Assembly (NCBI RefSeq): GCF_900104025.1 | Contig: NZ_FNIQ01000003.1 | Coordinates: forward strand, 62,001-126,000 | DNA from: Geodermatophilus sp. DSM 45219 | Lineage (GTDB): Bacteria; Actinomycetota; Actinomycetes; Mycobacteriales; Geodermatophilaceae | DNA: 64,000 nucleotides | Direction of reading: 5' to 3' | Shown: positions 1 through 64,000 of the stretch, piece after piece | How the letters are laid out: each line of letters opens with the position of its first letter | Numbering within the stretch: the first letter of the stretch is position 1 | Notes under the pieces: generated by a model | Databases searched by the model: none | What the model was told of the DNA's origin: nothing | Seen by the model: the letters and a program-made list of their open reading frames with translations, nothing else | Translations under genes and position numbers: made by a program

Positions 1-1
1 C

Positions 2-112
2 TTCAACCTCCAGCAGTACCGGGTCCACGACGACGGAGGGCACTTCGCGCCGCTGGAGGTCCCCGACACCTACGTCGACGACGTGGCGACCTTCTTCCGC
101 CGGTTCCGCTGA
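2..112 (+). CDS. alpha/beta hydrolase, epoxide-hydrolase-like (C-terminal fragment)
   Basis: Only the last 36 codons and a TGA stop lie in the window. The reading frame contains GGHFAPLEVPDTYVDDV followed by FFRRFR. This matches the end of epoxide-hydrolase-like alpha/beta hydrolases, where the catalytic His sits in a GGHFAxxE motif. The nucleophile and acid residues are outside the window, so substrate and exact subfamily cannot be told. The gene lies 117 bp upstream of a BKACE enzyme on the same strand and may share its transcript. Confidence 0.75.
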   Translation, partial: FNLQQYRVHDDGGHFAPLEVPDTYVDDVATFFRRFR

Positions 113-229
113 CCCGCGCGTCGCTGGAACGGGACCTGCCCGGACCCCACCTGCGTCCGGGCAGGTCCCTGCCCTCGACCCCTGCCACCGCCTCGTCGCC
201 GAGGCACCACCGACCAGAGGGAGAACACC

Positions 230-1177
230 GTGGCCACTGCGCTGGACAAGTACGCCGACATGAAGCCGACCTGGGACCACCCGGTCGTCATCGAGTCGCA
301 CATCAACGGCATCCGGACCAAGGAGATGAACCCGAACACGCCGATCTCCTACGACGAGATCGCCGATGACGCCATCCGCTGCTGGGAAGCCGGTGCCGGG
401 GCCATCCACGCCCACAACACCAGTTTCGACCTGCTCGGCGCGAACGCGCACAAGGACTACATGCGCACCTGGGGCAAGGTGCTGGAGAAGCACCCCGACA
501 TCACGTGGTACCCCACCACCTGCAACAACCTCCGGCTGCTCCCGGACGAGAACGGGCTCGAGCACGTACCCCTGCTGTACGACGACGCGAACGTGCGGAT
601 CGGTTGCGTCGACACGGGCCTGACCCTGTTCGCCACGGAGGTCGACGAGGAGGGCTACCTCTCGGGTCCGGAGTTCGGCTTCAACTACCGACGTGTCGCC
701 AGCCAGGTGCGCATGTTCCGGGAACGCGAGCTGGCCATGGTCTTCGGCGTCTACGAGCCAGGGCACCTCCGCCACGCCCTGCACTACGTGAACAACGGCC
801 TCTCCACACCCGGCTCCATGTGGGACTTCTACCTGATCGGCGACTACGGCCTCACCGCCATGGAACCCATCGGCACCAACGGCATGAAGCCGAGTCTCGA
901 GAGCCTCTACTACTACCTGACCATGATCGAGTCCGCCGCGGTCCAGCACCCCTGGTACATCTCCATCTGGGGGCAGGGGGCGCTCGACGACACCGGCATC
1001 CTCCGCCGCGCCATCGAGCTCGGAGGGCACGTCAAGACCGGGCTGGAGCTCTTCTACGACCCCGATCGCAACCCCACCAACCTCGAGCTCCTCCAGCAGT
1101 GCCAGGAGATCGCCCGCGAGGTCGGCAGGCCCATCGCGACGCACGCCGAGGCGAGGGCGCTCTACAACATCAGGTGA
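230..1177 (+). CDS. beta-keto acid cleavage enzyme (BKACE, DUF849 family)
   Basis: A 315-residue protein starting at GTG with AGGGAG about 8 nt upstream. It has the DUF849/Kce signature: SHINGIRTKEMNPNTPIS near residues 23-40, the metal-binding AIHAHN (H60, H62), and YPTTCNN. Family members are cytosolic Zn-dependent TIM-barrel enzymes that condense a beta-keto acid with acetyl-CoA, releasing acetoacetate and a new CoA ester; the best known acts on 3-keto-5-aminohexanoate in lysine fermentation. The substrate here is unknown. The neighbours (hydrolase fragment upstream, ABC importer and dipeptidase downstream) suggest a carboxylate catabolic role, but a degenerate transposase separates it from the importer, so a joint pathway is inference. 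Confidence 0.9.
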   Translation: MATALDKYADMKPTWDHPVVIESHINGIRTKEMNPNTPISYDEIADDAIRCWEAGAGAIHAHNTSFDLLGANAHKDYMRTWGKVLEKHPDITWYPTTCNNLRLLPDENGLEHVPLLYDDANVRIGCVDTGLTLFATEVDEEGYLSGPEFGFNYRRVASQVRMFRERELAMVFGVYEPGHLRHALHYVNNGLSTPGSMWDFYLIGDYGLTAMEPIGTNGMKPSLESLYYYLTMIESAAVQHPWYISIWGQGALDDTGILRRAIELGGHVKTGLELFYDPDRNPTNLELLQQCQEIAREVGRPIATHAEARALYNIR

Positions 1178-1215
1178 GGTCGCGACCGACCCCCTGGTCG
1201 CCCGTGCGGCCGCGT

Positions 1216-1260
1216 CCCGACTCCCCCGTCGCGCCGGCTCGCGTCCCGGCGCGAGTCGGG
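1216..1260 (+). terminator. hairpin after the BKACE gene
   Basis: Outer arms CCCGACTC (1216-1223) and GAGTCGGG (1253-1260) enclose inner arms GCGCCGG (1231-1237) and CCGGCGC (1246-1252). It lies 39 bp past the BKACE stop. There is no T-run, as is common in high-GC actinobacteria, so terminator function is inferred. Confidence 0.5.
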
Positions 1261-1299
1261 TCAGGCGTGTCCTCGCTGCCAGCAACGGGGAGCCGGGCG

Positions 1300-1790
1300 G
1301 GCGGTGGTGCGCGGGTCCTGCGCGAGCGCTGCCGACCGCGGACGACCGCGCACGAGCGGCTGCGCGGAGGGACTGCCGAGGGCACCGGGGCCCGGAGTCC
1401 GACCGAGGTGATCGTCGAGGACGACGCTGTCCGCGCGGTGGAGCGGGCCCTCGGCATCAACGCCGGCTCCGTCCGAGCCGACCGGCACGCCTCGGGAGCC
1501 CGGGAGGAGGAGGGTGCCGCGCCCGCCGGGCCGACCAGCTCGCCCGTCGACGGCGAGGCCCTCGGGCGCTCCCGCTGCGGGCCGGCCTCCGAGCTGCACC
1601 TGGCCGCCGACGGCCACGGGCTGCCGAAGGCCCATCCGGCTCGCCGCCGGACAGGCCGGGGACCGCCCGCAGCCGCCGTCACCCGCGGACCCCGTGGAGG
1701 TGGCTCGCGTCGGACCCGGGCGCTCTCGGCAGCGCCCGGAGCCGGGCCATCCTGATCGTCGCCACCGTCGTCCTCCAGCTCCGCGCGGAC
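1300..1790 (+). pseudogene. degenerate IS5-family transposase remnant
   Basis: No intact gene fits here, but translated pieces follow the order of an IS5-type DDE transposase. One frame (about 1330-1630) reads TTAHERL, EDDAVRAVE, VRADRHASGAR, ALGRSRCG and ELHLAADGHGLP. These parallel the usual TAHERFRR, VDSTxVRAHQHAAGAR, LGRSRGG and KIHLAxDGRGxP blocks. The continuation RPIRLAAGQAGDRPQ and VARVGPGRSRQRP sits in the next frame (about 1630-1720), so a frameshift near 1625 splits it. The N-terminal part and the final catalytic block are not recognisable and no terminal inverted repeats were found. It is a dead, truncated copy that probably arrived between the BKACE gene and the importer operon. 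Confidence 0.65.
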
Positions 1791-1905
1791 CCCCGGGACG
1801 GGCCCGAGCCGAGGTGGACCGCCTCCCGACATCGGCCCGCCCGGGCGGTGCGCACCGACCCGTGAGCGGGCAGCTATTCAGGCCTCGAATGCACCAGCGT
1901 GACCC

Positions 1906-1970
1906 TTGACACAGTTGCGGGCCGACCTCACACTCCTCGTGATGTCGATGCGCTAGTCGAATCAATATTC
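1906..1970 (+). promoter_or_regulatory. promoter region of the sugar-type ABC operon
   Basis: TTGACA at 1906-1911, a 17-bp spacer and CACACT at 1929-1934 form a plausible housekeeping promoter about 60 bp before the binding-protein start. Downstream, GAAT and ATTC (1959-1970) form an inverted repeat with a 4-bp spacer inside an unusually AT-rich patch. That patch could be an operator for a repressor; no regulator gene is adjacent. Confidence 0.45.
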
Positions 1971-1996
1971 ATCAGCTCTCAGACGAGGAGACCTCG

Positions 1997-3118
1997 ATGT
2001 TCCGCAACAAGACCTTCGGGCAGCGCCTGGCGGTCGCGGCCGCCGTCGTCGGCCTGACCTCCGCCTGCTCGAGCACGACCGGAGGGGGTGGCGCGCAGCA
2101 GCCGATCGCCAAGGAGGACCTCGTCCTCGTCGCCTCCGTGATCAACACCACCAACCCGTACATGGCGTCCATGATCGAGGGGGCCAGGGCGCTGTCGGAG
2201 GAGCTCGACGTCCCGCTCGAGATCGTGGACTCGCAGGGCAGCTCGCAGACCCAGATCTCGCGGATCCAGGCCATCCTCGCCGAGGGCAAGAAGGTCGCGC
2301 TCATGGTCAACACCGTGGCCAGCTCGGACGCGCAGCCCATCGTGGACGCCGTGACGGCCGCCGGCGGCTACGTCACCATCTGGTGGAACAAGCCCGACGA
2401 CTACGAGCCCTCCGAGGTCGGCCCCAACTTCGTCGCCTTCCAGAAGCACCCCGGCGTGGACAGCGGCGAGTGCACCGGCCGGGAGCTCGCCGAGGGCATC
2501 GGCGGGCAGGGCAACATCGTGGCCCTGGCCGGCGTGCTCGACAGCACGACCAGCCAGACGCGGGTCGCCGGCCTGGAGCAGGTGCTGGAGACCGAGTTCC
2601 CCGGCGTGAACCTCCTCGAGGTCCGGCCGGCCAACTGGGACCCGCAGGTGGCCTTCCGCGAGACCCAGAGCCTCATCGCCAAGTACGGCGACCAGATCGA
2701 CGGGGTCTGGGCTGCCGACGACGCGATGATCATCGGGGCCAGCGAGGCCCTGGAGGCCGACGGCCGCTTCGCCGACGTCAAGCTCGCCTCCGACGGCCTC
2801 TACCCGCCGGTCATCGAGATGATGCGCGAGCCCGAGACGGCCGTCGTCGGCGAGACCTTCCACCGGGGCTACATGGCGGCCTCGATCGGGCTCTACACGG
2901 CCTACCTCGCCGCCACCGGTGAGATCGACCCCGCCGAACTGCCCGCGGAGCAGCGCCACAGCCTCTTCCAGCTCAGCTGCGTCACGCCCGAGAACCTCGA
3001 GGAGTTCACCAAGTACGACGAGGACATCCCCGGCTGGATCGACACCCTGATCGAGAACGGCCCGTGGGACACCCAGCCGGTGCCGCTGATCGGCGCGGGC
3101 CCGGAGCAGCTGCCGTAA
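1997..3118 (+). CDS. sugar-type ABC transporter substrate-binding lipoprotein
   Basis: A 373-residue periplasmic-binding-protein-type I (RbsB-like) protein. The ATG is preceded by GAGGAG. A short signal sequence ends in the lipobox-like SAC followed by a Ser/Thr/Gly-rich linker, so the mature protein should be tethered outside the membrane. The region starting LVLVASVINTTNPYMASMIEGA is typical of the ribose/galactose-binding cluster. It is the first gene of a four-gene importer operon and delivers the ligand to the two permeases. The ligand cannot be told from sequence; the linked BKACE and PepD genes make a non-sugar ligand possible. Confidence 0.9.
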   Translation: MFRNKTFGQRLAVAAAVVGLTSACSSTTGGGGAQQPIAKEDLVLVASVINTTNPYMASMIEGARALSEELDVPLEIVDSQGSSQTQISRIQAILAEGKKVALMVNTVASSDAQPIVDAVTAAGGYVTIWWNKPDDYEPSEVGPNFVAFQKHPGVDSGECTGRELAEGIGGQGNIVALAGVLDSTTSQTRVAGLEQVLETEFPGVNLLEVRPANWDPQVAFRETQSLIAKYGDQIDGVWAADDAMIIGASEALEADGRFADVKLASDGLYPPVIEMMREPETAVVGETFHRGYMAASIGLYTAYLAATGEIDPAELPAEQRHSLFQLSCVTPENLEEFTKYDEDIPGWIDTLIENGPWDTQPVPLIGAGPEQLP

Positions 3119-3203
3119 GCGAGAGCCCGCGCAGCGCCGTCCGGCCGTGGTGCGGTACCCGCGGCCGGACGGCGAGCGGCAGAGGAGAAGGGCTGGGAGA
3201 GCG

Positions 3204-4244
3204 ATGACCGAGACGGAGAACCCCGTGCACCCGCAGGCCACGGCGACCCGCCCCGCCGGGCGCCCGGGCGAGGGAGCCACCTACCGCCGCCTGGAGCTCA
3301 AGAGCCTCGGGGAGCTGGCCGCCCTCGTCGTGCTCGTGGCGGTGTTCACGGCGCTGAACCCCGGGTCGTTCGCGACCGCGGTGAACCTGCAGACGATCCT
3401 CGACCAGGCCGCGATACCGCTCATCGTCGGGGTGGGAGCGACGCTCGTCATCCTGATGGGCTCGATCGACCTGTCCGTGGAAGGCGTGATGGGTGCGGCC
3501 GGGATGACCTTCGTGCTGCTGTCCGCCAACAGCCGCGACACGGTCGACCTCGGGCTCTGGGCGATCCCGGTCGCCCTCGCCGTGGGGGTGGCGCTCGGCC
3601 TGCTGAGCGGCCTGGTCCACACCCGGCTGAAGGTGCCCTCGTTCATCGCCACGCTCGGCGTGTGGTTCGTGGGTCTCGGCACCGCCACGGTCCTCTTCGG
3701 CGAGGCCGCGATCCCGTTCCTGGCCGAGGGCAGCCTCCAGTCCTGGCCGAGCGGGCGCACGCTCGGGCTGCCCAACTCCTTCGTCCTGGCCGCCGTCGTC
3801 GTCCTGCTGGGCGTCGCCGTGGGCCGGTTCACCCGGCTGGGCCGCCACGCGTACGCCATCGGCGACGACGAGGAGATCGCGCGGGACAACGGCGTCCGGG
3901 TCGATCGGTACAAGCTCCTGGTGTTCCTGGTCGCCGGCGGCTGCAGCGCGCTGGCCGGCGTGCTGGCGAGCCTGCAGCTGGGCGCCGGTTCGGCCACGGT
4001 CGGGATCGGCACGCTGTTCCTCACCATCGCCGCTGTCGTGATCGGTGGCACCTCGCTCGGCGGGGGCAAGGGCGGCATCCTGCGCACCGCGCTGGGTGTG
4101 CTGCTGCTGACCGTCCTCAACAACGGCCTGATCCTGAGCGGGGTCAGCCCGAACATCCAGTCCGGCGTCTCCGGAGCCGTCCTGATCCTGGCCATCGTGG
4201 CGGCCGCCTGGCCGCACCGCAGCAGACTGAGGATCGTGAAGTGA
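3204..4244 (+). CDS. ABC transporter permease 1 (RbsC-like)
   Basis: A 346-residue integral membrane permease of the BPD_transp_2/RbsC type with about nine to ten hydrophobic segments. The ATG at 3204 is chosen because GGGAGAGC precedes it; upstream codons are low-complexity. The MGSIDLSVEGVMG segment is the conserved periplasmic re-entrant region of RbsC permeases, and the short loop around AIGDDEEIARDNGV is the cytoplasmic coupling helix. It overlaps the ATPase gene by 4 bp, implying translational coupling, and probably forms a heterodimer with permease 2. Confidence 0.9.
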   Translation: MTETENPVHPQATATRPAGRPGEGATYRRLELKSLGELAALVVLVAVFTALNPGSFATAVNLQTILDQAAIPLIVGVGATLVILMGSIDLSVEGVMGAAGMTFVLLSANSRDTVDLGLWAIPVALAVGVALGLLSGLVHTRLKVPSFIATLGVWFVGLGTATVLFGEAAIPFLAEGSLQSWPSGRTLGLPNSFVLAAVVVLLGVAVGRFTRLGRHAYAIGDDEEIARDNGVRVDRYKLLVFLVAGGCSALAGVLASLQLGAGSATVGIGTLFLTIAAVVIGGTSLGGGKGGILRTALGVLLLTVLNNGLILSGVSPNIQSGVSGAVLILAIVAAAWPHRSRLRIVK

Positions 4245-5803
4245 ACCCGTCCACGACGAACCGGGCGCCGACGGCGACCCTGGACCCGCCGACCCTCCGG
4301 CTCAGCAACGTCTCCAAGTCCTTCGGCGCCACCAGGGCGGTCGACGGCGTCTCGCTGGAGATCCCCCGTCACGAGGTGGTCGGGCTCGTCGGCGAGAACG
4401 GCGCCGGAAAGTCGACGCTGCTGAAGATCCTCACCGGTCTGCACCAGCCGGACTCCGGCGTGATCGAGGCCCACGGCACCGCCGTCCGGTTCCGGCGGCC
4501 GCAGGACGCCGTCGCGGCCGGCATCGGTGTGGTGCACCAGGAGCAGTCCCTGCTGCCCAACCTGTCGGTCGCCGAGAACATCGCGATGAGCGCCGTCGCC
4601 TCGAAGGACCAGGCGACCCGGTTCGGCTTCTACCGGTGGCGGCAGCTCAACCGCGAGGCGGCCGAGGTCCTCGGCCGGGTCGGGGCGGACATCGACCCGC
4701 GGACCAAGGTCGGTGACCTGTCCTTCGTGGACCGGCAGATGGTCGAGATCGCCCGGGCGCTGCGGGTGGACGAGATCGTCCACGTCGCGCCGCTGGTCAT
4801 CCTCGACGAGCCCACCAGCGTCCTGGAGCGGGACGAGACCGACGTCCTCGAGCGCGAGATCCGGTCGCTGAAGAAGCTGGGTTCGGTCATCTTCGTCAGC
4901 CACCGCCTCGACGAGGTCCTGCGGATCTGCGACCGGATCGTGGTCATGCGGCACGGCAGGCTCGTCGCGGACCGGCGCACCGACTCGGTGACCGAGGAGG
5001 AGCTCTTCCGGCTCATGATCGGGAAGGAGTCCCGCGCGGCCGGCCGACCGGCGACCGGGCGAGCCGAGGCGGCCCAGCCGGTGCTCGAGGTCGAGGGCCT
5101 GGGGCGCGCCGGCCACTTCACCGACGTGTCGTTCGCCCTGCCGCCCGGCCACTGCCTCGCCATCGTCGGGACCCTGGGGTCGGGGCGGGAGGAGCTGGTC
5201 CGGGCGGTCTACGGCGCCGAGCCCTTCGATCGGGGCACCGTCACGATCGACGGCGAGCCGGTCCGGTCGTGGTCGGTCGCGGCGGCGGTCCGCAAGGGCG
5301 TGGCCTACGTGCCGTCGGAGCGCAAGGTCGAGGGCATGGTCGGTGGCCTGACCGCGGCGGAGAACATGACGCTGGCGCACACCCCCCGCCACGCCCGGCG
5401 AGGGCCGTTCGTGAACCGCCGCTCGCGGGCCAGGCTGGCCGCCGAGTGGTTCGAGCGTCTCGACGTCCGGCCGAACGACCCCATGCTGCACCTCGACCGC
5501 TTCTCCGGGGGCAACCAGCAGAAGGTCGTCATGGCCAAGTGGCTGATGGCCGAGGACCTGCGGGTGCTCATCCTCGACCACCCGCTGCGCGGCCTCGACC
5601 CCGGCGCCGCCGAGACGGTCAACGCGCAGATCCGGGCCGCCGCCCAGGCCGGTGCCGCGGTGGTGCTCATCGCCGACACGATCGAGGAGGCGCTCGCCAT
5701 GGGCGACGACATCCTCGTGATGCGCGACGGCGAGGTCACGGCCCGGTACGACCTGTCGGTCGACTCACCGACGTCACTCGACCTGCTGGGGAGGATGGTG
5801 TGA
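4241..5803 (+). CDS. sugar-type ABC transporter double ATPase (RbsA-like)
   Basis: A 520-residue protein with two nucleotide-binding domains, the RbsA layout. NBD1 has Walker A GENGAGKST and Walker B LVILDEPTSV; its signature reads LSFVDRQM, lacking the usual G-G/Q pair. NBD2 has the degenerate Walker A GTLGSGREE seen in RbsA second domains and an intact FSGGNQQK signature. Its Walker B reads LILDHPLRGLD, with His where the catalytic Glu is expected. The GTG start overlaps the permease stop. It powers import together with the flanking permeases. Confidence 0.9.
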   Translation: MNPSTTNRAPTATLDPPTLRLSNVSKSFGATRAVDGVSLEIPRHEVVGLVGENGAGKSTLLKILTGLHQPDSGVIEAHGTAVRFRRPQDAVAAGIGVVHQEQSLLPNLSVAENIAMSAVASKDQATRFGFYRWRQLNREAAEVLGRVGADIDPRTKVGDLSFVDRQMVEIARALRVDEIVHVAPLVILDEPTSVLERDETDVLEREIRSLKKLGSVIFVSHRLDEVLRICDRIVVMRHGRLVADRRTDSVTEEELFRLMIGKESRAAGRPATGRAEAAQPVLEVEGLGRAGHFTDVSFALPPGHCLAIVGTLGSGREELVRAVYGAEPFDRGTVTIDGEPVRSWSVAAAVRKGVAYVPSERKVEGMVGGLTAAENMTLAHTPRHARRGPFVNRRSRARLAAEWFERLDVRPNDPMLHLDRFSGGNQQKVVMAKWLMAEDLRVLILDHPLRGLDPGAAETVNAQIRAAAQAGAAVVLIADTIEEALAMGDDILVMRDGEVTARYDLSVDSPTSLDLLGRMV

Positions 5804-6825
5804 CGCGCACGCCGGAGGACACGACGCTCGAGCAGCGCACGACGGCGCCGGCGACAGCGGCCGCGGGGCCGTCACGCCGTCGCCTCGGCCCGGCCGCCGT
5901 CTGGCAGACGGTCGGACCCCTGGCCGTCTTCGTGGCCCTCTTCGCCCTGGTGTCCGCGCTCAACCCGGCCTTCCTCGGCGGGGGCCTGCGCATCCTCGCG
6001 CTGCAGGCGACCACGATCCTCCTCGTGGCGCTGGGCCAGGCCATGGTCCTGCACGTCGGGTCCATCGACCTGTCCAACGCCGCGATGGCGATCCTGTCGG
6101 CCATCGTGCTCGCGATGACGCTGGGCCCGCTGGCCGCCGCCGCTCCGCTGGTCTGCATCGCGCTGATGACCGCGGTCGGCGCGGTCAACGGAGCGCTGGT
6201 CGCGTACGCGCAGGTCCCCTCGTTCGCCCTGACCCTGGGCACCCTGGGCATCCTGCAGGCCGCCGCGCTGGTGGTCAGCGACGCCACGACGGTGTACGTC
6301 ACCGCCAACCGGGAGGTCCTCGCGCCGCTGTTCGGGACGGCCATGGTGGGTCTCCCGGCGGGGTTCTGGGTGGCCGTGGTCCTGGCCGTGCTCCTCTGGG
6401 TGCTGCTCCGCTCCACCCGGTTGGGTCAGGCCCTGACCGCCGTGGGGCTCAACGAGACCGGCGCGCTGTTCTCGGGCCTGCGCACCCGGAGGCTGAAGGT
6501 CCTCGCCTTCGCGCTCTCGGGCTTCCTCGCAGGTGTCGCCGGCGTGATGATCATCGCCCAGGCCGGCGCGGCGTCGTCCTTCGGCCTCGGCAGCGACCTG
6601 CTGCTCCCGGGCATCGCGGCCGCGATCGTGGGGGGGACGGCGATCACGGGCGGCGTCACCAACCCGATCGGCGTGGTCTTCGGCGCCCTGACCGTCGCCC
6701 TCATCCCGATCGCGGCCGCGGCGGTCGGCGTCACGCCGCAGGCGCAGAGCCTCGTCTACGGGGCCGCGATCATGGTCGCGGTCGCGCTCACCATGACCCG
6801 GCGGAACCGCGGGGTCGTCAAGTAA
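5800..6825 (+). CDS. ABC transporter permease 2 (RbsC-like)
   Basis: A 341-residue permease related to permease 1. It carries the corresponding HVGSIDLSNAAM segment and the cytoplasmic GLNETGALFSGL loop. Start GTG at 5800 overlaps the ATPase stop (GTGA). Two different permeases flanking one double ATPase resemble LsrC/LsrD-type importers rather than single-permease ribose systems, so a heterodimeric channel is likely. About ten transmembrane segments are apparent. Confidence 0.9.
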   Translation: MTRTPEDTTLEQRTTAPATAAAGPSRRRLGPAAVWQTVGPLAVFVALFALVSALNPAFLGGGLRILALQATTILLVALGQAMVLHVGSIDLSNAAMAILSAIVLAMTLGPLAAAAPLVCIALMTAVGAVNGALVAYAQVPSFALTLGTLGILQAAALVVSDATTVYVTANREVLAPLFGTAMVGLPAGFWVAVVLAVLLWVLLRSTRLGQALTAVGLNETGALFSGLRTRRLKVLAFALSGFLAGVAGVMIIAQAGAASSFGLGSDLLLPGIAAAIVGGTAITGGVTNPIGVVFGALTVALIPIAAAAVGVTPQAQSLVYGAAIMVAVALTMTRRNRGVVK

Positions 6826-6921
6826 CCACAGCCCGGGCGTCCCGTGGGTGGTCGGTCCCTCGGACGCGCAAGTCGCAGGCGGCGCGGTGCTCGCGCCGAC
6901 CCCAGGGAGGAAGAGGAGAGA

Positions 6922-8385
6922 ATGCCTGTTCTGTCATCGCTCGAGCCCCGCGAGGTGCTCGGCTTCTTCGAGACCATGTCGGACATCCCGCACGGGTCGG
7001 GCAACGAGGAGCAGGTCGCGGACTGGGTCGTCCAGTTCGCCCGCGAGCGGGGCCTGGAGGCGATCCAGGACGACCTGCACTGCGTGCTGGTCAGGAAGCC
7101 GGGGCAGCGGGGCCTGGAGAACGCCCCACCGCTGATCCTGCACGGCCACCTCGACATGGTGTGCGAGAAGGACGAGGGGGTCGACATCGACTTCCTCACC
7201 GAGCCCATCCGGCTGGTCGTCGACGGCGACTACATCACCGCGGCCGGCACGTCGCTGGGCGCGGACAACGGCATCGGGGTCTCCTACATCCTCGCGCTGC
7301 TCGACTCCACGGACATCCCGCACCCGCCGCTGGAGGCGGTCCTCACCGCGATGGAGGAGAAGGGCAAGGTCGGAGCCGCCCAGTTCGACACCTCGCAGCT
7401 CTCCGGCAAGCGGATGATCGACTTCAACTGGATCACCGACAAGGAGATCCTGGCCGGCTGCAGCGGTGACGTCACACTCACCATCGACGTCCCGGCCGAG
7501 TGGGAGGACGTGCCCGCCACGCACCCGGAGTCGCGCCTGCTCAAGGTGCGCGGCCTGGTCGGCGGCCACTGCGAGTTCGACATCCACCTGGAGCGGGCCA
7601 ACGCGGTCCTCGTGCTGGCCCGGGTGCTGAACGCGGTGCTGGCCCGGCACGACGTCCGCATCAGCGATCCGCACGGCGGGGCCCAGAACAACGCGATCCC
7701 GATGGACGCCCAGGTCGTCCTCGCCCTCCGGCCCGAGGACGTGGCGGGCGTCGAGGCGATCGTGGCCGAGCTCGGGGCGGCCCTGCGGTCGGAGTACCGG
7801 ACGGCGGACCCGGGGATCAGGCTCGAGGTGGAGCCGGCCGACGCGCCGGAGCGGGTGTTCTCGGCCGAGGCGACCGCGCGCTTCTCGCGGCTGACCTCGC
7901 TGATCCCCAACGGCGTCCTCAGCTGGAGCCTGGTGGTCCCCGGGATCGTGGAGAGCTCCAACAACCTCGGCACGGTCCGGACGACCGACGACGGGGCCCG
8001 GCTGATGTCGACCATCACCGCCGCGGTGACGTCGCGCAAGCACGAGGTCTTCGACCGCATCCGCGCCCTGGCGGCCCTGGCCGGGGGCGGCGTGGTCGTC
8101 GAACAGTACGGGCTGGACGCCCCGGAGTTCCCCTACCAGCCCGAGTCGCGGCTGCTGGAGATCGCCGCGAAGGCCTACCGGGACGTCATCGGCGGAGACC
8201 CGGACGTGCACGTCTCCCAGTGCAGCCTCGAGCTCGGCATGTTCAGCCAGAAGATCCCCGGCCTGGACACCATCTCCATCGGCACGGAGCTGCACGACCT
8301 GCACTCGCCCAAGGAGACGGTGAACCACAGGTCCGTGGCGAAGGTCTGGCCGCTCGTCCGCGAGGTGGTCAGCCGGCTCGACTGA
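6922..8385 (+). CDS. pepD: aminoacyl-histidine dipeptidase PepD (M20C)
   Basis: A 487-residue cytosolic metallopeptidase with a strong GGAGGAAGAGGAG ribosome site. M20 motifs are visible: LHGHLDMVCE (residues 73-82, first His/Asp metal ligands), SLGADNGIG, MEEKGKVGA (catalytic Glu pair) and the C-terminal LHDLHSPKE His ligand. Family members hydrolyse Xaa-His dipeptides such as beta-Ala-His and related beta-alanyl peptides. It follows the importer operon by 96 bp on the same strand, so the importer may bring in the dipeptide or a related compound (inference). Confidence 0.9.
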   Translation: MPVLSSLEPREVLGFFETMSDIPHGSGNEEQVADWVVQFARERGLEAIQDDLHCVLVRKPGQRGLENAPPLILHGHLDMVCEKDEGVDIDFLTEPIRLVVDGDYITAAGTSLGADNGIGVSYILALLDSTDIPHPPLEAVLTAMEEKGKVGAAQFDTSQLSGKRMIDFNWITDKEILAGCSGDVTLTIDVPAEWEDVPATHPESRLLKVRGLVGGHCEFDIHLERANAVLVLARVLNAVLARHDVRISDPHGGAQNNAIPMDAQVVLALRPEDVAGVEAIVAELGAALRSEYRTADPGIRLEVEPADAPERVFSAEATARFSRLTSLIPNGVLSWSLVVPGIVESSNNLGTVRTTDDGARLMSTITAAVTSRKHEVFDRIRALAALAGGGVVVEQYGLDAPEFPYQPESRLLEIAAKAYRDVIGGDPDVHVSQCSLELGMFSQKIPGLDTISIGTELHDLHSPKETVNHRSVAKVWPLVREVVSRLD

Positions 8386-8416
8386 CGAGGCCCCCTGCAC
8401 GGGCCGCCCGGCACGA

Positions 8417-8456
8417 CGCAGCGCCCCTCCCGGCCGGAGCCGGGAGGGGCGCTGCG
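8417..8456. terminator. bidirectional terminator, pepD / sseC
   Basis: A perfect 17-bp stem, CGCAGCGCCCCTCCCGG (8417-8433) pairing with 8440-8456, with a 6-nt loop. It sits exactly between the convergent pepD and sseC genes and should end both transcripts. Confidence 0.85.
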
Positions 8457-8465
8457 CCGTGTCGC

Positions 8466-8759
8466 TCAGCCGATCGCGACGGTGGTCTCGTTGAGGCCGA
8501 CCTCGGCGGAGATGACGCGCTCGCCCTTGCCGACCGGCGCCAGCGAGCGCACCTTCCACTCACCCGGGGCGGCGAAGAAGCGGAACTCGCCCTCCGGGCT
8601 GGTCACCACCTCGGCGGTGAACTCGTCGTCGGTGCCGAGCAGCCGCACGTAGGCCCCCGCGACCGGGGCGCCGTCGTGCCAGACCTGGCCCTGGATGACG
8701 GTCTGGACGCTCAGGTCGATGCCGGCCAGGCCGTTGCCCTGCTTCGGGGCTCCGCACAT
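8466..8759 (-). CDS. sseC: DUF1416 protein (SseC family)
   Basis: A 97-residue protein with MCGAPKQG at the N-terminus and a small beta-sandwich of the transthyretin/CarboxypepD_reg type (TVIQGQVWHDGAPVAGAYV). It matches the DUF1416/SseC family that is almost always next to the CysA2/SseA rhodanese in actinobacteria. It starts 6 bp after the rhodanese stop, so the two are co-translated. The biochemical role is not established; a partner role in sulfur handling is inferred from context. Confidence 0.9.
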   Translation of the reverse strand: MCGAPKQGNGLAGIDLSVQTVIQGQVWHDGAPVAGAYVRLLGTDDEFTAEVVTSPEGEFRFFAAPGEWKVRSLAPVGKGERVISAEVGLNETTVAIG

Positions 8760-8765
8760 GTCAGC

Positions 8766-9593
8766 TCACTTCTCGATCGGGACGCCGACCAGCGAGCCGT
8801 ACTCGACCCAGCTGCCGTCGTAGTTCTTGACGTCGGGCTTGCCGAGCAGCTCGTGCAGCACGAACCAGGTGTGGCTCGACCGCTCGCCGATCCGGCAGTA
8901 GGCGATGGTCGCCCTGCCGTCGTCGTAGCCCTGCTCGTCGTAGAGCTTGGCCAGCTCCTCGTCGGACTTGAAGGTGCCGTCCTCGTTGGCCGCCTTGCTC
9001 CACGGGATGTTCTTCGCGGTCGGGACGTGCCCGCCCTTCTGCGCCATCTCCTGCGGCAGGTGCGCCGGGGCGAGGATCTTGCCGGAGAACTCGTCGGGCG
9101 AGCGGACGTCGATCAGGTTCTTCGAGCCGATCGAGGCCACGACCTCGTCGCGGAAGGCGCGGATCGACAGGTCCGGGTCCTGGGCCGTGTACTGCGTGGC
9201 CGGGCGCTCCACGGCGTCCTTGGACAGCGGGCGGCCGTCGAGCTCCCACTTCTTGCGGCCGCCGTCCATGAGCTTGACGTCGCGGTGGCCGTAGAGCTTG
9301 AAGTACCAGTAGGCGTAGGCGGCGAACCAGTTGTTGTTGCCGCCGTAGAGGACGACGGTGTCCTCGTTGCCGATGCCGCGCGAGGACAGCAGCGCCTCGA
9401 ATGCGGACTTGTCGACGAAGTCGCGGCGCAGCGGGTCCTGGAGGTCCTGCTTCCAGTCCAGCTTCACGGCGCCCTCGAGGTGGCCGCCGTCGTAGGCGCT
9501 GGTGTCCTCGTCGACCTCGACGAAGACGATGCCGGGCTGGCCGAGGTGCTCCTGGGCCCAGTCAACGGTGACGAGCACGTCGTTGCGGCTCAT
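8766..9593 (-). CDS. cysA2: thiosulfate sulfurtransferase (two-domain rhodanese)
   Basis: A 275-residue protein starting at ATG with GGGAGGAAG upstream. It has two rhodanese modules: an inactive N-terminal one (FVEVDEDTSAYDGGHL) and an active C-terminal one with CRIGERSSHTWF, where the Cys is the persulfide-forming nucleophile. It transfers sulfane sulfur from thiosulfate to thiol acceptors in the cytoplasm. Length and motif match mycobacterial CysA2/CysA3. A short Cys-containing leader ORF lies 175 bp upstream, suggesting attenuation control by cysteine supply. Confidence 0.92.
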   Translation of the reverse strand: MSRNDVLVTVDWAQEHLGQPGIVFVEVDEDTSAYDGGHLEGAVKLDWKQDLQDPLRRDFVDKSAFEALLSSRGIGNEDTVVLYGGNNNWFAAYAYWYFKLYGHRDVKLMDGGRKKWELDGRPLSKDAVERPATQYTAQDPDLSIRAFRDEVVASIGSKNLIDVRSPDEFSGKILAPAHLPQEMAQKGGHVPTAKNIPWSKAANEDGTFKSDEELAKLYDEQGYDDGRATIAYCRIGERSSHTWFVLHELLGKPDVKNYDGSWVEYGSLVGVPIEK

Positions 9594-9751
9594 GGGGGGT
9601 CTTCCTCCCTGTGGTCGGTCGGTGCGGTCGGTGGTGCGCGTGCGGATCAGGCGGATCGGGGTCCGGGGCCCCGGGACGCGGCGCACGACGGCGGTGCGGC
9701 GGACAGCCGCACGGCTGCGAGGGCTCCGGGACGGCGGTCGGGGCGCGTCGG

Positions 9752-9767
9752 GACGAGCGGGCTCGTC
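9752..9767 (-). promoter_or_regulatory. inverted repeat just after the leader ORF
   Basis: GACGAGC (9752-9758) and GCTCGTC (9761-9767) form a perfect 7-bp stem that begins one base after the leader ORF stop in the direction of transcription. Ribosome position on the leader could decide whether this hairpin, or an alternative one nearer cysA2, forms. Confidence 0.4.
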
Positions 9768-9768
9768 G

Positions 9769-9843
9769 TCAGACGGCCGGACACAGGCAGCTGCCGACGC
9801 GGCACAGGTCCACTGTGCGGCGCGAGGTCAGCAGGAAGCCCAC
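9769..9843 (-). CDS. short Cys-containing leader peptide upstream of cysA2-sseC
   Basis: A 24-codon ORF starting at GTG 9843. The peptide contains TSRRTVDLCRVGSCLCP, with three Cys codons (9804-9802, 9789-9787 and 9783-9781). The arrangement of an Arg pair, a VDL motif and terminal Cys residues is that of the short leader peptides annotated upstream of sulfur-metabolism genes in actinobacteria. A -10-like TACCCT (9856-9851) lies 7 nt before the GTG, so the message is probably leaderless. Stalling at Cys codons when cysteine is scarce would couple cysA2-sseC expression to cysteine supply, as shown for polycysteine leaderless ORFs in mycobacteria. Confidence 0.7.
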   Translation of the reverse strand: MGFLLTSRRTVDLCRVGSCLCPAV

Positions 9844-9861
9844 GTGCGCGAGGGTAGCCGA

Positions 9862-10212
9862 TCACGCGCCCCGCTCCACGCGCGAGGCGGGAGCCGGCAC
9901 GTGCGCATCGACGACGGCGGCGAGCTCGGCCGGACGCGGCGCGCCGCTGCTGCGGCCGACGAGCCGACCCGAACGGTCCAGGTAGAGCAGCGTCGGCGTG
10001 CGGTCGACGCCGAGCGCGCGAACGGCGTCCAGGTGGCTCTCCGCGTCGACCTCGACGAGCACCAGCCCCGGCCGGGTGGCCTGCAGCTGCCGCAACCGCG
10101 CGCGGGTGGCCCGGCAGGGTCCGCAGAACGCCGTGGAGAACTGGACGACGGTCAGGTCCGCGCGGCCCGGGTCCACACCCAGGCCCGCGAGCACCGCGCC
10201 GTCCGGCTCCAC
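9862..10212 (-). CDS. thioredoxin-family protein (ThiX-like)
   Basis: A roughly 116-residue single thioredoxin fold. It contains TVVQFSTAFCGPCRATR (CxxC active site) and the cis-Pro loop VDRTPTLLYLD. No signal peptide is evident with the GTG 10212 start, so it should be cytosolic; a TTG at 10224 is an alternative start. It lies 41 bp downstream of the LmeA-like gene and upstream of the cysA2 leader. This is the same order as Rv0817c-thiX-cysA2-sseC2 in M. tuberculosis. Its redox partner is unknown. Confidence 0.85.
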   Translation of the reverse strand: MEPDGAVLAGLGVDPGRADLTVVQFSTAFCGPCRATRARLRQLQATRPGLVLVEVDAESHLDAVRALGVDRTPTLLYLDRSGRLVGRSSGAPRPAELAAVVDAHVPAPASRVERGA

Positions 10213-10253
10213 GGTGGGCGACAACCCGCACCGGCGCCCGGGGATTCCGGGCG

Positions 10254-10943
10254 TCAGGAGTCGAGCACCGTGTCGGTGGCCTCGACCCGGACCCGCACGC
10301 CGTCGTCCCCCGGGGCGACGCCGGTGACCTGCAGGCCGAAGGGCAGCTCCGGGAGCTGGTAGCGCAGGTCGAGGGCGTCGCTGAGCTCGTCGACGAAGGC
10401 GTCGGGCGCGTCCACACCCGCGCCGACGGCGTCGTCGACGTCGACCACCAGGGTGTCGCCGTCCAGCCGCACCGTGCCGGTCGCGGTGAGGGGCACGGTC
10501 TGCCCCGCGACCTCCACGGTGGTGTCCACCTGCAGCCCGTCGCCGTCCCGGCTCAGGGTCGTGCCGGTGCCCAGCTGCTCGGCCAGCAGGGCGTAGGACA
10601 GCGTCGCCGTCCCGTCGACCCGCTCGACCGGCACCTGCTGCACCGAGCCGGCCAGGACGTCGGACAGCGCCACCTGTACGCCCTGCAGCGAGACGTCGGC
10701 GCTGGTGCCCTCGGGCTGCCCGAGGTCGGCACCGGCCAGCGAGATGCGCACGTCCTCGTACCGGCCGCCGAGCGCCTGGGTGAGGAACGGGAACCCGCCG
10801 ATCTCGACCGCCGGCTCGCCGGACAGCCCGCCGCGCTCGGCGACCAGCTGGGCTACGCGGTCCTCGGCGACGGCCTCGCCGACCCGGTCGGCGGCCAGCG
10901 CCAGGCCGGCCAGGAGCAACAGGACGACGATCAGTGCGCGCAC
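10254..10943 (-). CDS. lmeA: LmeA-like DUF2993 exported protein
   Basis: A 229-residue protein starting at GTG 10943, with a hydrophobic N-terminal signal/anchor (ALIVVLLLLAGLALAA) and a DUF2993 domain (EIGGFPFLTQALGGRY, then VQVALSDVL). In mycobacteria the orthologous protein supports lipomannan mannan elongation at the cell envelope and binds phospholipids. Here a general envelope lipid-binding role is the safest reading. It sits 12 bp after the membrane-protein gene in a four-gene minus-strand operon. Confidence 0.85.
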   Translation of the reverse strand: MRALIVVLLLLAGLALAADRVGEAVAEDRVAQLVAERGGLSGEPAVEIGGFPFLTQALGGRYEDVRISLAGADLGQPEGTSADVSLQGVQVALSDVLAGSVQQVPVERVDGTATLSYALLAEQLGTGTTLSRDGDGLQVDTTVEVAGQTVPLTATGTVRLDGDTLVVDVDDAVGAGVDAPDAFVDELSDALDLRYQLPELPFGLQVTGVAPGDDGVRVRVEATDTVLDS

Positions 10944-10954
10944 GGGCCGGCCGC

Positions 10955-11770
10955 TCAGAGGGTGTTCTGCAGGACGAGGGAGAACGCCACCGGCGCGGCG
11001 GCGGCGAACGGCAGCAGGGCCTGCAGCAGCGTCCCGGCCCAGGCGCGGGCGGGGCCGGCGGCCACGACGTAGCCGGCGGCCAGGCCGACCAGCGCGGCGA
11101 CCGCGCCCAGCGCCAGCCCGGCGAGGAGCGCGCCGAGGACCCCCGCGGGCCCGCCCGTGCCGGCACCGACCACCGCGACCGCGGCGCCGGCCAGCACCGC
11201 GAGCACGAGGGCGGGGACCCCGCGCGGCACGCCCGCGGCGACCGGCGGGCGGGGCAGCACCCGGTCGACCAGCGAGCCCACGACCAGGGTCGCGCCGACC
11301 ACGAGCAGCGCCGTGGTCGCGGCCGCGGCGTGGTCCCCGGTGGGCAGCAGCAGGACGGCCAGCGCGGTCACCGCGCACACGAGCAGCAGGACGCCGGCCA
11401 GCGAGCCGACGACGTCGTGCCGCGGTGCCGGGCGCAGCATCTGGTGCAGCACCGCGGCCAGCAGGCCCAGCCCCGGCACGGCGAGCAGCGCGCCGATCTC
11501 CGGCCGGTCGGAGAGCACGAGCAGCAGGTCCGCGCCGGCCGCGGCGGCGAGCCCGAGCGCCGGGGCGCCGACCCGGGCGGGGATGCCGGTCGCCGGCACC
11601 CAGGCCGCGACCAGCGCCAGCTGCACGACGGCGACCGCTCCCAGCCGGCCCGCGTCACCGGCGGCCACGGGGAGCAGCACCAGCAGCACCGTTGCGCCCG
11701 CGACCGCGGCGGCCGTGGGCAGGTGCCACGCCCGGGCCGACGGCCCGGCTCCCGCCTCGGTCACCGTCAC
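10955..11770 (-). CDS. polytopic membrane protein of unknown function
   Basis: A 271-residue, Ala/Leu/Val-rich protein with about eight to nine transmembrane segments and almost no soluble domain. The GTG 11770 overlaps the preceding hydrolase stop by 4 bp, so it is translationally coupled. No catalytic or transport motif is visible. The operon with an alpha/beta hydrolase and an LmeA-like protein suggests an envelope lipid function, which is inference only. Confidence 0.75.
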   Translation of the reverse strand: MTVTEAGAGPSARAWHLPTAAAVAGATVLLVLLPVAAGDAGRLGAVAVVQLALVAAWVPATGIPARVGAPALGLAAAAGADLLLVLSDRPEIGALLAVPGLGLLAAVLHQMLRPAPRHDVVGSLAGVLLLVCAVTALAVLLLPTGDHAAAATTALLVVGATLVVGSLVDRVLPRPPVAAGVPRGVPALVLAVLAGAAVAVVGAGTGGPAGVLGALLAGLALGAVAALVGLAAGYVVAAGPARAWAGTLLQALLPFAAAAPVAFSLVLQNTL

Positions 11771-12555
11771 GGACCGATCGTCGCAGACACCCAGCGCCCG
11801 ATCCGCTCGACGAGCGGGGCGCTGGCACCGCTCTCGGCGTGTCCGAACCCGGGGACCACCCACGCCGTCGCTGTCGGGCCCGCCGCCCGCACCAGCGCGC
11901 GCAGGTGCTCCAGCGGGACGTAGCCGTCGCGGTCACCGTGCACCAGCAGCAGCGGGGTGGGCGCGATCCGGCCGGCCACCGCCAGCGGCGACTCCGGCGG
12001 GACCAGCCAGGGGTCGTCGAGCCGCAGCCGGAACGCCGGGGCCACGACCCGCCGTCCCAGCGGGGCCTCCAGCAGCCAGTGCACCCGCCGCATCGGCGGC
12101 GTGTCGCGGATGTACCAGCGGCTGACCGCGCTGACCGCGACGACGGCGTCCGGGCGGGCCCGACCCAGCGCCGCGTGGCGCAGCACGACCCCCCCCCCGC
12201 CCAGCGACATCCCGACGGTGACCACGGCACGCGCCCCGTCGGCCCGGGCGGCGGCCACCGCGGCGTCGACGTCGCGCACCTCGGGGTCCCCGCCCACCGC
12301 AGAGCGCCCACCCGAGCGGCCGTGGCCGCGCGCGTCGAACCCGCGGACCTCGCCGAAGGCGCTCAGCCAGCCGGCCAGCCGGCGGAACGAGGGCCGGGCG
12401 ACCGAGCCGGTGAAGCCGTGCACGACGACGAAGGTCGGCGGCCGGGGCCCGGCGACGGGCCGTGCGGGGACGAGGAGGCCGGCCAGCCGCACGCCGTCCG
12501 GCGTGTCGGCGGTCACGGATCGCGATCCGGTCACGGCCGGGGGACGGGGTGACAC
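11767..12555 (-). CDS. alpha/beta hydrolase
   Basis: A 262-residue hydrolase with oxyanion-hole VVVHGFTGS, nucleophile elbow GMSLGGGG, acid loop VHGDRDGYVP and catalytic His in GFGHAESG. It has no signal peptide and the substrate is unknown; the size suits a lipase/esterase or thioesterase of the BAAT/PldB type. It is the first gene of the minus-strand operon and is divergent from glnR, with an 85-bp shared promoter region. Confidence 0.88.
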   Translation of the reverse strand: MSPRPPAVTGSRSVTADTPDGVRLAGLLVPARPVAGPRPPTFVVVHGFTGSVARPSFRRLAGWLSAFGEVRGFDARGHGRSGGRSAVGGDPEVRDVDAAVAAARADGARAVVTVGMSLGGGGVVLRHAALGRARPDAVVAVSAVSRWYIRDTPPMRRVHWLLEAPLGRRVVAPAFRLRLDDPWLVPPESPLAVAGRIAPTPLLLVHGDRDGYVPLEHLRALVRAAGPTATAWVVPGFGHAESGASAPLVERIGRWVSATIGP

Positions 12556-12561
12556 GTCGGT

Positions 12562-12567
12562 TATCCT
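12562..12567 (+). promoter_or_regulatory. -10 element ahead of glnR
   Basis: TATCCT, 73 bp before the glnR start within the glnR/hydrolase divergent region. The next transcript base would be near 12574, giving a 5' leader of about 65 nt. No clear -35 was seen. Confidence 0.35.
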
Positions 12568-12640
12568 GCTGCCTCACCGACAGCGCCGTCGTGGGCCCCT
12601 GGACGACGTCGGTCGTCCCCGGCTCCCCTGAGGAGACGCC

Positions 12641-13396
12641 ATGCGACTCGTGCTCATGACCGCCGCCCGCCAGGCGACGACCGAGGTGCTGCCCGCCCTC
12701 GGCCTGCTGGGCCACCAGGTGCGCGTGGTGCCACCCGAGCTCTCCAGCCTGCTCGACGGCGACTCCGGGGACGTCGTCCTCGTCGACGCCCGGCACGACC
12801 TGGTCCAGGCCCGCACGCTGTGCGGGCTGCTCTCCTCGACCGGCGTCGCCTCGGCGCTCGTCGCGGTCCTCTCCGAGGGCGGCCTGGTCGCGCTGTCGGC
12901 CGACTGGGGCGTCGACGACGTCCTGCTCGACACCGCCGGCCCGGCCGAGGTCGACGCCCGGCTCAAGTGGGCCACCGCCCGCCGCATGGCCGCCAGCGCG
13001 CCGGTCGACGGCGACAGCGGGGTCACCCAGGCCGGTGAGCTGGTGATCGACGAGCACAGCTACTCCGCGAGGCTGCGCGGCCGCCCGCTCGACCTCACCT
13101 ACAAGGAGTTCGAGCTGCTGAAGTACCTGGCGCAGCACCCGGGCCGGGTCTTCTCCCGCGCCCAGCTGCTCCAGGAGATCTGGGGCTACGACTACTTCGG
13201 CGGCACCCGGACGGTCGACGTCCACGTGCGCCGGCTGCGGGCCAAGCTCGGCACCGAGCACGAGGCGCTGATCGGCACCGTGCGCAACGTCGGCTACAAG
13301 CTCGACCAGCAGGTCGCCGACGCCACCGCGGCCGCCGCGCGCGCCGAGGCCCTCACCTCCGACGACACGGCGCAGGCCGACACCGAGCTGGTCTGA
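12641..13396 (+). CDS. glnR: nitrogen regulator GlnR (OmpR-type, atypical receiver)
   Basis: A 251-residue protein with an N-terminal atypical receiver ([31 protein letters not shown]) and a C-terminal winged helix ([37 protein letters not shown]). The [12 protein letters not shown] stretch and the winged helix are those of actinobacterial GlnR, an orphan regulator that acts without a partner kinase on glutamine synthetase and ammonium transport genes. No kinase is adjacent. The C-terminal tail after KLDQQ is an Ala-rich extension. It is coupled to mshD, as in mycobacteria (Rv0818-Rv0819). Confidence 0.92.
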
Positions 13397-14331
13397 GGCC
13401 CGCCCTGTCCACTGCTCCCCACGTCCGGGACGTCGGCCGGCTCGAGCCGGCCGACGTCGAGGCGGTCCTCGCGCTGCTGCGCGCGGCGACCGCGGCCGAC
13501 GGCGTCCGTCCGCTGTCGGAGGAGGCCGAGCTGCGGCTGCAGCACGGCGGCCCGGCCGGCGGCCGCGACGTCCTGGCCACCACCGCGGACGGCGCGCCGG
13601 CCGGTTACGCGCGGTTCGAGGGCGGGGACGGCACCGGGGACGCCGAGGCCGAGCTCGTGGTCTCCCCCGACTGCCGGCGGCGCGGGGTCGGCCGGGCACT
13701 GCTGACCCGGCTGGAGGAGCTGGCCGGGGACCGCCCGCTGCGCGTGTGGGCCCACGGCGACCTGCCCGGGTCCGCGCACCTGGCGCGGTCCCGCGGCTAC
13801 ACCCGCGCCCGGGTGCTGCTGCAGATGCGCCGCGACCTGGCGGGGGTCGACCCCGAGCCGCGGCCGCGGCTGCCCGGGGGCGTGCTGCTGCGCACCTTCC
13901 GCCCCGGCCGCGACGAGGAGGCCTGGCTGCGGGTCAACGCCCGGGCGTTCGCGCACCACCCCGAGCAGGGCAGCTGGACCCCCGCGGACCTGCAGCTGCG
14001 CGAGGCCGAGCCGTGGTTCGACCCGGCCGGCTTCTTCCTCGCCTGGGACGACGACCGGCTCCTGGGCAGCCACTGGACGAAGGTGCACCCGCCGGGGGAC
14101 GAGGGACCGGAGGCGGTCGGCGAGGTCTACGTGCTGGGCATCGACCCGGACGCGCAGGGGCTGGGCCTGGGACGCGCGCTCACCGACGTGGGGCTGGCCC
14201 ACCTGCGCGGGCTGGGGCTGCGCCAGGTGCTGCTCTACGTCGAGGAGGACAACACCGCGGCGGTGCGGCTCTACGAGCGCAGCGGGTTCACCCGGCACGC
14301 CGTCGACGTCTCCTGGCGCCGCGCCCCCTGA
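13393..14331 (+). CDS. mshD: mycothiol synthase MshD
   Basis: A protein of about 312 residues with two GNAT domains. The N-terminal domain has [15 protein letters not shown]; the C-terminal acetyl-CoA site has [18 protein letters not shown] and ends [15 protein letters not shown]. It acetylates Cys-GlcN-Ins, the last step of mycothiol synthesis, in the cytosol. No ATG, GTG or TTG exists in frame between glnR and codon 13657, yet the first GNAT domain is clearly encoded upstream. The CTG at 13393, overlapping the glnR stop as CTGA, is therefore the best start and gives the usual family length. Confidence 0.9.
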
Positions 14332-14384
14332 CGTGCCGCGCCCCCTGAGGTAGGGAGTCCCGGCCCTCGTGCAGGGGCCCGCCG

Positions 14385-14452
14385 CAGGCCCCGTTCAGGG
14401 CACCGCCCTGAGCTCGCGAAGGGTGGGGAGGACGGGGTCCTTCCCCGGTGGG
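14385..14452 (-). repeat. dispersed palindromic element, copy 1
   Basis: Read on the minus strand it carries the block GAAGGACCCCGTCCTCCCCA followed by CCCTTCGCGAGCTCAGGGCG, shared with five other intergenic copies here. It lies between mshD and pstS. GCCCTGA/TCAGGGC arms give it hairpin potential. Confidence 0.7.
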
Positions 14453-14541
14453 GGCGCGAGGGCCCTTCTCCACTCGGCGCGCCCGCGTTCACCCGATGGC
14501 CGTGAGCTGGTCCACACGGCGTGACCCAAGCCTCCGCCGCC

Positions 14542-14559
14542 GTTCACCTCTCGTTCATC
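14542..14559 (+). promoter_or_regulatory. PHO box (PhoP site) ahead of pstS
   Basis: Two direct repeats, GTTCACC (14542-14548) and GTTCATC (14553-14559), are spaced 11 bp apart, the layout of the PhoP-binding PHO box in streptomycetes. A further single GTTCACC lies at 14487-14493. The box ends 99 bp before the pstS start, so pstSCAB should be induced by phosphate starvation. No phoR-phoP pair with obvious linkage is in the window. Confidence 0.75.
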
Positions 14560-14658
14560 GAGCCAGCGGGAGGCGTCCACCTGCGCTCCCTACCGTCCCT
14601 GGTCGTTGGTTCCGCGCTGCCCGGCAGAAGCCCGGGCACACGTCGAAGGGCAACTGTC

Positions 14659-15777
14659 TTGAAGCTCAGCACCAGGTCGCGCGCCGTCGTCCTCTCGACG
14701 GCGCTGGCCGGCTCGCTCGCGCTCTCCGCGTGCGGCGCCGCCAACGAGGAGACCGCGGGTGGCGGTGGTGGCAGCGCCAGCACGGGCAGCTCCACGGAGC
14801 TGAGCGGCACGCTCGTCGGCGCAGGGGCCAGCAGCCAGCAGGCGGCCATGCAGGGCTGGACTGCCGGCTACTCCGGCGTGCAGCCGGGCGTGACCGTCAA
14901 CTACGACCCGGTGGGCTCCGGCGGCGGCCGCGAGCAGTTCATCGCCGGCGGCACCGACTTCGCGGGCTCGGACGCCGCGCTCGACGAGGAGGAGCTGGCC
15001 GCCGCGCAGGAGCGCTGCGCCGGTGGCGAGGTCTTCGAGCTGCCGAACTACATCTCGCCGATCGCGGTGGTCCACAACGTCGAGGGCGTCGAGGAGCTGA
15101 ACCTCTCCCCCGCGGTGCTGGCCGGCATCTTCAACCAGCAGATCACCAACTGGAACGACCCGGCGATCGCCGCGGACAACCCGGGCGGAACGCTGCCCGA
15201 CCTGCCGATCACCCCGGTGAACCGCTCGGACGAGTCGGGCACCACCGAGAACTTCACCGAGTACCTGGCCGCCGCGGCGCCGGAGGCCTGGACCTACGAG
15301 CCCGACGGCAACTGGCCGGTCGAGGGCGGCGAGGCCGCCCAGGGCACCTCGGGCGTGGTCAGCGCCGTGAGCGGCGGCAACGGGACCATCGGCTACGCCG
15401 ACCTCTCGCAGGCCGGCGACCTGGGCGTGGCCAACATCGGCGTCGGCGGGGAGTTCGTGACGCCGACCCCCGAGGCCGCGGCCGCGGTGGTCGAGAACTC
15501 CGAGCGGCTCGAGGGCCGCGGCCAGTACGACTTCGCCATCGAGGTCGCCCGCGACACCGCCGAGTCCGGCAACTACCCGATCGTGCTGGTCAGCTACCAC
15601 ATCGGCTGCATCACCTACGACGACCCGGAGAAGGCCGGCCTGGTGGCCGACTTCATGGGTTACGTGATCAGCGAGGAGGGCCAGCAGGCCGCGGCCGAGG
15701 CCGCGGGTTCGGCGCCGATCTCCGAGGCGCTGCGCGAGCAGGCGCAGACGGCCGTGGACGCGATCACCGCCGGCTGA
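14659..15777 (+). CDS. pstS: phosphate ABC transporter substrate-binding lipoprotein PstS
   Basis: A 372-residue PstS. The TTG at 14659 is chosen because GAAGGG lies 8 nt upstream and it opens directly into a signal sequence ending in the lipobox LSAC. Phosphate-site segments are present: LVGAGASSQQAAMQGW, GGTDFAGSDAAL and NRSDESGTTENF. It captures orthophosphate outside the membrane and passes it to PstC/PstA. It is followed by a strong hairpin that probably makes it more abundant than the membrane components. Confidence 0.93.
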   Translation: MKLSTRSRAVVLSTALAGSLALSACGAANEETAGGGGGSASTGSSTELSGTLVGAGASSQQAAMQGWTAGYSGVQPGVTVNYDPVGSGGGREQFIAGGTDFAGSDAALDEEELAAAQERCAGGEVFELPNYISPIAVVHNVEGVEELNLSPAVLAGIFNQQITNWNDPAIAADNPGGTLPDLPITPVNRSDESGTTENFTEYLAAAAPEAWTYEPDGNWPVEGGEAAQGTSGVVSAVSGGNGTIGYADLSQAGDLGVANIGVGGEFVTPTPEAAAAVVENSERLEGRGQYDFAIEVARDTAESGNYPIVLVSYHIGCITYDDPEKAGLVADFMGYVISEEGQQAAAEAAGSAPISEALREQAQTAVDAITAG

Positions 15778-15793
15778 GCCCACAATGACCGGC

Positions 15794-15829
15794 AACGGCC
15801 CGGGGTGCCCGACGGCGCCCCGGGCCGTT
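15794..15829 (+). terminator. attenuating hairpin between pstS and pstC
   Basis: AACGGCCCGGGG (15794-15805) pairs perfectly with 15818-15829 around a 12-nt loop, 16 bp after the pstS stop. Partial termination here would raise pstS message relative to pstCAB, a known feature of binding-protein operons. Confidence 0.7.
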
Positions 15830-15908
15830 GGCGGGCCCGGCTCCGGCCGGGCGCCCGCACCACCCCCGCCGGGCCCCCCAGCACCGGCCAACACCCCACG
15901 GAGCAGCG

Positions 15909-16865
15909 GTGAGCAGCACCAGGACGACACCCCCGTCCCCGCCCGGGACCGGACGGTCGATCCGCCGTCCCGGTGACCGTGTCTTCGCCGGCACCGCCAA
16001 GGGCGCCGGCATCCTCATCCTCGCCATCCTCGCCGGGGTCGCGGCGTTCCTCGTCGTCGAGTCGCTGCCCGCGCTGACCGCGCCGGCCGAGGAGATCCCG
16101 GGCGGTGAGGGCCTGGCCTCCTACGTCGTCCCGCTGGTCTTCGGGACCCTGCTGGCCGCGGTGATCGCGCTGCTGGTGGCCACGCCGCTGGCGGTGGCCA
16201 TCGCGCTGTTCATCGGCTACTACGCCCCGCGGCGGCTGGCCCAGGGTCTCGGGTACGTGGTCGACCTGCTCGCCGCCATCCCCAGCATCGTCTACGGCTT
16301 CTGGGGCATCTTCTGGCTGGCGCCCAAGCTGGTGCCCTTCTACGTGTGGCTCGAGGAGGACCTGGGCTTCATCCCGCTGTTCGCCGGCCCCGCCTCGACC
16401 ACCGGGCGCACCATGCTGACCGCCGGCCTCGTCCTCGCGGTGATGATCCTGCCGATCGTCAGCGCGATCTCCCGCGAGGCGTTCCTGCAGGTGCCGAGCC
16501 TGCACCGCGAGGCCGCGCTGGCGCTGGGTGCCACCCGCTGGGAGATGATCCGGATGGCTGTCCTCCCCTACGGCCGCTCCGCCGTGGTCGGCGGCGCCAT
16601 GCTGGGCCTGGGCCGCGCGCTGGGCGAGACGATGGCCGTCGCCATCGTGCTGTCGGTCTCCGGCGGCATCACGTTCAACCTGATCAGCAGCGGCAACCCG
16701 TCGACCATCGCGGCGAACATCGCGCTGGAGTTCCCCGAGTCCTCGGGCATCGACATCAACACGCTGATCGCCAGCGGTCTGGCCCTGTTCGTGATCACCT
16801 TCGCGGTCAACATGCTGGCCCGCGCGATCGTCAACCGCCGCGCCGACTTCTCCGGAGCGAACTGA
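15909..16865 (+). CDS. pstC: phosphate ABC transporter permease PstC
   Basis: A 318-residue permease with six transmembrane segments. GTG 15909 is preceded by GGAG. The coupling loop reads [18 protein letters not shown], the BPD_transp_1 EAA motif, and the PstC-specific [11 protein letters not shown] segment follows. It forms the phosphate channel with PstA, whose ATG overlaps its stop (TGATG). Confidence 0.93.
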
Positions 16866-17950
16866 TGAGCCAGACCTCCACGGCGCCGGTCCCCACGGGC
16901 AGCAGCGCACCGGGGCCGCGGCGCGGCGAGCGCGCCGGCCGGCTCCCCCGGTGGGCGCCCCTCGCGTGCTTCCTCGGTGCCGCCGTCCTGGTCGCGGTGC
17001 TCTGGCCGGTGTTCGACCTGAACATCGCGCTGGCCGTCCTCTACACCGTCGTCCTCGGGACGCTGGCGGTCTACCTGCTCGCCCGGTCGGTGGAGGGCCG
17101 CCGCCGGGCCACCGACCGGCTGGTGACCTGCCTGGTGGTGAGCGCCTTCGGGCTGGCGATGGTGCCGCTGGTCTCGCTGGTCTGGGAGGTCGTCAGCCGC
17201 GGCATCGGTCGGCTGGACGGCGAGTTCTTCAACTCCTCGCTGGTCGGCATCGTCGGCGAGGGCGGCGGCGCGTACCACGCGATCATGGGCACGCTGGTCA
17301 TCACCGCGCTGACCACGCTGATCTCGGTGCCGATCGGCCTGATGACGGCGATCTACCTGGTCGAGTACGCCCAGGGCCGGCTGAAGCGGGCCATCACCTT
17401 CCTCGTCGACGTGATGACCGGCATCCCGTCGATCGTGGCCGGCCTGTTCGCCTACGCGCTCTTCGCGATCTTCCTCGGCCCCGGCGTCCGGCTCGGCATC
17501 ATGGGCGCGATCGCGCTCTCGGTGCTCATGATCCCGGTCGTCGTCCGCTCGGCGGAGGAGGTGCTCAAGCTCGTGCCGAACGAGCTGCGCGAGGCCTCCT
17601 ACGCGCTCGGCGTGCCCAAGTGGCGCACCATCGTGAAGGTCGTCGTCCCGACCGCCATCGCGGGCCTGGGCACCGGCGTCACCCTCGCGATCGCCCGCGT
17701 GGTCGGCGAGACCGCCCCGCTGCTGATCACCCTCGGCATCACCAACGCGACCAACCTCGACCCGTTCGACGGCCGCATGGCGACGCTGCCGGTCTACGCG
17801 TACTACCAGCTGACCCAGCCCGGGGTCCCGCCGGAGTTCGCCACCGACCGGGCCTGGACGGCGGCCCTCGTCCTGATCATCCTGGTGATGGGTCTCAACG
17901 TCGTCGCCCGGCTCATCAGTCGCTTCTTCGCTCCCAAGTCCGGTCGCTGA
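16865..17950 (+). CDS. pstA: phosphate ABC transporter permease PstA
   Basis: A 361-residue permease with an N-terminal Pro/Arg-rich cytosolic extension and about eight hydrophobic segments, two more than the PstA core. The EAA-type loop is [15 protein letters not shown], and [12 protein letters not shown] is the PstA-conserved helix. Its ATG overlaps the pstC stop, giving tight coupling. Partner of PstC in phosphate import. Confidence 0.93.
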
Positions 17951-17973
17951 CCGGCAACCCTGGAGGACCTGCA

Positions 17974-18753
17974 GTGGCCAAGCGCATCGACGTCTCGGAC
18001 CTGAACATCTACTACGGCGACTTCCTCGCCGTCGAAGGCGTCAACGTCTCCATCGAGCCGCGCAGCATCACGGCCCTCATCGGGCCGTCGGGCTGCGGCA
18101 AGTCGACCTTCCTGCGCTCCATCAACCGGATGCACGAGGTCATCCCCGGCGGACGCGTCGAGGGGAAGATCGTCATGGACGGGCAGGACCTGTACGCCTC
18201 CGACGTCGACCCGGTCGACGTCCGCCGGCAGATCGGCATGGTCTTCCAGCGGCCCAACCCGTTCCCGACGATGTCGATCTACGAGAACGTCGCCGCGGGG
18301 ATCCGGCTGAACAGCAAGAAGATGAAGAAGTCCGACCTCGACGACCTGGTGGAGCGCTCGCTGCGGGGCGCCAACCTCTGGAACGAGGTCAAGGACCGGC
18401 TGGACCGCCCGGGCGCCGGCCTCTCGGGCGGTCAGCAGCAGCGGCTGTGCATCGCCCGCGCGATCGCCGTGGAGCCCGACGTGCTGCTGATGGACGAGCC
18501 GGCCTCCGCGCTGGACCCGATCTCCACGCTGGCGATCGAGGACCTGATGGCCGACCTCAAGGAGCGCTTCACCATCGTCATCGTCACCCACAACATGCAG
18601 CAGGCCGCGCGGGTGAGCGAGCAGACCGGCTTCTTCAACCTCAACGGGGTGGGTCAGCCGGGCCGGCTGATCGAGTTCAACCCGACCGAGAAGATCTTCA
18701 GCAACCCGGACCAGAAGGCGACCGAGGACTACATCTCCGGCCGCTTCGGCTGA
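17974..18753 (+). CDS. pstB: phosphate ABC transporter ATPase PstB
   Basis: A 259-residue ATPase with Walker [11 protein letters not shown]-loop [12 protein letters not shown], signature LSGGQQQRL, Walker [13 protein letters not shown] and the switch His in [12 protein letters not shown] start with TGGAGGA upstream. It energises PstCA and completes the pstSCAB operon; no phoU follows, the next gene being convergent. Confidence 0.94.
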
Positions 18754-18762
18754 GAGAGGACC

Positions 18763-18778
18763 CACGGCCCGGGCCGTG
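18763..18778. terminator. 16-bp perfect palindrome between pstB and the LCP gene
   Basis: CACGGCCCGGGCCGTG lies between the convergent pstB and LCP genes. With no free loop it would make a shorter stem than the other terminators here, so function is uncertain. Confidence 0.35.
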
Positions 18779-18786
18779 CCGCCGGC

Positions 18787-20934
18787 TCAGCAGGAGACGG
18801 GGGCCGGTGCGGCCGCGACCGGCTCGGCCGCGGGCGTCTCGACGACGGGCTCCGGTGCCGGGGCGGGCTCCACCACCACCGGGACGACGCTGGAGAAGCC
18901 CGGCCCGATCACCAACTGGACGGCCCCGCCGGTCGCGTCGCTGGCCTGCAGCACCGCGCCGGGGACGGCGGCGGCGACCGTGCGGGCCTGCTCCTCAGCG
19001 CCCGGGGCATAGCGGACGAGCGTCTCGTTGACCACGCCGAGCTCGTTGCCGACCTCGCCGATGCCGAAGCCCTGGGCGCGCAGCTGGTCGCCCACGGTGG
19101 CGGCCAGCCCGCTGGTCGCGGTCCCGTTCAGCACGTCGATGGTGATACCGGCCGGGGCGGCGGTGAGCGGCTGCTCCGCGGGCGGGGTCACCGGCTGCTC
19201 GGCGGCCGCCGGGGCCGCGGCCACAGTCGCCGGGTCGGCGGTCTCCGGGGCGACCAGCTCCTCGGGCAGCCGGCCCTCCTCGATCACCCGGTCGAACAGC
19301 GAGCGGGTGGCGGCGGCGTCGAGCACGACGTGCGCCTGCTCGCGCCCGGTCGGCACGTAGCCGACCTGGGCGACCGGCAGGCCGGTCCGTTGCACCGCGC
19401 CGCCACCGAGGTCGCCGAGCGTGCTGGCGAGGGTGCGCAGGTCGCCCAGGGTGGTCGCCTCGTCGAGGGTGAGGGCGTCGGAGGCGCGGGTGAGGAACCG
19501 GGTCAGGGTGACCGGGTTGCCCAGGGTCGACGGCCTCAGCGCCGTCCGCAGGGTGGAGGTGAGCACCAGCTGGGTCCGCTCGGCGGTCGCCTCGCCGGTG
19601 ACGTCGGCGCCGACCGCGCCGGGGGTGAGGTAGCCGGTGGCGAGCTCGCCGGACAACCGGCTCGGTCCGGTCGGGAGGGGCTGCGAGGCCGCGGCGACCG
19701 CCGGCGTCGCCACGGGCACGCAGACGTCGACGCCGTCGAGCGCGTCGACCATGGCGGGCAGCCCGGCGAGGTCCACGCCCAGGTAGTGGTCGATGCCCAG
19801 GCCGGAGAGCTGCTGCACCGCGCGCACCGTGCAGGACGGCCCGCCGTCGAGGAGCGAGTCGGCGAAGGACTCGGTCACCGCCTCGCGCACCTGCCCGTCG
19901 GCACGGATGCACGCGGGGGTGTCCACCAGGGCGGTCGGCGGGATGCTCACGAGGACCGCGCGGTCCTCGTCCGCGCTGACGTGCGCCAGCAGCGTGGCCA
20001 CCGAGGCCGCGCCCTCCTCACCGGGCAGGCCGGTGCCCACGACGAGGTAGGTGGCGGCCCCCTCCTGCAGGGCGGGGGCGAGCACCTCCGCCCCGTCGGG
20101 GGTCAGCGCGTCGACCCGCTGGATGCGCTGGTCGACGTAGAAGTACAGGCCGAGGTGGTAGGCCAGGACCACGCCGACGAGGACCGCCAGGACGGTCGCG
20201 GCGCGGACCAGCCGCCGCCGGCCCGGGCTGCGGGCGGCACGGCGAGCGGCCCGCCGCTCGCGCGGCGAGGGCGGCGCCAGCCGGGTCGCGCCGGACAGCG
20301 GGGCGTCGCGGCCCGGGATCGGAGGAAGCGGGGCGATCGGCCGGGACGGGCGGGAGCCGTCCTGCTCGACCAGCGGCGGGAAGAGCGGCACGGAGGGGCG
20401 GACCGACGGCGGCACCGGCGGGAGACCGCTGCGCTGCGGCTCCGGTGTGGCCGGCCGGCCCGGGAGGGCGGGCAGCGGCGGGAGCGGTGGGACGGCGCCG
20501 GGCGCCGGCTGCGGGGCCGGGGCGGGCGGGCGCGCGGCCGCCGACCCTCCGGGGACGGGGGGCAGTCCGCGCTGCGGAGCGGGGGTCGCGTCGACCGCGG
20601 ACGGCCCGTCGGCGGTGCGCCGTCCGAACGGGGCGCGCGCCTGGGGCCGGTCGGCAGCCGGGACGTCCTCCGCGGGCACCGGCGGCCGGCCGCGCCGGTG
20701 CGCGGGGGCCTTCTCGCCGATCGCCAGGGGCAGTGGGATCTCACCGGTGCGCGCGGCCCGACGGCGACCCACCTCGCCACCCTGACGGGCGATCAGCTGC
20801 TCGACGGTGATCGGCTCGCGGGCCGGGACGTCGCCGCCGGTGACGGGCGACTGCGGGGCCGGGTGGCGCCGGCCGCGGAGACGCCCGGCCCCGCGGGCGT
20901 CCCCCGCGTCGTCGCGCGTGCGTTTGTCACCCAC
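18787..20934 (-). CDS. LCP-family protein with C-terminal LytR_C domain
   Basis: A 715-residue protein. Residues 1-230 are a long Pro/Arg-rich cytosolic tail, followed by one transmembrane helix (TVLAVLVGVVLAYHLGLYFYV region). Then comes an extracellular LCP domain (LLAHVSADEDRAVLVSIPPTA, SFADSLLDGGPSCTVRAVQQLSG, IDHYLGVDLAG) and a LytR_C domain (ITIDVLNGTATSGLAATV). LCP enzymes attach wall polymers such as arabinogalactan or teichoic-type glycans to peptidoglycan. The usual DxR arginine motifs are poorly preserved, so a regulatory or divergent LCP is possible. GTG start; divergent from the coiled-coil gene. Confidence 0.82.
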   Translation of the reverse strand: MGDKRTRDDAGDARGAGRLRGRRHPAPQSPVTGGDVPAREPITVEQLIARQGGEVGRRRAARTGEIPLPLAIGEKAPAHRRGRPPVPAEDVPAADRPQARAPFGRRTADGPSAVDATPAPQRGLPPVPGGSAAARPPAPAPQPAPGAVPPLPPLPALPGRPATPEPQRSGLPPVPPSVRPSVPLFPPLVEQDGSRPSRPIAPLPPIPGRDAPLSGATRLAPPSPRERRAARRAARSPGRRRLVRAATVLAVLVGVVLAYHLGLYFYVDQRIQRVDALTPDGAEVLAPALQEGAATYLVVGTGLPGEEGAASVATLLAHVSADEDRAVLVSIPPTALVDTPACIRADGQVREAVTESFADSLLDGGPSCTVRAVQQLSGLGIDHYLGVDLAGLPAMVDALDGVDVCVPVATPAVAAASQPLPTGPSRLSGELATGYLTPGAVGADVTGEATAERTQLVLTSTLRTALRPSTLGNPVTLTRFLTRASDALTLDEATTLGDLRTLASTLGDLGGGAVQRTGLPVAQVGYVPTGREQAHVVLDAAATRSLFDRVIEEGRLPEELVAPETADPATVAAAPAAAEQPVTPPAEQPLTAAPAGITIDVLNGTATSGLAATVGDQLRAQGFGIGEVGNELGVVNETLVRYAPGAEEQARTVAAAVPGAVLQASDATGGAVQLVIGPGFSSVVPVVVEPAPAPEPVVETPAAEPVAAAPAPVSC

Positions 20935-21103
20935 CCGTGCCGACTCCGCATCGTCGAACTGCCGCCCTGGCGGGCTCCGTCGTCCCCGTCCTGCACGCGG
21001 TCGTATCGCTGCGCAGTCGGGCAGTCACCCACGATACGGGCGCTGGGGCCCTTCCCGGGGTGGGACGCGCGGAGATCGGCGGGCAGGACGGCACCGCCGG
21101 CCG

Positions 21104-21109
21104 TAGCGT
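21104..21109 (+). promoter_or_regulatory. leaderless -10 of the coiled-coil gene
   Basis: TAGCGT ends 7 nt before the GTG at 21117, so transcription would start at or next to the start codon. It also supports choosing that GTG. Confidence 0.5.
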
Positions 21110-21116
21110 CGCCGGG

Positions 21117-22295
21117 GTGAAGCTGCCGTTCGTGCCCGGTCCCTCCGACGTGGTCTCCGCCGTCGAGGGCGTCCGCGACGGCGTGACCGAGGCCCTGGCC
21201 CTGGTCCCCCGGCTGGTCACCGTCGTCGGACGGGTCGAGGGTCTGCTCGACCGGCTCACCACGGTCGTCGAGAAGGTCGAGGTCATCGTCGACCGGGTGG
21301 ACACCGAGATCGCCGCCGTCGAGGACACCCGGCGGCGGGCCGACGAGGCGATCGCCGCGGTCGGCCGCACGCGGCAGCGGGCCGACGAGGCCATCGCGGG
21401 CGTCGGCGCCACACGGGAGAAGGCAGACGTGGCGATCACCGCCATCGGCGCCACCATCGCCCGCTCCGACGACGCCGTCACCGCCATCGGCGCCACCATC
21501 ACCCGCTCCGACGACGCGGTCACCGCCATCGGCAACACCATCGCCCGCTCCGACGACGCGGTCACCGCGATCGGCGCCACCATCGCCCGCTCCGACGACG
21601 CGGTCACCGCGATCGGCGCCACCATCACCCGCTCCGACGACGCGGTCACTGCCATCGGCGCCACCATCACCCGCTCCGACGACGCGGTCACTGCCATCGG
21701 CGCCACCATCACCCGCTCCGACGACGCCGTCACCGCCATCGGCAACACCATCAACCGCTCCGACGACGCCGTCACCGCCATCGGCAACACCATCAACCGC
21801 TCCGACGACGCCGTCACCGCCATCGGCAACACCATCAACCGCTCCGACGACGCCGTCACCGCCATCGGCAACACCATCACCCGTTCCGACGAGGCCGTCA
21901 CCGCCATCGGCGCCACGATCTCGGGCGCGGGCGGCGCGGTCACCCGGGCCGAGGGGCTGCTGGGGCGGGTCGACCCGCTGGTCGACGTCTTCCACGAGCC
22001 GCTGCTGGCGCTGGCCCCGGCGGTGCGCCGCCTGGCGGCGAGCATCGACCCGACCGAGGTGGAGGCAGTGGTCGCCTTCATCGACCGGCTCCCACAGTTG
22101 ATGACCCACCTCGACGAGGACGTGCTCCCGGTGCTGTCCTCGCTCGGCAACGTCGGCGCCGACGTGCACGACCTGCTCGACACCATGCAGGACCTGCGGC
22201 ACGTGGTGAAGGGCTTCCCCGGCTCCCGGCTGTTCCGCCGGCGCGGCGCCGAGGAGATCGCGGAGGACGAGGAGCGCGAGGCCGCGGAGGCCTAG
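21117..22295 (+). CDS. coiled-coil protein with twelve 14-residue repeats
   Basis: A 392-residue protein of unknown function with no signal peptide or membrane segment. The N-terminal third is amphipathic ([20 protein letters not shown]). Residues 109-276 are twelve tandem copies of AIGxTIxRSDDAVT; because 14 residues equal two heptads, a long rod-like coiled coil is expected. The C-terminal third ([20 protein letters not shown]) is also helical. Length and pattern resemble apolipoprotein/phasin-like or polarity scaffolds, but no family was recognised. Start at GTG 21117 is supported by a leaderless promoter. Confidence 0.8.
21441..21944 (+). repeat. twelve 42-bp tandem repeats inside the coiled-coil gene
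   Basis: Twelve in-frame 42-bp units, each close to GCCATCGGCGCCACCATCNC then CCGCTCCGACGACGC and GTCACC. Units 5-7 and units 8-10 are nearly identical at the DNA level (encoding TRSDD and NRSDD variants), pointing to recent unit duplication. Unit 12 is degenerate. Copy number probably varies between strains. Confidence 0.9.
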
Positions 22296-22310
22296 TCCGG
22301 GGGCCTGGTC

Positions 22311-22344
22311 GCGGTCGGGAGCCGGCTGCGCGGCTCCCGACCGC
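22311..22344. terminator. bidirectional terminator
   Basis: GCGGTCGGGAGCCG (22311-22324) pairs perfectly with 22331-22344 around a 6-nt loop, between the convergent coiled-coil and DUF2795 genes. Confidence 0.85.
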
Positions 22345-22350
22345 CACGGC

Positions 22351-22782
22351 TCAGGTCTCGGTGGGGTAGCCCAGCGCTCGGACGACGTCGCCGATCCGGT
22401 CGTAGGTCTGCCCCTCGGGCAGCCGGCGCAGCTCGTCCACGACGGCGTCGGGCGCCCGGTGGTCCAGGGCGGCCTCGACCAGGGCCGGCCCGTCGCTGGG
22501 GAAGTCGGCGCGGTCCAGCCAGCGGGCCAGCTCGGCCCGGGCGACGACGGCGTCCTCGGTCATGCCCACGGGAACGCCCCCGACGAGGGTGCCGTCGGGG
22601 CTGCTGTCGATGTCCGGGTCCCCCTCCGCCTGGGGCTCGACCTCGCGCCATTCCTCGGCACGCGTGGCCCGCTCCCCCTTGAGCATGCCCTGGATCTCGT
22701 GCTCGAGCTCTTCGTCCACCCGTGGGCTGTGCTTGGTGCTGCGGGATGCCGTCCCGGCGAACTGGTCTCCGGTCTCGCTCAC
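22351..22782 (-). CDS. DUF2795 domain protein
   Basis: A 143-residue protein with GTG start and GGAGGACG just upstream. The N-terminal half is charged and probably disordered (DEELEHEIQGMLKGERATR). The C-terminal half is a DUF2795 fold: LARWLDRADFPSDGPALVEA then DELRRLPEGQTYDRIGDVV. DUF2795 is a small helical domain common in actinobacteria, of unknown function. It follows a DUF2945 gene on the same strand by about 37 bp, so both may be co-expressed stress-type small proteins. Confidence 0.85.
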   Translation of the reverse strand: MSETGDQFAGTASRSTKHSPRVDEELEHEIQGMLKGERATRAEEWREVEPQAEGDPDIDSSPDGTLVGGVPVGMTEDAVVARAELARWLDRADFPSDGPALVEAALDHRAPDAVVDELRRLPEGQTYDRIGDVVRALGYPTET

Positions 22783-22819
22783 GATCGTCCTCCCTGGTGC
22801 CGTCATCTGTGCTGCGCCG

Positions 22820-23029
22820 TCACTTCTCGTGCAGGGCCCCGGGCTTGTGCACCGCGGTCTTCCCGGTCTTGTCGCTCTCGACCTCGTACTGCGGCTCGTC
22901 CTTGCTGGCCTTGACCTTCCGGCCGCCCGCTTCCGTCTCCGACGTGATCTCCCGCTTGACGGTGCCCTCGACCTCCTGGCCGTGGCTCTTCCAGGTGACG
23001 TGGTCGCCCTTGCTGATGTCGTCGGACAC
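22820..23029 (-). CDS. DUF2945 (HVA1-type) small protein
   Basis: A 69-residue protein with start GTG 23029 and GGGAGG upstream. It contains ISKGDHVTWKSHGQEVEGTV and ends DKTGKTAVHKPGALHEK, the DUF2945/hypervirulence-associated small beta-barrel family. The fold resembles SH3/tudor-like barrels; no enzyme residues are evident. Function unknown. Confidence 0.88.
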   Translation of the reverse strand: MSDDISKGDHVTWKSHGQEVEGTVKREITSETEAGGRKVKASKDEPQYEVESDKTGKTAVHKPGALHEK

Positions 23030-23293
23030 GGGACCCTCCCAGGGTGCTCGGCGTGGTGCCCTGCCCCTGCCCGCGCACGCACCCGGGCACACATCACCCG
23101 TCCGGGAGGCCCGATCACCCGTGCGGGCACTGACTCCGGACGATCCGTCACGTAGCGTTCCGGTCGACGGGGAGCGCCACGCCGTTACCGCTGCTCGAAG
23201 CGGGTGACGTGATGACACACCGTGACGGCCTCGTCCTCGATCGCCGGCCCGGTCGACTCCATTCCCCCGGGGTCGGCCGGGTCGGCCCGCATC

Positions 23294-23299
23294 TACCCT
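23294..23299 (+). promoter_or_regulatory. leaderless -10 of the siderophore-interacting gene
   Basis: TACCCT lies 8 nt before GTG 23308, so the message probably begins within 2 nt of the start codon. No iron-box-like palindrome was noticed next to it. Confidence 0.45.
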
Positions 23300-23307
23300 C
23301 GGGGCTC

Positions 23308-24084
23308 GTGACAGCCCCTCCACCCACCCGGCCGGTCGACGTGCTGACCGTCGCCACGACCACCGAGGTCACCCCCTCGGTGCGCCGCATCGTGCTGTCC
23401 GGCACCCCGGAGGCGGTCGCGGCCGCCGGCCCGACGATCTCGCTGCTGGTACCCCGCGTCGGCGACCCGGCCCCGCGCTGGCCCACGGTGCAGCGGGACG
23501 GGCGGATCGTCTGGCCGCAGGGGTCGCACGGGGTGAGCCTGCGCAGCTACACCGCCCGCCGGCAGGACCCCGGCCGCGGCGAGGTGGAGATCGACTTCGT
23601 GCTGCACGGGGACGGCCCCGCGGCGGCGTGGGCCGGGGCCGCGGCCCCGGGGGCGGCGGTGGCCGTGGCCGGCGGCGGGCCGCTGGGCGAGCGGCCCGCC
23701 GGCTGGCTGCTGCTGGCCGGCGACGAGACCGCGCTGCCCGCCATCAGCCGCATCCTGGCCGAGGCGGCGCCGTCCACCCGCGGTGTCGCGCTGGTCGAGG
23801 TCGCCGACGCCGCGGAGGAGCAGCCGTTGCCGGCCCCGGACGGCGTGGCGGTCCGCTGGCTGCACCGCGACGGCAGCCCGCCCGGCGAGGAGACGCTGCT
23901 GGCCGACGCGGTCGCCGCACTCGACCGGCCGGACGGCGAGGACCTGTTCGCGTGGGTGGCCGCGGAGTCCGCCGCCGTCCGCGCGGTGCGGGCCGACCTG
24001 CGCGGCCGCTGGGGGCTGGGCCGGGCGCAGCACCACGCGATCGGCTACTGGCGGCGCGGCCGGGCCATGTCACCCGCGGGGTGA
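23308..24084 (+). CDS. siderophore-interacting protein (ViuB-like flavin reductase)
   Basis: A 258-residue protein. The N-terminal FAD-binding barrel contains the diagnostic LRSYTARR (flavin-binding RxYT motif) after VTPSVRRIVLSG. The C-terminal NAD(P)H domain has LLAGDETALPAISRIL and ends AQHHAIGYWRRGRA. Family members reduce ferric siderophores in the cytosol to free iron. It is shorter than some relatives only in surface loops. No siderophore transporter is linked. Confidence 0.9.
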   Translation: MTAPPPTRPVDVLTVATTTEVTPSVRRIVLSGTPEAVAAAGPTISLLVPRVGDPAPRWPTVQRDGRIVWPQGSHGVSLRSYTARRQDPGRGEVEIDFVLHGDGPAAAWAGAAAPGAAVAVAGGGPLGERPAGWLLLAGDETALPAISRILAEAAPSTRGVALVEVADAAEEQPLPAPDGVAVRWLHRDGSPPGEETLLADAVAALDRPDGEDLFAWVAAESAAVRAVRADLRGRWGLGRAQHHAIGYWRRGRAMSPAG

Positions 24085-24184
24085 CCCGGTGTCCAGACTC
24101 CTCACAGGGAATGCCCAGGGCCGCTCCAGGCCGGGGCGCCACCCTCAGGGCATGACCACGGCTGCGCGTTCGACGGGAGGTGCT

Positions 24185-24907
24185 GTGACCAGCACCGGCA
24201 AGGGCTCCGCACCGGAGGCGCGCCTCCTCGTGGTGGACGACGAGCCCAACATCCGTGAGCTGCTGTCGGCGAGCCTGCGCTACGCCGGGTTCGAGGTGGC
24301 CACGGCCGCGGACGGGCAGCAGGCGCTGGCGATGGCGGCCTCCTTCCGCCCGGACCTGCTGGTCCTCGACGTGATGATGCCGGGTCTGGACGGCTTCGGC
24401 GTCGTCCGCCGGCTGCGCGAGAGCGGGCGGCACACCCCCGTGCTCTTCCTGACCGCTCGGGACGCTGCGGAGGACAAGGTGTCCGGGCTGACCCTGGGCG
24501 GCGACGACTACGTGACCAAGCCGTTCAGCCTGGACGAGGTGCTCGCCCGGATCCGGGCCGTGCTGCGCCGCAGCACCGGCCCGCAGCGCCCGGCGGAGTC
24601 CCCGCGGCTGTCCTTCGCCGACATCGAGCTCGACGAGGAGACGCACGAGGTCATCAAGGCCGGCGAGGTGGTCCCGCTCTCGCCGACCGAGTTCAAGCTG
24701 CTGCGGTACCTGATGGCCAACGCGGGGCGGGTGCTGTCGAAGGCCCAGATCCTCGACCACGTGTGGAACTACGACTTCAACGGCGACGCGAACGTCGTCG
24801 AGTCCTACATCTCCTACCTGCGCCGCAAGGTCGACACCACCGAGCCGCGCCTGCTGCACACCATCCGCGGCGTGGGCTACACGCTGCGGCTGCCCCGCGG
24901 GACGTGA
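24185..24907 (+). CDS. OmpR-family response regulator
   Basis: A 240-residue response regulator. GTG 24185 is preferred because GGGAGG lies 4-5 nt upstream; an ATG at 24152 would add 11 residues. The receiver has LLVVDDEPNIRELL, phosphoacceptor D62 in LLVLDVMMPGLDG, switch Thr in VLFLTARDAAEDKV and KPFSLDE. The winged helix has SPTEFKLLRYLMANAGRVLS and VESYISYLRRKVD. It is followed 49 bp later by its sensor kinase. The signal is unknown. Confidence 0.93.
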   Translation: MTSTGKGSAPEARLLVVDDEPNIRELLSASLRYAGFEVATAADGQQALAMAASFRPDLLVLDVMMPGLDGFGVVRRLRESGRHTPVLFLTARDAAEDKVSGLTLGGDDYVTKPFSLDEVLARIRAVLRRSTGPQRPAESPRLSFADIELDEETHEVIKAGEVVPLSPTEFKLLRYLMANAGRVLSKAQILDHVWNYDFNGDANVVESYISYLRRKVDTTEPRLLHTIRGVGYTLRLPRGT

Positions 24908-24956
24908 GCGGCTCTGCCGTCCGGCCGGCGCCGGGCGGGGGCGGACCGGTGACCAG

Positions 24957-26504
24957 GTGACGGGGACCCCCGTCCGCCCGGGGCCCCGCGGCACCCGCCT
25001 GCCCCTGCGCATCACCCTGGTCGTGCTCATCGTGGCGCTGGTCGGCCTCGCGCTGACCGCCACGGGGATCGTCGCGACCCACGTGCTGCAGGGCTACCTC
25101 GCCGGCCAGCAGGAGGACGAGCTCCGTGAGGTGCTCGACGACTACGGGCGCGACCCGACGGTGATCGAGGCCTGCCGCACCGGCGTGGACCTCGTCCTGC
25201 CCGGCCCCTACCTGGTCGCCTGCAAGGCAGCGGGCAGCGACGACCTCACCGTCGTCTACGTCCCCCCGCCGAAGGCCGACGAGCTGCCCGACGTCGACGA
25301 GCAGACGGGCGAGGCCGACGGGCCGCCGTTCCGCGACTGGTCACGGGACGGCGACTGGCAGCTGCTGACCGTCGAGCTCGACGGCGGCTACGCGCTGGTG
25401 ATCGGCGGTGACCTGGGCCGCGACCAGCGGGCCATCCGCCAGCTCGTCGCCACCCAGGTCGTGGTCGGCCTCATCGTCCTGACGGTGCTCGGAGCCGCCG
25501 CCTACCTGCTGGTCCGCAACAGCCTGCGGCCGCTCACCGAGGTGGAGCGCACGGCGCGGGCGATCGCCGCCGGTGACCTGTCCCAGCGGGTGCCCACCGG
25601 CGACGAGCGGACCGAGGTCGGCCGGCTGTCGCTGGCGCTCAACGGGATGCTCGCCCGGATCGAGTGGTCCTTCCGCGCCCAGCAGGAGTCCGAGGAGCAG
25701 GCCCGCGCCTCGGAGACCCGGATGCGCCGGTTCGTCGCCGACGCCAGCCACGAGCTGCGCACGCCGCTGACCTCGATCCGCGGCTTCGCCGAGCTGTACC
25801 GGCAGGGCGCCGTCGGCAGCCCCGAGGAGACCGCGCGGCTGATGCAGCGGATCGAGTCCGAGGGCGCGCGGATGGGCGTGCTGGTCGAGGACCTGCTGCA
25901 GCTCGCCCGGCTGGACCAGCAGCGCCCGCTCACCATCACCCCGGTCGACCTGGCCGAGGTCGCCGGCGACGCCGTCCACGACGCACGGGCCGTCCAGCCC
26001 GACCGTCCCATCAGCCTCCAGCTCGACCCCTCGCTCAGCGAGCTGCCGGTGGTGCTCGGCGACGAGGCCCGGCTGCGCCAGGTCGTCGGCAACCTGGTCA
26101 CCAACGCCCTGGTGCACACCCCGCAGACCGCCCCGGTCACGGTCACGGTCTCCGACGAGCCGGCGGCCGGGGACGGGACGGCGGACGGCGACGACGGCGG
26201 CGTGGTCGTGCTGCGGGTGGCCGACGGGGGCCCGGGCATGGCCCCCGAGGACGCCGCCCGCGTGTTCGAGCGCTTCTACCGCGCCGACAGGTCACGGGCC
26301 CGCACGGCCGGCGGGACCGGGCTGGGCCTGGCCATCGTCAGCGCGCTGGTGGCCGCGCACGGGGGGACGGTGCACCTGGACACCGCCCCGGGCCGCGGCG
26401 CGGCGTTCACCGTCCGGCTGCCCCGCTCGGGCCCGGGCGGGGCGGGTCGGGGCGGGGCGGGTCGAAGCGAGGCCCCGCCGGCGCCGGACGCACCGGCGGC
26501 CTGA
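24957..26504 (+). CDS. two-component sensor histidine kinase
   Basis: A 515-residue kinase with two transmembrane helices (LVVLIVALVGLALTATGIV and VVVGLIVLTVLGAAAYLLV) flanking an extracytoplasmic sensor of about 115 residues. A HAMP linker follows (LRPLTEVERTARAIAAGDL). The HisKA box has H265 in DASHELRTPLTS, and the HATPase has RQVVGNLVTNALVHTP, DGGPGM and GGTGLGLAIV. It autophosphorylates and controls the upstream response regulator. The Gly/Arg-rich tail after VRLPRSG is probably disordered. Confidence 0.93.
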   Translation: MTGTPVRPGPRGTRLPLRITLVVLIVALVGLALTATGIVATHVLQGYLAGQQEDELREVLDDYGRDPTVIEACRTGVDLVLPGPYLVACKAAGSDDLTVVYVPPPKADELPDVDEQTGEADGPPFRDWSRDGDWQLLTVELDGGYALVIGGDLGRDQRAIRQLVATQVVVGLIVLTVLGAAAYLLVRNSLRPLTEVERTARAIAAGDLSQRVPTGDERTEVGRLSLALNGMLARIEWSFRAQQESEEQARASETRMRRFVADASHELRTPLTSIRGFAELYRQGAVGSPEETARLMQRIESEGARMGVLVEDLLQLARLDQQRPLTITPVDLAEVAGDAVHDARAVQPDRPISLQLDPSLSELPVVLGDEARLRQVVGNLVTNALVHTPQTAPVTVTVSDEPAAGDGTADGDDGGVVVLRVADGGPGMAPEDAARVFERFYRADRSRARTAGGTGLGLAIVSALVAAHGGTVHLDTAPGRGAAFTVRLPRSGPGGAGRGGAGRSEAPPAPDAPAA

Positions 26505-26522
26505 GCCCGCGGGCGGTCCGGC

Positions 26523-26528
26523 TACCGT
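26523..26528 (+). promoter_or_regulatory. leaderless -10 of the thioesterase gene
   Basis: TACCGT ends 6 nt before GTG 26535, placing the transcript start on the start codon and separating this gene from the kinase operon. Confidence 0.5.
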
Positions 26529-26534
26529 CCGCGG

Positions 26535-27248
26535 GTGACCTCCGACGCGGGCGGGCAGCCCTACGACGCCGACCTCATGGCCGCGGTGACCGAGCTCGGC
26601 GCCGCCCTGCGGGGGCTGGTGGACGCGTCCGTGCTGACCACCGTCCCGGCCGACGAGCTGCGCGCGGCGGCCGCCGGGACGCGGGCGGTGACCGAGCGGC
26701 TGGCCGCGGCCCGGCGGCCGCCGACCCGGCTGCCGGTGCTCGACGACCCGCTGGTCTTCCGCCGCGTCTACAGCCCGGTGAGCGGGGTCGGCAGCGCCCT
26801 GGCCCCCCCTCTGGTGATCCGCCGCGCCGAGGGCGGCGTCGTCGCCGAGGCGACCCTCGGGGCGGCCTACGAGGGCCCGCCCGGGTACGTGCACGGCGGG
26901 GTGAGCAGCCTGCTGATGGACCAGCTGCTCGGCTCCACCGCCATCGCCGCCGGGCTGTGGGGCATGACCGTCCGCCTGGAGCTGGACTACCGCGGCCCGG
27001 TGCCGCTGTCGACGCCCCTGACCCTGCAGGCGCGGGTCACCGAGGCCGCCGGGCGCAAGTGCGTGGTCACCGGCACGATCGCGCCGGCCGAGGACCCCGA
27101 GCGCACGCTGGTCGAGGCCCGCGGCGTCTTCGTCATGCCGCGGGAGGAGGTCCGCGCCGACTACTTCGGTGCCATCACCGACGCCTCGGGCCGGCCGGCC
27201 CCGCCCCGGCGCCCCACCGACGCCACCGCGACGACCGAGCGCCCGTGA
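26535..27248 (+). CDS. hotdog-fold thioesterase (PaaI/THEM4-like)
   Basis: A 237-residue protein. The hotdog domain carries GPPGYVHGGVSSLLMDQLLG, the HGG motif of PaaI-like acyl-CoA thioesterases, followed by VRLELDYRGPVPLSTPL. It should hydrolyse an acyl-CoA in the cytosol; substrate unknown. The N-terminal 100 residues hold a helical segment and the short SPVSGVGSALAPPL motif common to actinobacterial members. Its stop overlaps the cysQ start (GTGA). Confidence 0.88.
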   Translation: MTSDAGGQPYDADLMAAVTELGAALRGLVDASVLTTVPADELRAAAAGTRAVTERLAAARRPPTRLPVLDDPLVFRRVYSPVSGVGSALAPPLVIRRAEGGVVAEATLGAAYEGPPGYVHGGVSSLLMDQLLGSTAIAAGLWGMTVRLELDYRGPVPLSTPLTLQARVTEAAGRKCVVTGTIAPAEDPERTLVEARGVFVMPREEVRADYFGAITDASGRPAPPRRPTDATATTERP

Positions 27249-27982
27249 GCGACGTCGAGGTCGCCGCGACCGCCGCGCGCGCCGCCGCCGCCGTCCTCAC
27301 CGGGCTGCGCGAGGAGGGCCGGCTGTCCGGCCGCGAGCTGGGGGACGCCGGGGACGCCGCCGCGCAGGCCGCCATCGCGCAGGTGCTGGCCGAGCGCCGT
27401 CCGGCGGACGTGGTGTTCAGCGAGGAGGCGGTCGACGACCGGCGCCGGCTGGACGCCGACCGCGTGTGGATCGTCGACCCCCTCGACGGCACCCGGGAGT
27501 ACGGCGAGGCCGGCCGCCCGGACTGGGCGGTGCACGTGGCGCTCTGGTCGGCCGGCGAGCTGACGGCGGCAGCGGTCGCGCTGCCCGCGCTCGGCGTGGT
27601 GCTCCGCACCGACCCCGCACCCGTCGTGCCCGCGCCCGAGGCCGGACGGCCGAGGATCGCGGTCAGCCGCACCCGCCCACCCGAGGTGGCCGCGACCGCC
27701 GCGGCCGCCCTCGACGCCGAGCTGGTGCCGATGGGCTCGGCGGGGTGGAAGGTCACCGCCGTCGTCCGCGGCGAGGCCGACGCCTACGTGCACGCCGGCG
27801 GCATGTACCAGTGGGACTCGGCCGCGCCGGTCGCCGTCGCCCGGGCCGCGGGCCTCACCGCCGTCAGGCTGGACGGCTCGCCGCTGGTCTACAACGTCCC
27901 GGAGGCCTGGCTGCCGGACCTGCTGGTGTGCCGCCCCGAGCTGGCCGAGCCGCTGCTGGCGGCGGTCCGGACGGGGTCGTAG
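27245..27982 (+). CDS. cysQ: 3'(2'),5'-bisphosphate nucleotidase CysQ
   Basis: A 245-residue inositol-monophosphatase-fold enzyme. Metal-binding motifs are FSEEAVDD, WIVDPLDGTREY (the DPxDGT signature) and YQWDSAAPVAVARAAG near the C-terminus. CysQ removes phosphate from PAP and related nucleotides produced during sulfate assimilation. Linkage to cysDN 107 bp downstream supports this reading over a generic inositol phosphatase. It shares a start/stop overlap with the thioesterase gene. Confidence 0.9.
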   Translation: MSDVEVAATAARAAAAVLTGLREEGRLSGRELGDAGDAAAQAAIAQVLAERRPADVVFSEEAVDDRRRLDADRVWIVDPLDGTREYGEAGRPDWAVHVALWSAGELTAAAVALPALGVVLRTDPAPVVPAPEAGRPRIAVSRTRPPEVAATAAAALDAELVPMGSAGWKVTAVVRGEADAYVHAGGMYQWDSAAPVAVARAAGLTAVRLDGSPLVYNVPEAWLPDLLVCRPELAEPLLAAVRTGS

Positions 27983-28088
27983 CGGAGCGCTCCCGGCCAT
28001 GGCGGACACTGGGGGACGGGAATGCCCCCCGGGCCGGTGCGGTTGGTGCCGGTTCGACCCCTGCCGCCGATCCCCGGAGTTCCTGCGC

Positions 28089-28997
28089 GTGAGCACCCCT
28101 GACTACCGGCTCAGCCAGCTGGAGACGCTGGAGGCCGAGTCCATCCACGTCATCCGCGAGGTGGCCGCCGAGCTCGAGCGCCCGGTGCTGCTGTTCTCCG
28201 GCGGCAAGGACTCCATCGTGATGCTCGAGCTGGCCCGCAAGGCGTTCGCGCCGGCCCGCATCCCGTTCCCGGTCATGCACGTCGACACCGGGCTGAACTT
28301 CCCCGACGTGCTGGAGTTCCGCGACAAGCGGGTCGCCGAGCTGGGCGTGCAGCTGATCGTCGCCTCGGTGCCCGACGCCATGGCCCAGGGGCTGGTGAAG
28401 GAGGAGCCCAACGGCTCCCGCAACCGCATCCAGACCCCGGTGCTGCTCGACGCGGTCGAGGAGCACGGCTTCACCGCGCTGTTCGGCGGCGCCCGCCGCG
28501 ACGAGGACAAGGCCCGCGCCAAGGAGCGGGTGTTCTCCTTCCGCGACGAGTTCGGCCAGTGGGACCCGAAGAACCAGCGGCCCGAGCTGTGGGACCTGTA
28601 CAACGGCCGGATCCACCTCGGCGAGTCGATCCGGGTCTTCCCGCTGTCGAACTGGACCGAGCTGGACATCTGGCAGTACGTCCTGCGCGAGCAGATCGCC
28701 ATCCCGCCGCTGTACCTCGCCCAGGAGCGGGAGGTCGTGGAACGGCAGGGGATGCTCTACGCCGTCAACGAGTTCATCCGGCCCAGGGACGGCGAGCAGC
28801 CGTTCCGCGCGACCGTCCGCTACCGCACCGTCGGCGACGCCAACCTGACCGCCGCCGTCCGCTCGGAGGCCACCACGGTCGAGGAGGTCATCGCCGAGAT
28901 CGCGGTGACCCGGATGACCGAGCGGGGCGCGACCCGCGGCGACGACAAGGTCAGCGACGCCGCCATGGAGGACCGGAAGAAGGAGGGCTATTTCTGA
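28089..28997 (+). CDS. cysD: sulfate adenylyltransferase subunit 2
   Basis: A 302-residue PP-loop ATP sulfurylase subunit starting at GTG 28089. Motifs include LLFSGGKDSIVML (PP-loop), HVDTGLNFPDVLEFRD, GGARRDEDKARAKERVFSFR and FPLSNWTELDIWQYV. With CysN it makes APS from sulfate and ATP. The frame stays open upstream to an ATG at 27999, and this possible 30-residue extension contains four Cys codons. The usual family N-terminus (YRLSQLETLEAESIHVIREV) argues for the GTG. It overlaps cysN (TGATG). Confidence 0.93.
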   Translation: MSTPDYRLSQLETLEAESIHVIREVAAELERPVLLFSGGKDSIVMLELARKAFAPARIPFPVMHVDTGLNFPDVLEFRDKRVAELGVQLIVASVPDAMAQGLVKEEPNGSRNRIQTPVLLDAVEEHGFTALFGGARRDEDKARAKERVFSFRDEFGQWDPKNQRPELWDLYNGRIHLGESIRVFPLSNWTELDIWQYVLREQIAIPPLYLAQEREVVERQGMLYAVNEFIRPRDGEQPFRATVRYRTVGDANLTAAVRSEATTVEEVIAEIAVTRMTERGATRGDDKVSDAAMEDRKKEGYF

Positions 28998-30367
28998 TGA
29001 CACCCGACCCGACCCTCCCCACGGCCGCCCCCGAGACGTACCCCACCGTCACCGACGCCGACGACCAGCCGGTCGACGTCCACTCCCCCGTCGCCGAGCA
29101 CGCCGTCGAGCTCGCCACCGCGCGCAAGGACATCGTGCGCATCGCCACCGCCGGCTCGGTGGACGACGGCAAGAGCACGCTGATCGGCCGGCTGCTCTAC
29201 GACAGCAAGGCGATCTTCGAGGACCAGTACGAGGCGGTGGCCCGCGCCAGCAAGGGCGACCACGTCGACCTCGCGCTGCTCACCGACGGCTTGCGTGCCG
29301 AGCGCGAGCAGGGCATCACCATCGACGTCGCCTACCGGTACTTCTCCACCCCGCGGCGCACGTTCATCCTGGCCGACACACCCGGCCACGTGCAGTACAC
29401 GCGCAACATGGTCACCGGCGCCTCGACCGCCGACCTCGCGATCGTCCTGGTCGACGCCCGCAACGGCATGGTCGAGCAGAGCCGCCGGCACGCCTTCCTC
29501 GCCTCGCTGCTGCGGGTGCCGCACCTGGTCGTCGCGGTCAACAAGATGGACCTCGTCGGCTGGTCGCAGGAGGTCTTCGACCGGATCGCCGACGAGTTCA
29601 GCGCCTTCGCGGCCAAGCTCAGCGTCCCGGACCTGACCGTCGTCCCGATCTCGGCGCTGCACGGGGACAACGTCGTCACCCACTCGCAGGAGTCGCCCTG
29701 GTACGAGGGGCCGACGCTGCTGCACCACCTCGAGCACGTGCACGTGGCCAGCGACCGCAACCTCACCGACGCCCGGTTCCCGGTGCAGTACGTCGTCCGG
29801 CCGCAGACCGAGGAGCACCACGACTACCGCGGCTACGCGGGCACCGTGGCCAGCGGCGCCTTCCGGCCCGGCGACGAGGTGCAGGTGCTGCCCAGCGGGC
29901 TGAGCACCACGATCACCGGCATCGACGGCCCCCGCGGCCCGGTCGAGGAGGCCTTCCCGCCCATGGCGGTGACGCTGCGGCTGGCCGACGACCTCGACGT
30001 CTCCCGCGGCGACCTGGTGTGCAAGCCGGAGAACGCGCCGACGGCCACCCAGGACCTCGACGCGCTCGTCTGCTGGATGGCCGAGGAGCCGCTGCGGCCC
30101 CGCCAGCGGATCGCGGTCAAGCACACCACCCGCACGGTGCGTGCAGTGGTCAAGGAGCTGGCCTACCGGCTCGACGTCAACACGCTGCACCGGGACAGGG
30201 AGGCCACCGAGCTCGGCCTCAACGACATCGGCCGGGTGCGGCTGCGCGCCACCCAGCCGCTGTTCGTCGACGACTACACCCGCAACCGGGTCACCGGGCG
30301 GTTCATCCTCGTCGACGAGGCCACCAACGCCACCGTCGGCGCGGGGATGCTCACCCCCGCCGGCTGA
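28997..30367 (+). CDS. cysN: sulfate adenylyltransferase subunit 1 (GTPase)
   Basis: A 456-residue EF-Tu-like GTPase with G1 AGSVDDGKST, G3 ADTPGHVQYTRNMVTGAS, G4 NKMD and the CysN beta-barrels ending VTGRFILVDEATNATVGAGM. GTP hydrolysis drives APS formation by CysD. It lacks the C-terminal APS-kinase domain of mycobacterial CysNC, so APS would go either to a separate CysC or straight to an APS reductase; neither is in the window. The ATG overlaps the cysD stop. Confidence 0.94.
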   Translation: MTPDPTLPTAAPETYPTVTDADDQPVDVHSPVAEHAVELATARKDIVRIATAGSVDDGKSTLIGRLLYDSKAIFEDQYEAVARASKGDHVDLALLTDGLRAEREQGITIDVAYRYFSTPRRTFILADTPGHVQYTRNMVTGASTADLAIVLVDARNGMVEQSRRHAFLASLLRVPHLVVAVNKMDLVGWSQEVFDRIADEFSAFAAKLSVPDLTVVPISALHGDNVVTHSQESPWYEGPTLLHHLEHVHVASDRNLTDARFPVQYVVRPQTEEHHDYRGYAGTVASGAFRPGDEVQVLPSGLSTTITGIDGPRGPVEEAFPPMAVTLRLADDLDVSRGDLVCKPENAPTATQDLDALVCWMAEEPLRPRQRIAVKHTTRTVRAVVKELAYRLDVNTLHRDREATELGLNDIGRVRLRATQPLFVDDYTRNRVTGRFILVDEATNATVGAGMLTPAG

Positions 30368-30368
30368 G

Positions 30369-30426
30369 AAAGGACCCCCCTGCCCCCCACCGCTCGCAGG
30401 CTCGCGGTGGGCCCCTGCAGGGGGCC
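30369..30426. repeat. dispersed palindromic element, copy 2
   Basis: Begins 2 bp after the cysN stop. Outer arms CCCCCTGC (30376-30383) and GCAGGGGG (30417-30424) enclose inner arms CCCACCGC (30386-30393) and GCGGTGGG (30404-30411). The nested stem could terminate both cysN and the convergent cox operon. Confidence 0.8.
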
Positions 30427-30453
30427 GGCAGGCTGACGTGACCAGCCTGTCCT

Positions 30454-31275
30454 TCAGTGAGCGGCGGCGGCCGCCTTCTCCAGCGCCCGGCGGGTGAGCA
30501 GCCGGGCGAGGTGACGGCGGTACTCCTGGTCGGCGTGCATGTCCGACGTCGGCGAGGTGCCCTGGTCGGCCAGCGCCGCGGCCTCGGCGATGGACGCCCC
30601 CCCGGCCAGCGCCTCCTCGGTCGCCGTCGCCCGCACCACCGAGCCGCCCATGTTGGCCAGCGCGACCCGCCCCTGCACCGCCGCGGCCGCGACGATCGGC
30701 CAGTCGTTCTCCCGGCGGGTGAACTTCTCGTAGCCCCAGCCGGCGTTGCCCGTGCGGGGCACCCGAACCTCGACGACCATCTCGTCGGGCGACAGCGCCG
30801 TCTCGAAGAAGCCGGTCCAGAACCCGGTGACCGGTACCTCCCGCCGCCCACCGGGCCCCTGGACGACGACGGTCCCGCCGAGGGCCAGCAGCGCGGTCGG
30901 CAGGTCCGACGCCGGGTCGCTGTGCGCCACGGTGCCGCCCAGCGTGCCGCGGTGCCGCACCTGGGGGTCGCCCACCCGGCCGGCCGTGTGCGACAGCAGC
31001 GGCACCTCGGCCCGGGCGACCTCGGACCGCTCCAGCTCGTGGTGCCGGGTCCCTGCGCCGATGGCGACCTCGTCACCCTCGGCCCGCACGTAGGACAGGT
31101 CGCTGATCCCGCTGATGTCGATCAGCACGGACGGCACGGCCAACCGCAGCTTCATCACCGGCAGCAGCGAGTGCCCACCGGCGAGCAGTTTGGCGTCCTC
31201 GCCGTGCTCGGTGAGCGCGGCCACCGCCTCGTCCACCGAAGCGACCCGCACGTAGTCGAACCGGCTCGGGATCAC
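30454..31275 (-). CDS. coxM: molybdenum hydroxylase FAD-binding subunit (CoxM-like)
   Basis: A 273-residue FAD subunit of a CO-dehydrogenase/xanthine-dehydrogenase-type enzyme. FAD sites are AKLLAGGHSLLPVMKLRL and HRGTLGGTVAHSDPASD. GTG start with GAGGAGGG upstream. It passes electrons from the 2Fe-2S subunit to the final acceptor. It is last in the minus-strand order coxL-coxS-coxM, 73 bp after coxS. Confidence 0.9.
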   Translation of the reverse strand: MIPSRFDYVRVASVDEAVAALTEHGEDAKLLAGGHSLLPVMKLRLAVPSVLIDISGISDLSYVRAEGDEVAIGAGTRHHELERSEVARAEVPLLSHTAGRVGDPQVRHRGTLGGTVAHSDPASDLPTALLALGGTVVVQGPGGRREVPVTGFWTGFFETALSPDEMVVEVRVPRTGNAGWGYEKFTRRENDWPIVAAAAVQGRVALANMGGSVVRATATEEALAGGASIAEAAALADQGTSPTSDMHADQEYRRHLARLLTRRALEKAAAAAH

Positions 31276-31348
31276 CGGCCCTCCTCGCTGGCTCTCGTCG
31301 GGCCCGTGACCCGGGATGCTGCGTACCTGGATGACCTCGCGAGCTCGG

Positions 31349-31851
<503 letters not shown>

Positions 31852-31852
<1 letters not shown>

Positions 31853-34128
31853 CAGTTGCCTCCCTGGGCCCGCTGGATGGCCCGGAACACCCGCATCGGG
31901 GTGGTGGGCATGTCGATGTGCCGGACGCCGAGGTGGGCGACCGCGTCGATGACGGCGTTCTGCACCGCCGGCGTGGAGCCGATCGTCCCGGCCTCGCCGA
32001 TGCCCTTCGCGCCGAGCGGGTTCATCGGGGTGGGCGTGGCCATCTCGACCAGTTCGAAGCTGGGCAGCTCGGTGGCGGAGACGAACGGGTAGTCGGCCAG
32101 CGTCGAGGTCGTCGGGTTGCCGTCCTCGTCGTAGAGGACCTCCTCCAGCAGCGCCTGGGCCACACCCTGCGCGTAGCCGCCGTGCCGCTGCCCCTCGGCG
32201 AGCAGCGGGTTGAGGATCGTGCCCGCGTCGTCGACCGCGATCAGCCGCGCGACCTCGGCCTTGCCGGACTCGACGTCCACCTCCACGACCACCACGTGGG
32301 CGCCGAAGGGGAACGTCGGCGCGGCGGCCTCGAACCGGGTCTGCACCAGCAGCTGCTCGTCGGCGGCCAGCTCGGCGAAGCTGACCCCCGTCCCCGGCGT
32401 ACCGCGGACGGCGAGGCCGGCGAGACCCAGGTCGACGACGAGGTCCTCGGGGTCGACCTCCAGCTTCTCCGCGGCCCGTCTCCTGGCCAGCTCGACGAGC
32501 TCGCCGGCCGCCTGGTGCACCGCCGCCCCGCCCTGCTGCAGGCTGCGCGACCCCATCGTGCCGCCGCCCTGCGGCACCCGGTCGGTGTCGCCGTGCACCA
32601 CGGTGATCCTCTCCACCGGGATGCCGAGCTGGTCGCTGGCGATCATCGCCCAGGCGGTGGCGTGCCCCTGACCGTGCGGCGAGGTGCCGGTGAGCACCGT
32701 CGCCGTGCCGTCCGGGTGGACCTCGAGCGAGGCGCCCTCCCCCGTGCCGGCGCCGTTGTCGGCCCCGGTGATCTCGACGTACACCGACATCCCGATGCCC
32801 AGCTGCCGCACGTCGCCGCGCTCCCGCCGCCGGGCCTGCTCGGCCCGCAGCTCGGCGTAGCCCGCGGCCTCGAGGGCCGCGTCCAGCGCCGCGGTGTAGT
32901 CGCCGTTGTCGTAGGTGGCGCCCGTCGGCGTGGTGTGCGGTTCGCTGAACGCCGGCAGCAGGTTCTCCCGGCGCACGTCGGCGGGGTCCATGCCGATCTC
33001 GGCGGCGAACAGGTCGACCGCCCGCTCGAGCGCCGCCGTCGCCTCCGGCCGGCCGGCACCCCGGTAGGCCCCGATGGACGTCGTCGTGGTGGCGAGGGCG
33101 CGGGCCTGGGCGTGCACCTTCGGGAAGCCGTAGACCCCGGGGGCCATGAGCATGGTGAGGGTGGGCAGCACCGTCCCGATCCGGGGATAGGACCCGCAGT
33201 CCTGGTCCACCACGATGCTGTAGGCCTCGATCGTGCCGTCCCGGCGCCCACCGATGGTGACGACCTGGTCCTGGGCCCGGCCGTGCAGCATGCCGATCAG
33301 GTTCTCCGACCGGCTCTCCGCCCAGCGCACCGGCCGGCCGACGTGCCGGGCCAGCCAGGCGACGAAGGCGTACTCCGGGTCGGCGCCGATCTTGGCCCCG
33401 AAGCCGCCGCCGACGTCGGGGGTGATCAGGTGGATCAGGTCGGGGTCCATCTCCAGCCAGTCCCCGAACTGACCCCGGGCCTGCTGGGCCCCCTGGTTGG
33501 TGCACCAGACGGTCACCCGGCCGCCGTCGTCCCAGGCCGCGGCGGCGGCCCGGGTCTCCAGCGGCACGGGCGCCACCCGCTGGTTGACCATCGGCTGGGT
33601 GACGACGACCTCGCAGCCGTCGAAGAAGTCCGCCGGCGCGGGCTTGCCGAACGAGGCCATGACGTTGGTCCCCGCCTCGGGGAACAGCAGCACCTCGTCG
33701 GAGGCCGCCGCGGCGGTACCGACGACCGCGGGCAGCGGGTCGATGTCGACGACGACCAGCTCCGCGGCGTCCTCGCCCTGGTACCGCTCCTCGGTGAGCA
33801 CGACGGCGATCGGGTCACCGACGAACCGGACCCGGTCCGAGGCCAGCCAGGGGCGGGTCATCCCGGAGTTGACGAAGGGGAAGGGCGGCGGGATGGGCAC
33901 CAGGTCGCCGATGTCCTGCGCTGTCACGGCCGCCACCACGCCCGGTGCCTCCAGCGCCGCGGACGCGTCGACCGACAGCAGCTGCCCGTGGGCGACCGTG
34001 GACCGCACGAAGGTGGCGTGCAGCGCCCCGGCGAGCCGGTCGTCGGTCAGGTCGTCGGTGTAGGTCGCACCACGTGTGAGGAACAGCGGGTCCTCCGTGC
34101 GGACCACGCGTGTACCCAGGATGCTCAT
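31852..34128 (-). CDS. coxL: molybdenum hydroxylase large subunit (CoxL-like, form II motif)
   Basis: A 758-residue molybdopterin-binding subunit. It contains [11 protein letters not shown], the active-site loop [41 protein letters not shown] and [13 protein letters not shown] (Glu base near the C-terminus). The AYRGAGR loop is the form II signature; true aerobic CO dehydrogenases (form I) have AYxCSFR. CO is therefore an uncertain substrate; xanthine, nicotinate-type heterocycles or aldehydes are possible. No coxD/E/F maturation genes are nearby. Confidence 0.92.
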
Positions 34129-34232
34129 GCGCTCACCTTCCGTCAGGCGGGGAGACCCTGGTCACCTTCTCGCACGAAGCACCGCACCGCCAGCCACCGG
34201 ACCACGGCGAACGGCGGGCCCGCCGACGACGA

Positions 34233-34270
34233 CGGCGCCGGGCGCGACCTGTCGGTCCCGCCCGGCGCCG
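34233..34270 (-). terminator. terminator after the small anti-sigma operon
   Basis: CGGCGCCGGGCG (34233-34244) pairs perfectly with 34259-34270 around a 14-nt loop, 15 bp past the stop of the 58-residue gene. Confidence 0.8.
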
Positions 34271-34284
34271 CTCGGCGGGTGGGG

Positions 34285-34461
34285 TCAGCCGGTGGGGTCG
34301 ACGGTGGGGTCGGGCGCCCTGCTCGCGTCGCCGTTCCAGTCCTTGCCCGCCTCGTCGGCGTGCTCGGAGATGCTGTCGGTCTGCTCGGCGACGGTGCGGA
34401 CCATCTCCTCGTCGGAGAGCCCCTCGCCCGCGCTGTAGGTCTCGCCGTTCGGCTCGCTCAT
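34285..34461 (-). CDS. small acidic protein of unknown function
   Basis: A 58-residue, strongly acidic protein (ETYSAGEGLSDEEMVRTVAE, ending DPTVDPTG). GAGGAGGAG precedes the ATG, which overlaps the stop of the anti-sigma-type ATPase gene (ATGA). No membrane segment, signal or known motif. Tight coupling suggests a partner or regulator of that protein, but this is inference. Confidence 0.75.
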   Translation of the reverse strand: MSEPNGETYSAGEGLSDEEMVRTVAEQTDSISEHADEAGKDWNGDASRAPDPTVDPTG

Positions 34462-34910
34462 GCCGTCTCCTCCTCGGTCGGTCGTCCTCCCCGCCCGTCC
34501 CCGGCGTCCGGTGCGCCCAAACCCGGGGCGTGCGGCGCGAGCTCGAACCACACGCGCTTGCCGTCCCGGTGGTCCTCGACGCCCCAGCGGTCGGCGATGC
34601 CGGTGACCAGCCGCATGCCCCGGCCGCGTTCGGCGTCGGTGGAGAACTCCCGGACGACGGGGCGCAGGGCCGAGCCGTCGGCGACCGAGATGCGCAACCA
34701 GCGCTCGGCCAGGCTGACCTCCAGGGTGAAGGACGCCTCGCCCGCCACGTGGTCGACGACGTTGGCGACGAGCTCGGTGACCAGCAGAGCGGCGTCGCCG
34801 GCGTCGTGCGGCGCACCCCACGCGGCCAGCAGGTCCAGCAGGAGGTGCCGGGCGACCGGGACGCTGGCCGGCACCGGCCTCAGGTCGACCATGGCGGTGA
34901 GCGTGGACAT
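34458..34910 (-). CDS. anti-sigma-factor-type ATP-binding protein (RsbW/HATPase_c_2)
   Basis: A 150-residue single-domain GHKL ATPase. Motifs are ALLVTELVANVVDHV (N-box), ISVADGSALRPVV (G1-like) and RGRGMRLVTGIADRWG (G2-like). Stand-alone proteins of this type bind alternative sigma factors or act as serine kinases on STAS antagonists. A STAS protein and a PP2C phosphatase occur 18-20 kb away, so a partner-switching link is possible but unproven. ATG with GAGGGGG upstream. Confidence 0.88.
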   Translation of the reverse strand: MSTLTAMVDLRPVPASVPVARHLLLDLLAAWGAPHDAGDAALLVTELVANVVDHVAGEASFTLEVSLAERWLRISVADGSALRPVVREFSTDAERGRGMRLVTGIADRWGVEDHRDGKRVWFELAPHAPGLGAPDAGDGRGGRPTEEETA

Positions 34911-35136
34911 CGGGCCCCCTCTGTGTGGGGGTCCCCGACCTCGCGGCCGCTCCGACGCGCACTCCATGCCACGCCACCCCGTCGTGCACAACGTAAGCGG
35001 TGCCGCCGGTTGTGCGCAACGACCATTGCCCTGGGACCGCTGTTGCGTGTCACGGGCCTTGCGTCCCGCCCCGGGAGTATGGATAGTGGGCAACCGGATT
35101 GCCTACATCTCGATCTCTCTGACGCGGAGGCCCCCC

Positions 35137-35502
35137 GTGGCGACCGACAGCCCCCAGCCGGACCCGGCCGTCCGGGCGTTGAGCGAGCTCTTGACCGTGC
35201 TCGACACCTGCATGACCGAGCTCAGCGGTGCGCGGGCGCGTGCGGAGAAGCTGCTGAGCGAGCGCGAGACCGGCCGCGCCTGGCTCGACATCGTGACGGC
35301 GGAGTCCCGGCCGCTGGTCGTCGAGCAGATCAGCTCGGTGATGGCGGCGCTCGCCAGCGCCGGTGGTGCCTGGCGGCGCGAGCAGGCGCACGCGCTGGCC
35401 GCCGAGCAGGTGAGCATCAACCGCATCGCCGCGATGTTCGGCGTGACCCGGCAGCGGATCTCCGCGCTGCTGCGCGAGCGGGCCCGCGCCGCCGCCGGCT
35501 GA
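35137..35502 (+). CDS. small protein with C-terminal helix-turn-helix
   Basis: A 121-residue protein. GTG 35137 has GGAGG 6 nt upstream. The N-terminal two thirds are helical (LSELLTVLDTCMTELSGARA). The C-terminus NRIAAMFGVTRQRISALLRE is a typical HTH with the turn at FGVTRQ. This is a likely DNA-binding regulator of an actinobacterial lineage-specific type, target unknown. It is divergent from the RsbW-type gene. Confidence 0.8.
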   Translation: MATDSPQPDPAVRALSELLTVLDTCMTELSGARARAEKLLSERETGRAWLDIVTAESRPLVVEQISSVMAALASAGGAWRREQAHALAAEQVSINRIAAMFGVTRQRISALLRERARAAAG

Positions 35503-35509
35503 TCCTCCC

Positions 35510-35602
35510 GGCCCCCTGCAGGTGGAAGGACCCCGTCCTCCCCACCCCTCGCCAGCTCGGGGCGGTGCCCCGGACGAGGCCGGGTGGGGGGCAGGGGCCC
35601 TT
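35510..35602. repeat. dispersed palindromic element, copy 3
   Basis: Fills the whole gap between the HTH gene and the convergent hrpA. It contains AAGGACCCCGTCCTCCCCAC, then CTCGCCAGCTCGGGGCGG. GGCCCCCTGC at the left end pairs, with one bulge, with GCAGGGGCC at the right end. A bidirectional terminator role is likely. Confidence 0.8.
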
Positions 35603-38600
35603 CTAGAGCGCGTCGATCGCCTTGTAGACGCGCTGCTCGGACACCGGCCGCGGCGTCCCGACGACCTGCGCGAACAGGCTCACCCGCAGCTCCTCGACCA
35701 TCCATCGGACCCGGGCGACCGGGTCGTCGGGCGCTCCGGTCGCCGGCACGCGTGCGCGCAGCTGCTCGTACTCGGCGGTGACCGCGGCGACCTGCTGCGT
35801 CCAGAGCTCGTCGCGCACGGCGTTGGCCGGGAGCTTCTCCAGCCGGTGCGCCATCCCCTTGAGGTAGCGGACCAGGTCGGGCAGCCGGCGCCGCCCGGCC
35901 GCGGCGACGAAGCCGCGGTGCAGCAGCCCGCCCATCTGCCGGCGCAGGTCGGCGACCGCCGCCTCGGGCACCCGCCGCCCGGGTGCCGCGCCGATCGCGA
36001 CGGCGACCTCGCGGGCCTGGGTGAGCACCGCATCGACCCGCCGCACCGTGTCGGTGGTCAGCGGCAGCAGCTGGGCCCTGGCGGTCTGCACCAGCGCGGC
36101 GAAGGCGGCCTCGTCGCGCGGCGGCCCGCCGGCGGCCGCGATCAGCTCGTCGGCGGCGGCGTGCACGCAGTCGTCGACCAGCGCGGGGATCTCGCCGTCC
36201 GGGTTGAACTGCAGGGCCAGCCGCGTTGACGGCGACAGCGTCTTGACCACCTGCCGGGTCGGTGAGCCGGCGACGAGCACGAGCAGCCGCCGTGCCCCGC
36301 GCCAGGTCAGCCGGGTCGCCTCGACCTCGGTGGCGACCACCCGGACGCCGACCGTCGTCCCCTCGTCGACCAGCGCCGGGTGGGCGGTGACCACGTGCCC
36401 GCCGCGGGCGACCTCGACGGTGCGCGGCAGCGTGCCGAACGTCCAGGCGGTCTGCCCGGTGCGCTCGACCTCGGAGGCAGCGGCTGCCAGGCTCGCCCGG
36501 CTCTGCGGCGCCACCTGTCGCCGCAGCGCCAGCAGGTCCTTGCCGGTGGCCAGCGGCCGGTGCCGGTCGTCGACGACCCGGAACGTCGCCCGCAGGTGGT
36601 CGGGGACCTGGTCCGGCGCCCAGGCGTCCGGCGGGACGACGACCCCCGCGGCCCGCCGCAGCTCGCGCTCCAGCGCCGGCAGCAGCGGCTCGGTCGGCGA
36701 GATGCGCGGCAGCACCTCGCGCACCCGGTCGGGGATCGGCACCAGCGCCCGGCGCAGCTGCTTGGGCAGCGTGCGCAGCAGCGCGGTGACCAGCTCCTCG
36801 CGCAGCCCCGGGACGGTGAACGCGAGCGACTCCCCCGACGTCCGCTCCGCGACGGTGTCGAGCACGGCCAGCGGGACGTCGACGGTGACGCCGTCGGTCG
36901 GGGTGCCCGGCGCGAAGGCGTAGGACAGCGGCAGGGTGAGCCCCTGGCTCAGCGGCACCTCGTCCGGGAAGTCCTCGACCCGCACCTGCCCGGCCGCCGC
37001 GGCGTTGGTGAGCATCTCCGGGGTGAACGTCAGCAGGTCGGGGGTCTGCCGCCGGGCGGCCTTCCACCACCTGTCGAAGTGCCGGGTGGAGACGACGTCG
37101 GCCGGGACCCGCGCGTCGTAGAGCTCGAGCAGGGTCTCGTCGTCCACCCGGATGTCGCGGCGGCGGGCCCGCTCCTCCAGCTCGGCGACGCGCTGCATCG
37201 CCTTCTGGTTGTCGTGCCAGAAGCGGTGGTGCGTCGTCCACTCGCCCTGCACCAGGGCGTGCCGGACGAACAGCTCGCGGGAGACGACCGGGTCGATGGA
37301 GCCGTACTGCACGCGGCGGCCGACGACCAGCGGGATGCCGTAGAGGGTGACCCGCTCGGTGGCGACGACCGAGCCCCGCTGGGCGTCCCAGCGCGGCTCG
37401 GAGTACTGCCGTTTCACCAGGTGACCGGCCAGCCGCTCGACGACCTCCGGGTCGATCCGGGCCACGGTGCGGGCGAACAGCCGGCTGGTCTCCACGAGCT
37501 CGGCGGCGACCACCCAGCGCGGCGGCTTCCTGGCCAGCGGGGTGCCGGGGGCGAGGACGAAGCGGGCGTTGCGGGCGCCGAGGTACTCCCGGCCGCCGCG
37601 CCGCCGGTCGCCGTCGCGACCCCTGCCGTCCTCGACCTGCAGGCCGACGTGGGACAGCAACCCGGCCAGCAGGGCCGTGTGGATGCCCCGCTCGTCCGGC
37701 TCGTCGGCGAGCTCGCCGACGGTCATGCCCAGCCGGCGGGCGGTGCTGCGCAGCTGGCCGTAGAGGTCCTGCCACTCGCGGATGCGCAGGTAGTGCAGGA
37801 ACTCGCGTTTGAGGGCGCGGCGGAACTGGCTGCCGGAGAGGGCGTCCTGCTGCTCGCCCAGGTGGCGCCACAGGTTGAGCAGGGCGAGGAAGTCGGAGTT
37901 CTCGTCGGCGAACCGGGCGTGCACCTGGTCGGCGGCCTGCTGGTGCTCGGTCGGTCGCTCGCGGGGGTCCTGGATGGTCAGCCCCGCGGCGATGACGAGC
38001 ACCTCCTCCAGCACGCCGCGCCGGTCGGCCTCGACGACCATCCGGGCCATCCGCGGGTCCAGGGGCAGGGCGGCCAGGGCGCGGCCGGTGGGGGTGAGCG
38101 CGCCGGCGTCGTCGAGGGCACCGAGCTCCTCGAGCAGGGCCACGCCGTCGGCCACCGCCCGGCGGTCCGGCGGGTCGATGAAGGGGAAGTCGGCGACGTC
38201 CCCCAGCTCGAGGGCGGCCATCTGCAGCAGCACCGAGGCCAGGCTGGTGCGCAGGATCTCCGGGTCGGTGTACTCGGGACGGCCGTCGAAGTCCTGCTGC
38301 GTGTAGAGCCGGATCGCGATGCCGTCGGAGGTGCGCCCGCAGCGGCCGGAGCGCTGCCGGGCCGAGGCCTGGCTGATCGGCTCGATCGGCAGCCGCTGCA
38401 CCTTCAGCCGTGAGCTGTAGCGGGAGATCCGCGCGGTGCCCGGGTCGACGACGTAGCGGATGCCCGGCACGGTCAGCGAGGTCTCGGCCACGTTGGTGGC
38501 CAGCACGACCCGCCGCCCGGTGTGCGGGGCGAAGACGCGGTGCTGGTCGGCGGCCGAGAGGCGGGAGTAGAGCGGCAGCACCTCGACGGCGGGGAAGCGC

Positions 38601-39556
38601 TCGGCCAGCACGTCGGCGGTGTCGCGGATCTCCCGCTCGCCGGCGAGGAACACCAGGACGTCGCCCGGGCCCTCGGCGACCAGCTCGTCGACGGCGTCGG
38701 CGATCGCGGTGACCTGGTCCCGGTCCGGGTCCGACGCGGGGTCGTCCTCGGCCGCATCCGGGTCGACCACCGGGCGGTAGCGGACCTCGACCGGATAGGT
38801 GCGCCCGCTGACCTCCACGACCGGCACCTCGGCGCCGTCGGCACCGAAGTGCTTGGCGATCCGGTCGACGTCGATGGTCGCCGAGGTGATGACCAGCTTG
38901 AGGTCGGGACGGCGGGGCAGCAGCCGGGCCAGGTAGCCCAGCAGGAAGTCGATGTTGAGGCTGCGCTCGTGCGCCTCGTCGATGATGAGCGTGTCGTACT
39001 GGCGCAGCAGCCGGTCGCGGCCGATCTCGTTGAGCAGCACGCCGTCGGTCATGACCTTGACCAGCGTGGTGTCGCCGACCTGGTCGGTGAAGCGGACCTT
39101 CCAGCCGACGACCTCGCCCAGCGGGGTCTCCAGCTCCTCGGCGATCCGCTCGGCGACGGTCCGCGCGGCGATCCGCCGCGGCTGGGTGTGCCCGATCCGG
39201 CCCAGCACCCCGCGGCCGGTCTCCAGGGCGATCTTCGGCAGCTGGGTGGTCTTGCCCGACCCGGTCTCGCCGGCGACGACGACCACCTGGGAGTCCCGCA
39301 GCGCGGCGGCGATGTCGTCGCGGCGGGCGCTGACCGGCAGCTCGGCCGGGTAGCGCACGACCGGGACGGCGGCGCGGCGGCGGGTGATGCGCTCCTCGGC
39401 GGCGGTGACGTCCGCGGCGATCCGCGCCCGCTGCCGGGCACGCGCCTCGGCGTCCCGGGTCCTGCGCGTGCCGTCGAGCCGGCGGCCCAGCCGGTGCGCG
39501 TCCTCGATCGTGAGCCCGGCCAGCCGCGCACGCAGGTCATCGGGCGGGGTGGTCAC
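35603..39556 (-). CDS. hrpA: ATP-dependent RNA helicase HrpA (DEAH box)
   Basis: A 1317-residue protein, the usual HrpA length. Walker A is GETGSGKTTQ (residues 96-105), the DEAH box is LIIDEAHERSLN, motif III is ITSATID, and motif VI is QRSGRCGR. The HA2/OB region and the long DUF3418 C-terminal extension, containing DGVTVDVPLAVL, follow. HrpA resolves collided ribosomes by acting on mRNA in E. coli; the same role is plausible here. GTG 39556 with GGAG upstream. Confidence 0.93.
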   Translation of the reverse strand: MTTPPDDLRARLAGLTIEDAHRLGRRLDGTRRTRDAEARARQRARIAADVTAAEERITRRRAAVPVVRYPAELPVSARRDDIAAALRDSQVVVVAGETGSGKTTQLPKIALETGRGVLGRIGHTQPRRIAARTVAERIAEELETPLGEVVGWKVRFTDQVGDTTLVKVMTDGVLLNEIGRDRLLRQYDTLIIDEAHERSLNIDFLLGYLARLLPRRPDLKLVITSATIDVDRIAKHFGADGAEVPVVEVSGRTYPVEVRYRPVVDPDAAEDDPASDPDRDQVTAIADAVDELVAEGPGDVLVFLAGEREIRDTADVLAERFPAVEVLPLYSRLSAADQHRVFAPHTGRRVVLATNVAETSLTVPGIRYVVDPGTARISRYSSRLKVQRLPIEPISQASARQRSGRCGRTSDGIAIRLYTQQDFDGRPEYTDPEILRTSLASVLLQMAALELGDVADFPFIDPPDRRAVADGVALLEELGALDDAGALTPTGRALAALPLDPRMARMVVEADRRGVLEEVLVIAAGLTIQDPRERPTEHQQAADQVHARFADENSDFLALLNLWRHLGEQQDALSGSQFRRALKREFLHYLRIREWQDLYGQLRSTARRLGMTVGELADEPDERGIHTALLAGLLSHVGLQVEDGRGRDGDRRRGGREYLGARNARFVLAPGTPLARKPPRWVVAAELVETSRLFARTVARIDPEVVERLAGHLVKRQYSEPRWDAQRGSVVATERVTLYGIPLVVGRRVQYGSIDPVVSRELFVRHALVQGEWTTHHRFWHDNQKAMQRVAELEERARRRDIRVDDETLLELYDARVPADVVSTRHFDRWWKAARRQTPDLLTFTPEMLTNAAAAGQVRVEDFPDEVPLSQGLTLPLSYAFAPGTPTDGVTVDVPLAVLDTVAERTSGESLAFTVPGLREELVTALLRTLPKQLRRALVPIPDRVREVLPRISPTEPLLPALERELRRAAGVVVPPDAWAPDQVPDHLRATFRVVDDRHRPLATGKDLLALRRQVAPQSRASLAAAASEVERTGQTAWTFGTLPRTVEVARGGHVVTAHPALVDEGTTVGVRVVATEVEATRLTWRGARRLLVLVAGSPTRQVVKTLSPSTRLALQFNPDGEIPALVDDCVHAAADELIAAAGGPPRDEAAFAALVQTARAQLLPLTTDTVRRVDAVLTQAREVAVAIGAAPGRRVPEAAVADLRRQMGGLLHRGFVAAAGRRRLPDLVRYLKGMAHRLEKLPANAVRDELWTQQVAAVTAEYEQLRARVPATGAPDDPVARVRWMVEELRVSLFAQVVGTPRPVSEQRVYKAIDAL

Positions 39557-39676
39557 GCGGATCTCCTCGATCGGGGTGGGGGTGCACGGCCGCGGGCGGA
39601 CGGCGGCGGGCGCGGGTTCCAGGATCGCACCGAGTCGCGGCCCGCGGGGGTGGCCCGCCTCACTTGCGTGCGTCGT

Positions 39677-39714
39677 GCAACTTGTTGCTTGAGCCGCACA
39701 ACCGGTTGTAGCGT
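39677..39714 (+). promoter_or_regulatory. twin MarR operators over the marR-efflux promoter
   Basis: Two palindromes share the core CAACnnGTTG: GCAACTTGTTGC (39677-39688) and ACAACCGGTTGT (39698-39709). Their centres are 21 bp apart, two helical turns, so two dimers would bind the same DNA face. They overlap a promoter with -35 TTGCTT (39685-39690), an 18-bp spacer and -10 TAGCGT (39709-39714). The MarR protein encoded just downstream is the obvious ligand, giving autorepression of the pump operon. Confidence 0.8.
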
Positions 39715-39749
39715 GCACGTGTTCCGTCCGCCGTCCCCCGGAGTGCCCT

Positions 39750-40268
39750 GTGCCGTCGTCCCCCGCCGTGCCCGGCCCTGCCGCGCCCGGCGACGACCGG
39801 CTCGCCGACCTGCGCACCTTGGGCGAGCAGCTGCCGCGGTTCATGCGGCTGGTGCACGCCCTCAAGGCGGGTCAGGCCGCCGAGGGCCGGGCGGCACTGG
39901 TCCTGCTGTTCCCGCTCGACCGGCTGGGGCCGCTGCGCCAGGGTGCCCTGGCCGAGCTCGTGCACGCCGACCCCTCCACCGTCAGCCGGCACGTGGCCGC
40001 GCTGATCGAGCAGGGCCTGGTCCACCGCGTCGCCGACGAGACCGACGGACGGGCCAGCCGGTTGGTGGTCACCGACGCCGGCCGGGCGGCGCTCGCCCAG
40101 GTCCGCGCGGAGCGCGAGGCCCACCTGGCCCGTGTGACCGCCGACTGGCCGGCCGCGGACCTCACCGCCCTCACCCACCTGTTCGGTCGTCTCCTCGACG
40201 ACCTCGCCGCATCCCTCCCGATCGAGCCCAGCGTCGTGCCGGTCGCACCCAGCAGAGAGAACCCATGA
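39750..40268 (+). CDS. MarR-family transcriptional regulator
   Basis: A 172-residue winged-helix regulator: RQGALAELVHADPSTVSRHV (recognition region) followed by the wing DETDGRASRLVVTDAGRAAL. GTG 39750. Its stop overlaps the start of an EmrB/QacA-type pump, the common drug-sensing pairing in which ligand binding releases the repressor. Twin operators overlap the promoter. Confidence 0.92.
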   Translation: MPSSPAVPGPAAPGDDRLADLRTLGEQLPRFMRLVHALKAGQAAEGRAALVLLFPLDRLGPLRQGALAELVHADPSTVSRHVAALIEQGLVHRVADETDGRASRLVVTDAGRAALAQVRAEREAHLARVTADWPAADLTALTHLFGRLLDDLAASLPIEPSVVPVAPSRENP

Positions 40269-42043
40269 GCCAGAGCACCCGCGCCAGCGCGGCCGAGCGG
40301 AGGGACGCCCGCGAGGCGGCCGCCGCACCCGGCGAGGACGGCACCTTCACCCACCGGCAGATCCTCACGATCGTCGCCGGGCTGATGGTCGCGATGTTCC
40401 TCGCCGCCCTCGACCAGACGGTCGTGTCCACCGCGATCCGCACCATCGCCGACGACCTGCAGGGCTACGACCTGCAGGCGTGGGCCACCACGGCCTTCCT
40501 GATCACCTCGACGATCTCCACGCCGCTGTACGGGAAGCTCTCCGACATCTACGGACGGCGGCCGTTCTACCTGTTCGCGATCGCCGTGTTCGTCGTCGGC
40601 TCGGTGCTCTGCGGCATGGCCGACTCGATGTACCAGCTGGCCGCCTACCGGGCGGTGCAGGGCATCGGCGCCGGCGGGCTGATGTCGCTGGCGCTGGCGA
40701 TCATCGGTGACATCGTGCCGCCGCGGGAGCGCTCCCGGTACCAGGGCTACTTCATGGCCGTCTTCGGCACCTCCAGCGTGCTGGGCCCGGTCATCGGCGG
40801 CTTCTTCGCCGGCCAGGGGTCGCTGCTGGGCGTCGACGGCTGGCGGTGGATCTTCCTGGTCAACGTGCCGCTGGGCGCGCTCGCCTTCGCCGCCGTGTTC
40901 AAGGTGCTGCACCTGCCGCACCTGCGCCGCGAGCACCGCATCGACTGGCCCGGGGCGCTGGCGCTGGTCACCTTCGTCGTGCCGCTGCTGGTCATCGCCG
41001 AGCAGGGCCGGGTGTGGGGCTGGACGTCGGGCCGTGCGCTGGCCTGCTACGCCATCGGTGCGGTCGGCTTCGTCGTGTTCGTCCTGGCCGAGCGGGCCTA
41101 CCGCGACGAGGCACTCCTGCCGCTGCAGCTGTTCCGCAACCGCAGCTTCACCGTCGCCAGCGTGGGCAGCGTGGTGGTGGGCGCCGGCATGTTCGGCGGC
41201 CTGCTGCTGCTCCCGCAGTACCTGCAGATCGTGCACGGCTCGAGCGCGACCGTCGCCGGCCTGCAGATGATCCCGCTGGTCGCCGGGATCATGGCCGGCG
41301 CGATGAGCTCGGGCATCACGATCTCGAAGACCGGCAAGTACAAGGTGTTCCCGCTGGCCGGCACCGTGCTGATGACCGTGGCCCTGGTGTCGATGTCCTT
41401 CGTCGTCGGCGCCGAGACCTCGATCTGGGCGCTGGTGCCGTTCATGGTCATGCTCGGCGTGGGCCTGGGCTTCAACTTCCAGCCGGCGGTGCTCGCCGTG
41501 CAGAACGCCGTCTCCCCCGGGGAGATGGGTGTGGCCACCTCCTCGGTGACCTTCTTCCGGCAGATGGGCGGCACGATCGGCACCGCCGCCTTCCTCTCCC
41601 TGCTGTTCAGCCGGCTGCCCGGGCAGATCGAGCAGTCGGTCGCCGAGGCGGCGGCCGGCGACCCGCGCGTGGCGCAGGCGGTGCAGAGCGGTCAGCTGCC
41701 GGCCGGCACGGACCTGTCGGACACCTCGTTCATCCAGGAGCTGCCCGACTACCTGGCACTGCCCTTCAAGACCGGCTTCTCCGACTCCATCGACCTGGTG
41801 TTCCTCATCGCCGCGGGTGCGGTGGCGGTCGGGTTCGTCGTCTTCCTGTTCCTGCCGCAGCTGGCACTGTCGGACAAGTCCGGCATCCAGGCCGCCCGGG
41901 AGGCGGCGGCCGCACGGCAGACCGCCGGCGCCCCGACCGCCGACGACGCGGGCGAGCAGGTCACCCAGGCGGTCGGCGCCGCGGCCCCGACGTCCGCCGC
42001 TCCCCCCGCGGGCCGCCCCGGCGACGCCGAGCCCCGGGGCTGA
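40265..42043 (+). CDS. MFS multidrug efflux transporter (DHA2, EmrB/QacA type)
   Basis: A 592-residue, 14-transmembrane transporter. The N-terminal half has LDQTVVSTAIRTIADDL (motif D1 of DHA2), GKLSDIYGRRP (motif A) and RAVQGIGAGGLM (motif B). An Ala-rich cytosolic tail follows the last helix. It exports hydrophobic compounds by proton antiport. ATG overlaps the marR stop (ATGA), so it is coupled to its regulator. Confidence 0.93.
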   Translation: MSQSTRASAAERRDAREAAAAPGEDGTFTHRQILTIVAGLMVAMFLAALDQTVVSTAIRTIADDLQGYDLQAWATTAFLITSTISTPLYGKLSDIYGRRPFYLFAIAVFVVGSVLCGMADSMYQLAAYRAVQGIGAGGLMSLALAIIGDIVPPRERSRYQGYFMAVFGTSSVLGPVIGGFFAGQGSLLGVDGWRWIFLVNVPLGALAFAAVFKVLHLPHLRREHRIDWPGALALVTFVVPLLVIAEQGRVWGWTSGRALACYAIGAVGFVVFVLAERAYRDEALLPLQLFRNRSFTVASVGSVVVGAGMFGGLLLLPQYLQIVHGSSATVAGLQMIPLVAGIMAGAMSSGITISKTGKYKVFPLAGTVLMTVALVSMSFVVGAETSIWALVPFMVMLGVGLGFNFQPAVLAVQNAVSPGEMGVATSSVTFFRQMGGTIGTAAFLSLLFSRLPGQIEQSVAEAAAGDPRVAQAVQSGQLPAGTDLSDTSFIQELPDYLALPFKTGFSDSIDLVFLIAAGAVAVGFVVFLFLPQLALSDKSGIQAAREAAAARQTAGAPTADDAGEQVTQAVGAAAPTSAAPPAGRPGDAEPRG

Positions 42044-42046
42044 CGC

Positions 42047-42122
42047 ACGCCGAGTGGGCAGTCGTGGTCGGTCGTGCCGGCGCGTCGACGCGTGTCGGCG
42101 ACCGCAACTGCCCACTCGGCGT
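42047..42122. repeat. 16-bp inverted repeat including a 31-bp dispersed motif
   Basis: ACGCCGAGTGGGCAGT (42047-42062) is inverted at 42107-42122 between the convergent pump and alcohol-dehydrogenase genes, with a 44-nt loop. Bases 42090-42120 recur with one mismatch at 48355-48385. It may act as a terminator and as part of a dispersed repeat family. Confidence 0.7.
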
Positions 42123-42133
42123 CGAGCGCCGGC

Positions 42134-43309
42134 TCAGCCGTTGGGCAGGAACACCGAACGCACGCAGCCGTCGGCCTTGTCCTTGAAGACCCGGTACCCC
42201 CGCGCCGCGTCCTCCAGCGGCATCACGTGGGTGGCCAGGTGCTCGGTGGTGAGCTCCCCGCGGGCCATGTGGTCGAGGATGCGCGGCATGTAGCGCTGGC
42301 CGTGCACCTGGGCGCCGCGCACGGTCAGGCCCTTGTTCATCAGCGCACCCAGCGGGAACTTGTCCACCATCTGCGCGTAGACGCCGAGCACGAAGACGCT
42401 GCCGCCCTTCCGGCACGCCAGGATCGCCTCGCGGACGGCGGAGGGCCGGTCGGTCTGCAGCCGCAGCTGCTGCTTGACCTGGTCATAGGCCCCCTGGACG
42501 CCGAGGCTGTGCGCCTCCATGCCGACCGCCTCGATGCAGACGTCCGGCCCGCGGCCGCCGGTGACCTCGCGCAGCTCGGCCAGGACGTCGGTCCGCGAGT
42601 AGTCGATCGCCTCGGCACCGACGTGCTCGCGCACCTGCGCCAGCCGCTCGGGCAGCCGGTCGATGACGTACACCCGCTCCGCGCCCAGCAGCATCGCGGC
42701 GCGGGCGGCCATCTGGCCGACCCCGCCGGCACCCCACACCGCGACCACGTCCCCCGGCTTGGTGCCGGCGAGGTCGGCGCCCATCCAGCCGGTGGAGACC
42801 GCGTCGGAGGCGAACAGCGCCCGCTCGTCGCTGACCCCCTCGGGGACGACGAAGGCCCCGACGTCGGCGTAGGGCACCCGGATGTACTCCGCGTGGCTGC
42901 CGGCCCAGCCACCCATCGCGTGCGAGTAGCCGAAGCAGCCGCCCGGGCTCTGCCCCCACAGCGCCTCGGTGATGCCGGGGTTGGGGTTGCCGTTGTCGCA
43001 GAGGCTGTACAGCTCTTGCGTGCAGTACCAGCACTTGCCGCAGGCGATGAACGAGTTGACGACGACGCGGTCGCCGATCCGCCGGTCGCGCACGCCGCGG
43101 CCGACCTCGACGACCTCGCCCATGAACTCGTGGCCGAGCACGTCACCGGCCCGCATGAACGGGATGTAGCCACCCAGCAGGTGCAGGTCCGACCCGCAGG
43201 TGGTCGTGCGCGACACCTTCAGGATCACGTCGTGGTCGTTGAGGATCGTCGGGTCCGGGACCGTCTCCACCGAGACCTCGTTGACCCCGGTCCACGTCGC
43301 CGCCCTCAC
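42134..43309 (-). CDS. zinc-dependent alcohol dehydrogenase (MDR family)
   Basis: A 391-residue MDR enzyme. Catalytic Zn ligands are CGSDLH and GHEFMGEVVEVG; the structural Zn is bound by CGKCWYCTQELYSLC; the nucleotide site is VWGAGGVGQMAARA followed by VIDRLPERL (Asp suggests NAD). The layout resembles glutathione-independent formaldehyde dehydrogenase-like alcohol dehydrogenases; substrate not determined. GTG 43309 overlaps the stop of the upstream 158-residue gene. Confidence 0.92.
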   Translation of the reverse strand: MRAATWTGVNEVSVETVPDPTILNDHDVILKVSRTTTCGSDLHLLGGYIPFMRAGDVLGHEFMGEVVEVGRGVRDRRIGDRVVVNSFIACGKCWYCTQELYSLCDNGNPNPGITEALWGQSPGGCFGYSHAMGGWAGSHAEYIRVPYADVGAFVVPEGVSDERALFASDAVSTGWMGADLAGTKPGDVVAVWGAGGVGQMAARAAMLLGAERVYVIDRLPERLAQVREHVGAEAIDYSRTDVLAELREVTGGRGPDVCIEAVGMEAHSLGVQGAYDQVKQQLRLQTDRPSAVREAILACRKGGSVFVLGVYAQMVDKFPLGALMNKGLTVRGAQVHGQRYMPRILDHMARGELTTEHLATHVMPLEDAARGYRVFKDKADGCVRSVFLPNG

Positions 43310-43782
43310 AGCACGCCCTCTCCCCCGGCGCGAGCCGTCGCGCCCTCCAGGACCGCGCCCTGCGGCGTGGCCTTGCGCGTTCCGTGCGGCGCGGGGTCCA
43401 CCCGGAGCACCTCGCCCACCTCGATGAGCTGCTTGGCCTCCCGCAGGGCCGACCGCAGTGCGCGCAGGTCGTCGTCCGACGGCAGGTCGCGGTAGCGCGC
43501 GGCCAGCTCGGCGCCCCGGTCCCCGGGCGCGGGGGTGACCCGCACCTCGACCCGGTCGCCGAGGGCGGCCAGTGGCGCCGGGAGGTCGGCTCCGGTGCCG
43601 ATCTGCTCCGGCGAGCGCAGCACGGTCACCGCCCGCCACCGCCGGGCGGCGGTCTCCGGGTCGTCGGCGGACGACGACTGCCCCACACCGGGGAGCCGCA
43701 CGTGCTGGAGGCGCCCGAGCAGGGCGCCCCCGGCCTCCGTGGCGGCCCTCCGCAGGGAGTCGAGGATCCTGGGCACGGCCAT
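43306..43782 (-). CDS. unknown protein coupled to the alcohol dehydrogenase
   Basis: A 158-residue protein with start ATG 43782 and GGAGGACG upstream. No recognised domain. The N-terminus is helical (VPRILDSLRRAATEAGGALL) and the C-terminus has DLRALRSALREAKQLIEVGE followed by a short beta segment. The 4-bp overlap with the dehydrogenase gene implies a shared role, possibly as an accessory factor. Confidence 0.7.
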   Translation of the reverse strand: MAVPRILDSLRRAATEAGGALLGRLQHVRLPGVGQSSSADDPETAARRWRAVTVLRSPEQIGTGADLPAPLAALGDRVEVRVTPAPGDRGAELAARYRDLPSDDDLRALRSALREAKQLIEVGEVLRVDPAPHGTRKATPQGAVLEGATARAGGEGVL

Positions 43783-43917
43783 GACGCGTCCTCCTGGGCT
43801 GGGTGGGTGACGGTCGCGGCCTACCCAGGGCCTCGCCGGCGCCAACCGTGACGGATCGGTTCGTCCGCAGCATGACCGGCCGACGGCGGGGCTCGGCGCG
43901 GCCGGGGGGACGGCCGC

Positions 43918-44196
43918 TGGCCGCGGTGTCGGCCGACGAGCGGGGCCCGGAGGGTCCCCGAGGAGCGCCGACGGCGGGGTTCAGCGCAGGTGGGGGACGG
44001 CAAGTGGCCGCGGTGTCGGCCGACGAGCGGGGCCCGGAGGGTCCCCGAGGAGCGCCGACGGCGGGGTTCAGCGCAGGTGGGGGACGGCAAGTGGCCGCGG
44101 TGTCGGCCGACGAGCGGGGCCCGGAGGGTCCCCGAGGAGCGCCGACGGTGGGGTTCAGCGCAGGTGGGGGACGGCAACTGGCCGCGGTGTCGGCCG
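43918..44196. repeat. 87-bp tandem repeat array
   Basis: Three full units and 18 bp of a fourth, with exact 87-bp spacing (units begin 43918, 44005, 44092, 44179). Each unit carries GGGGCCCGGAGGGTCCCC, a 7-bp hairpin with one bulge. The array lies between two minus-strand genes, directly after the stop of the GGDEF-EAL gene. Because 87 is a multiple of three, open frames run through it on both strands, but none has a ribosome site or recognisable product. Confidence 0.85.
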
Positions 44197-44210
44197 GTAG
44201 GCCGACCGTG

Positions 44211-46310
44211 TCAGGGCGGCAGCACCTGCCGGCCGGTCAGCCGCCGGCCCTGGACCAGTAGCGCGCCCAGCACCGCGGCGTCCAGCGGCGCGGACACCCG
44301 GTGGCCCTGGGCGTAGGTGCAGCCGACCCGCCGGGCGAGCTCGACCTGCTCGGCGGTCTCGACCCCCTCGGCCAGCACCCGCATGCCCAGCGTGGTGCCG
44401 AGCGCGACCACCGCGCCGAGGACCGCCTCCGGGGCGGCCCGGTCCGGCAGGGGCCCGGCGATCAGGGCCCGGTCGACCTTGAGCAGGTCGACCGGGAGCG
44501 AGGCCACCACCGCCAGCGAGCTGCGGCCGGTGCCGAAGTCGTCGATCGCGACACGGACGCCGTGCGCCCGCAGCGCCGCCAGTTGCTCGGCCGCCTGCCG
44601 GGGATCGCGGGCCACGCCGGCCTCGGTCAGCTCGACGAGCAGGTCCTGCGCCCGCAGGCCGCTCTCCTCCAGCGCCTCCAGGACGTCGTCCACGAGGGAG
44701 CCCGAGGTGAGGTGGACGGCGCTGACGTTGACACCGATCGTGAGCCGCAGGCCGTCGTCCGCCCACGCCCGGCCCTGCGCCAGCGCCACCCGCAGCATCC
44801 ACCGGGTGATGGGCACGATCAGCCCGTGCTCCTCGGCCACCGGCACGAACGCCGCCGGCAGGACCGGGCCGCGCTGGGGGTGGTCCCAGCGCAGCAGCGC
44901 CTCGCACCCGGCCACCTCGCCGGTGCCCAGGTGCAGCACCGGCTGCCAGTGCACGCTGAACTCGCCCCCCGAGGCCGCGTCGCGCAGCCGGCCGGCGATC
45001 TGCCGGCGGTCCTCGAGCTCGCCGCGCAGTGCGGGGGTGAACACCAGGTCGCGGTTGCGGCCCTCGGCCTTCGCCGCGTACATCGCGGCGTCGGCGTCCC
45101 GCAGCAGGTCGTCGGGGCCGGCGTGCGCGGAGTCGGAGGTCGCGATGCCGATGCTGACGGTCAGCGGCAGCCGCACCCCGGCCAACTCGAAGGGCTCGTC
45201 GAAGACGCCGTGGAACCGGCGGGCCAGCGCCACGCCGCCCTCGGCGTCGCAGTCGCGGGCGACCACCACGAACTCGTCCCCGCCGAGCCGGCCGACGACG
45301 TCGGTCGGGCGGGTGCGGTGCGCCAGGCGTGAGGCCAGCTCGCGCAGCAGCAGGTCGCCCGCGGCGTGGCCCAGCGAGTCGTTCACCTGCTTGAAGCCGT
45401 CGACGTCCATGAACAGGACGGTGACCCGGCCGCCCTCGTCCTCGGCCAGCGCGTCGGTGATGGCCTCGTGCAGCGCGGCCCGGTTGGGCAGCGAGGTGAG
45501 GTGGTCGTGGCGGGCCTGCCAGGCCGCCTGCTGCTCGGCGGTGACGCGGTCGGTGACGTCGGTGTGCGTGACGACGACCCGCGGCCGGTCGTCCACGGGG
45601 AAGGCCTGCACGTACCACCAGGTCGGCTCCGCGGGGCGCCGTCCCGGGACCGCCCGGGCGTAGTCCAGCGCGAAGGACGGCGCCCGCCGGGCGAACACCG
45701 CCTCCAGCCCATCGACCGCCGACCGCGCATCCCGGTCGCCGGCCGCGGCCGCGGCCCGGCACAGGGCGAGGTAGTCCTCCCCCACCCGGCCGAGGAACGG
45801 CTGCCCGGCCCGACCCGCGGCGTCGTCCCAGGCGCGGTTGGTGGTCAGGATCGTGCCGTCGGCGTCGAGGACCGCCGTCCGGGCCGGCAGCGCGTCGAGC
45901 ACCGCCCGGGTGAGCGAGGACTCCGCCGCCCGCTCGTCGTCGAGGGTGCGTCGCGCGTGCACGTCGCGGACCACGACGACCAGCTCCCCACCGGGCGCAC
46001 CGTGCACCCGCCCGCCGAGCCACCGGTCGAGCGAGGAGGCGAAGACCTCCACGTCCTGCGGCCGCCGGGTGTCGCGGGCGTGGCGGTGGGCGGTGACCAG
46101 CTCGCTGCCGGCCAGGTCGGGGAGGACGTCCCACACCCGGTGGCCGACCAGGTCCGCGGCCGGCCGGGCCAGCAGCCGTGCGGCGGCGGGGTTCACCCAG
46201 GTGAAGCGGTCGTCGTGGTCGAGGACCCAGACCGCGTCGCTGATGGCCGACAGCGCCTCGGTGACACGGGTCCGCCACGGCGGCAGCGGGAGGGCACCCC
46301 CTGAGGACAC
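44211..46310 (-). CDS. PAS-GGDEF-EAL cyclic-di-GMP enzyme
   Basis: A 699-residue cytosolic protein. GTG 46310 is preferred because GGAGG lies 5 nt upstream. Two PAS-like sensor domains (residues ~15-115 and ~130-260) precede a GGDEF domain with intact RLGGDEF (343-347) and an EAL domain. The EAL keeps CEALLRW (470-472), ELTEAG, IDDFGTGRSSL, KVDRALI and AEGVET. Both catalytic sites look complete, so it could make and degrade c-di-GMP depending on the PAS input. No transmembrane helix. Confidence 0.93.
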   Translation of the reverse strand: MSSGGALPLPPWRTRVTEALSAISDAVWVLDHDDRFTWVNPAAARLLARPAADLVGHRVWDVLPDLAGSELVTAHRHARDTRRPQDVEVFASSLDRWLGGRVHGAPGGELVVVVRDVHARRTLDDERAAESSLTRAVLDALPARTAVLDADGTILTTNRAWDDAAGRAGQPFLGRVGEDYLALCRAAAAAGDRDARSAVDGLEAVFARRAPSFALDYARAVPGRRPAEPTWWYVQAFPVDDRPRVVVTHTDVTDRVTAEQQAAWQARHDHLTSLPNRAALHEAITDALAEDEGGRVTVLFMDVDGFKQVNDSLGHAAGDLLLRELASRLAHRTRPTDVVGRLGGDEFVVVARDCDAEGGVALARRFHGVFDEPFELAGVRLPLTVSIGIATSDSAHAGPDDLLRDADAAMYAAKAEGRNRDLVFTPALRGELEDRRQIAGRLRDAASGGEFSVHWQPVLHLGTGEVAGCEALLRWDHPQRGPVLPAAFVPVAEEHGLIVPITRWMLRVALAQGRAWADDGLRLTIGVNVSAVHLTSGSLVDDVLEALEESGLRAQDLLVELTEAGVARDPRQAAEQLAALRAHGVRVAIDDFGTGRSSLAVVASLPVDLLKVDRALIAGPLPDRAAPEAVLGAVVALGTTLGMRVLAEGVETAEQVELARRVGCTYAQGHRVSAPLDAAVLGALLVQGRRLTGRQVLPP

Positions 46311-46419
46311 TCGACCTCCGATCGCCGTCCGGGGGATCACGCGGCTCGGATCGTCGGACGGTGGACCCGGATGGTAGGCGTCCGGCCGCGGGGCTGCGGC
46401 CCGCCGTGCGGAGACGTCC

Positions 46420-46425
46420 TACTGT
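46420..46425 (+). promoter_or_regulatory. -10 element ahead of the acyl-CoA dehydrogenase
   Basis: TACTGT, 54 bp before GTG 46480 in the gap divergent from the GGDEF-EAL gene. No convincing -35 was seen. Confidence 0.3.
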
Positions 46426-46479
46426 GGCGGGACCGGGGCCGCAGGTGCCCGGATCCAGCCGAACCGCTGCGGAGGCGTC

Positions 46480-48279
46480 GTGCGCCCGTCGTTGATCCTG
46501 TCCCGCCGCGACCTGGACTTCCTGCTGCACGAGTGGCTCGAAGTCGAGGGTCTGGGAAAGCGGCCTCGCTACGCCGAGCACTCGCGGGAGACCTTCGACG
46601 CGGTGCTCGACCTCGCCGAGCAGATCGCGACCGAGCACTTCGCGCCGCACAACCGCAAGGCCGACGAGAACGAGCCGCACATGGTCGACGGGAAGGCCGT
46701 CCTCATCCCCGAGGTCAAGGCCGCCCTCGACGTGTTCACCGCGGCCGGGTTGATGGCCGGCAGCTTCGACGAGGAGTACGGCGGCATGCAGCTGCCGCAC
46801 GTGGTCGGCCAGGCGGTGTTCGCCTGGTTCAAGGCGGCCAACGTCGCGACGTCGGCCTACCCGTTCCTGACGATGGGCAACGCGAGGCTGCTGCTGGCGC
46901 ACGGCACCCGGGAGCAGATCGAGACCTACGTCCGACCGGAGCTCGAGGGCCGCTGGTTCGGCACCATGGCGCTGTCCGAGCCGCAGGCGGGCTCCTCGCT
47001 CGCCGACATCACCACGAAGGCGGTGCCGCAGGAGGACGGCACCCACCGGCTCTTCGGCAACAAGATGTGGATCTCCGGCGGCGACCACGAGCTGACGGAG
47101 AACATCGTCCACCTGGTGCTGGCCAAGATCCCCGGCGGACCGCCCGGGGTGAAGGGCATCTCGCTGTTCATCGTCCCGAAGTTCCTGGTGGACGCGGACG
47201 GCTCGCTGGGCGAGCGCAACGACGTCGTCCTGGCCGGCCTCAACCACAAGATGGGCTACCGGGGGACGACGAACACGCTGCTGAACTTCGGCGAGGGCGT
47301 GCACCGCCCCGGCGGGCAGCCCGGCGCCGTCGGGCACCTCGTCGGCGAGCCGCACCGCGGCCTGTCCTACATGTTCCACATGATGAACGAGGCACGGATC
47401 GGCGTCGGCATGGGCGCGACCGTGCTCGGCTACACCGGCTACCTGCACGCCGTCGAGTACGCCCGCACCCGCAGGCAGGGCCGGCCGGCGGCGGCGGCGG
47501 CGAAGGACCCCTCCTCCCCCGCCGTCCCGATCGTCCAGCACCCCGACGTGCGCCGGATGCTGCTGGCCGCGAAGTCCTACGCCGAGGGCGGGATGGCCCT
47601 GGGCCTGTACTGCGCCCGGCTGGTCGACGAGGAGCAGACGGGCGAGACCGAGGCCGACCGGGCCCGCGCGCACCTGCTGCTCGACACCCTCACCCCGATC
47701 GCCAAGGCATGGCCCTCGCAGTGGGGCCCGGTCGCCGACGACCTCGCGATCCAGGTGCACGGCGGCTACGGCTACACCCGCGACTACCCGGTCGAGCAGT
47801 TCTACCGGGACAACCGGCTCAACCCGATCCACGAGGGCACCAACGGCATCCAGGCCCTGGACCTGCTCGGCCGGAAGGTCGTCGCACAGGGCGGCGCCGG
47901 GCTGGCGCTGCTCGGCGAGACGATCGGGGCGACGACCACGCGCGCCGCGGGCACGCAGTGGGCCGGCTTCGCCGCCGACCTGGACGCCGCGGTGGCGCGG
48001 ATGGGCTCGGTGACCGCGACGTTGTGGGGCTCCGGCGACCCCGAGCTCGCGCTGGCCAACGCCAGCGTCTACCTGGAGGCCGCGGGACACGTCGTCGTCG
48101 CGTGGCTGTGGCTGGAGCAGGCGCTGGCCTGCGAGGGCGCGTCCTCGGCCTTCCACGAGGGCAAGCGCGCGGCCGCCCGGTACTTCTGGCGCTGGGAGCT
48201 GCCGCGCACCGGCGCCCAGTTCGACCTGCTGGAGTCGCTGGACCGCACGGTCCTCGACACCGACGCGGCCTGGCTGTAG
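46480..48279 (+). CDS. acyl-CoA dehydrogenase (FadE-like, long form)
   Basis: A 599-residue flavoprotein, longer than the classic 380-residue enzymes. GTG 46480 has GGAGG 5 nt upstream. Features include MALSEPQAGSSLADITTKA (FAD/substrate loop), NKMWISGGDHEL, MMNEARIGVGMGATVLGY and VHGGYGYTRDYPVEQFYRDN near the FAD adenine site. The extra C-terminal domain with a helical end is typical of FadE5/DmdC-type enzymes. It oxidises an acyl-CoA to the 2-enoyl form; chain length unknown. Confidence 0.92.
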   Translation: MRPSLILSRRDLDFLLHEWLEVEGLGKRPRYAEHSRETFDAVLDLAEQIATEHFAPHNRKADENEPHMVDGKAVLIPEVKAALDVFTAAGLMAGSFDEEYGGMQLPHVVGQAVFAWFKAANVATSAYPFLTMGNARLLLAHGTREQIETYVRPELEGRWFGTMALSEPQAGSSLADITTKAVPQEDGTHRLFGNKMWISGGDHELTENIVHLVLAKIPGGPPGVKGISLFIVPKFLVDADGSLGERNDVVLAGLNHKMGYRGTTNTLLNFGEGVHRPGGQPGAVGHLVGEPHRGLSYMFHMMNEARIGVGMGATVLGYTGYLHAVEYARTRRQGRPAAAAAKDPSSPAVPIVQHPDVRRMLLAAKSYAEGGMALGLYCARLVDEEQTGETEADRARAHLLLDTLTPIAKAWPSQWGPVADDLAIQVHGGYGYTRDYPVEQFYRDNRLNPIHEGTNGIQALDLLGRKVVAQGGAGLALLGETIGATTTRAAGTQWAGFAADLDAAVARMGSVTATLWGSGDPELALANASVYLEAAGHVVVAWLWLEQALACEGASSAFHEGKRAAARYFWRWELPRTGAQFDLLESLDRTVLDTDAAWL

Positions 48280-48338
48280 GAGGAGGACCCCCTCCTCCCC
48301 ACCCCCCGCATGCTCGGGGCGGTGCCCCCTGGAGGGCG
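48280..48338. repeat. dispersed palindromic element, copy 4
   Basis: Starts directly after the acyl-CoA dehydrogenase stop with AGGAGGACCCCCTCCTCCCC, then ACCCCCCGCATGCTCGGGGC and GGTGCCCC. Arms CCCCGC/GCGGGG-like and CACC/GGTG give a stem. Confidence 0.75.
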
Positions 48339-48354
48339 CCACCGGGGCGTCCGT

Positions 48355-48385
48355 GCGTGTCGGCTACCGCAACTGCCCACTCGGC
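48355..48385. repeat. 31-bp dispersed motif, second copy
   Basis: GCGTGTCGGCTACCGCAACT followed by GCCCACTCGGC; identical to 42090-42120 except for one base (T/G). Here it lacks the inverted partner seen at the first site. Confidence 0.8.
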
Positions 48386-48508
48386 CGGTGGCCGCCGGGC
48401 CGGGCAGACGAGCGCCCCGCGACTCCGGACAGGAGCTGCGGGGCGCTGGTGACGTGTGGGGACGGCCACCCTTCAGCGGCCCACCGGCCCCGTCCCGGGT
48501 CCCGTGCT

Positions 48509-48546
48509 GAGCCCTGCGAGGGGTGGGGCGGACGGGGTCCTCCAAC
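48509..48546 (-). repeat. dispersed palindromic element, copy 5
   Basis: On the minus strand it reads GGAGGACCCCGTCCGCCCCA then CCCCTCGCAGGGCTC. It lies just past the stop of the minus-strand 59-residue membrane protein gene, facing copy 4. Confidence 0.7.
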
Positions 48547-48573
48547 GAGGCGTGGGGGCAGGGAGGTCCCCGA

Positions 48574-48753
48574 TCAGGCGGCGCGGACCCCCACCGGTTC
48601 GGCGGTCGCGGTCCGGGTCACCGAGCCCCCGGGCACGGCAGTCGCGGCGCGCTTCTCGCGCTCGTACCGCGCCGTCGAGGAGGTGCCCATCGCGATCACC
48701 AGTGCGGTCAGGACCACGAACCCGATGAGGGTCACGGCCGGCCACAGCACCAT
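48574..48753 (-). CDS. small single-pass membrane protein
   Basis: A 59-residue protein starting at ATG 48753, with GAAGGGG about 8 nt upstream. Residues 1-22 form one hydrophobic helix (MVLWPAVTLIGFVVLTALVI), followed by a positively charged RYEREKRAA segment and a Thr/Val-rich tail ending GVRAA. The positive residues after the helix suggest an N-out, C-in orientation. No homologous family was recognised. Its intergenic flanks hold repeat copies, and it is divergent from an MFS gene. Confidence 0.7.
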   Translation of the reverse strand: MVLWPAVTLIGFVVLTALVIAMGTSSTARYEREKRAATAVPGGSVTRTATAEPVGVRAA

Positions 48754-48878
48754 CAGTCAAACCCCTTCGTGCAGGAAGTCACCGTCGGGTCCAGCCCGGC
48801 GGCGCGTGTCGTCGGAGCCGGGTCTACCCCGCCCGGCCGCCGTCCCAACCGTCCGTTCGCCGCCGTACCCGATGGTGT

Positions 48879-50369
48879 GTGACCGACTCCACTCCCCCGG
48901 GCAGGCGCGCCCGGCGCGTCGGCCCGTGGTCTGATCGCCGGGTGTCCCGCGGCGCCGACGGCGAGCAGCGCCACCCGCGCCCGGTCCTGCTGGTCGCGGT
49001 CCTCGCGCTCGGCACGACGGCGCTGTCGCTCATGCAGAGCCTCGTCGTCCCGCTGCTGCCGGCGATCGGCGAGCAGCTGGGGGTCTCGGCGAACGCCGCC
49101 GGCTGGGTGCTGACCGCCAACCTGCTGGCCGCCGCGGTCGCGACGCCCGTGCTCGGCCGCCTCGGGGACACCTGGGGTGAGCGCCCGGTGGCGCTCGGCG
49201 TCCTCGTGGCCATGTCGGTGGGGACGCTGCTGTCCCTGGTCACCGCCTCGCTGCCGCTGCTGCTGGTGGCGCGCGTGCTGCAGGGCGCCTCCTACGGGCT
49301 GTTCCCGCTGGCGATCAGCGTGCTCCGCCGCGAGCTGCCCGCCGCGCGGCTCGACGTGGCGATGTCGGTCGTCAGCAGCACGCTCGCGGTCGGCGGCGTC
49401 GTCGGCCTGGTCGCCGCCGGGGTGCTCACCCAGGACGGCGCGGACTACCGGCGGCCCTTCTGGATCGGCCTGGGCGTCTGCCTGGTCACGCTGGTGCTGA
49501 CGGCGGTGGTGCTGCCGCGCCGGCCGGCCGCGGGGTCGGGCCGGGTCGACTGGGCCGGCGCCGCGGTGCTCGCCGCGGGCCTGGTGCTCCTGCTGCTGCC
49601 GGTCTCGCAGGGCAACACCTGGGGCTGGACGTCTCCGGCGACGCTGGTCTGCCTGGCCGGGGCCGCGCTGGTCCTGCCCGGCTGGGTGCTGCTGCAGCGG
49701 CGCACCGCGCAGCCGCTGGTGCGCCCGGGGCTGCTGGCCGACCCGCGCGTCGTCGTCCCCAACGTCGCCGGGCTGCTCACCGGCGTGGGGCTGTTCGCAT
49801 CGTTCCTCGTCGTCCTGCAGTTCGTGCAGACGCCGGCCGCCGCCGGGTACGGCTTCGGCGCCACCGTGCTGGAGGCCGCGGTGGTCTACCTGCTGCCCGG
49901 CGGGGTGGCCGGGGTCCTGCTCGGGCCGGTGGCCGGCCGGGTCGTCGCCCGCCTCGGCGCGCGGACCACGCTGCGGGCCGGTGCGGTCTGCGGGGTCGCG
50001 GGGTTCCTGCTGTTCGCGGTGCTCCGCGACACGCCTGCCCAGGTGGTCGCGGCCGGGCTGCTCACCCAGGTGTGGGTCACCGTGGCCTACGCGGCGCTGC
50101 CCGCGCTCGTCGTCGCCGCCGTCCGGCCCGCGGAGACCGGCGTGGCCAACGCGGTGAACTCCATCGCGCGGTCGGTGGGTCAGGCCGTGGGCAGCACGGT
50201 CACCGTCGCGGTCCTGGCCGCCGGGACGGCGGCCGCCACCGGGTTCCCCACCGCCGGCGCGTTCACCGCCGTCGCGCTGGTCGGGGCGGGCAGCGCGGCC
50301 GCCGTCGCCCTGGTGACGCTGACCGGCCGGCGCGGCCCCGCGCGGGTGCCGGCGGCCGACGCGGGCTGA
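48879..50369 (+). CDS. MFS transporter (DHA2-like)
   Basis: A 496-residue transporter with about 14 hydrophobic segments and an Arg-rich N-terminus. MQSLVVPLLPAIGEQLGVS resembles the DHA2 motif D1 region; GRLGDTWGERP is motif A and RVLQGASYGLFPLAISVL is motif B. GTG 48879. Most likely a drug/small-molecule exporter; no regulator is adjacent. Confidence 0.9.
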   Translation: MTDSTPPGRRARRVGPWSDRRVSRGADGEQRHPRPVLLVAVLALGTTALSLMQSLVVPLLPAIGEQLGVSANAAGWVLTANLLAAAVATPVLGRLGDTWGERPVALGVLVAMSVGTLLSLVTASLPLLLVARVLQGASYGLFPLAISVLRRELPAARLDVAMSVVSSTLAVGGVVGLVAAGVLTQDGADYRRPFWIGLGVCLVTLVLTAVVLPRRPAAGSGRVDWAGAAVLAAGLVLLLLPVSQGNTWGWTSPATLVCLAGAALVLPGWVLLQRRTAQPLVRPGLLADPRVVVPNVAGLLTGVGLFASFLVVLQFVQTPAAAGYGFGATVLEAAVVYLLPGGVAGVLLGPVAGRVVARLGARTTLRAGAVCGVAGFLLFAVLRDTPAQVVAAGLLTQVWVTVAYAALPALVVAAVRPAETGVANAVNSIARSVGQAVGSTVTVAVLAAGTAAATGFPTAGAFTAVALVGAGSAAAVALVTLTGRRGPARVPAADAG

Positions 50370-50474
50370 TCGACGAGATCACGGACCGGTTGCGACACAC
50401 CGGCGTCGGGCATGGACGACGATCATCCGGGGAACGACTGCCTGGATCACTCCCATCCCACCGGAGGACTGACG

Positions 50475-51518
50475 ATGGCCCGCTCCACCGGCTCGCGCGG
50501 CAGCGAAACCGCGGCCAAGGACACCCGGTTCGCCGGCAACCGCGCTGGGGATCCAGCGCCTGACGACCCCAAGGTCAACGACACCCGGCTCGACAACGCC
50601 CCGCAGGGCACCGACCGCACGGCGACGACCGGCGGCACGCTGAAGCGGACGTTCACGGAGTTCAGCGAGGACAACCTCACCGACTGGGCGGCCGCGCTCA
50701 CCTACTACGGCACGCTGGCGCTGTTCCCGGCGCTGATCGCGCTGCTGTCCATCGTCGGGCTGCTGACGAACCCGCAGGAGCTCACCGACGCCCTCACCGC
50801 GGTGGTGCCGGCCCAGGCGGCGGAGACGCTCAACCCGGTGATCGAGCAGCTGGCCGGCAACACCGCACCGGTGGGCATCGGGCTGATCGTCGGTCTGGCC
50901 GCCGCCATCTGGTCGGCCTCGGGCTACGTCGGGGCCTTCACCCGCGCCGCCAACGTGGTGTACGAGACCCCCGAGGGCCGCAAGGTCTGGAAGCTCAAGC
51001 CGCTGCAGCTGCTGATCACCCTGATCGGCGTGCTGTTCGCCGCGCTGGTCGTGGCCATGCTCGTGCTCAGCGGCCCGGTCGTCGACGCCATCGGCCAGGC
51101 CCTCCGCCTGCCCTCCGCCGTGCTGACGATCTGGAGCTGGGCCAAGTGGCCGGTCGTCGTCCTGATCGTCGCGCTGATGATCGCGGTCCTCTACTACTCG
51201 ACCCCCAATGTCAAGCTGCGCGGATTCCGCTTCACCAGCCCCGGTGCCGCCGTCGCGCTGCTGGTGTGGGCCGTCGCCTCGGCGCTGTTCGCCTTCTACG
51301 TGGCCAACTTCAGCAACTACAACGCCACGTACGGCGCCCTGGCCGGCGTGATCGTCTTCCTGGTGTGGTTCTGGATCACCAACCTCGCCCTGCTGTTCGG
51401 CATCGAGCTCGACGCCGAGATCGAGCGCACCAAGGAGCTCAAGGAGGGCGTGCCGCTGGCGGAGAAGGAGATCCAGCTGGACGCCCGCGCCGAGCCCAAG
51501 GAGCGCAACACCCACTAG
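50475..51518 (+). CDS. YihY/BrkB family membrane protein
   Basis: A 347-residue protein. ATG 50475 has CGGAGG upstream. A polar N-terminal tail of about 65 residues is followed by the YihY core: DWAAALTYYGTLALFPALIA, SGYVGAFTRAANVVYET and YYSTPNVKLRGFRFTSPGA, with six transmembrane helices. The C-terminus is charged (GIELDAEIERTKELKEG). The family was once called ribonuclease BN by error and its function is unknown; roles in envelope or lipid transport have been proposed. Confidence 0.92.
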   Translation: MARSTGSRGSETAAKDTRFAGNRAGDPAPDDPKVNDTRLDNAPQGTDRTATTGGTLKRTFTEFSEDNLTDWAAALTYYGTLALFPALIALLSIVGLLTNPQELTDALTAVVPAQAAETLNPVIEQLAGNTAPVGIGLIVGLAAAIWSASGYVGAFTRAANVVYETPEGRKVWKLKPLQLLITLIGVLFAALVVAMLVLSGPVVDAIGQALRLPSAVLTIWSWAKWPVVVLIVALMIAVLYYSTPNVKLRGFRFTSPGAAVALLVWAVASALFAFYVANFSNYNATYGALAGVIVFLVWFWITNLALLFGIELDAEIERTKELKEGVPLAEKEIQLDARAEPKERNTH

Positions 51519-51575
51519 AAGGACCCCCTGCCCCCCACCACTCGCACGCTCGTGGCGGGACCCTGCAGGGGGCCA
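51519..51575. repeat. dispersed palindromic element, copy 6
   Basis: Begins at the base after the yihY stop: AAGGACCCCCTGCCCCCCAC, then CACTCGCACGCTCGTGG. Outer arms CCCCCTGC (51524-51531) and GCAGGGGG (51565-51572) match those of copy 2. Confidence 0.8.
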
Positions 51576-51586
51576 CACTCCCCGCT

Positions 51587-51632
51587 CACGACAGCGGCCC
51601 CCTACCCGATCCGGGAGGGGGCCGCTGTCGTG
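51587..51632. terminator. strong bidirectional terminator
   Basis: A perfect 17-bp stem, CACGACAGCGGCCCCCT (51587-51603) with 51616-51632, and a 12-nt loop, between the convergent yihY and hemerythrin genes. It is additional to the repeat element just before it. Confidence 0.9.
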
Positions 51633-51637
51633 TCGGC

Positions 51638-52345
51638 TCAGCGGGACGTCGGCGGGCGGTCCCCCCGGCGGGCCAGCGGTGCCCGCTCCACCAGGCCGGC
51701 CAGCCCGGCCAGCCCCTGGCTGACCGCCCGGCCGACGGGAGCCAGCCCGGCGGGGGCACGGCGGACAGCGGCATCGACGACGTCCCGGCTGCGGTCGATC
51801 ACCGTCAGCGGCAGCGCCGAGAGGGCGTGGCCCGGCGGACGGCGGGACACCGTCGGGTGCGGCCGGGTCGGCGAGATGCGGCGGACCAGGTCCCAGCGGC
51901 GACCCAGCGCCCGCAGCTCGTGCGGGTCGAGCCGCTCCTGCAGCCGGGGGAGGAGCACGTCCTCCTCGTCGCGGACGTCCTCGTCCAGGACCTCCACGAG
52001 CCTGGACAGCCGTTGCGCCCGCCGCGGGTCGTCGTGGCCGAGCGTCTCGAGCTCGCTGACCAGCTCGTTGACCTCCTGGTGTTCCTGCTCGATGCGCAGG
52101 GTCAGCTCCTCGCCGTCGGGGAGCACCCTGCGCACCACGGGCCACAGCACGCTCTCCTCGGCGAAGGCGTGGCTGAACACCAGCCGGTCGATGCGGGTGA
52201 GCACCTCCTCCTGGGCGCGTCCGGTCGTGCCCGCCAGCTCCTGCAGCAGCCGGTCGAGGCGGACGTGGTCCTCGCGCTGGCGGACCAGGACGCTGCCCGG
52301 CCCCCCGAGCTCGGCGTCGGACTGGTCGGCGATGGAACGGCTCAC
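51638..52345 (-). CDS. hemerythrin HHE-domain protein
   Basis: A 235-residue protein. GTG 52345 has CGGAGG upstream. The N-terminal 150 residues form a four-helix HHE bundle with candidate di-iron ligands in EDHVRLDRLL, FSHAFAEESVLWP, QEHQEVNEL and DEEDVLLPRL. The C-terminal 85 residues are Arg/Pro-rich with a helical stretch (GLAPVGRAVSQGLAGLAGL). Family members bind oxygen, NO or iron; a stress role is likely. Confidence 0.88.
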   Translation of the reverse strand: MSRSIADQSDAELGGPGSVLVRQREDHVRLDRLLQELAGTTGRAQEEVLTRIDRLVFSHAFAEESVLWPVVRRVLPDGEELTLRIEQEHQEVNELVSELETLGHDDPRRAQRLSRLVEVLDEDVRDEEDVLLPRLQERLDPHELRALGRRWDLVRRISPTRPHPTVSRRPPGHALSALPLTVIDRSRDVVDAAVRRAPAGLAPVGRAVSQGLAGLAGLVERAPLARRGDRPPTSR

Positions 52346-52746
52346 GGCAGGTACCTCCGGGTGCGGCTGGAGCCCGTGTGGTGCCCGCCGGGGACCCGCG
52401 GCATGCCCCCGGCGCCGGGAGAGGCAGCTCGCGGGCGGCCCAGGTGGCCGGCCGGCAGGTCGAGGACGCGCACGGCGACGAGCTGCGGGAGGGTCTCGAC
52501 GACACGCTCCCCGCCCGCCCTGACCGCGCCGCCGCCTGACCGCCCGGACCCCGGGTCGGCGAGCGCTCCCGGCCTCCATCGCATCGTGGTCAACGCGTCG
52601 AGGGCGTGACCGGGCTGCAGGTCACCGAGGTCGACACCGCCGTCGACGACGTCCACCTGCCGTCCGACGACGACGGCCAGCAGCAGGAGCCTGCGCGGGT
52701 CCGGTGACGCCCGCCGTCCCGACCGAGGCCGACGCCGCCGCACCAC
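52346..52746. other. 401-bp gap without a convincing gene
   Basis: It lies between two minus-strand genes. A 33-codon plus-strand ORF (52606-52707, GTG start, VTGLQVTEVDTAVDDV) has plausible composition but no ribosome site or partner. Nothing else, including tRNA, was seen. The hemerythrin promoter should lie at the left end, but no clear -10 box was found. Confidence 0.5.
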
Positions 52747-52779
52747 GACGGGCCGGCTCCCCGTGGGGGCCGGCCCGTC
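52747..52779 (-). terminator. terminator after the PAS-PP2C phosphatase
   Basis: GACGGGCCGGC (52747-52757) pairs with 52769-52779; the loop itself contains CCCC/GGGG pairing. It lies 7 bp past the phosphatase stop. Confidence 0.8.
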
Positions 52780-52786
52780 GGCGCGT

Positions 52787-54859
52787 TCAGGACCGGGCGG
52801 GTACGGAGCCGGGCCCGGCCTCCGGGGGGCGCGGCCCGTCGTGCGGGTGCAGCCGGACCGCGAGGACGGCGACGTCGTCGGTCTGCACACGGCCGACCAG
52901 CCGGTCGAGCAGCGCGTCGCACATCTCGGTCAGCGGCAGGCCCGCCAGCTCGGCCAGGGCCACCCGAAGCCGGTCCAGTCCGCGGTCGAGGTCGTCACCG
53001 CGCCGCTCGACGAGCCCGTCGGTGTGCAGCAGCACCGTGTCACCGGCCGCCAGCGGGATCACCGACTCCTGCCTGGGGCCGCCGGTGCCGACGCCCAGCA
53101 GCAGGTCCGCCCGCAGGGCCGCGAGGACCTCGACCCGGCCGTCGGCACGGACCACGACCGGCGGCGGGTGCCCGGCGTTCGACCACCGCAGCCGGGTCAC
53201 CTCCCGCGCGAGCTCGCCGGGCGACTGCTCGAGCCGGGCGACGACCGCGGTGGCCAGCGTGTCCACGGCCAGCAGCGCCATCGAGTCGTCCAGCCGGGAG
53301 AGCACCCCGGCCGGCCCGGCGTCGGTGCTGGTGGCGATGCCGCGGAGCAGCCCGCGCAGCTGACCCATGGCCGCGGCCGCCACGCTGTCGTGGCCGACCA
53401 CGTCCCCGATCACCAGGGTGGTCGCGCCGTCCCGCTGGAGGAAGGCGTCGTACCAGTCGCCGCCCACGGCGGCAGCCCGGGTCGCCGGCAGGTAGCGGAC
53501 GGCGATCTCGCAGTGGTCGGGCTGGGGCGGCGCGGTGAGCAGGCTGCGCTGCAGCTGCTCGGCCAGCTCGCGCGTGCGGAGGTGGGACCGTGCGGTGGCC
53601 AGCGCCAGGCCCGCGCGGTCGGCGACCTCCCGGGCCGCGGCGACGTCCGCGCCGGACGGTGGCGCGGGCGAGTCGAACAGCAGGGTCATCAGCCCCAGGC
53701 TCTGACCGCGGCCGCGCAGCGGCAGCCAGGCCATCCACCTCGGCGCCACCCGGGCCAGCAGGGCCCGGGCCGGGCCGGCGGGGGCCAGGTCGACCGCCTC
53801 GGCGCCGGAGAGGACGACGGCCTCGCCGGTGCGGAGCGCGTCGGCGACCGGGGCGATCGACTGCAGCGCCGCCAGCCGGGCCCGCGCGTAGTCCGCCAGC
53901 AGCTGCCCCCGCCCGGGATCGGCGGCGGCGGACCCGACGGCCGCCGGCGAGCCGTGGTCGTCGAGGACGCTGACGATGCAGCCGTCGGCCAACCGCGGGA
54001 CGACCAGCCCCGGCAGCCGCCCGGTGAGCACCTGGGCGACCGACGTCCCGGCGAGCTCGCGACCGACCTGCGCGACGACGGCGAGCCGCTCGGCCGCCCG
54101 GCGGACCTCCTCCTGCGCGCGGTGCCGCTCGGTGACGTCGAGGAAGTAGACCGACAGCCCCTCGGCGGTCGGCCAGGCACGCAGCTCGTACCAGCCGTGC
54201 AGCGGCTCGGGGTAGTGGGCGGTGAAGGTGACCGGCCGCCCGGTCTCCACCGCCCTGCGGTAGCTCGCCTCGAAGACGGAGTTGACCGCGGCGGGGAACG
54301 CGTCCCACAGGCACTCGCCCAGCAACTGGTCGCGAGGCCGGCCCAGCAGGCGCTCGGCCTCGGCGTTGAGATGGGTGAAGCGCCAGTCGCCGTCCAGGGA
54401 GTAGAAGGCGGCCGGCATCGCCTCGAGCACGGCCGCGACCCCGCCGCCCGCGGCGGGGTGCCCGGAGACGTCGTGCGCGGCGCCCAGCACCCGCGCGGCG
54501 CGGCCGTCGGTGTCGCACAGCACCCGCCCGCGCGCCGAGACCCACCGGGTCGTCCCGTCCGGGAGCCGCACGCGGTACACCGTGGCGAAGTCGCCGCACT
54601 CGTCGACAGCCGTCCGCACCGCCGCCGACACGGCGGTCAGGTCCTCGGGGTGGATCCGGGCGAGGAAGGCCTCGATGGTCCGGTCGAAACCCCCGTCCGC
54701 GTAGCCGAAGACCTCGAGCAGGCGCTCGTCCCAGGACAGCTCGCCGGTGACCAGGTCCCAGTCGAACGTCCCGATGCCGGCCGCCTCGATGGCCAGCTCG
54801 CCCCGCAGCCGGTCGGCCTCGGCCTGGTCCAGGAGCATCGGTTCCAGCGGTCTGTCCAC
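52787..54859 (-). CDS. PAS-PAS-GAF-SpoIIE (PP2C) serine phosphatase
   Basis: A 690-residue cytosolic protein. Two PAS domains (about 25-140 and 145-245) are followed by a GAF-like domain (about 260-440) and a C-terminal PP2C/SpoIIE phosphatase. The latter is marked by AVGGDWYDAF, VIGDVVGHD, SNAGHPPPVVV and HTDGLVERRGDD (metal-binding Asp residues). Such RsbU-like proteins dephosphorylate STAS antagonists to free a sigma factor. A STAS protein is encoded divergently 189 bp away, a natural substrate. Confidence 0.92.
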   Translation of the reverse strand: MDRPLEPMLLDQAEADRLRGELAIEAAGIGTFDWDLVTGELSWDERLLEVFGYADGGFDRTIEAFLARIHPEDLTAVSAAVRTAVDECGDFATVYRVRLPDGTTRWVSARGRVLCDTDGRAARVLGAAHDVSGHPAAGGGVAAVLEAMPAAFYSLDGDWRFTHLNAEAERLLGRPRDQLLGECLWDAFPAAVNSVFEASYRRAVETGRPVTFTAHYPEPLHGWYELRAWPTAEGLSVYFLDVTERHRAQEEVRRAAERLAVVAQVGRELAGTSVAQVLTGRLPGLVVPRLADGCIVSVLDDHGSPAAVGSAAADPGRGQLLADYARARLAALQSIAPVADALRTGEAVVLSGAEAVDLAPAGPARALLARVAPRWMAWLPLRGRGQSLGLMTLLFDSPAPPSGADVAAAREVADRAGLALATARSHLRTRELAEQLQRSLLTAPPQPDHCEIAVRYLPATRAAAVGGDWYDAFLQRDGATTLVIGDVVGHDSVAAAAMGQLRGLLRGIATSTDAGPAGVLSRLDDSMALLAVDTLATAVVARLEQSPGELAREVTRLRWSNAGHPPPVVVRADGRVEVLAALRADLLLGVGTGGPRQESVIPLAAGDTVLLHTDGLVERRGDDLDRGLDRLRVALAELAGLPLTEMCDALLDRLVGRVQTDDVAVLAVRLHPHDGPRPPEAGPGSVPARS

Positions 54860-55001
54860 ACTGCCCTCTCGCGCCCGGCGGCCCGGCCACCACGTCCGGG
54901 GCCCTCGACGGGCGGCCTGGAGTATCGGCGTCCAACTCTGTCGCGCGCAACCGACCGGCCGGAGGTCACACGACGCCCGGGATCCGCCCCGCCCGTTCGC
55001 G

Positions 55002-55017
55002 GCTTACTCTGTAAACA
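55002..55017. promoter_or_regulatory. TTACnnnGTAA site ahead of the STAS gene
   Basis: GCTTACTCTGTAAACA. Outside its 3-bp centre it is identical to the site at 56266-56281 read on the opposite strand. TTAC/GTAA arms make it dyad-symmetric, a TetR-type operator candidate. It also contains TACTCT, a possible -10 for the STAS gene 32 bp downstream. Confidence 0.55.
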
Positions 55018-55048
55018 GCCGCACCCGACGTCTCACCCCGGAGGACCA

Positions 55049-55387
55049 GTGACCCCCAGCGCCGTGCCGCCCCACCCGCCGGGCGCCGTCCGGCTGGAGC
55101 CCGCGGACGGCGGCCTGGTCCTGCACCTGCTGGGCGAGGTCGATGCCGGGACCGTCGCCTCCTGGGACCGCGACCGCGGGGCGGCCGGGCCGCAGGACGC
55201 CGTCGTGGCCGTGGACGCCTCCGCCGCGACCTTCCTCAGCTCCTCCGGGGTGGCCATGCTCCTGCGCGAGACCGAGGCGCACCGCGCCGCCGGTGGGCGG
55301 CCGGAGCTGCGCAGCCCCTCGCGGGCGGTGCTGCAGGTGCTCCGCCTGACCGGGATGGTCGAGCTGTTCGACGTCGTCGCGGGCTGA
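55049..55387 (+). CDS. STAS-domain anti-sigma-factor antagonist
   Basis: A 112-residue protein; GTG 55049 follows GGAGGA. The STAS fold ends in the conserved phosphoacceptor region AVDASAATFLSSSGVAMLL, where the usual motif is D-S/T-S-G; LSSSGVA retains the serine. The helix ALxVLRLTGMVELFDV follows. It is probably a substrate of the divergent SpoIIE-type phosphatase and a binding partner for an RsbW-like kinase such as the one at 34458-34910. Confidence 0.85.
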   Translation: MTPSAVPPHPPGAVRLEPADGGLVLHLLGEVDAGTVASWDRDRGAAGPQDAVVAVDASAATFLSSSGVAMLLRETEAHRAAGGRPELRSPSRAVLQVLRLTGMVELFDVVAG

Positions 55388-55398
55388 GCGGCCGGAGC

Positions 55399-56169
55399 TC
55401 AGGTCGCAGGGCCCGGACGGAGTGACTCCCGGAGCAACCGCTGCAGGCGCTCGAGCAGGTTCTCCAGCGACTCCTCGAACTCTGCGGTCGACTCGTCCTC
55501 CGCCAGCAGCGGGGCCAGCCGGCGCACGTGCGGGTACTGGACCAGCGAGTGGTCCTCGGGGGTGGGTGAGGCGTCGGGGTCGTCCAGCGGGCTGATCGGC
55601 ACGCCGCGCTGGGAGACCTCGAGCAGCAGGTGCCCCAGCAGGAAGCTCGTGTAGGCCCGGTAGGCGGCGACCGCCGCCTCGTCGCTGAAGCCGTGACCGG
55701 TGAGCGCGTCGAGGAAGGACTCCAGCCAGCGCAGGCTGCGCAGCGGTGGGCGCACCCACGGGGCGGCCGGTGGCCGGGTGGCGATGAGCGGGAAGACCGC
55801 CGGGTGCGCGATGGCCATCCGCCGGACGCCGTGCGCGAGCCGTTGCAGGTAGTCCTGCCAGCCGTGCTTGGGCGCCAGGTAGACGTCCGGGTCGCCGTAG
55901 AGCTCGTCGATGACCAGCTCCACCACGCCGTCGAGCAGGTCGTCGCGGCCGGTGACGTGCCGGTACAGCGCCATCCCCTCGACGCCGAGGTGGGCACCCA
56001 TCCGGCGCATCGTGAGCGCCTCGAGACCGTGCTGGTCGATGAACTCGATGGCCGCGGTGAGCACCCGCCGCCGGTCGAGCGGGGTACGGATCGTCCCCGA
56101 TCTCACCGCGTCGGTGTGCGACCGCTTCTCCACGGGTACCCGAGCAGGCAGCCCGGCCTCGTCGACCAC
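55399..56169 (-). CDS. TetR/AcrR-family regulator
   Basis: A 256-residue regulator. GTG 56169 has GGGAGG upstream. The HTH begins after a basic leader: LDRRRVLTAAIEFIDQHGLE, MRRMGAHLGVEGMALYRHVT, GRDDLLDGVV. The ligand-binding C-terminal domain is of the TetR_C_1 (tetracycline-repressor-like) class, with a Glu-rich terminal helix. A dyad TTAC-nnn-GTAA lies about 100 bp upstream of its start and a second copy ahead of the STAS gene; both are candidate operators. Confidence 0.9.
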   Translation of the reverse strand: MVDEAGLPARVPVEKRSHTDAVRSGTIRTPLDRRRVLTAAIEFIDQHGLEALTMRRMGAHLGVEGMALYRHVTGRDDLLDGVVELVIDELYGDPDVYLAPKHGWQDYLQRLAHGVRRMAIAHPAVFPLIATRPPAAPWVRPPLRSLRWLESFLDALTGHGFSDEAAVAAYRAYTSFLLGHLLLEVSQRGVPISPLDDPDASPTPEDHSLVQYPHVRRLAPLLAEDESTAEFEESLENLLERLQRLLRESLRPGPAT

Positions 56170-56265
56170 CTCGTGCCTCCCGCCGTCGCGCCGCCCCGGC
56201 ACCTGTTGTACGCCGGCCCGCGCCGACTGAGCAGTCCCGGATCCCCGCACTACCCCGCACGAGCG

Positions 56266-56281
56266 TGTTTACGACGTAAGC
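56266..56281. promoter_or_regulatory. TTACnnnGTAA site between tetR and the PRC-barrel gene
   Basis: TGTTTACGACGTAAGC; 13 of 16 bases match the complement of 55002-55017. It lies in the 206-bp divergent region. Read rightwards, GTTTAC followed after 14 nt by GGGCAC also resembles a general-stress (SigB-type) promoter for the PRC-barrel gene. Confidence 0.55.
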
Positions 56282-56375
56282 ATCCTGGGCACCAGATCCC
56301 CGAGCGCACCGCACGACGGAGCGCCTGGACGCGGCTGCGGACCCGCAGCCCTCCCCGACACTCGACAGGAGCAGC

Positions 56376-57197
56376 ATGATCAGCGAGCAGCAGATCCAGC
56401 AGGTCATCGGCACCACCGCGGTCGACGCGGACGGCGACAAGCTCGGCAAGGTCGGCGAGGTCTACCTCGACGACGAGACCGGCCGCCCCGAGTGGGCGAC
56501 GGTGCAGACCGGCCTGTTCGGCACCAAGGAGACCTTCGTGCCGCTCGCCCAGGCCGACCTCTCGGGCAGCCAGCTGCGCTTCCCCTACGACAAGTCCAAG
56601 ATCAAGGACGCCCCGAAGGTCGACGCCGACGGGCACCTGTCGCCGCAGGAGGAGCAGGAGCTCTACCGCTACTACGGCCTCGGCTCGGGCACGGACACCA
56701 CCGTCACGGACACCACGACGACCGCCGGGACCGCGGGCCTGGCCGGCACCGGTGGGCGGACCGACCACGTGGGTGAGCCCGGCGTCGTCGGTCGCGACAC
56801 CTCCGGCCCCACCACGGACAACGCGATGACCCGCTCGGAGGAGCGCCTGAGTGTGGGCACCCGCACCGAGGAGGCCGGCCGCGCCCGGCTGCGCAAGTAC
56901 GTCGTGACCGAGAACGTGACCGAGACCGTGCCGGTCTCGCACGAGGAGGTCCGGGTCTCCCGCGAGCCGATCACCGACGCCAACATGGGCAACGCCATGG
57001 ACGGGCCGGCCATCTCCGAGGAGGAGCACGAGGTCACCCTCCACGCCGAGCGCCCGGTGGTGGCCAAGGAGGCCGTGCCGGTCGAGCGCATCCGCCTGGA
57101 CAAGGAGACCGTCACCGACCAGGAGACGGTCTCGGCGGACCTCCGCAAGGAGGAGATCGAGGTCGACGGCGTCCGGGACACCGACCGCCGCGTCTGA
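56376..57197 (+). CDS. PRC-barrel and DUF2382 (YsnF-like) stress protein
   Basis: A 273-residue cytosolic protein; ATG with CAGGAGCAGC upstream. The N-terminal PRC-barrel has VIGTTAVDADGDKLGKVGEV and RPEWATVQTGLFG. A Thr/Gly-rich linker leads to a DUF2382 domain with RLRKYVVTENVTETVPVSHE and VVAKEAVPVERIRLDKETV. Proteins of this layout are linked to oxidative and general stress in other bacteria and are common in radiation- and desiccation-tolerant actinobacteria. Function of the domain pair is unknown. Confidence 0.92.
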   Translation: MISEQQIQQVIGTTAVDADGDKLGKVGEVYLDDETGRPEWATVQTGLFGTKETFVPLAQADLSGSQLRFPYDKSKIKDAPKVDADGHLSPQEEQELYRYYGLGSGTDTTVTDTTTTAGTAGLAGTGGRTDHVGEPGVVGRDTSGPTTDNAMTRSEERLSVGTRTEEAGRARLRKYVVTENVTETVPVSHEEVRVSREPITDANMGNAMDGPAISEEEHEVTLHAERPVVAKEAVPVERIRLDKETVTDQETVSADLRKEEIEVDGVRDTDRRV

Positions 57198-57211
57198 TCC
57201 CCAGCACACCA

Positions 57212-57255
57212 CGACGAGGCCCCGTCGACGCCAGCGCGTCGACGGGGCCTCGTCG
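57212..57255 (+). terminator. strong terminator after the PRC-barrel gene
   Basis: A perfect 19-bp stem, CGACGAGGCCCCGTCGACG (57212-57230) with 57237-57255 and a 6-nt loop. It isolates the PRC-barrel gene from the M15 peptidase gene downstream. Confidence 0.9.
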
Positions 57256-57361
57256 CGTGCCCGGCTGGTTCCGCTCGCGGCGGCGGTGACCGCTCGGCCC
57301 GAGGGCGACGGGGCGGCCGTGGCGCCGCCGGCGACCACCTGGCGCCGGTGGCGCGGGGTGG

Positions 57362-57404
57362 TGATGCAGCGATGACGGGCTCGTGACGCCCGTCCCCCTA
57401 CGTT
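57362..57404 (+). promoter_or_regulatory. SARP-type 11-bp direct repeats and -10 of the M15 gene
   Basis: TGATG (57362), TGACG (57373) and TGACG (57384) are spaced exactly 11 bp. The last repeat ends 10 nt before a -10 box TACGTT (57399-57404). Direct repeats at one helical turn with the last one just upstream of the -10 are how SARP/BTAD regulators activate promoters. The predicted transcript start is about 115 bp before the M15 start codon. Confidence 0.6.
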
Positions 57405-57525
57405 GTGCCGCGTCTCCACGGGCGGAGCGGATCCCCAGCACAACGGGAACGGACACCCGGTGATCGCGCCCCCACGAGCGGCCCGCTCGGCCCGAGGACA
57501 TCCGTGACTGGACGAGGAGTCATCG

Positions 57526-58230
57526 ATGGTCGCCTCACAGAACGGCTATTCGGCCAACGACCGGACGATCGTCCAGTCCTACGCGATCGGCTCGTCGGGC
57601 AGGACCAGGGTCACCCTGCGCAAGGGCTCCACCGGGGCGATGCTCCAACACTTCGCCAACTGGTTCGACGCCGAAGTCCAGGACATCGACGCCGGCCGGT
57701 TGGACGACTGGGGCTACGCGGAACGCAATGTGCGCGACTCCTCCGACGTGAGCAACCACGCGTCGGGCACTGCGGTCGATCTCAACGCCACCAGGTGGCC
57801 GCTGGGCAGCCGGGCCAGCATCAACCTGTCGGCCGCCCAGGTCGCCGCAGTGCAGACGCAGTTGCAGCTCTACGAGGGCTGCATCCGCTGGGGCGAGAAC
57901 TACTCGGGGCGCACCGACCCCATGCACTTCGAGATCAACCGTGATCAAGGGACGGTCGACCGGGTCTGGGCCGAGATCGCCGGGGGGACCGCGCCCGCGC
58001 CCGCCCCGGTGGTCACCGGCCGCCCGACCCTGCGCATGGGCAGCAAGGGGGAGGCGGTCGAGCTGCTGCAGCGCACGCTCAACCTCCAGCACCCGGAGTA
58101 CTCCACGCTGACCGTCGACGCGGACTTCGGCCCGGCCACGGACGAGGTCGTGCGGGAGTTCCAGCGCCGGGAGGACCTCGCCGTCGACGGCGTGGTCGGC
58201 TCGGACACCTGGAGGGCGTTGGGCCTGTGA
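57526..58230 (+). CDS. M15 peptidase with C-terminal peptidoglycan-binding domain
   Basis: A 234-residue protein; ATG with GAGGAG upstream. The M15C-type D-Ala/L-Ala-D-Glu peptidase core has SNHASGTAVDLNATRWPLG (first Zn His and Asp) and DPMHFEI (second His). Residues 165-234 are a PG_binding_1 domain (LRMGSKGEAVELLQRTLNL, AVDGVVGSDTWRALG). No signal peptide is visible, as in phage endolysins and in cargo released by lysis. SARP-type repeats upstream place it with the BTAD regulator and the repeat protein. Confidence 0.9.
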   Translation: MVASQNGYSANDRTIVQSYAIGSSGRTRVTLRKGSTGAMLQHFANWFDAEVQDIDAGRLDDWGYAERNVRDSSDVSNHASGTAVDLNATRWPLGSRASINLSAAQVAAVQTQLQLYEGCIRWGENYSGRTDPMHFEINRDQGTVDRVWAEIAGGTAPAPAPVVTGRPTLRMGSKGEAVELLQRTLNLQHPEYSTLTVDADFGPATDEVVREFQRREDLAVDGVVGSDTWRALGL

Positions 58231-58402
58231 ACCGCCGGTCCCGGACGAGGTGCAGCCCGGTGCGGCCCGCTCCTCCGGCCACCGACGAGCCGCTCACCTC
58301 TGCGTGGGCACGGCTGTCCACGGCACGGTGATCCACCGCCCGTCTCGCCGGGGTCGGTGCGGTCTCCGTGCACCAGCCCCCGCCTCACGGGTCGTCCGGA
58401 GG

Positions 58403-58418
58403 TGACGATCTCGTGACG
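58403..58418 (+). promoter_or_regulatory. 11-bp spaced TGACG pair ahead of the BTAD gene
   Basis: TGACG at 58403-58407 and 58414-58418, spaced 11 bp, with the same core as the M15 promoter repeats. No clear -10 follows. Possible autoregulation of the BTAD gene. The rest of the 343-bp gap (58231-58573) shows nothing recognisable. Confidence 0.4.
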
Positions 58419-58573
58419 GGCGCCGCCGAGACTCCGGTCCGACAAGCAGTGGGTCGTCGCCGTGCCCGCGCTCCTGGCACCGCTTGCCGGCACGGGCGGC
58501 TCCACCACGGAACCCGGGTCACTGCGGCGGGCCGGCCGGCGCCGGCTCCGGCCCACCGCGGGGGGAGAGCCAG

Positions 58574-59323
58574 TTGGGACACCACGCGACAGCCCGGTCA
58601 CACCTGTCCCTGATGGGCCACTTCCTGGTGCGCCGGGGGAGACAGCCCGTGCAGGTCTGCCCTTCCGCGCGGCGCCTGGTCGCCCTTGTCGCGGTCCAGG
58701 GTCCCCTCGCGCGAGAGGAAGCGGCGGGGCGGCTCTGGACGGACCTCACCAGGGCTCGCGCCCTCGCCGACCTCCGCACGGTCCTGTGGCGGCTGCATCG
58801 TGATGTGCCGGGGCTGCTGGTCCGGAGGGGCGAGATGCTGCACCTGGCCGAGGACGTCCACGTCGACCTCGACGACGTGCGGGCGTGGTGCCGCGCGTCC
58901 CTGGCCGCTGACCAGCCCCTCGACGACAGCCCGGCGGGTGTGAACCAGGAGCTGCTCCCCGGCTGGGGGGACCCGTGGCTCGTCGGTGTGCGGGAGGAGC
59001 TCCGGCTGGTCCAGCTCAACGCCCTCCAGAAGCAGGCCGAGTGCCTCCTGGCCCGAGGACGGCTCGTCGAGGCGACCGAGCGGGTGATGGCCGCGATCGC
59101 TCTCGACCCGCTGCGCGAGAGCGCCACGCGCCTGCTGATCGAGATCCACGTCAGGGAGGGGAACACCGCCGAGGCGCTCCGCCTGTACCGGCGGTTCGAG
59201 AGCCTGCTGTGGCGGGAGCTCCGTGTCGCTCCGGATCGCCAGCTGTCACTGGCCCTCGGTGAGGCTGTCCGGTTCGTCGTGCCAGGACACCAGCTGCAGG
59301 CCGGATCTGCACGGGCACGTTGA
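58574..59323 (+). CDS. BTAD-domain (SARP-like) transcriptional regulator
   Basis: A 249-residue protein. TTG 58574 follows GGGGGAGAG and includes the whole N-terminal winged helix, which begins SHLSLMGHFLVRRGRQPVQV and continues SARRLVALVAVQGPLAREEA and RALADLRTVLWRLHRDVPGL. The BTAD domain (residues ~105-240) has VREELRLVQLNALQKQAECL, VMAAIALDPLRESATRLLIE and ALRLYRRFESLLWRELRVAP. SARPs bind direct repeats at 11-bp steps; such repeats occur ahead of its own gene and of both flanking genes. It is the likely activator of the cassette. Confidence 0.9.
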   Translation: MGHHATARSHLSLMGHFLVRRGRQPVQVCPSARRLVALVAVQGPLAREEAAGRLWTDLTRARALADLRTVLWRLHRDVPGLLVRRGEMLHLAEDVHVDLDDVRAWCRASLAADQPLDDSPAGVNQELLPGWGDPWLVGVREELRLVQLNALQKQAECLLARGRLVEATERVMAAIALDPLRESATRLLIEIHVREGNTAEALRLYRRFESLLWRELRVAPDRQLSLALGEAVRFVVPGHQLQAGSARAR

Positions 59324-59388
59324 CGCGGACGGGACAGCCCGTCACGTGGACGTCCTCTCCTCTCACCAGCGCTCGGACGGTCGTCGGT

Positions 59389-59466
59389 CGAGACGGTCCT
59401 GAGACGCCCTCGCGACGCCCACGAGACGAGGACGCGACGCCGCCGAAGCGCCGCCTGGGGGACTCT
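59389..59466 (+). promoter_or_regulatory. array of 11-bp direct repeats ahead of the repeat-protein gene
   Basis: GAGACG/GCGACG hexamers begin at 59390, 59401, 59412, 59423 and 59434, exactly 11 bp apart. A sixth, weaker GAAGCG is at 59445-59450, followed after 10 nt by a -10-like GACTCT (59461-59466). The distance from last repeat to -10 equals that in the M15 promoter. This is a strong candidate BTAD/SARP binding array, leaving a 5' leader of about 225 nt before ATG 59695 in which no other element was recognised. Confidence 0.65.
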
Positions 59467-59694
59467 TCGCCTCGTCCCCGCGGAACTGCACCGCCACCGG
59501 CTCCAGCGCCGGCGGACCCATCCGCCTCAGCCGGCGCGGGACCCGACCGGAGCAGCACCAGAGCGAGACCACAGGACCGGTCGCCAGTCCTGGCGAGATC
59601 CCCAGGGCGGGAGCACACGGCACGGCCGCACCGCAACAACCGACGCAGAGGCCCCATCCGGTAAATCACGGGGTCGGACTCCAGGAGGAATGAG

Positions 59695-61269
59695 ATGACC
59701 GCACCTCAGTTGGCGCCCCAAGGCGCGCTGGGTCAGCAGCTCGGCGGCACCCTCGGCGGCCTCGGCGGCGGCCTGCTCGGCCAGTCCGGGCTCGGCCAGC
59801 AGTTCGGCGGCGCCCTCGGCAGCCTGCTGCCCTTCGGCGCCGGCCCGCAGCAGCAGCAGCAGCAGCAGATGGACCCGCAGGGCGCCATCGGTCAGCTGCT
59901 CGGCAGCCTGCTGCCGTTCTCCGGCGGCCCCCAACAGCAGATGGCCCCCCAGGGCGCGATCGGTCAGCTGCTGGGCAGCCTGGTGCCCTTCGCCGCCGGC
60001 CCCCAGCAGCAGCAGATGGCCCCCCAGGGCGCCATCGGCCAGCTGCTGGGCAGCCTGGTGCCCTTCGCCGCCGGCCCCCAGCAGCAGCAGATGGCCCCCC
60101 AGGGCGCCATCGGCCAGCAGCTCGGCGGCACCCTCGGCGGCCTCGGCGGCGGCCTGCTCGGCCAGGCCGGCCTCGGCCAGCAGCTGGGCAGCGTGCTCGG
60201 CAACCTGCTGCCCTTCGCCGCCGGCCCCCAACAGCAGATGGCCCCCCAAGGCGCCATCGGCCAGCTGCTGGGCAGCCTGGTGCCCTTCGCCGCCGGCCCC
60301 CAACAGCAGATGGCCCCCCAGGGCGCCATCGGCCAGCAGCTCGGCGGGGCGCTCGGCGGCCTGGGCGGCGGCCTGCTCGGGCAGGCCGGCCTCGGCCAGC
60401 AGCTGGGCAGCGTGCTCGGCGACCTGCTGCCCTTCTACGCCGGCCCGCAACAGCAGCAGATGGCCCCCCAGGGGGCGCTCGGCCAGCAGCTCGGCGGCAC
60501 CCTCGGCGGCCTCGGCGGCGGCCTGCTCGGGCAGGCCGGCCTCGGCCAGCAGCTGGGCAGCGTGCTCGGCAACCTGCTGCCCTTCGCCGCCGGCCCCCAA
60601 CAGCAGATGGCCCCCCAAGGGGCGATCGGTCAGCTGCTGGGCAGCCTGGTGCCCTTCGCCGCCGGCCCCCAGCAGCAGATGGCCCCCCAGGGCGCCATCG
60701 GCCAGCAGCTCGGCGGCACCCTCGGCGGCCTCGGCGGCGGCCTGCTCGGCCAGGCCGGCCTCGGCCAGCAGCTGGGCAGCGTGCTCGGCAACCTGCTGCC
60801 CTTCGCCGCCGGCCCCCAGCAGCAGATGGCCCCGCAGGGCATCTTTGGCGGCGCGCTGGGCAGCGCCCTGGGCGGAGCGCTCGGCGGCGCGTTCGGGGAC
60901 AGCGGTCTCGGCAGCACCATCGGCGGCATCGCCGGCGGCCTGCTGCCCTTCTCCGGCGGCCCGCAGCAGCAGATGGCCCCGCAGGGGATCTTCAGTGGCC
61001 AGTCCACTCCGCTCAGTGATCTGATCCAGCACCTGAGCCAGCAGCCCCTCGGTTCCGGAGGCATCGGGAGCCCCACCACGAGCATCCTGCCCTTCGGCGC
61101 CGGCCCGCAGCAGCAGATGGCCCCGCAGGGTGCCTTCGGTCAGCAGCTCGGCGGCGCACTGGGCGGTCTGGGCGGTGGCCTGTTCGGCCAGTCCGGCATC
61201 GGTCAGCAGCTCGGCAGCACCCTGGGCAGCCTGCTGCCGTTCTCCGCGGGGCTGCAGATGGCTCGGTGA
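59695..61269 (+). CDS. Gly/Leu/Gln-rich 13-unit repeat protein
   Basis: A 524-residue protein with AGGAGGA ahead of the ATG. After a 9-residue start it is built of 13 units that nearly all end LLPF-xxGP-Qn-MAPQ (LVPF in short units). Long units (about 49 residues) follow GAIGQQLGGTLGGLGGGLLG, then QAGLGQQLGSVLGNLLPF. Short units (about 24 residues) lack the internal 25 residues and read GAIGQLLGSLVPFAAGPQQQ. Units 11 and 12 diverge. No signal peptide. The alternation of Gly-zipper-like hydrophobic stretches with Gln-rich linkers suggests a self-assembling, fibril-like or membrane-active scaffold. One copy of the long unit also ends the subtilase two genes downstream. Confidence 0.85.
   Translation: MTAPQLAPQGALGQQLGGTLGGLGGGLLGQSGLGQQFGGALGSLLPFGAGPQQQQQQQMDPQGAIGQLLGSLLPFSGGPQQQMAPQGAIGQLLGSLVPFAAGPQQQQMAPQGAIGQLLGSLVPFAAGPQQQQMAPQGAIGQQLGGTLGGLGGGLLGQAGLGQQLGSVLGNLLPFAAGPQQQMAPQGAIGQLLGSLVPFAAGPQQQMAPQGAIGQQLGGALGGLGGGLLGQAGLGQQLGSVLGDLLPFYAGPQQQQMAPQGALGQQLGGTLGGLGGGLLGQAGLGQQLGSVLGNLLPFAAGPQQQMAPQGAIGQLLGSLVPFAAGPQQQMAPQGAIGQQLGGTLGGLGGGLLGQAGLGQQLGSVLGNLLPFAAGPQQQMAPQGIFGGALGSALGGALGGAFGDSGLGSTIGGIAGGLLPFSGGPQQQMAPQGIFSGQSTPLSDLIQHLSQQPLGSGGIGSPTTSILPFGAGPQQQMAPQGAFGQQLGGALGGLGGGLFGQSGIGQQLGSTLGSLLPFSAGLQMAR
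59722..61269 (+). repeat. thirteen long/short coding repeats with a CAG tract
   Basis: Unit order is long, three short, long, short, two long, short, long, two diverged long, long. Short units equal long ones minus about 75 bp, so unit gain and loss by recombination is likely. A (CAG)7 tract at 59848-59868 encodes seven Gln in unit 1. Near-identity of several units at the DNA level indicates recent duplication or gene conversion. Confidence 0.88.
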
Positions 61270-61341
61270 GCGACGGCAGCGGCACGGCGGCGGATGGGAC
61301 GGATCGGCGGATCACCCCCATGGGGACCCGCTCCAGGCAGA

Positions 61342-61406
61342 GCTCCCGTGACGGGAGCGCACGGGATGCGGTGCGGCACGTCGCTCTACCGGTCGCACCG
61401 CATCCC
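61342..61406 (+). terminator. two hairpins between the repeat-protein and I9-like genes
   Basis: GCTCCCG (61342-61348) pairs with CGGGAGC (61352-61358), followed by a 13-bp stem GGGATGCGGTGCG (61363-61375) with 61394-61406. They lie 73-137 bp after the repeat-protein stop and 48 bp before the I9-like start. They could reduce read-through so that scaffold greatly exceeds protease and inhibitor, or stabilise the upstream message. Confidence 0.6.
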
Positions 61407-61453
61407 CGGCCAAGCTCGGACGTCCGTTCCGCCATCGTGAGGAGAAGGATCTC

Positions 61454-61681
61454 GTGGACCCCCAGCAGTACATCGTGACCGACAGACGAGATGGGGCCGG
61501 CGACGAGGGATTCGGTGGATTCCTGGCGGCGGCCGAGCACATGGCCGGCGTGACCATCAAGAAGGTCCACTCGCGCTACGTCGTCTTCGAGGCGCCCCCG
61601 GCCGTTGCCGAGACATTGGCACAGCAAGTGGGGACCGAGTACCAGATCACTCCGAACAGTGAACTCAACCTGTACGGCTGA
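61454..61681 (+). CDS. stand-alone I9-like (subtilase propeptide fold) protein
   Basis: A 75-residue protein; GTG with GAGGAGAAGGA upstream. Its order QYIVTDRR (strand), GFGGFLAAAEHMAG (helix), VTIKKVHSR and YVVFEAPP (strands), AVAETLAQQV (helix), ITPNSELNLYG (strand) is the ferredoxin-like beta-alpha-beta-beta-alpha-beta of peptidase-inhibitor I9. It parallels residues 36-126 of the subtilase 58 bp downstream (QYLMAPRP, LDVVKRIKR, DILVTNMEP, ERAQLIAATA, LTIGENARLQYG). Likely roles are inhibitor or folding chaperone of that protease. No signal peptide. Confidence 0.8.
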   Translation: MDPQQYIVTDRRDGAGDEGFGGFLAAAEHMAGVTIKKVHSRYVVFEAPPAVAETLAQQVGTEYQITPNSELNLYG

Positions 61682-61738
61682 ACCCAACCCATACGGCACG
61701 ACGTAGGAGTCGCGGCCCTTTGTGGAGGAGGATCCCCC

Positions 61739-63751
61739 ATGCCCCAGTCGGAAGGCCGTGGCAGTCGACCCCCGGCGAACGGCGGCGGCGCGCCGGCGCC
61801 GGCGGCGGACGGCGGCGAGGTACGGGTCGGCCCGCCCATCCGCCAGTACCTGATGGCACCGCGGCCGGGGCTGACCGCCCATGCCGCGGGCGTCCGCCCG
61901 ATGGCCGCGGGGCTGCTGAACGCCACGGTGGACTCGATGGGCCTCGACGTGGTCAAGCGGATCAAGCGCCCCCGCCGCACCCTGGCGACCTTCGGGGCCT
62001 CCTCGGGCGAGGCGACCGACATCCTCGTGACGAACATGGAGCCGGAGCGGGCCCAGCTGATCGCGGCCACCGCGCCCAACCTCACGATCGGTGAGAACGC
62101 CCGCCTCCAGTACGGCGCGCTGGTCAGCGCCGTCGGCGACTCGGCGCCCATCAGCGCCCTGCTCGCCCTGGGGGCGGTCCGACCCAAGCAGATCCGGTTC
62201 CGGGTCCTCGGCGAGGCCGACCGACCCCTGGCCGGCGCGACGGTGACCCTCGGCGGGGACACCGTCCCCCAGCAGGGGCTGACCGACCAGAAGGGGGAGC
62301 TCACCCTGCCCCTGCACACGCTCGGCGACCGGCCCGCGCGTTCGCTCTTCGTCGTCAAGCCCGGCGGTGGGTACTGGGACCTCTACCTCACCGAACCGAC
62401 GCTGTCGGACGGCAGCACGAACGTGATCCGGCTCCAGTCCTTCGGGGAGACGGTGGAGGGCTTCCCCACCTCCATGCAGTTCGGTTGGGGTCAGCGGCTG
62501 ATGGGCCTGGACCGCCTCCCTGCCGGGATCAACGGGGAGGGCGTGAAGATCGCGATCGTCGACTCGGGCGCCGACAACACCCACCCCCTCCTCGGTCACA
62601 TCCGGCTGGGTCGCGACCTGGGCGAGGGGAACCCCCCGAACGGCTGGACGAACGACCTGGTGGGGCACGGCTCGCACTGTGCGGGTGTGATCGCTGCGCG
62701 CTCGACCGAGGGCCAGCTGCGCGGGTTCGCCCCGGAGGCCGAGGTCCACGTCCTCAAGGTGTTCCCGGGCGGGCGGTACGACGGCCTCATCGACGCCCTG
62801 GACTACTGCATCGACCACCAGATCGACGTCGTGAACATGAGCCTCGGCGGCGACGAGAACAACCCGGCCGTCGAGGACACGCTGGCGGCCGCCGCGCTCA
62901 ACGGCATCGTCTGCATCGTGGCGGCCGGCAACTCCGGGGACGAGGTCAAGTTCCCCGCACGCTCGCCCAACGCCATCGCTGTCGCGGCGGTGGGCGATCT
63001 GCAGGAGGTCCGGCCCAACACGTGGGACAGCTCCACCTTCCGGGCGCAGTACCTGGCGGCCGACGGGGTGTTCTCCCCCACGTTCACCTGTCACGGCCCG
63101 GAGATCACCGTCTGCGCTCCGGGAGTGGGGATCATCTCGACGGTTCCCGGTGGGGCGTTCGAGAGCCAGTCCGGTACGTCGATGGCGGCACCGCACGTGA
63201 CCGGTCTGGCAGCGCTCCTGCTGGCACACCACCCCGTCTTCCGGAGCCAACTCCGCGAGCGCAACCAGGCGCGGGTCGCCGGACTCTTCAGCATCCTGCG
63301 GTCGATGTGCCAGCAGCTGCCCTTCGGCGCCGACCGCACCGGTGCGGGACTGCCGACCCTGGCCGGGTTCGAGGACACCCTCGTCCCGGGCGGAGCCGCA
63401 GCGGCCGCCCAGGGAGGCGCCGCGGCGTTCGTGCCGCCGTCGCCGCGGGCTCCCGTCGGAGGCGGCACGGGAGCCGTGGCACCCCAGGGGACCGGGCCCC
63501 AGATGGCCCCACAGGGTGTCATCGGCCAGCAGCTCGGCGGTGCACTCGGCGGCCTCGGTGGCGGGCTGCTCGGCCAGGCCGGCCTCGGGCAGCAGCTGGG
63601 CAGCGCACTGGGCACCCTGCTGCCGTTCTCCGCCGGCCCGCCGGTGACGCAGGAGGCCGCACTGATCCAGCAGTTGGGGACCGCGCTGGCCGACCCGCGG
63701 GTGATCGCCCTGCTGCAGGCCCAGTCCGCCGGGCAGGGCGCCAGGTGGTGA
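61739..63751 (+). CDS. subtilase (S8) with I9-like prodomain and repeat-unit tail
   Basis: A 670-residue serine protease; ATG with GTGGAGGAGG upstream. Residues 1-35 are disordered, 36-126 form an I9-like prodomain, and 150-230 a small beta-sandwich of CarboxypepD_reg type (RPLAGATVTLGG). The S8 domain has catalytic D275 (IAIVDSGAD), H310 (GHGSHCAGV), oxyanion N in VAAGNSGDE and S481 (SGTSMAAPHVTG). Residues 593-634 are one long unit of the upstream repeat protein (GVIGQQLGGALGGLGGGLLG), preceded by QMAPQ. No signal peptide, so it is intracellular or released by lysis. The shared tail suggests docking into an assembly of the repeat protein. Confidence 0.92.
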   Translation: MPQSEGRGSRPPANGGGAPAPAADGGEVRVGPPIRQYLMAPRPGLTAHAAGVRPMAAGLLNATVDSMGLDVVKRIKRPRRTLATFGASSGEATDILVTNMEPERAQLIAATAPNLTIGENARLQYGALVSAVGDSAPISALLALGAVRPKQIRFRVLGEADRPLAGATVTLGGDTVPQQGLTDQKGELTLPLHTLGDRPARSLFVVKPGGGYWDLYLTEPTLSDGSTNVIRLQSFGETVEGFPTSMQFGWGQRLMGLDRLPAGINGEGVKIAIVDSGADNTHPLLGHIRLGRDLGEGNPPNGWTNDLVGHGSHCAGVIAARSTEGQLRGFAPEAEVHVLKVFPGGRYDGLIDALDYCIDHQIDVVNMSLGGDENNPAVEDTLAAAALNGIVCIVAAGNSGDEVKFPARSPNAIAVAAVGDLQEVRPNTWDSSTFRAQYLAADGVFSPTFTCHGPEITVCAPGVGIISTVPGGAFESQSGTSMAAPHVTGLAALLLAHHPVFRSQLRERNQARVAGLFSILRSMCQQLPFGADRTGAGLPTLAGFEDTLVPGGAAAAAQGGAAAFVPPSPRAPVGGGTGAVAPQGTGPQMAPQGVIGQQLGGALGGLGGGLLGQAGLGQQLGSALGTLLPFSAGPPVTQEAALIQQLGTALADPRVIALLQAQSAGQGARW

Positions 63752-63789
63752 CCTGACCGGTTCCACGCCTACGGGCGGGGCCATGGCGA

Positions 63790-63824
63790 GGGGGCGGGGC
63801 CACCACAGGGCTCGCCCCGCCCCC
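63790..63824. terminator. terminator after the subtilase
   Basis: GGGGGCGGGGC (63790-63800) pairs with GCCCCGCCCCC (63814-63824) around a 13-nt loop, between the convergent subtilase and the partial gene at the window end. Confidence 0.75.
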
Positions 63825-63861
63825 CGACGCCTGACCGTCTGCCGGCCCGGAGTCCTCCGGG

Positions 63862-64000
63862 TCAGCTCCCGGCGGGGGTGACGCCGAACATCAGGACCCG
63901 GCGCTCGATGTCGTAGTGCACCGTGCCGGTGTTGGCCAGCAGGTCCTGCAGGTTGTCCGCGTCGTCGGGGTCCAGCGTGAGGACCTCCTCCCACGCCCCC
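63862..64000 (-). CDS. unknown protein (C-terminal fragment)
   Basis: The last 45 codons of a minus-strand gene that runs off the window. The fragment reads VLTLDPDDADNLQDLLANTG, then VHYDIERRVLMFGVTPAGS and a TGA stop. Frame and composition look coding and it faces a terminator shared with the subtilase. No family can be assigned from this piece. Confidence 0.6.
   Translation of the reverse strand, partial: GAWEEVLTLDPDDADNLQDLLANTGTVHYDIERRVLMFGVTPAGS

Follow-up and report, generated by a model that had tools for sequence, protein, structure and literature searches.

Recurrent bacterial neighbourhoods of a subtilase and a nearly uncharged repeat protein point to an undescribed protein-assembly system

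Results

A three-gene core at the locus

In the stretch of Geodermatophilus sp. DSM 45219 DNA analysed here (64,000 nucleotides; 'the window'), a subtilisin-type protease gene adjoins a regulator-like small-protein gene and a gene for a nearly charge-free repeat protein. As the preliminary description stated, five adjacent genes lie on one strand (+), and the domains named there passed the Pfam cut-offs: an M15 peptidase with PG_binding_1 (57526..58230, +), a BTAD regulator (58613..59323, +; earliest start 58484) and Peptidase_S8 (residues 266–501 of the 61739–63751 product). The conserved core is smaller than first claimed and comprises gene 1, for the repeat protein (59695..61269, +), gene 3, for a stand-alone 75-residue module (61454..61681, +; GTG start), and gene 4, for the subtilase (61739..63751, +). 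The reported lack of signal peptides is borne out for all five products, as the highest 19-residue Kyte–Doolittle mean within the first 40 residues is 0.79 and, on this hydropathy measure, there is thus no Sec-like hydrophobic core. Pfam gave no match above cut-off for the repeat protein (one scanned), the 75-residue modules (four scanned) or gene 2 (one scanned), a small helical protein that is absent from the window. All three of these Pfam-unmatched protein kinds, that is repeat or low-complexity protein, helical gene 2 product and 75-residue module, adjoin one subtilase family.

The M15 and BTAD genes are neighbours of the core and not members, since neither is conserved with it. An M15 match at E ≤ 1e-30 was found in 0/25 other genomes of the genus, and neither gene was recognised by eye among the printed neighbours of the other family loci (partial sequences). 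BTAD relatives (E ≤ 1e-15) occur in 19 of the same 25 genomes, all 25 being without the S8 protein at E ≤ 1e-40, so the proposed BTAD control of the cassette finds no support. In three fetched neighbourhoods, the BTAD relatives of the genus adjoin a different protein of ∼ 70 residues. The earlier suggestion that the M15 enzyme frees the assembly by lysis, as part of a lysis or phage-derived module, would accord with an M15 enzyme lying upstream that has a PG-binding domain and no hydrophobic N-terminus; however, this enzyme does not travel with the subtilase, a scan of viral_contigs returned no relative of the subtilase, and none of 59 matching phage records covers more than 80% of the query (at most 43% among the best 10 of the 59). 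A phage origin was rejected on that scan and the short coverage, and the reading as a whole is barely credible.

Common 11-bp operators had also been described. Exact repeated 11-mers are mostly confined to single intergenic stretches, and over seven stretches two 11-mers (complements counted) are common to two and none to three, as a count of exact words with no chance expectation computed; shared exact operators thus lack support and were rejected. A SigB-like promoter pattern had no match on the + strand between 56001 and 64000.

The repeat protein

The gene 1 product (524 residues) contains 13 units, each starting at a PQG motif and ending at an [LV]PF motif; some are long (∼ 45 residues) and others short (20 residues). 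Thirteen copies of each motif were counted, which agrees with the 13-unit protein described previously. The units are near-identical and the linkers between them (QQQ-M) are conserved, and the protein has no match in Pfam, NCBIfam or PADLOC. Its content of charged residues is 1.0%. In 15 of 17 loci the gene 1 product is 0–5.1% charged, against 185 background genes from the analysis's own gene caller, of which none is below 6.6% and the median is 23.1%; two products are ordinary in this respect (L014, 11.6%; L038, 14.1%). Gene 1 of locus L035 entered the comparison as 110 residues with 3.6% charge, and a longer frame there encodes 326 residues with repeated units and 3.1% charge.

A unit HMM, trained on the window gene 1 alone (six distinct long units), was run against 4481 ORFs from the window and 22 fetched loci. 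Matches at E < 1e-4 were limited to the window gene 1, the tail of the window subtilase and gene 1 of L014, L010 and L035, the window matches recurring in the overlapping locus L006; the next-best match had an E value of 0.54 and the reversed control a best value of 1.2. In 13 of 16 other loci the HMM did not match gene 1, and homology of all gene 1 proteins is therefore not established. Among 201 genomes of the class, the repeat-unit profile matched in one, the genome of the window itself; genome G578, perhaps outside the 201, also has units. A tblastn search of plasmids, with two of the repeat proteins and a single gene 2 protein as queries and the BLAST low-complexity filter on, returned nothing useful.

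The subtilase and its tail unit

The subtilase (670 residues) consists of an N-terminal module (residues ∼ 34–125), a beta-sandwich-like part with a weak CarboxypepD_reg match (152–191), the Peptidase_S8 domain and a tail. It scores 135.2 bits against PF00082 (curated cut-off 21.8), and the catalytic triad and oxyanion asparagine are present (D275, H310, N398 and S481). The best-scoring NCBIfam models were those of mycosin (TIGR03921, 103.9 bits) and QhpE (NF049966, 68 bits), both far under their cut-offs of 278.75 and 165. Matches to PADLOC subtilase models were distant; the model of the anti-phage subtilase IetS, NF042956, gave 12.4 bits (cut-off 900) and three PADLOC IetS models gave at most 21 bits.

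The scaffold-type tail claimed for this enzyme was confirmed in that it contains one complete repeat unit (residues 589–633; 63503..63637, +), matched by the gene 1 unit HMM at E 3.4e-20. Compared with six of the seven long units of gene 1, it shows a dN of 0.05–0.12 and a dS of 0.31–0.60, and compared with the seventh a dN of 0.47 and a dS of 0.76; the tail unit in the window is under purifying selection. No copy was found by the unit HMM in the other 18 family subtilases. The suggestion that the protease docks on a scaffold is thus supported by a common and constrained tail unit, but in the window subtilase only.

The 75-residue protein and the subtilase front module

Homology links the 75-residue protein with the subtilase's N-terminal module (hhalign probability 97.5; gene 2 control 0.07), and for the 75-residue protein a single-sequence prediction (pLDDT 81, pTM 0.65) suggests an E-H-E-E-H-E order of elements (beta-alpha-beta-beta-alpha-beta). 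The preliminary description had seen an I9-like fold in both. The modules are homologous and the predicted order of elements is that of an I9 propeptide, but they are not established members of the I9 family. PF05922 matches neither module in the genome itself at E values up to 10 (its one match lies elsewhere, on C9), Pfam scans of eight front modules and four stand-alone modules gave no I9, and a profile comparison with four I9 sequences gave 0.2%; I9 membership by sequence was rejected on these grounds. In a Foldseek search with the predicted fold, none of 1266 PDB matches reached E ≤ 0.001 and no subtilisin propeptide was among the best 50 of them. Of the earlier proposal that I9 modules restrain the protease, propeptide-like control in cis and in trans is supported by the module homology and the I9 identity is not.

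These features bring to mind PopC of Myxococcus xanthus, in which a subtilase domain follows a front part with no recognisable domain, no signal peptide is present and PopD inhibits release (excerpts of PMC6434023). The window subtilase resembles it in that a front part precedes the S8 domain and a hydrophobic N-terminal stretch is lacking. In SUB1-ProM of Plasmodium, as described in excerpts of PMC6993865, a stand-alone propeptide-like protein is encoded beside subtilases, as predicted here for the 75-residue module, and inhibits one of them. With these precedents, and with an adjacent gene for a small homologue of the front module, the subtilase might be a signal-less enzyme that is retained by its cognate partner and released on a signal, gene 1 being a carrier or depot. 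However, the stand-alone module occurs in 5 of 19 family loci and was not found in 14, and family members that are pseudoproteases (see below) could not act as secreted proteases, which makes this reading unlikely. Moreover, PopC/PopD are likened here by description and not by sequence, and the cited excerpts describe no repeat scaffold or gene 2 protein with them; SUB1-ProM is eukaryotic, its excerpts mention no repeat scaffold, and the inhibition demonstrated there would only be presumed for the window.

Distribution and recurrent neighbourhoods

Of 394 class genomes, 14 were found to encode family subtilases, which also occur on two Streptomyces plasmids; related cores lie in genome G057 and in a Thermoactinomycetaceae MAG, the latter without the 75-residue gene. 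In all 17 loci with upstream sequence, the gene directly before gene 2, before the stand-alone module or before the subtilase is of the repeat or low-complexity kind, two of the 19 family loci being cut by contig ends and outside this count. The gene 2 profile matched in 12 of 394 genomes of the class. These all belong to the 14 with the S8 family, and gene 2 lies at most 1 kb from the S8 gene in each; profile rows came from six of these 12. The hypergeometric value of the co-occurrence is 3.7e-21, ignoring relatedness (12 genomes, four genera). The S8 and gene 2 counts derive from two draws of 394 genomes, in which the listed handles agree. The window genome, L010 and the Streptomyces-plasmid clade yielded no gene 2. 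The genome scans scored the best 3, 7 or 12 candidates per genome, and absence means that none was among these. A match in the phylum, G290, was rejected because it spans only profile positions 106–165 and its gene start looks secreted.

Closer to the window, matches to the repeat protein were confined to 2 of 61 relatives and matches to the S8 protein to 2 of 98, in both cases the genome itself and G057, so the two were not found to occur independently. Such patchiness (S8 in 0/25 other genomes of the genus), the distant PADLOC subtilase matches and a motif common to neighbouring gene products, here gene 1 and the subtilase tail, recall bacterial amyloid signalling, in which BASS pairs link NLRs to BELL and less often to CHAT or TIR domains (excerpts of PMC7889193). 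A common unit would then template a polymer by which the subtilase is switched on as an effector of cell death or defence. We regard this as very unlikely: no NLR or BELL partner was recognised by eye at the loci, outside the gene 1 products and the S8 tail no ORF among the 4481 matched the unit at E < 0.5, which leaves no NLR carrying it, the unit is long, repeated 13 times and rich in glycine and leucine, its amyloid nature not being established, and a tail unit is seen at one locus only.

Loss of catalysis

The catalytic tetrad is intact in 13 of 19 family subtilases and lost in six (six of the 18 besides that of the window), with at least two changes of catalytic state on the tree. Four catalysis-lost subtilases form part of the Streptomyces-plasmid clade and show dN/dS values of 0.15–0.25; these dead copies are still under purifying selection.

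Subtilases mature peptide precursors, and gene 1 could accordingly be a substrate, a multi-unit precursor cut by the subtilase at the QQQ-M linkers into hydrophobic glycine-rich peptides. Near-identical units, conserved linkers and a weak, sub-cut-off match of the subtilase to the PatA/PatG model are consistent with this. The retention of gene 1 beside six subtilases that have lost catalytic residues argues against it, however, as do the unit carried by the subtilase itself, the many gene 1 proteins in which the HMM finds no such units and the failure to recognise by eye a transporter among printed neighbours. This alternative is considered improbable.

Discussion

The recurrence of these neighbourhoods in distant bacteria, with the enzyme sometimes inactivated, points to an undescribed protein-assembly system. 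We propose, with a probability of roughly 0.4, that it is cytoplasmic, that a scaffold holds a restrained subtilase and that the assembly matters even where proteolysis has been lost. The gene 1 product, of the repeat or low-complexity kind and nearly uncharged, would be abundant and would self-assemble, with the subtilase as its client, the window version docking via its own tail unit. The propeptide-like N-terminal module would restrain the subtilase, with a stand-alone copy perhaps acting in trans in some lineages, and the small helical gene 2 protein may be part of the complex in most versions found. In versions that retain the tetrad, the switch for local proteolysis is probably assembly or disassembly. 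Because the subtilase fold stays beside the scaffold gene in lineages without proteolysis, the common role would be binding or assembly and not cleavage. As a possible, more tentative extension, the loci may represent an organelle-like class that has crossed phyla, in which a cytoplasmic condensate or fibre of the nearly charge-free repeat protein recruits a zymogen-like subtilase, or a pseudoprotease descended from it, via common repeat units and propeptide-like modules.

A literature search by co-occurring terms yielded no matching system, the results concerning other subjects by title. For CspC and CspA of Clostridioides difficile, we know of no low-complexity partner gene. These subtilase-type pseudoproteases have a non-proteolytic role and differ from the present family in that this role is spore germination sensing, according to excerpts of PMC6636752 and PMC12880746.

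Catalysis was lost in neighbourhoods that persisted, which offers a testable case of a protease fold turned into a structural or signalling component in a prokaryotic assembly; the units that scaffold and enzyme have in common offer a two-component test of client recruitment. A further feature separates gene 1 from the genes that follow it: an inverted 13-mer (at 61363 and 61394) forms a strong predicted hairpin (61363..61406, +). The 184-nt gap after gene 1 folds at −97.8 kcal/mol (z −3.1), hairpins are mixed across the loci (z below −2 in 6 of 12 gaps), and the hairpin in the window is a possible attenuator.

Genes of the window locus

All five genes named in the preliminary description were confirmed on the + strand of the window, where the G+C content is 70–79% (2-kb steps). 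These are an M15 peptidase gene (57526-58230, +; Pfam Peptidase_M15_4 plus PG_binding_1), a BTAD gene (58484-59323, +; Pfam BTAD), the repeat protein gene, here gene 1 (59695-61269, +; no Pfam match), the gene for a 75-aa stand-alone module (61454-61681, +; no significant Pfam match) and the subtilase gene (61739-63751, +; Pfam Peptidase_S8, 135 bits). NCBIfam subtilase models matched the subtilase below cut-off only, T7SS mycosin being the best, and PADLOC gave its generic subtilase model together with weak IetS matches. Gene 1 carries 13 PQG and 13 [LV]PF motifs, and its product is 26% G, 18.5% Q and 17% L with 1.0% charged residues. A perfect, terminator-like inverted repeat with 20-base arms (57212-57255) lies directly 3′ of a PRC-barrel/DUF2382 gene.

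A recurrent gene neighbourhood

The proposed association of repeat protein and subtilase held among relatives: the repeat protein was matched in two of 61 genomes and the subtilase (E ≤ 1e-40) in two of 98, in both cases the source genome and G057, and in 0/25 other same-genus genomes for the subtilase at that threshold. G057 has, in order, a repeat protein (421 aa as called, 434 aa if counted from the earliest start), a 114-aa helical protein (gene 2), a 79-aa module and the subtilase. A genome_contigs scan matched 20 stretches by pattern, one of which encodes a relative, a Thermoactinomycetaceae MAG protein with 57% identity; a 141-aa LPF/PQG protein lies directly 5′ of this subtilase. Two Streptomyces plasmids, one with two copies, carry three copies of the locus in total, and a Q/G-rich protein precedes every copy.

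A profile of the non-catalytic subtilase front (A2) was used for class and phylum surveys. It matched 14 of 394 class genomes, the source genome included, and two of 396 in the phylum draw, namely the source genome and one covering profile positions 106–165 only; the whole-protein phylum search (E ≤ 1e-55) returned the source genome alone (1/396). Thirteen loci were fetched and their genes called by a codon-position script that had been tried on both the window and G057; together with the window, G057, MAG and plasmid copies this gave 19 family loci. Upstream sequence is present in 17 (contig ends cut L039 and L043), and in 17/17 a repeat or low-complexity gene stands directly 5′ of the subtilase, of gene 2 or, in the window, of the stand-alone module. 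A seven-row profile of the ~100-aa helical gene 2 (A4) matched 12/394 class genomes, six of which had themselves contributed rows; every one of the 12 belongs to the 14 genomes with the subtilase, and gene 2 lies less than 1 kb from it in each. Profile search did not find gene 2 in the source genome, nor was it detected in the MAG locus or the Streptomyces-plasmid clade (L011, L015, L019 and, from genome G633, L034) with an HMM built on all 13 gene-2 proteins.

The gene neighbourhood is real and recurrent, and apparently undescribed, as term searches of open-licence papers found no description combining repeat scaffold, modules and subtilase. The individual elements have precedents: a signal-less subtilase whose partner blocks release (PopC/PopD; PMC6434023), a free-standing propeptide-like inhibitor (SUB1-ProM; PMC6993865), catalytically dead subtilases (CspC/CspA; PMC6636752, PMC12880746) and a motif common to adjacent genes (BASS pairs; PMC7889193). 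The BASS review (PMC7889193) names CHAT and TIR partners and lacks the word ‘subtilisin’; PMC8195603 lacks both ‘subtilisin’ and ‘subtilase’. The accessible part of PMC9549277 lists PopC and AprX groups and names no repeat-scaffold partner.

The low-complexity partner and the subtilase tail

Charged residues make up 0–5.1% of gene 1 in 15 of 17 loci, the ordinary values being those of L014, the G057 locus (11.6%), and L038 (14.1%); among 185 background genes the minimum was 6.6%, the 5th percentile 11.3% and the median 23.1%. An HMM built from the window units ties window gene 1 to gene 1 of L014, the MAG locus (L010) and L035 only, and shared ancestry is therefore not claimed for all gene-1 proteins. 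In the MAG, co-directional genes of 99, 99 and 138 aa (L010 6115-7197) lie 5′ of the repeat protein, with weak Pfam matches only, DUF3970 among these.

Residues 589–633 of the window subtilase form one repeat unit. Compared with six of the seven equal-length long gene-1 units it shows dN 0.05–0.12 and dS 0.31–0.60, and with the seventh, divergent unit dN 0.47 and dS 0.76. These values indicate that the copy is not fresh and that its amino acids are under constraint, which is the best single argument for the predicted docking of the subtilase on gene 1. The unit HMM found no tail copy in the other 18 family subtilases.

In the tree, the window and Thermoactinomycetaceae subtilases form a sister pair (support 100/100), separated by a path of 0.8 as against at least 2.1 to the others, and 25 same-genus genomes gave no match at E ≤ 1e-40. 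Horizontal transfer of the subtilase is likely; the MAG contig may instead be misbinned.

Catalytic loss under constraint

At the positions of window residues D275, H310, N398 and S481, all four catalytic residues are kept in 13 of 19 aligned family members. In L034, L011, L015 and L019 the N is replaced by D and the S by A or T; L036 carries R for H and D for N, and L046 carries G for H, D for N and G for S. At least two changes are needed on the tree, where L046 and others are long branches. The dN/dS of the four dead Streptomyces-plasmid-clade copies is 0.15–0.25 (five pairs), and that of the active comparison 0.11–0.24 (four pairs). That a non-cutting subtilase stays constrained beside a low-complexity partner argues for binding as the shared role of the family subtilases. 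A scaffold holding a restrained subtilase would be a sensible mechanism for the neighbourhood. At the pseudoprotease locus L034 (reverse complement), a transposase pair (4290-5512), IS3-like by reading, lies just 5′ of gene 1.

The stand-alone module and the subtilase front

An HMM of five stand-alone modules (window, L014, L035, L038 and L043) also matches the N-termini of 14/19 family subtilases (E 2e-5 to 0.7), as well as two ORFs that are unrelated (E 0.45 and 0.81). In a profile–profile comparison the module and the subtilase N-terminus gave a probability of 97.5 (P 5.7e-12), and the gene-2 control 0.07. AlphaFold, run on the single 75-aa sequence, predicted E-H-E-E-H-E (pLDDT 81, pTM 0.65), the element order of subtilisin propeptides. 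In element order this agrees with the I9-like fold suggested earlier; the I9 assignment was not confirmed. Pfam I9 matched neither the 75-aa protein nor the subtilase front, profile comparison with four I9 sequences detected no relationship, and none of 1266 PDB matches reached E ≤ 0.001 in Foldseek, the best 50 of which included a procarboxypeptidase complex at rank 40 and no subtilisin propeptide. The module is therefore named propeptide-like rather than I9.

Subtilases of similar three-part layout occur on Paracoccus and Pararhizobium plasmids (L016, L017), each with an ~80-aa ORF 3′ of the gene (L016 6319-6570, L017 6167-6412). These ORFs may be further stand-alone modules; the module HMM did not recognise them (E 0.3–1).

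Flanking genes and intergenic hairpins

Membership of the BTAD and M15 genes in the cassette was not upheld: of 25 other same-genus genomes, all without the subtilase, 19 have BTAD relatives and none has an M15 match (E ≤ 1e-30). Nor are the 11-mers distributed as expected of the common 11-bp operators first proposed. BTAD regulators have multiple copies in the genus, and relatives in L068, L069 and L070 adjoin a ~70-aa protein of another kind (70–107 aa, motif LLVRVWLEG or a near variant).

A strong hairpin (z −3.1) lies between gene 1 and the downstream genes in the window. Twelve gaps of at least 30 nt were folded; six gave z below −2 (window, L010, L034, L015 and the gene 2–S8 gaps of L040 and L046) and six did not. 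It is possible that the hairpin acts as an attenuator that would hold protease output under scaffold output. At the G057 locus, the region 3′ of the cassette (L014 10108-13365) encodes another, different subtilase and a protein with weak resemblance to alpha/beta-hydrolases, and a divergent LuxR-type regulator with an ATPase-like part lies 5′ of it.
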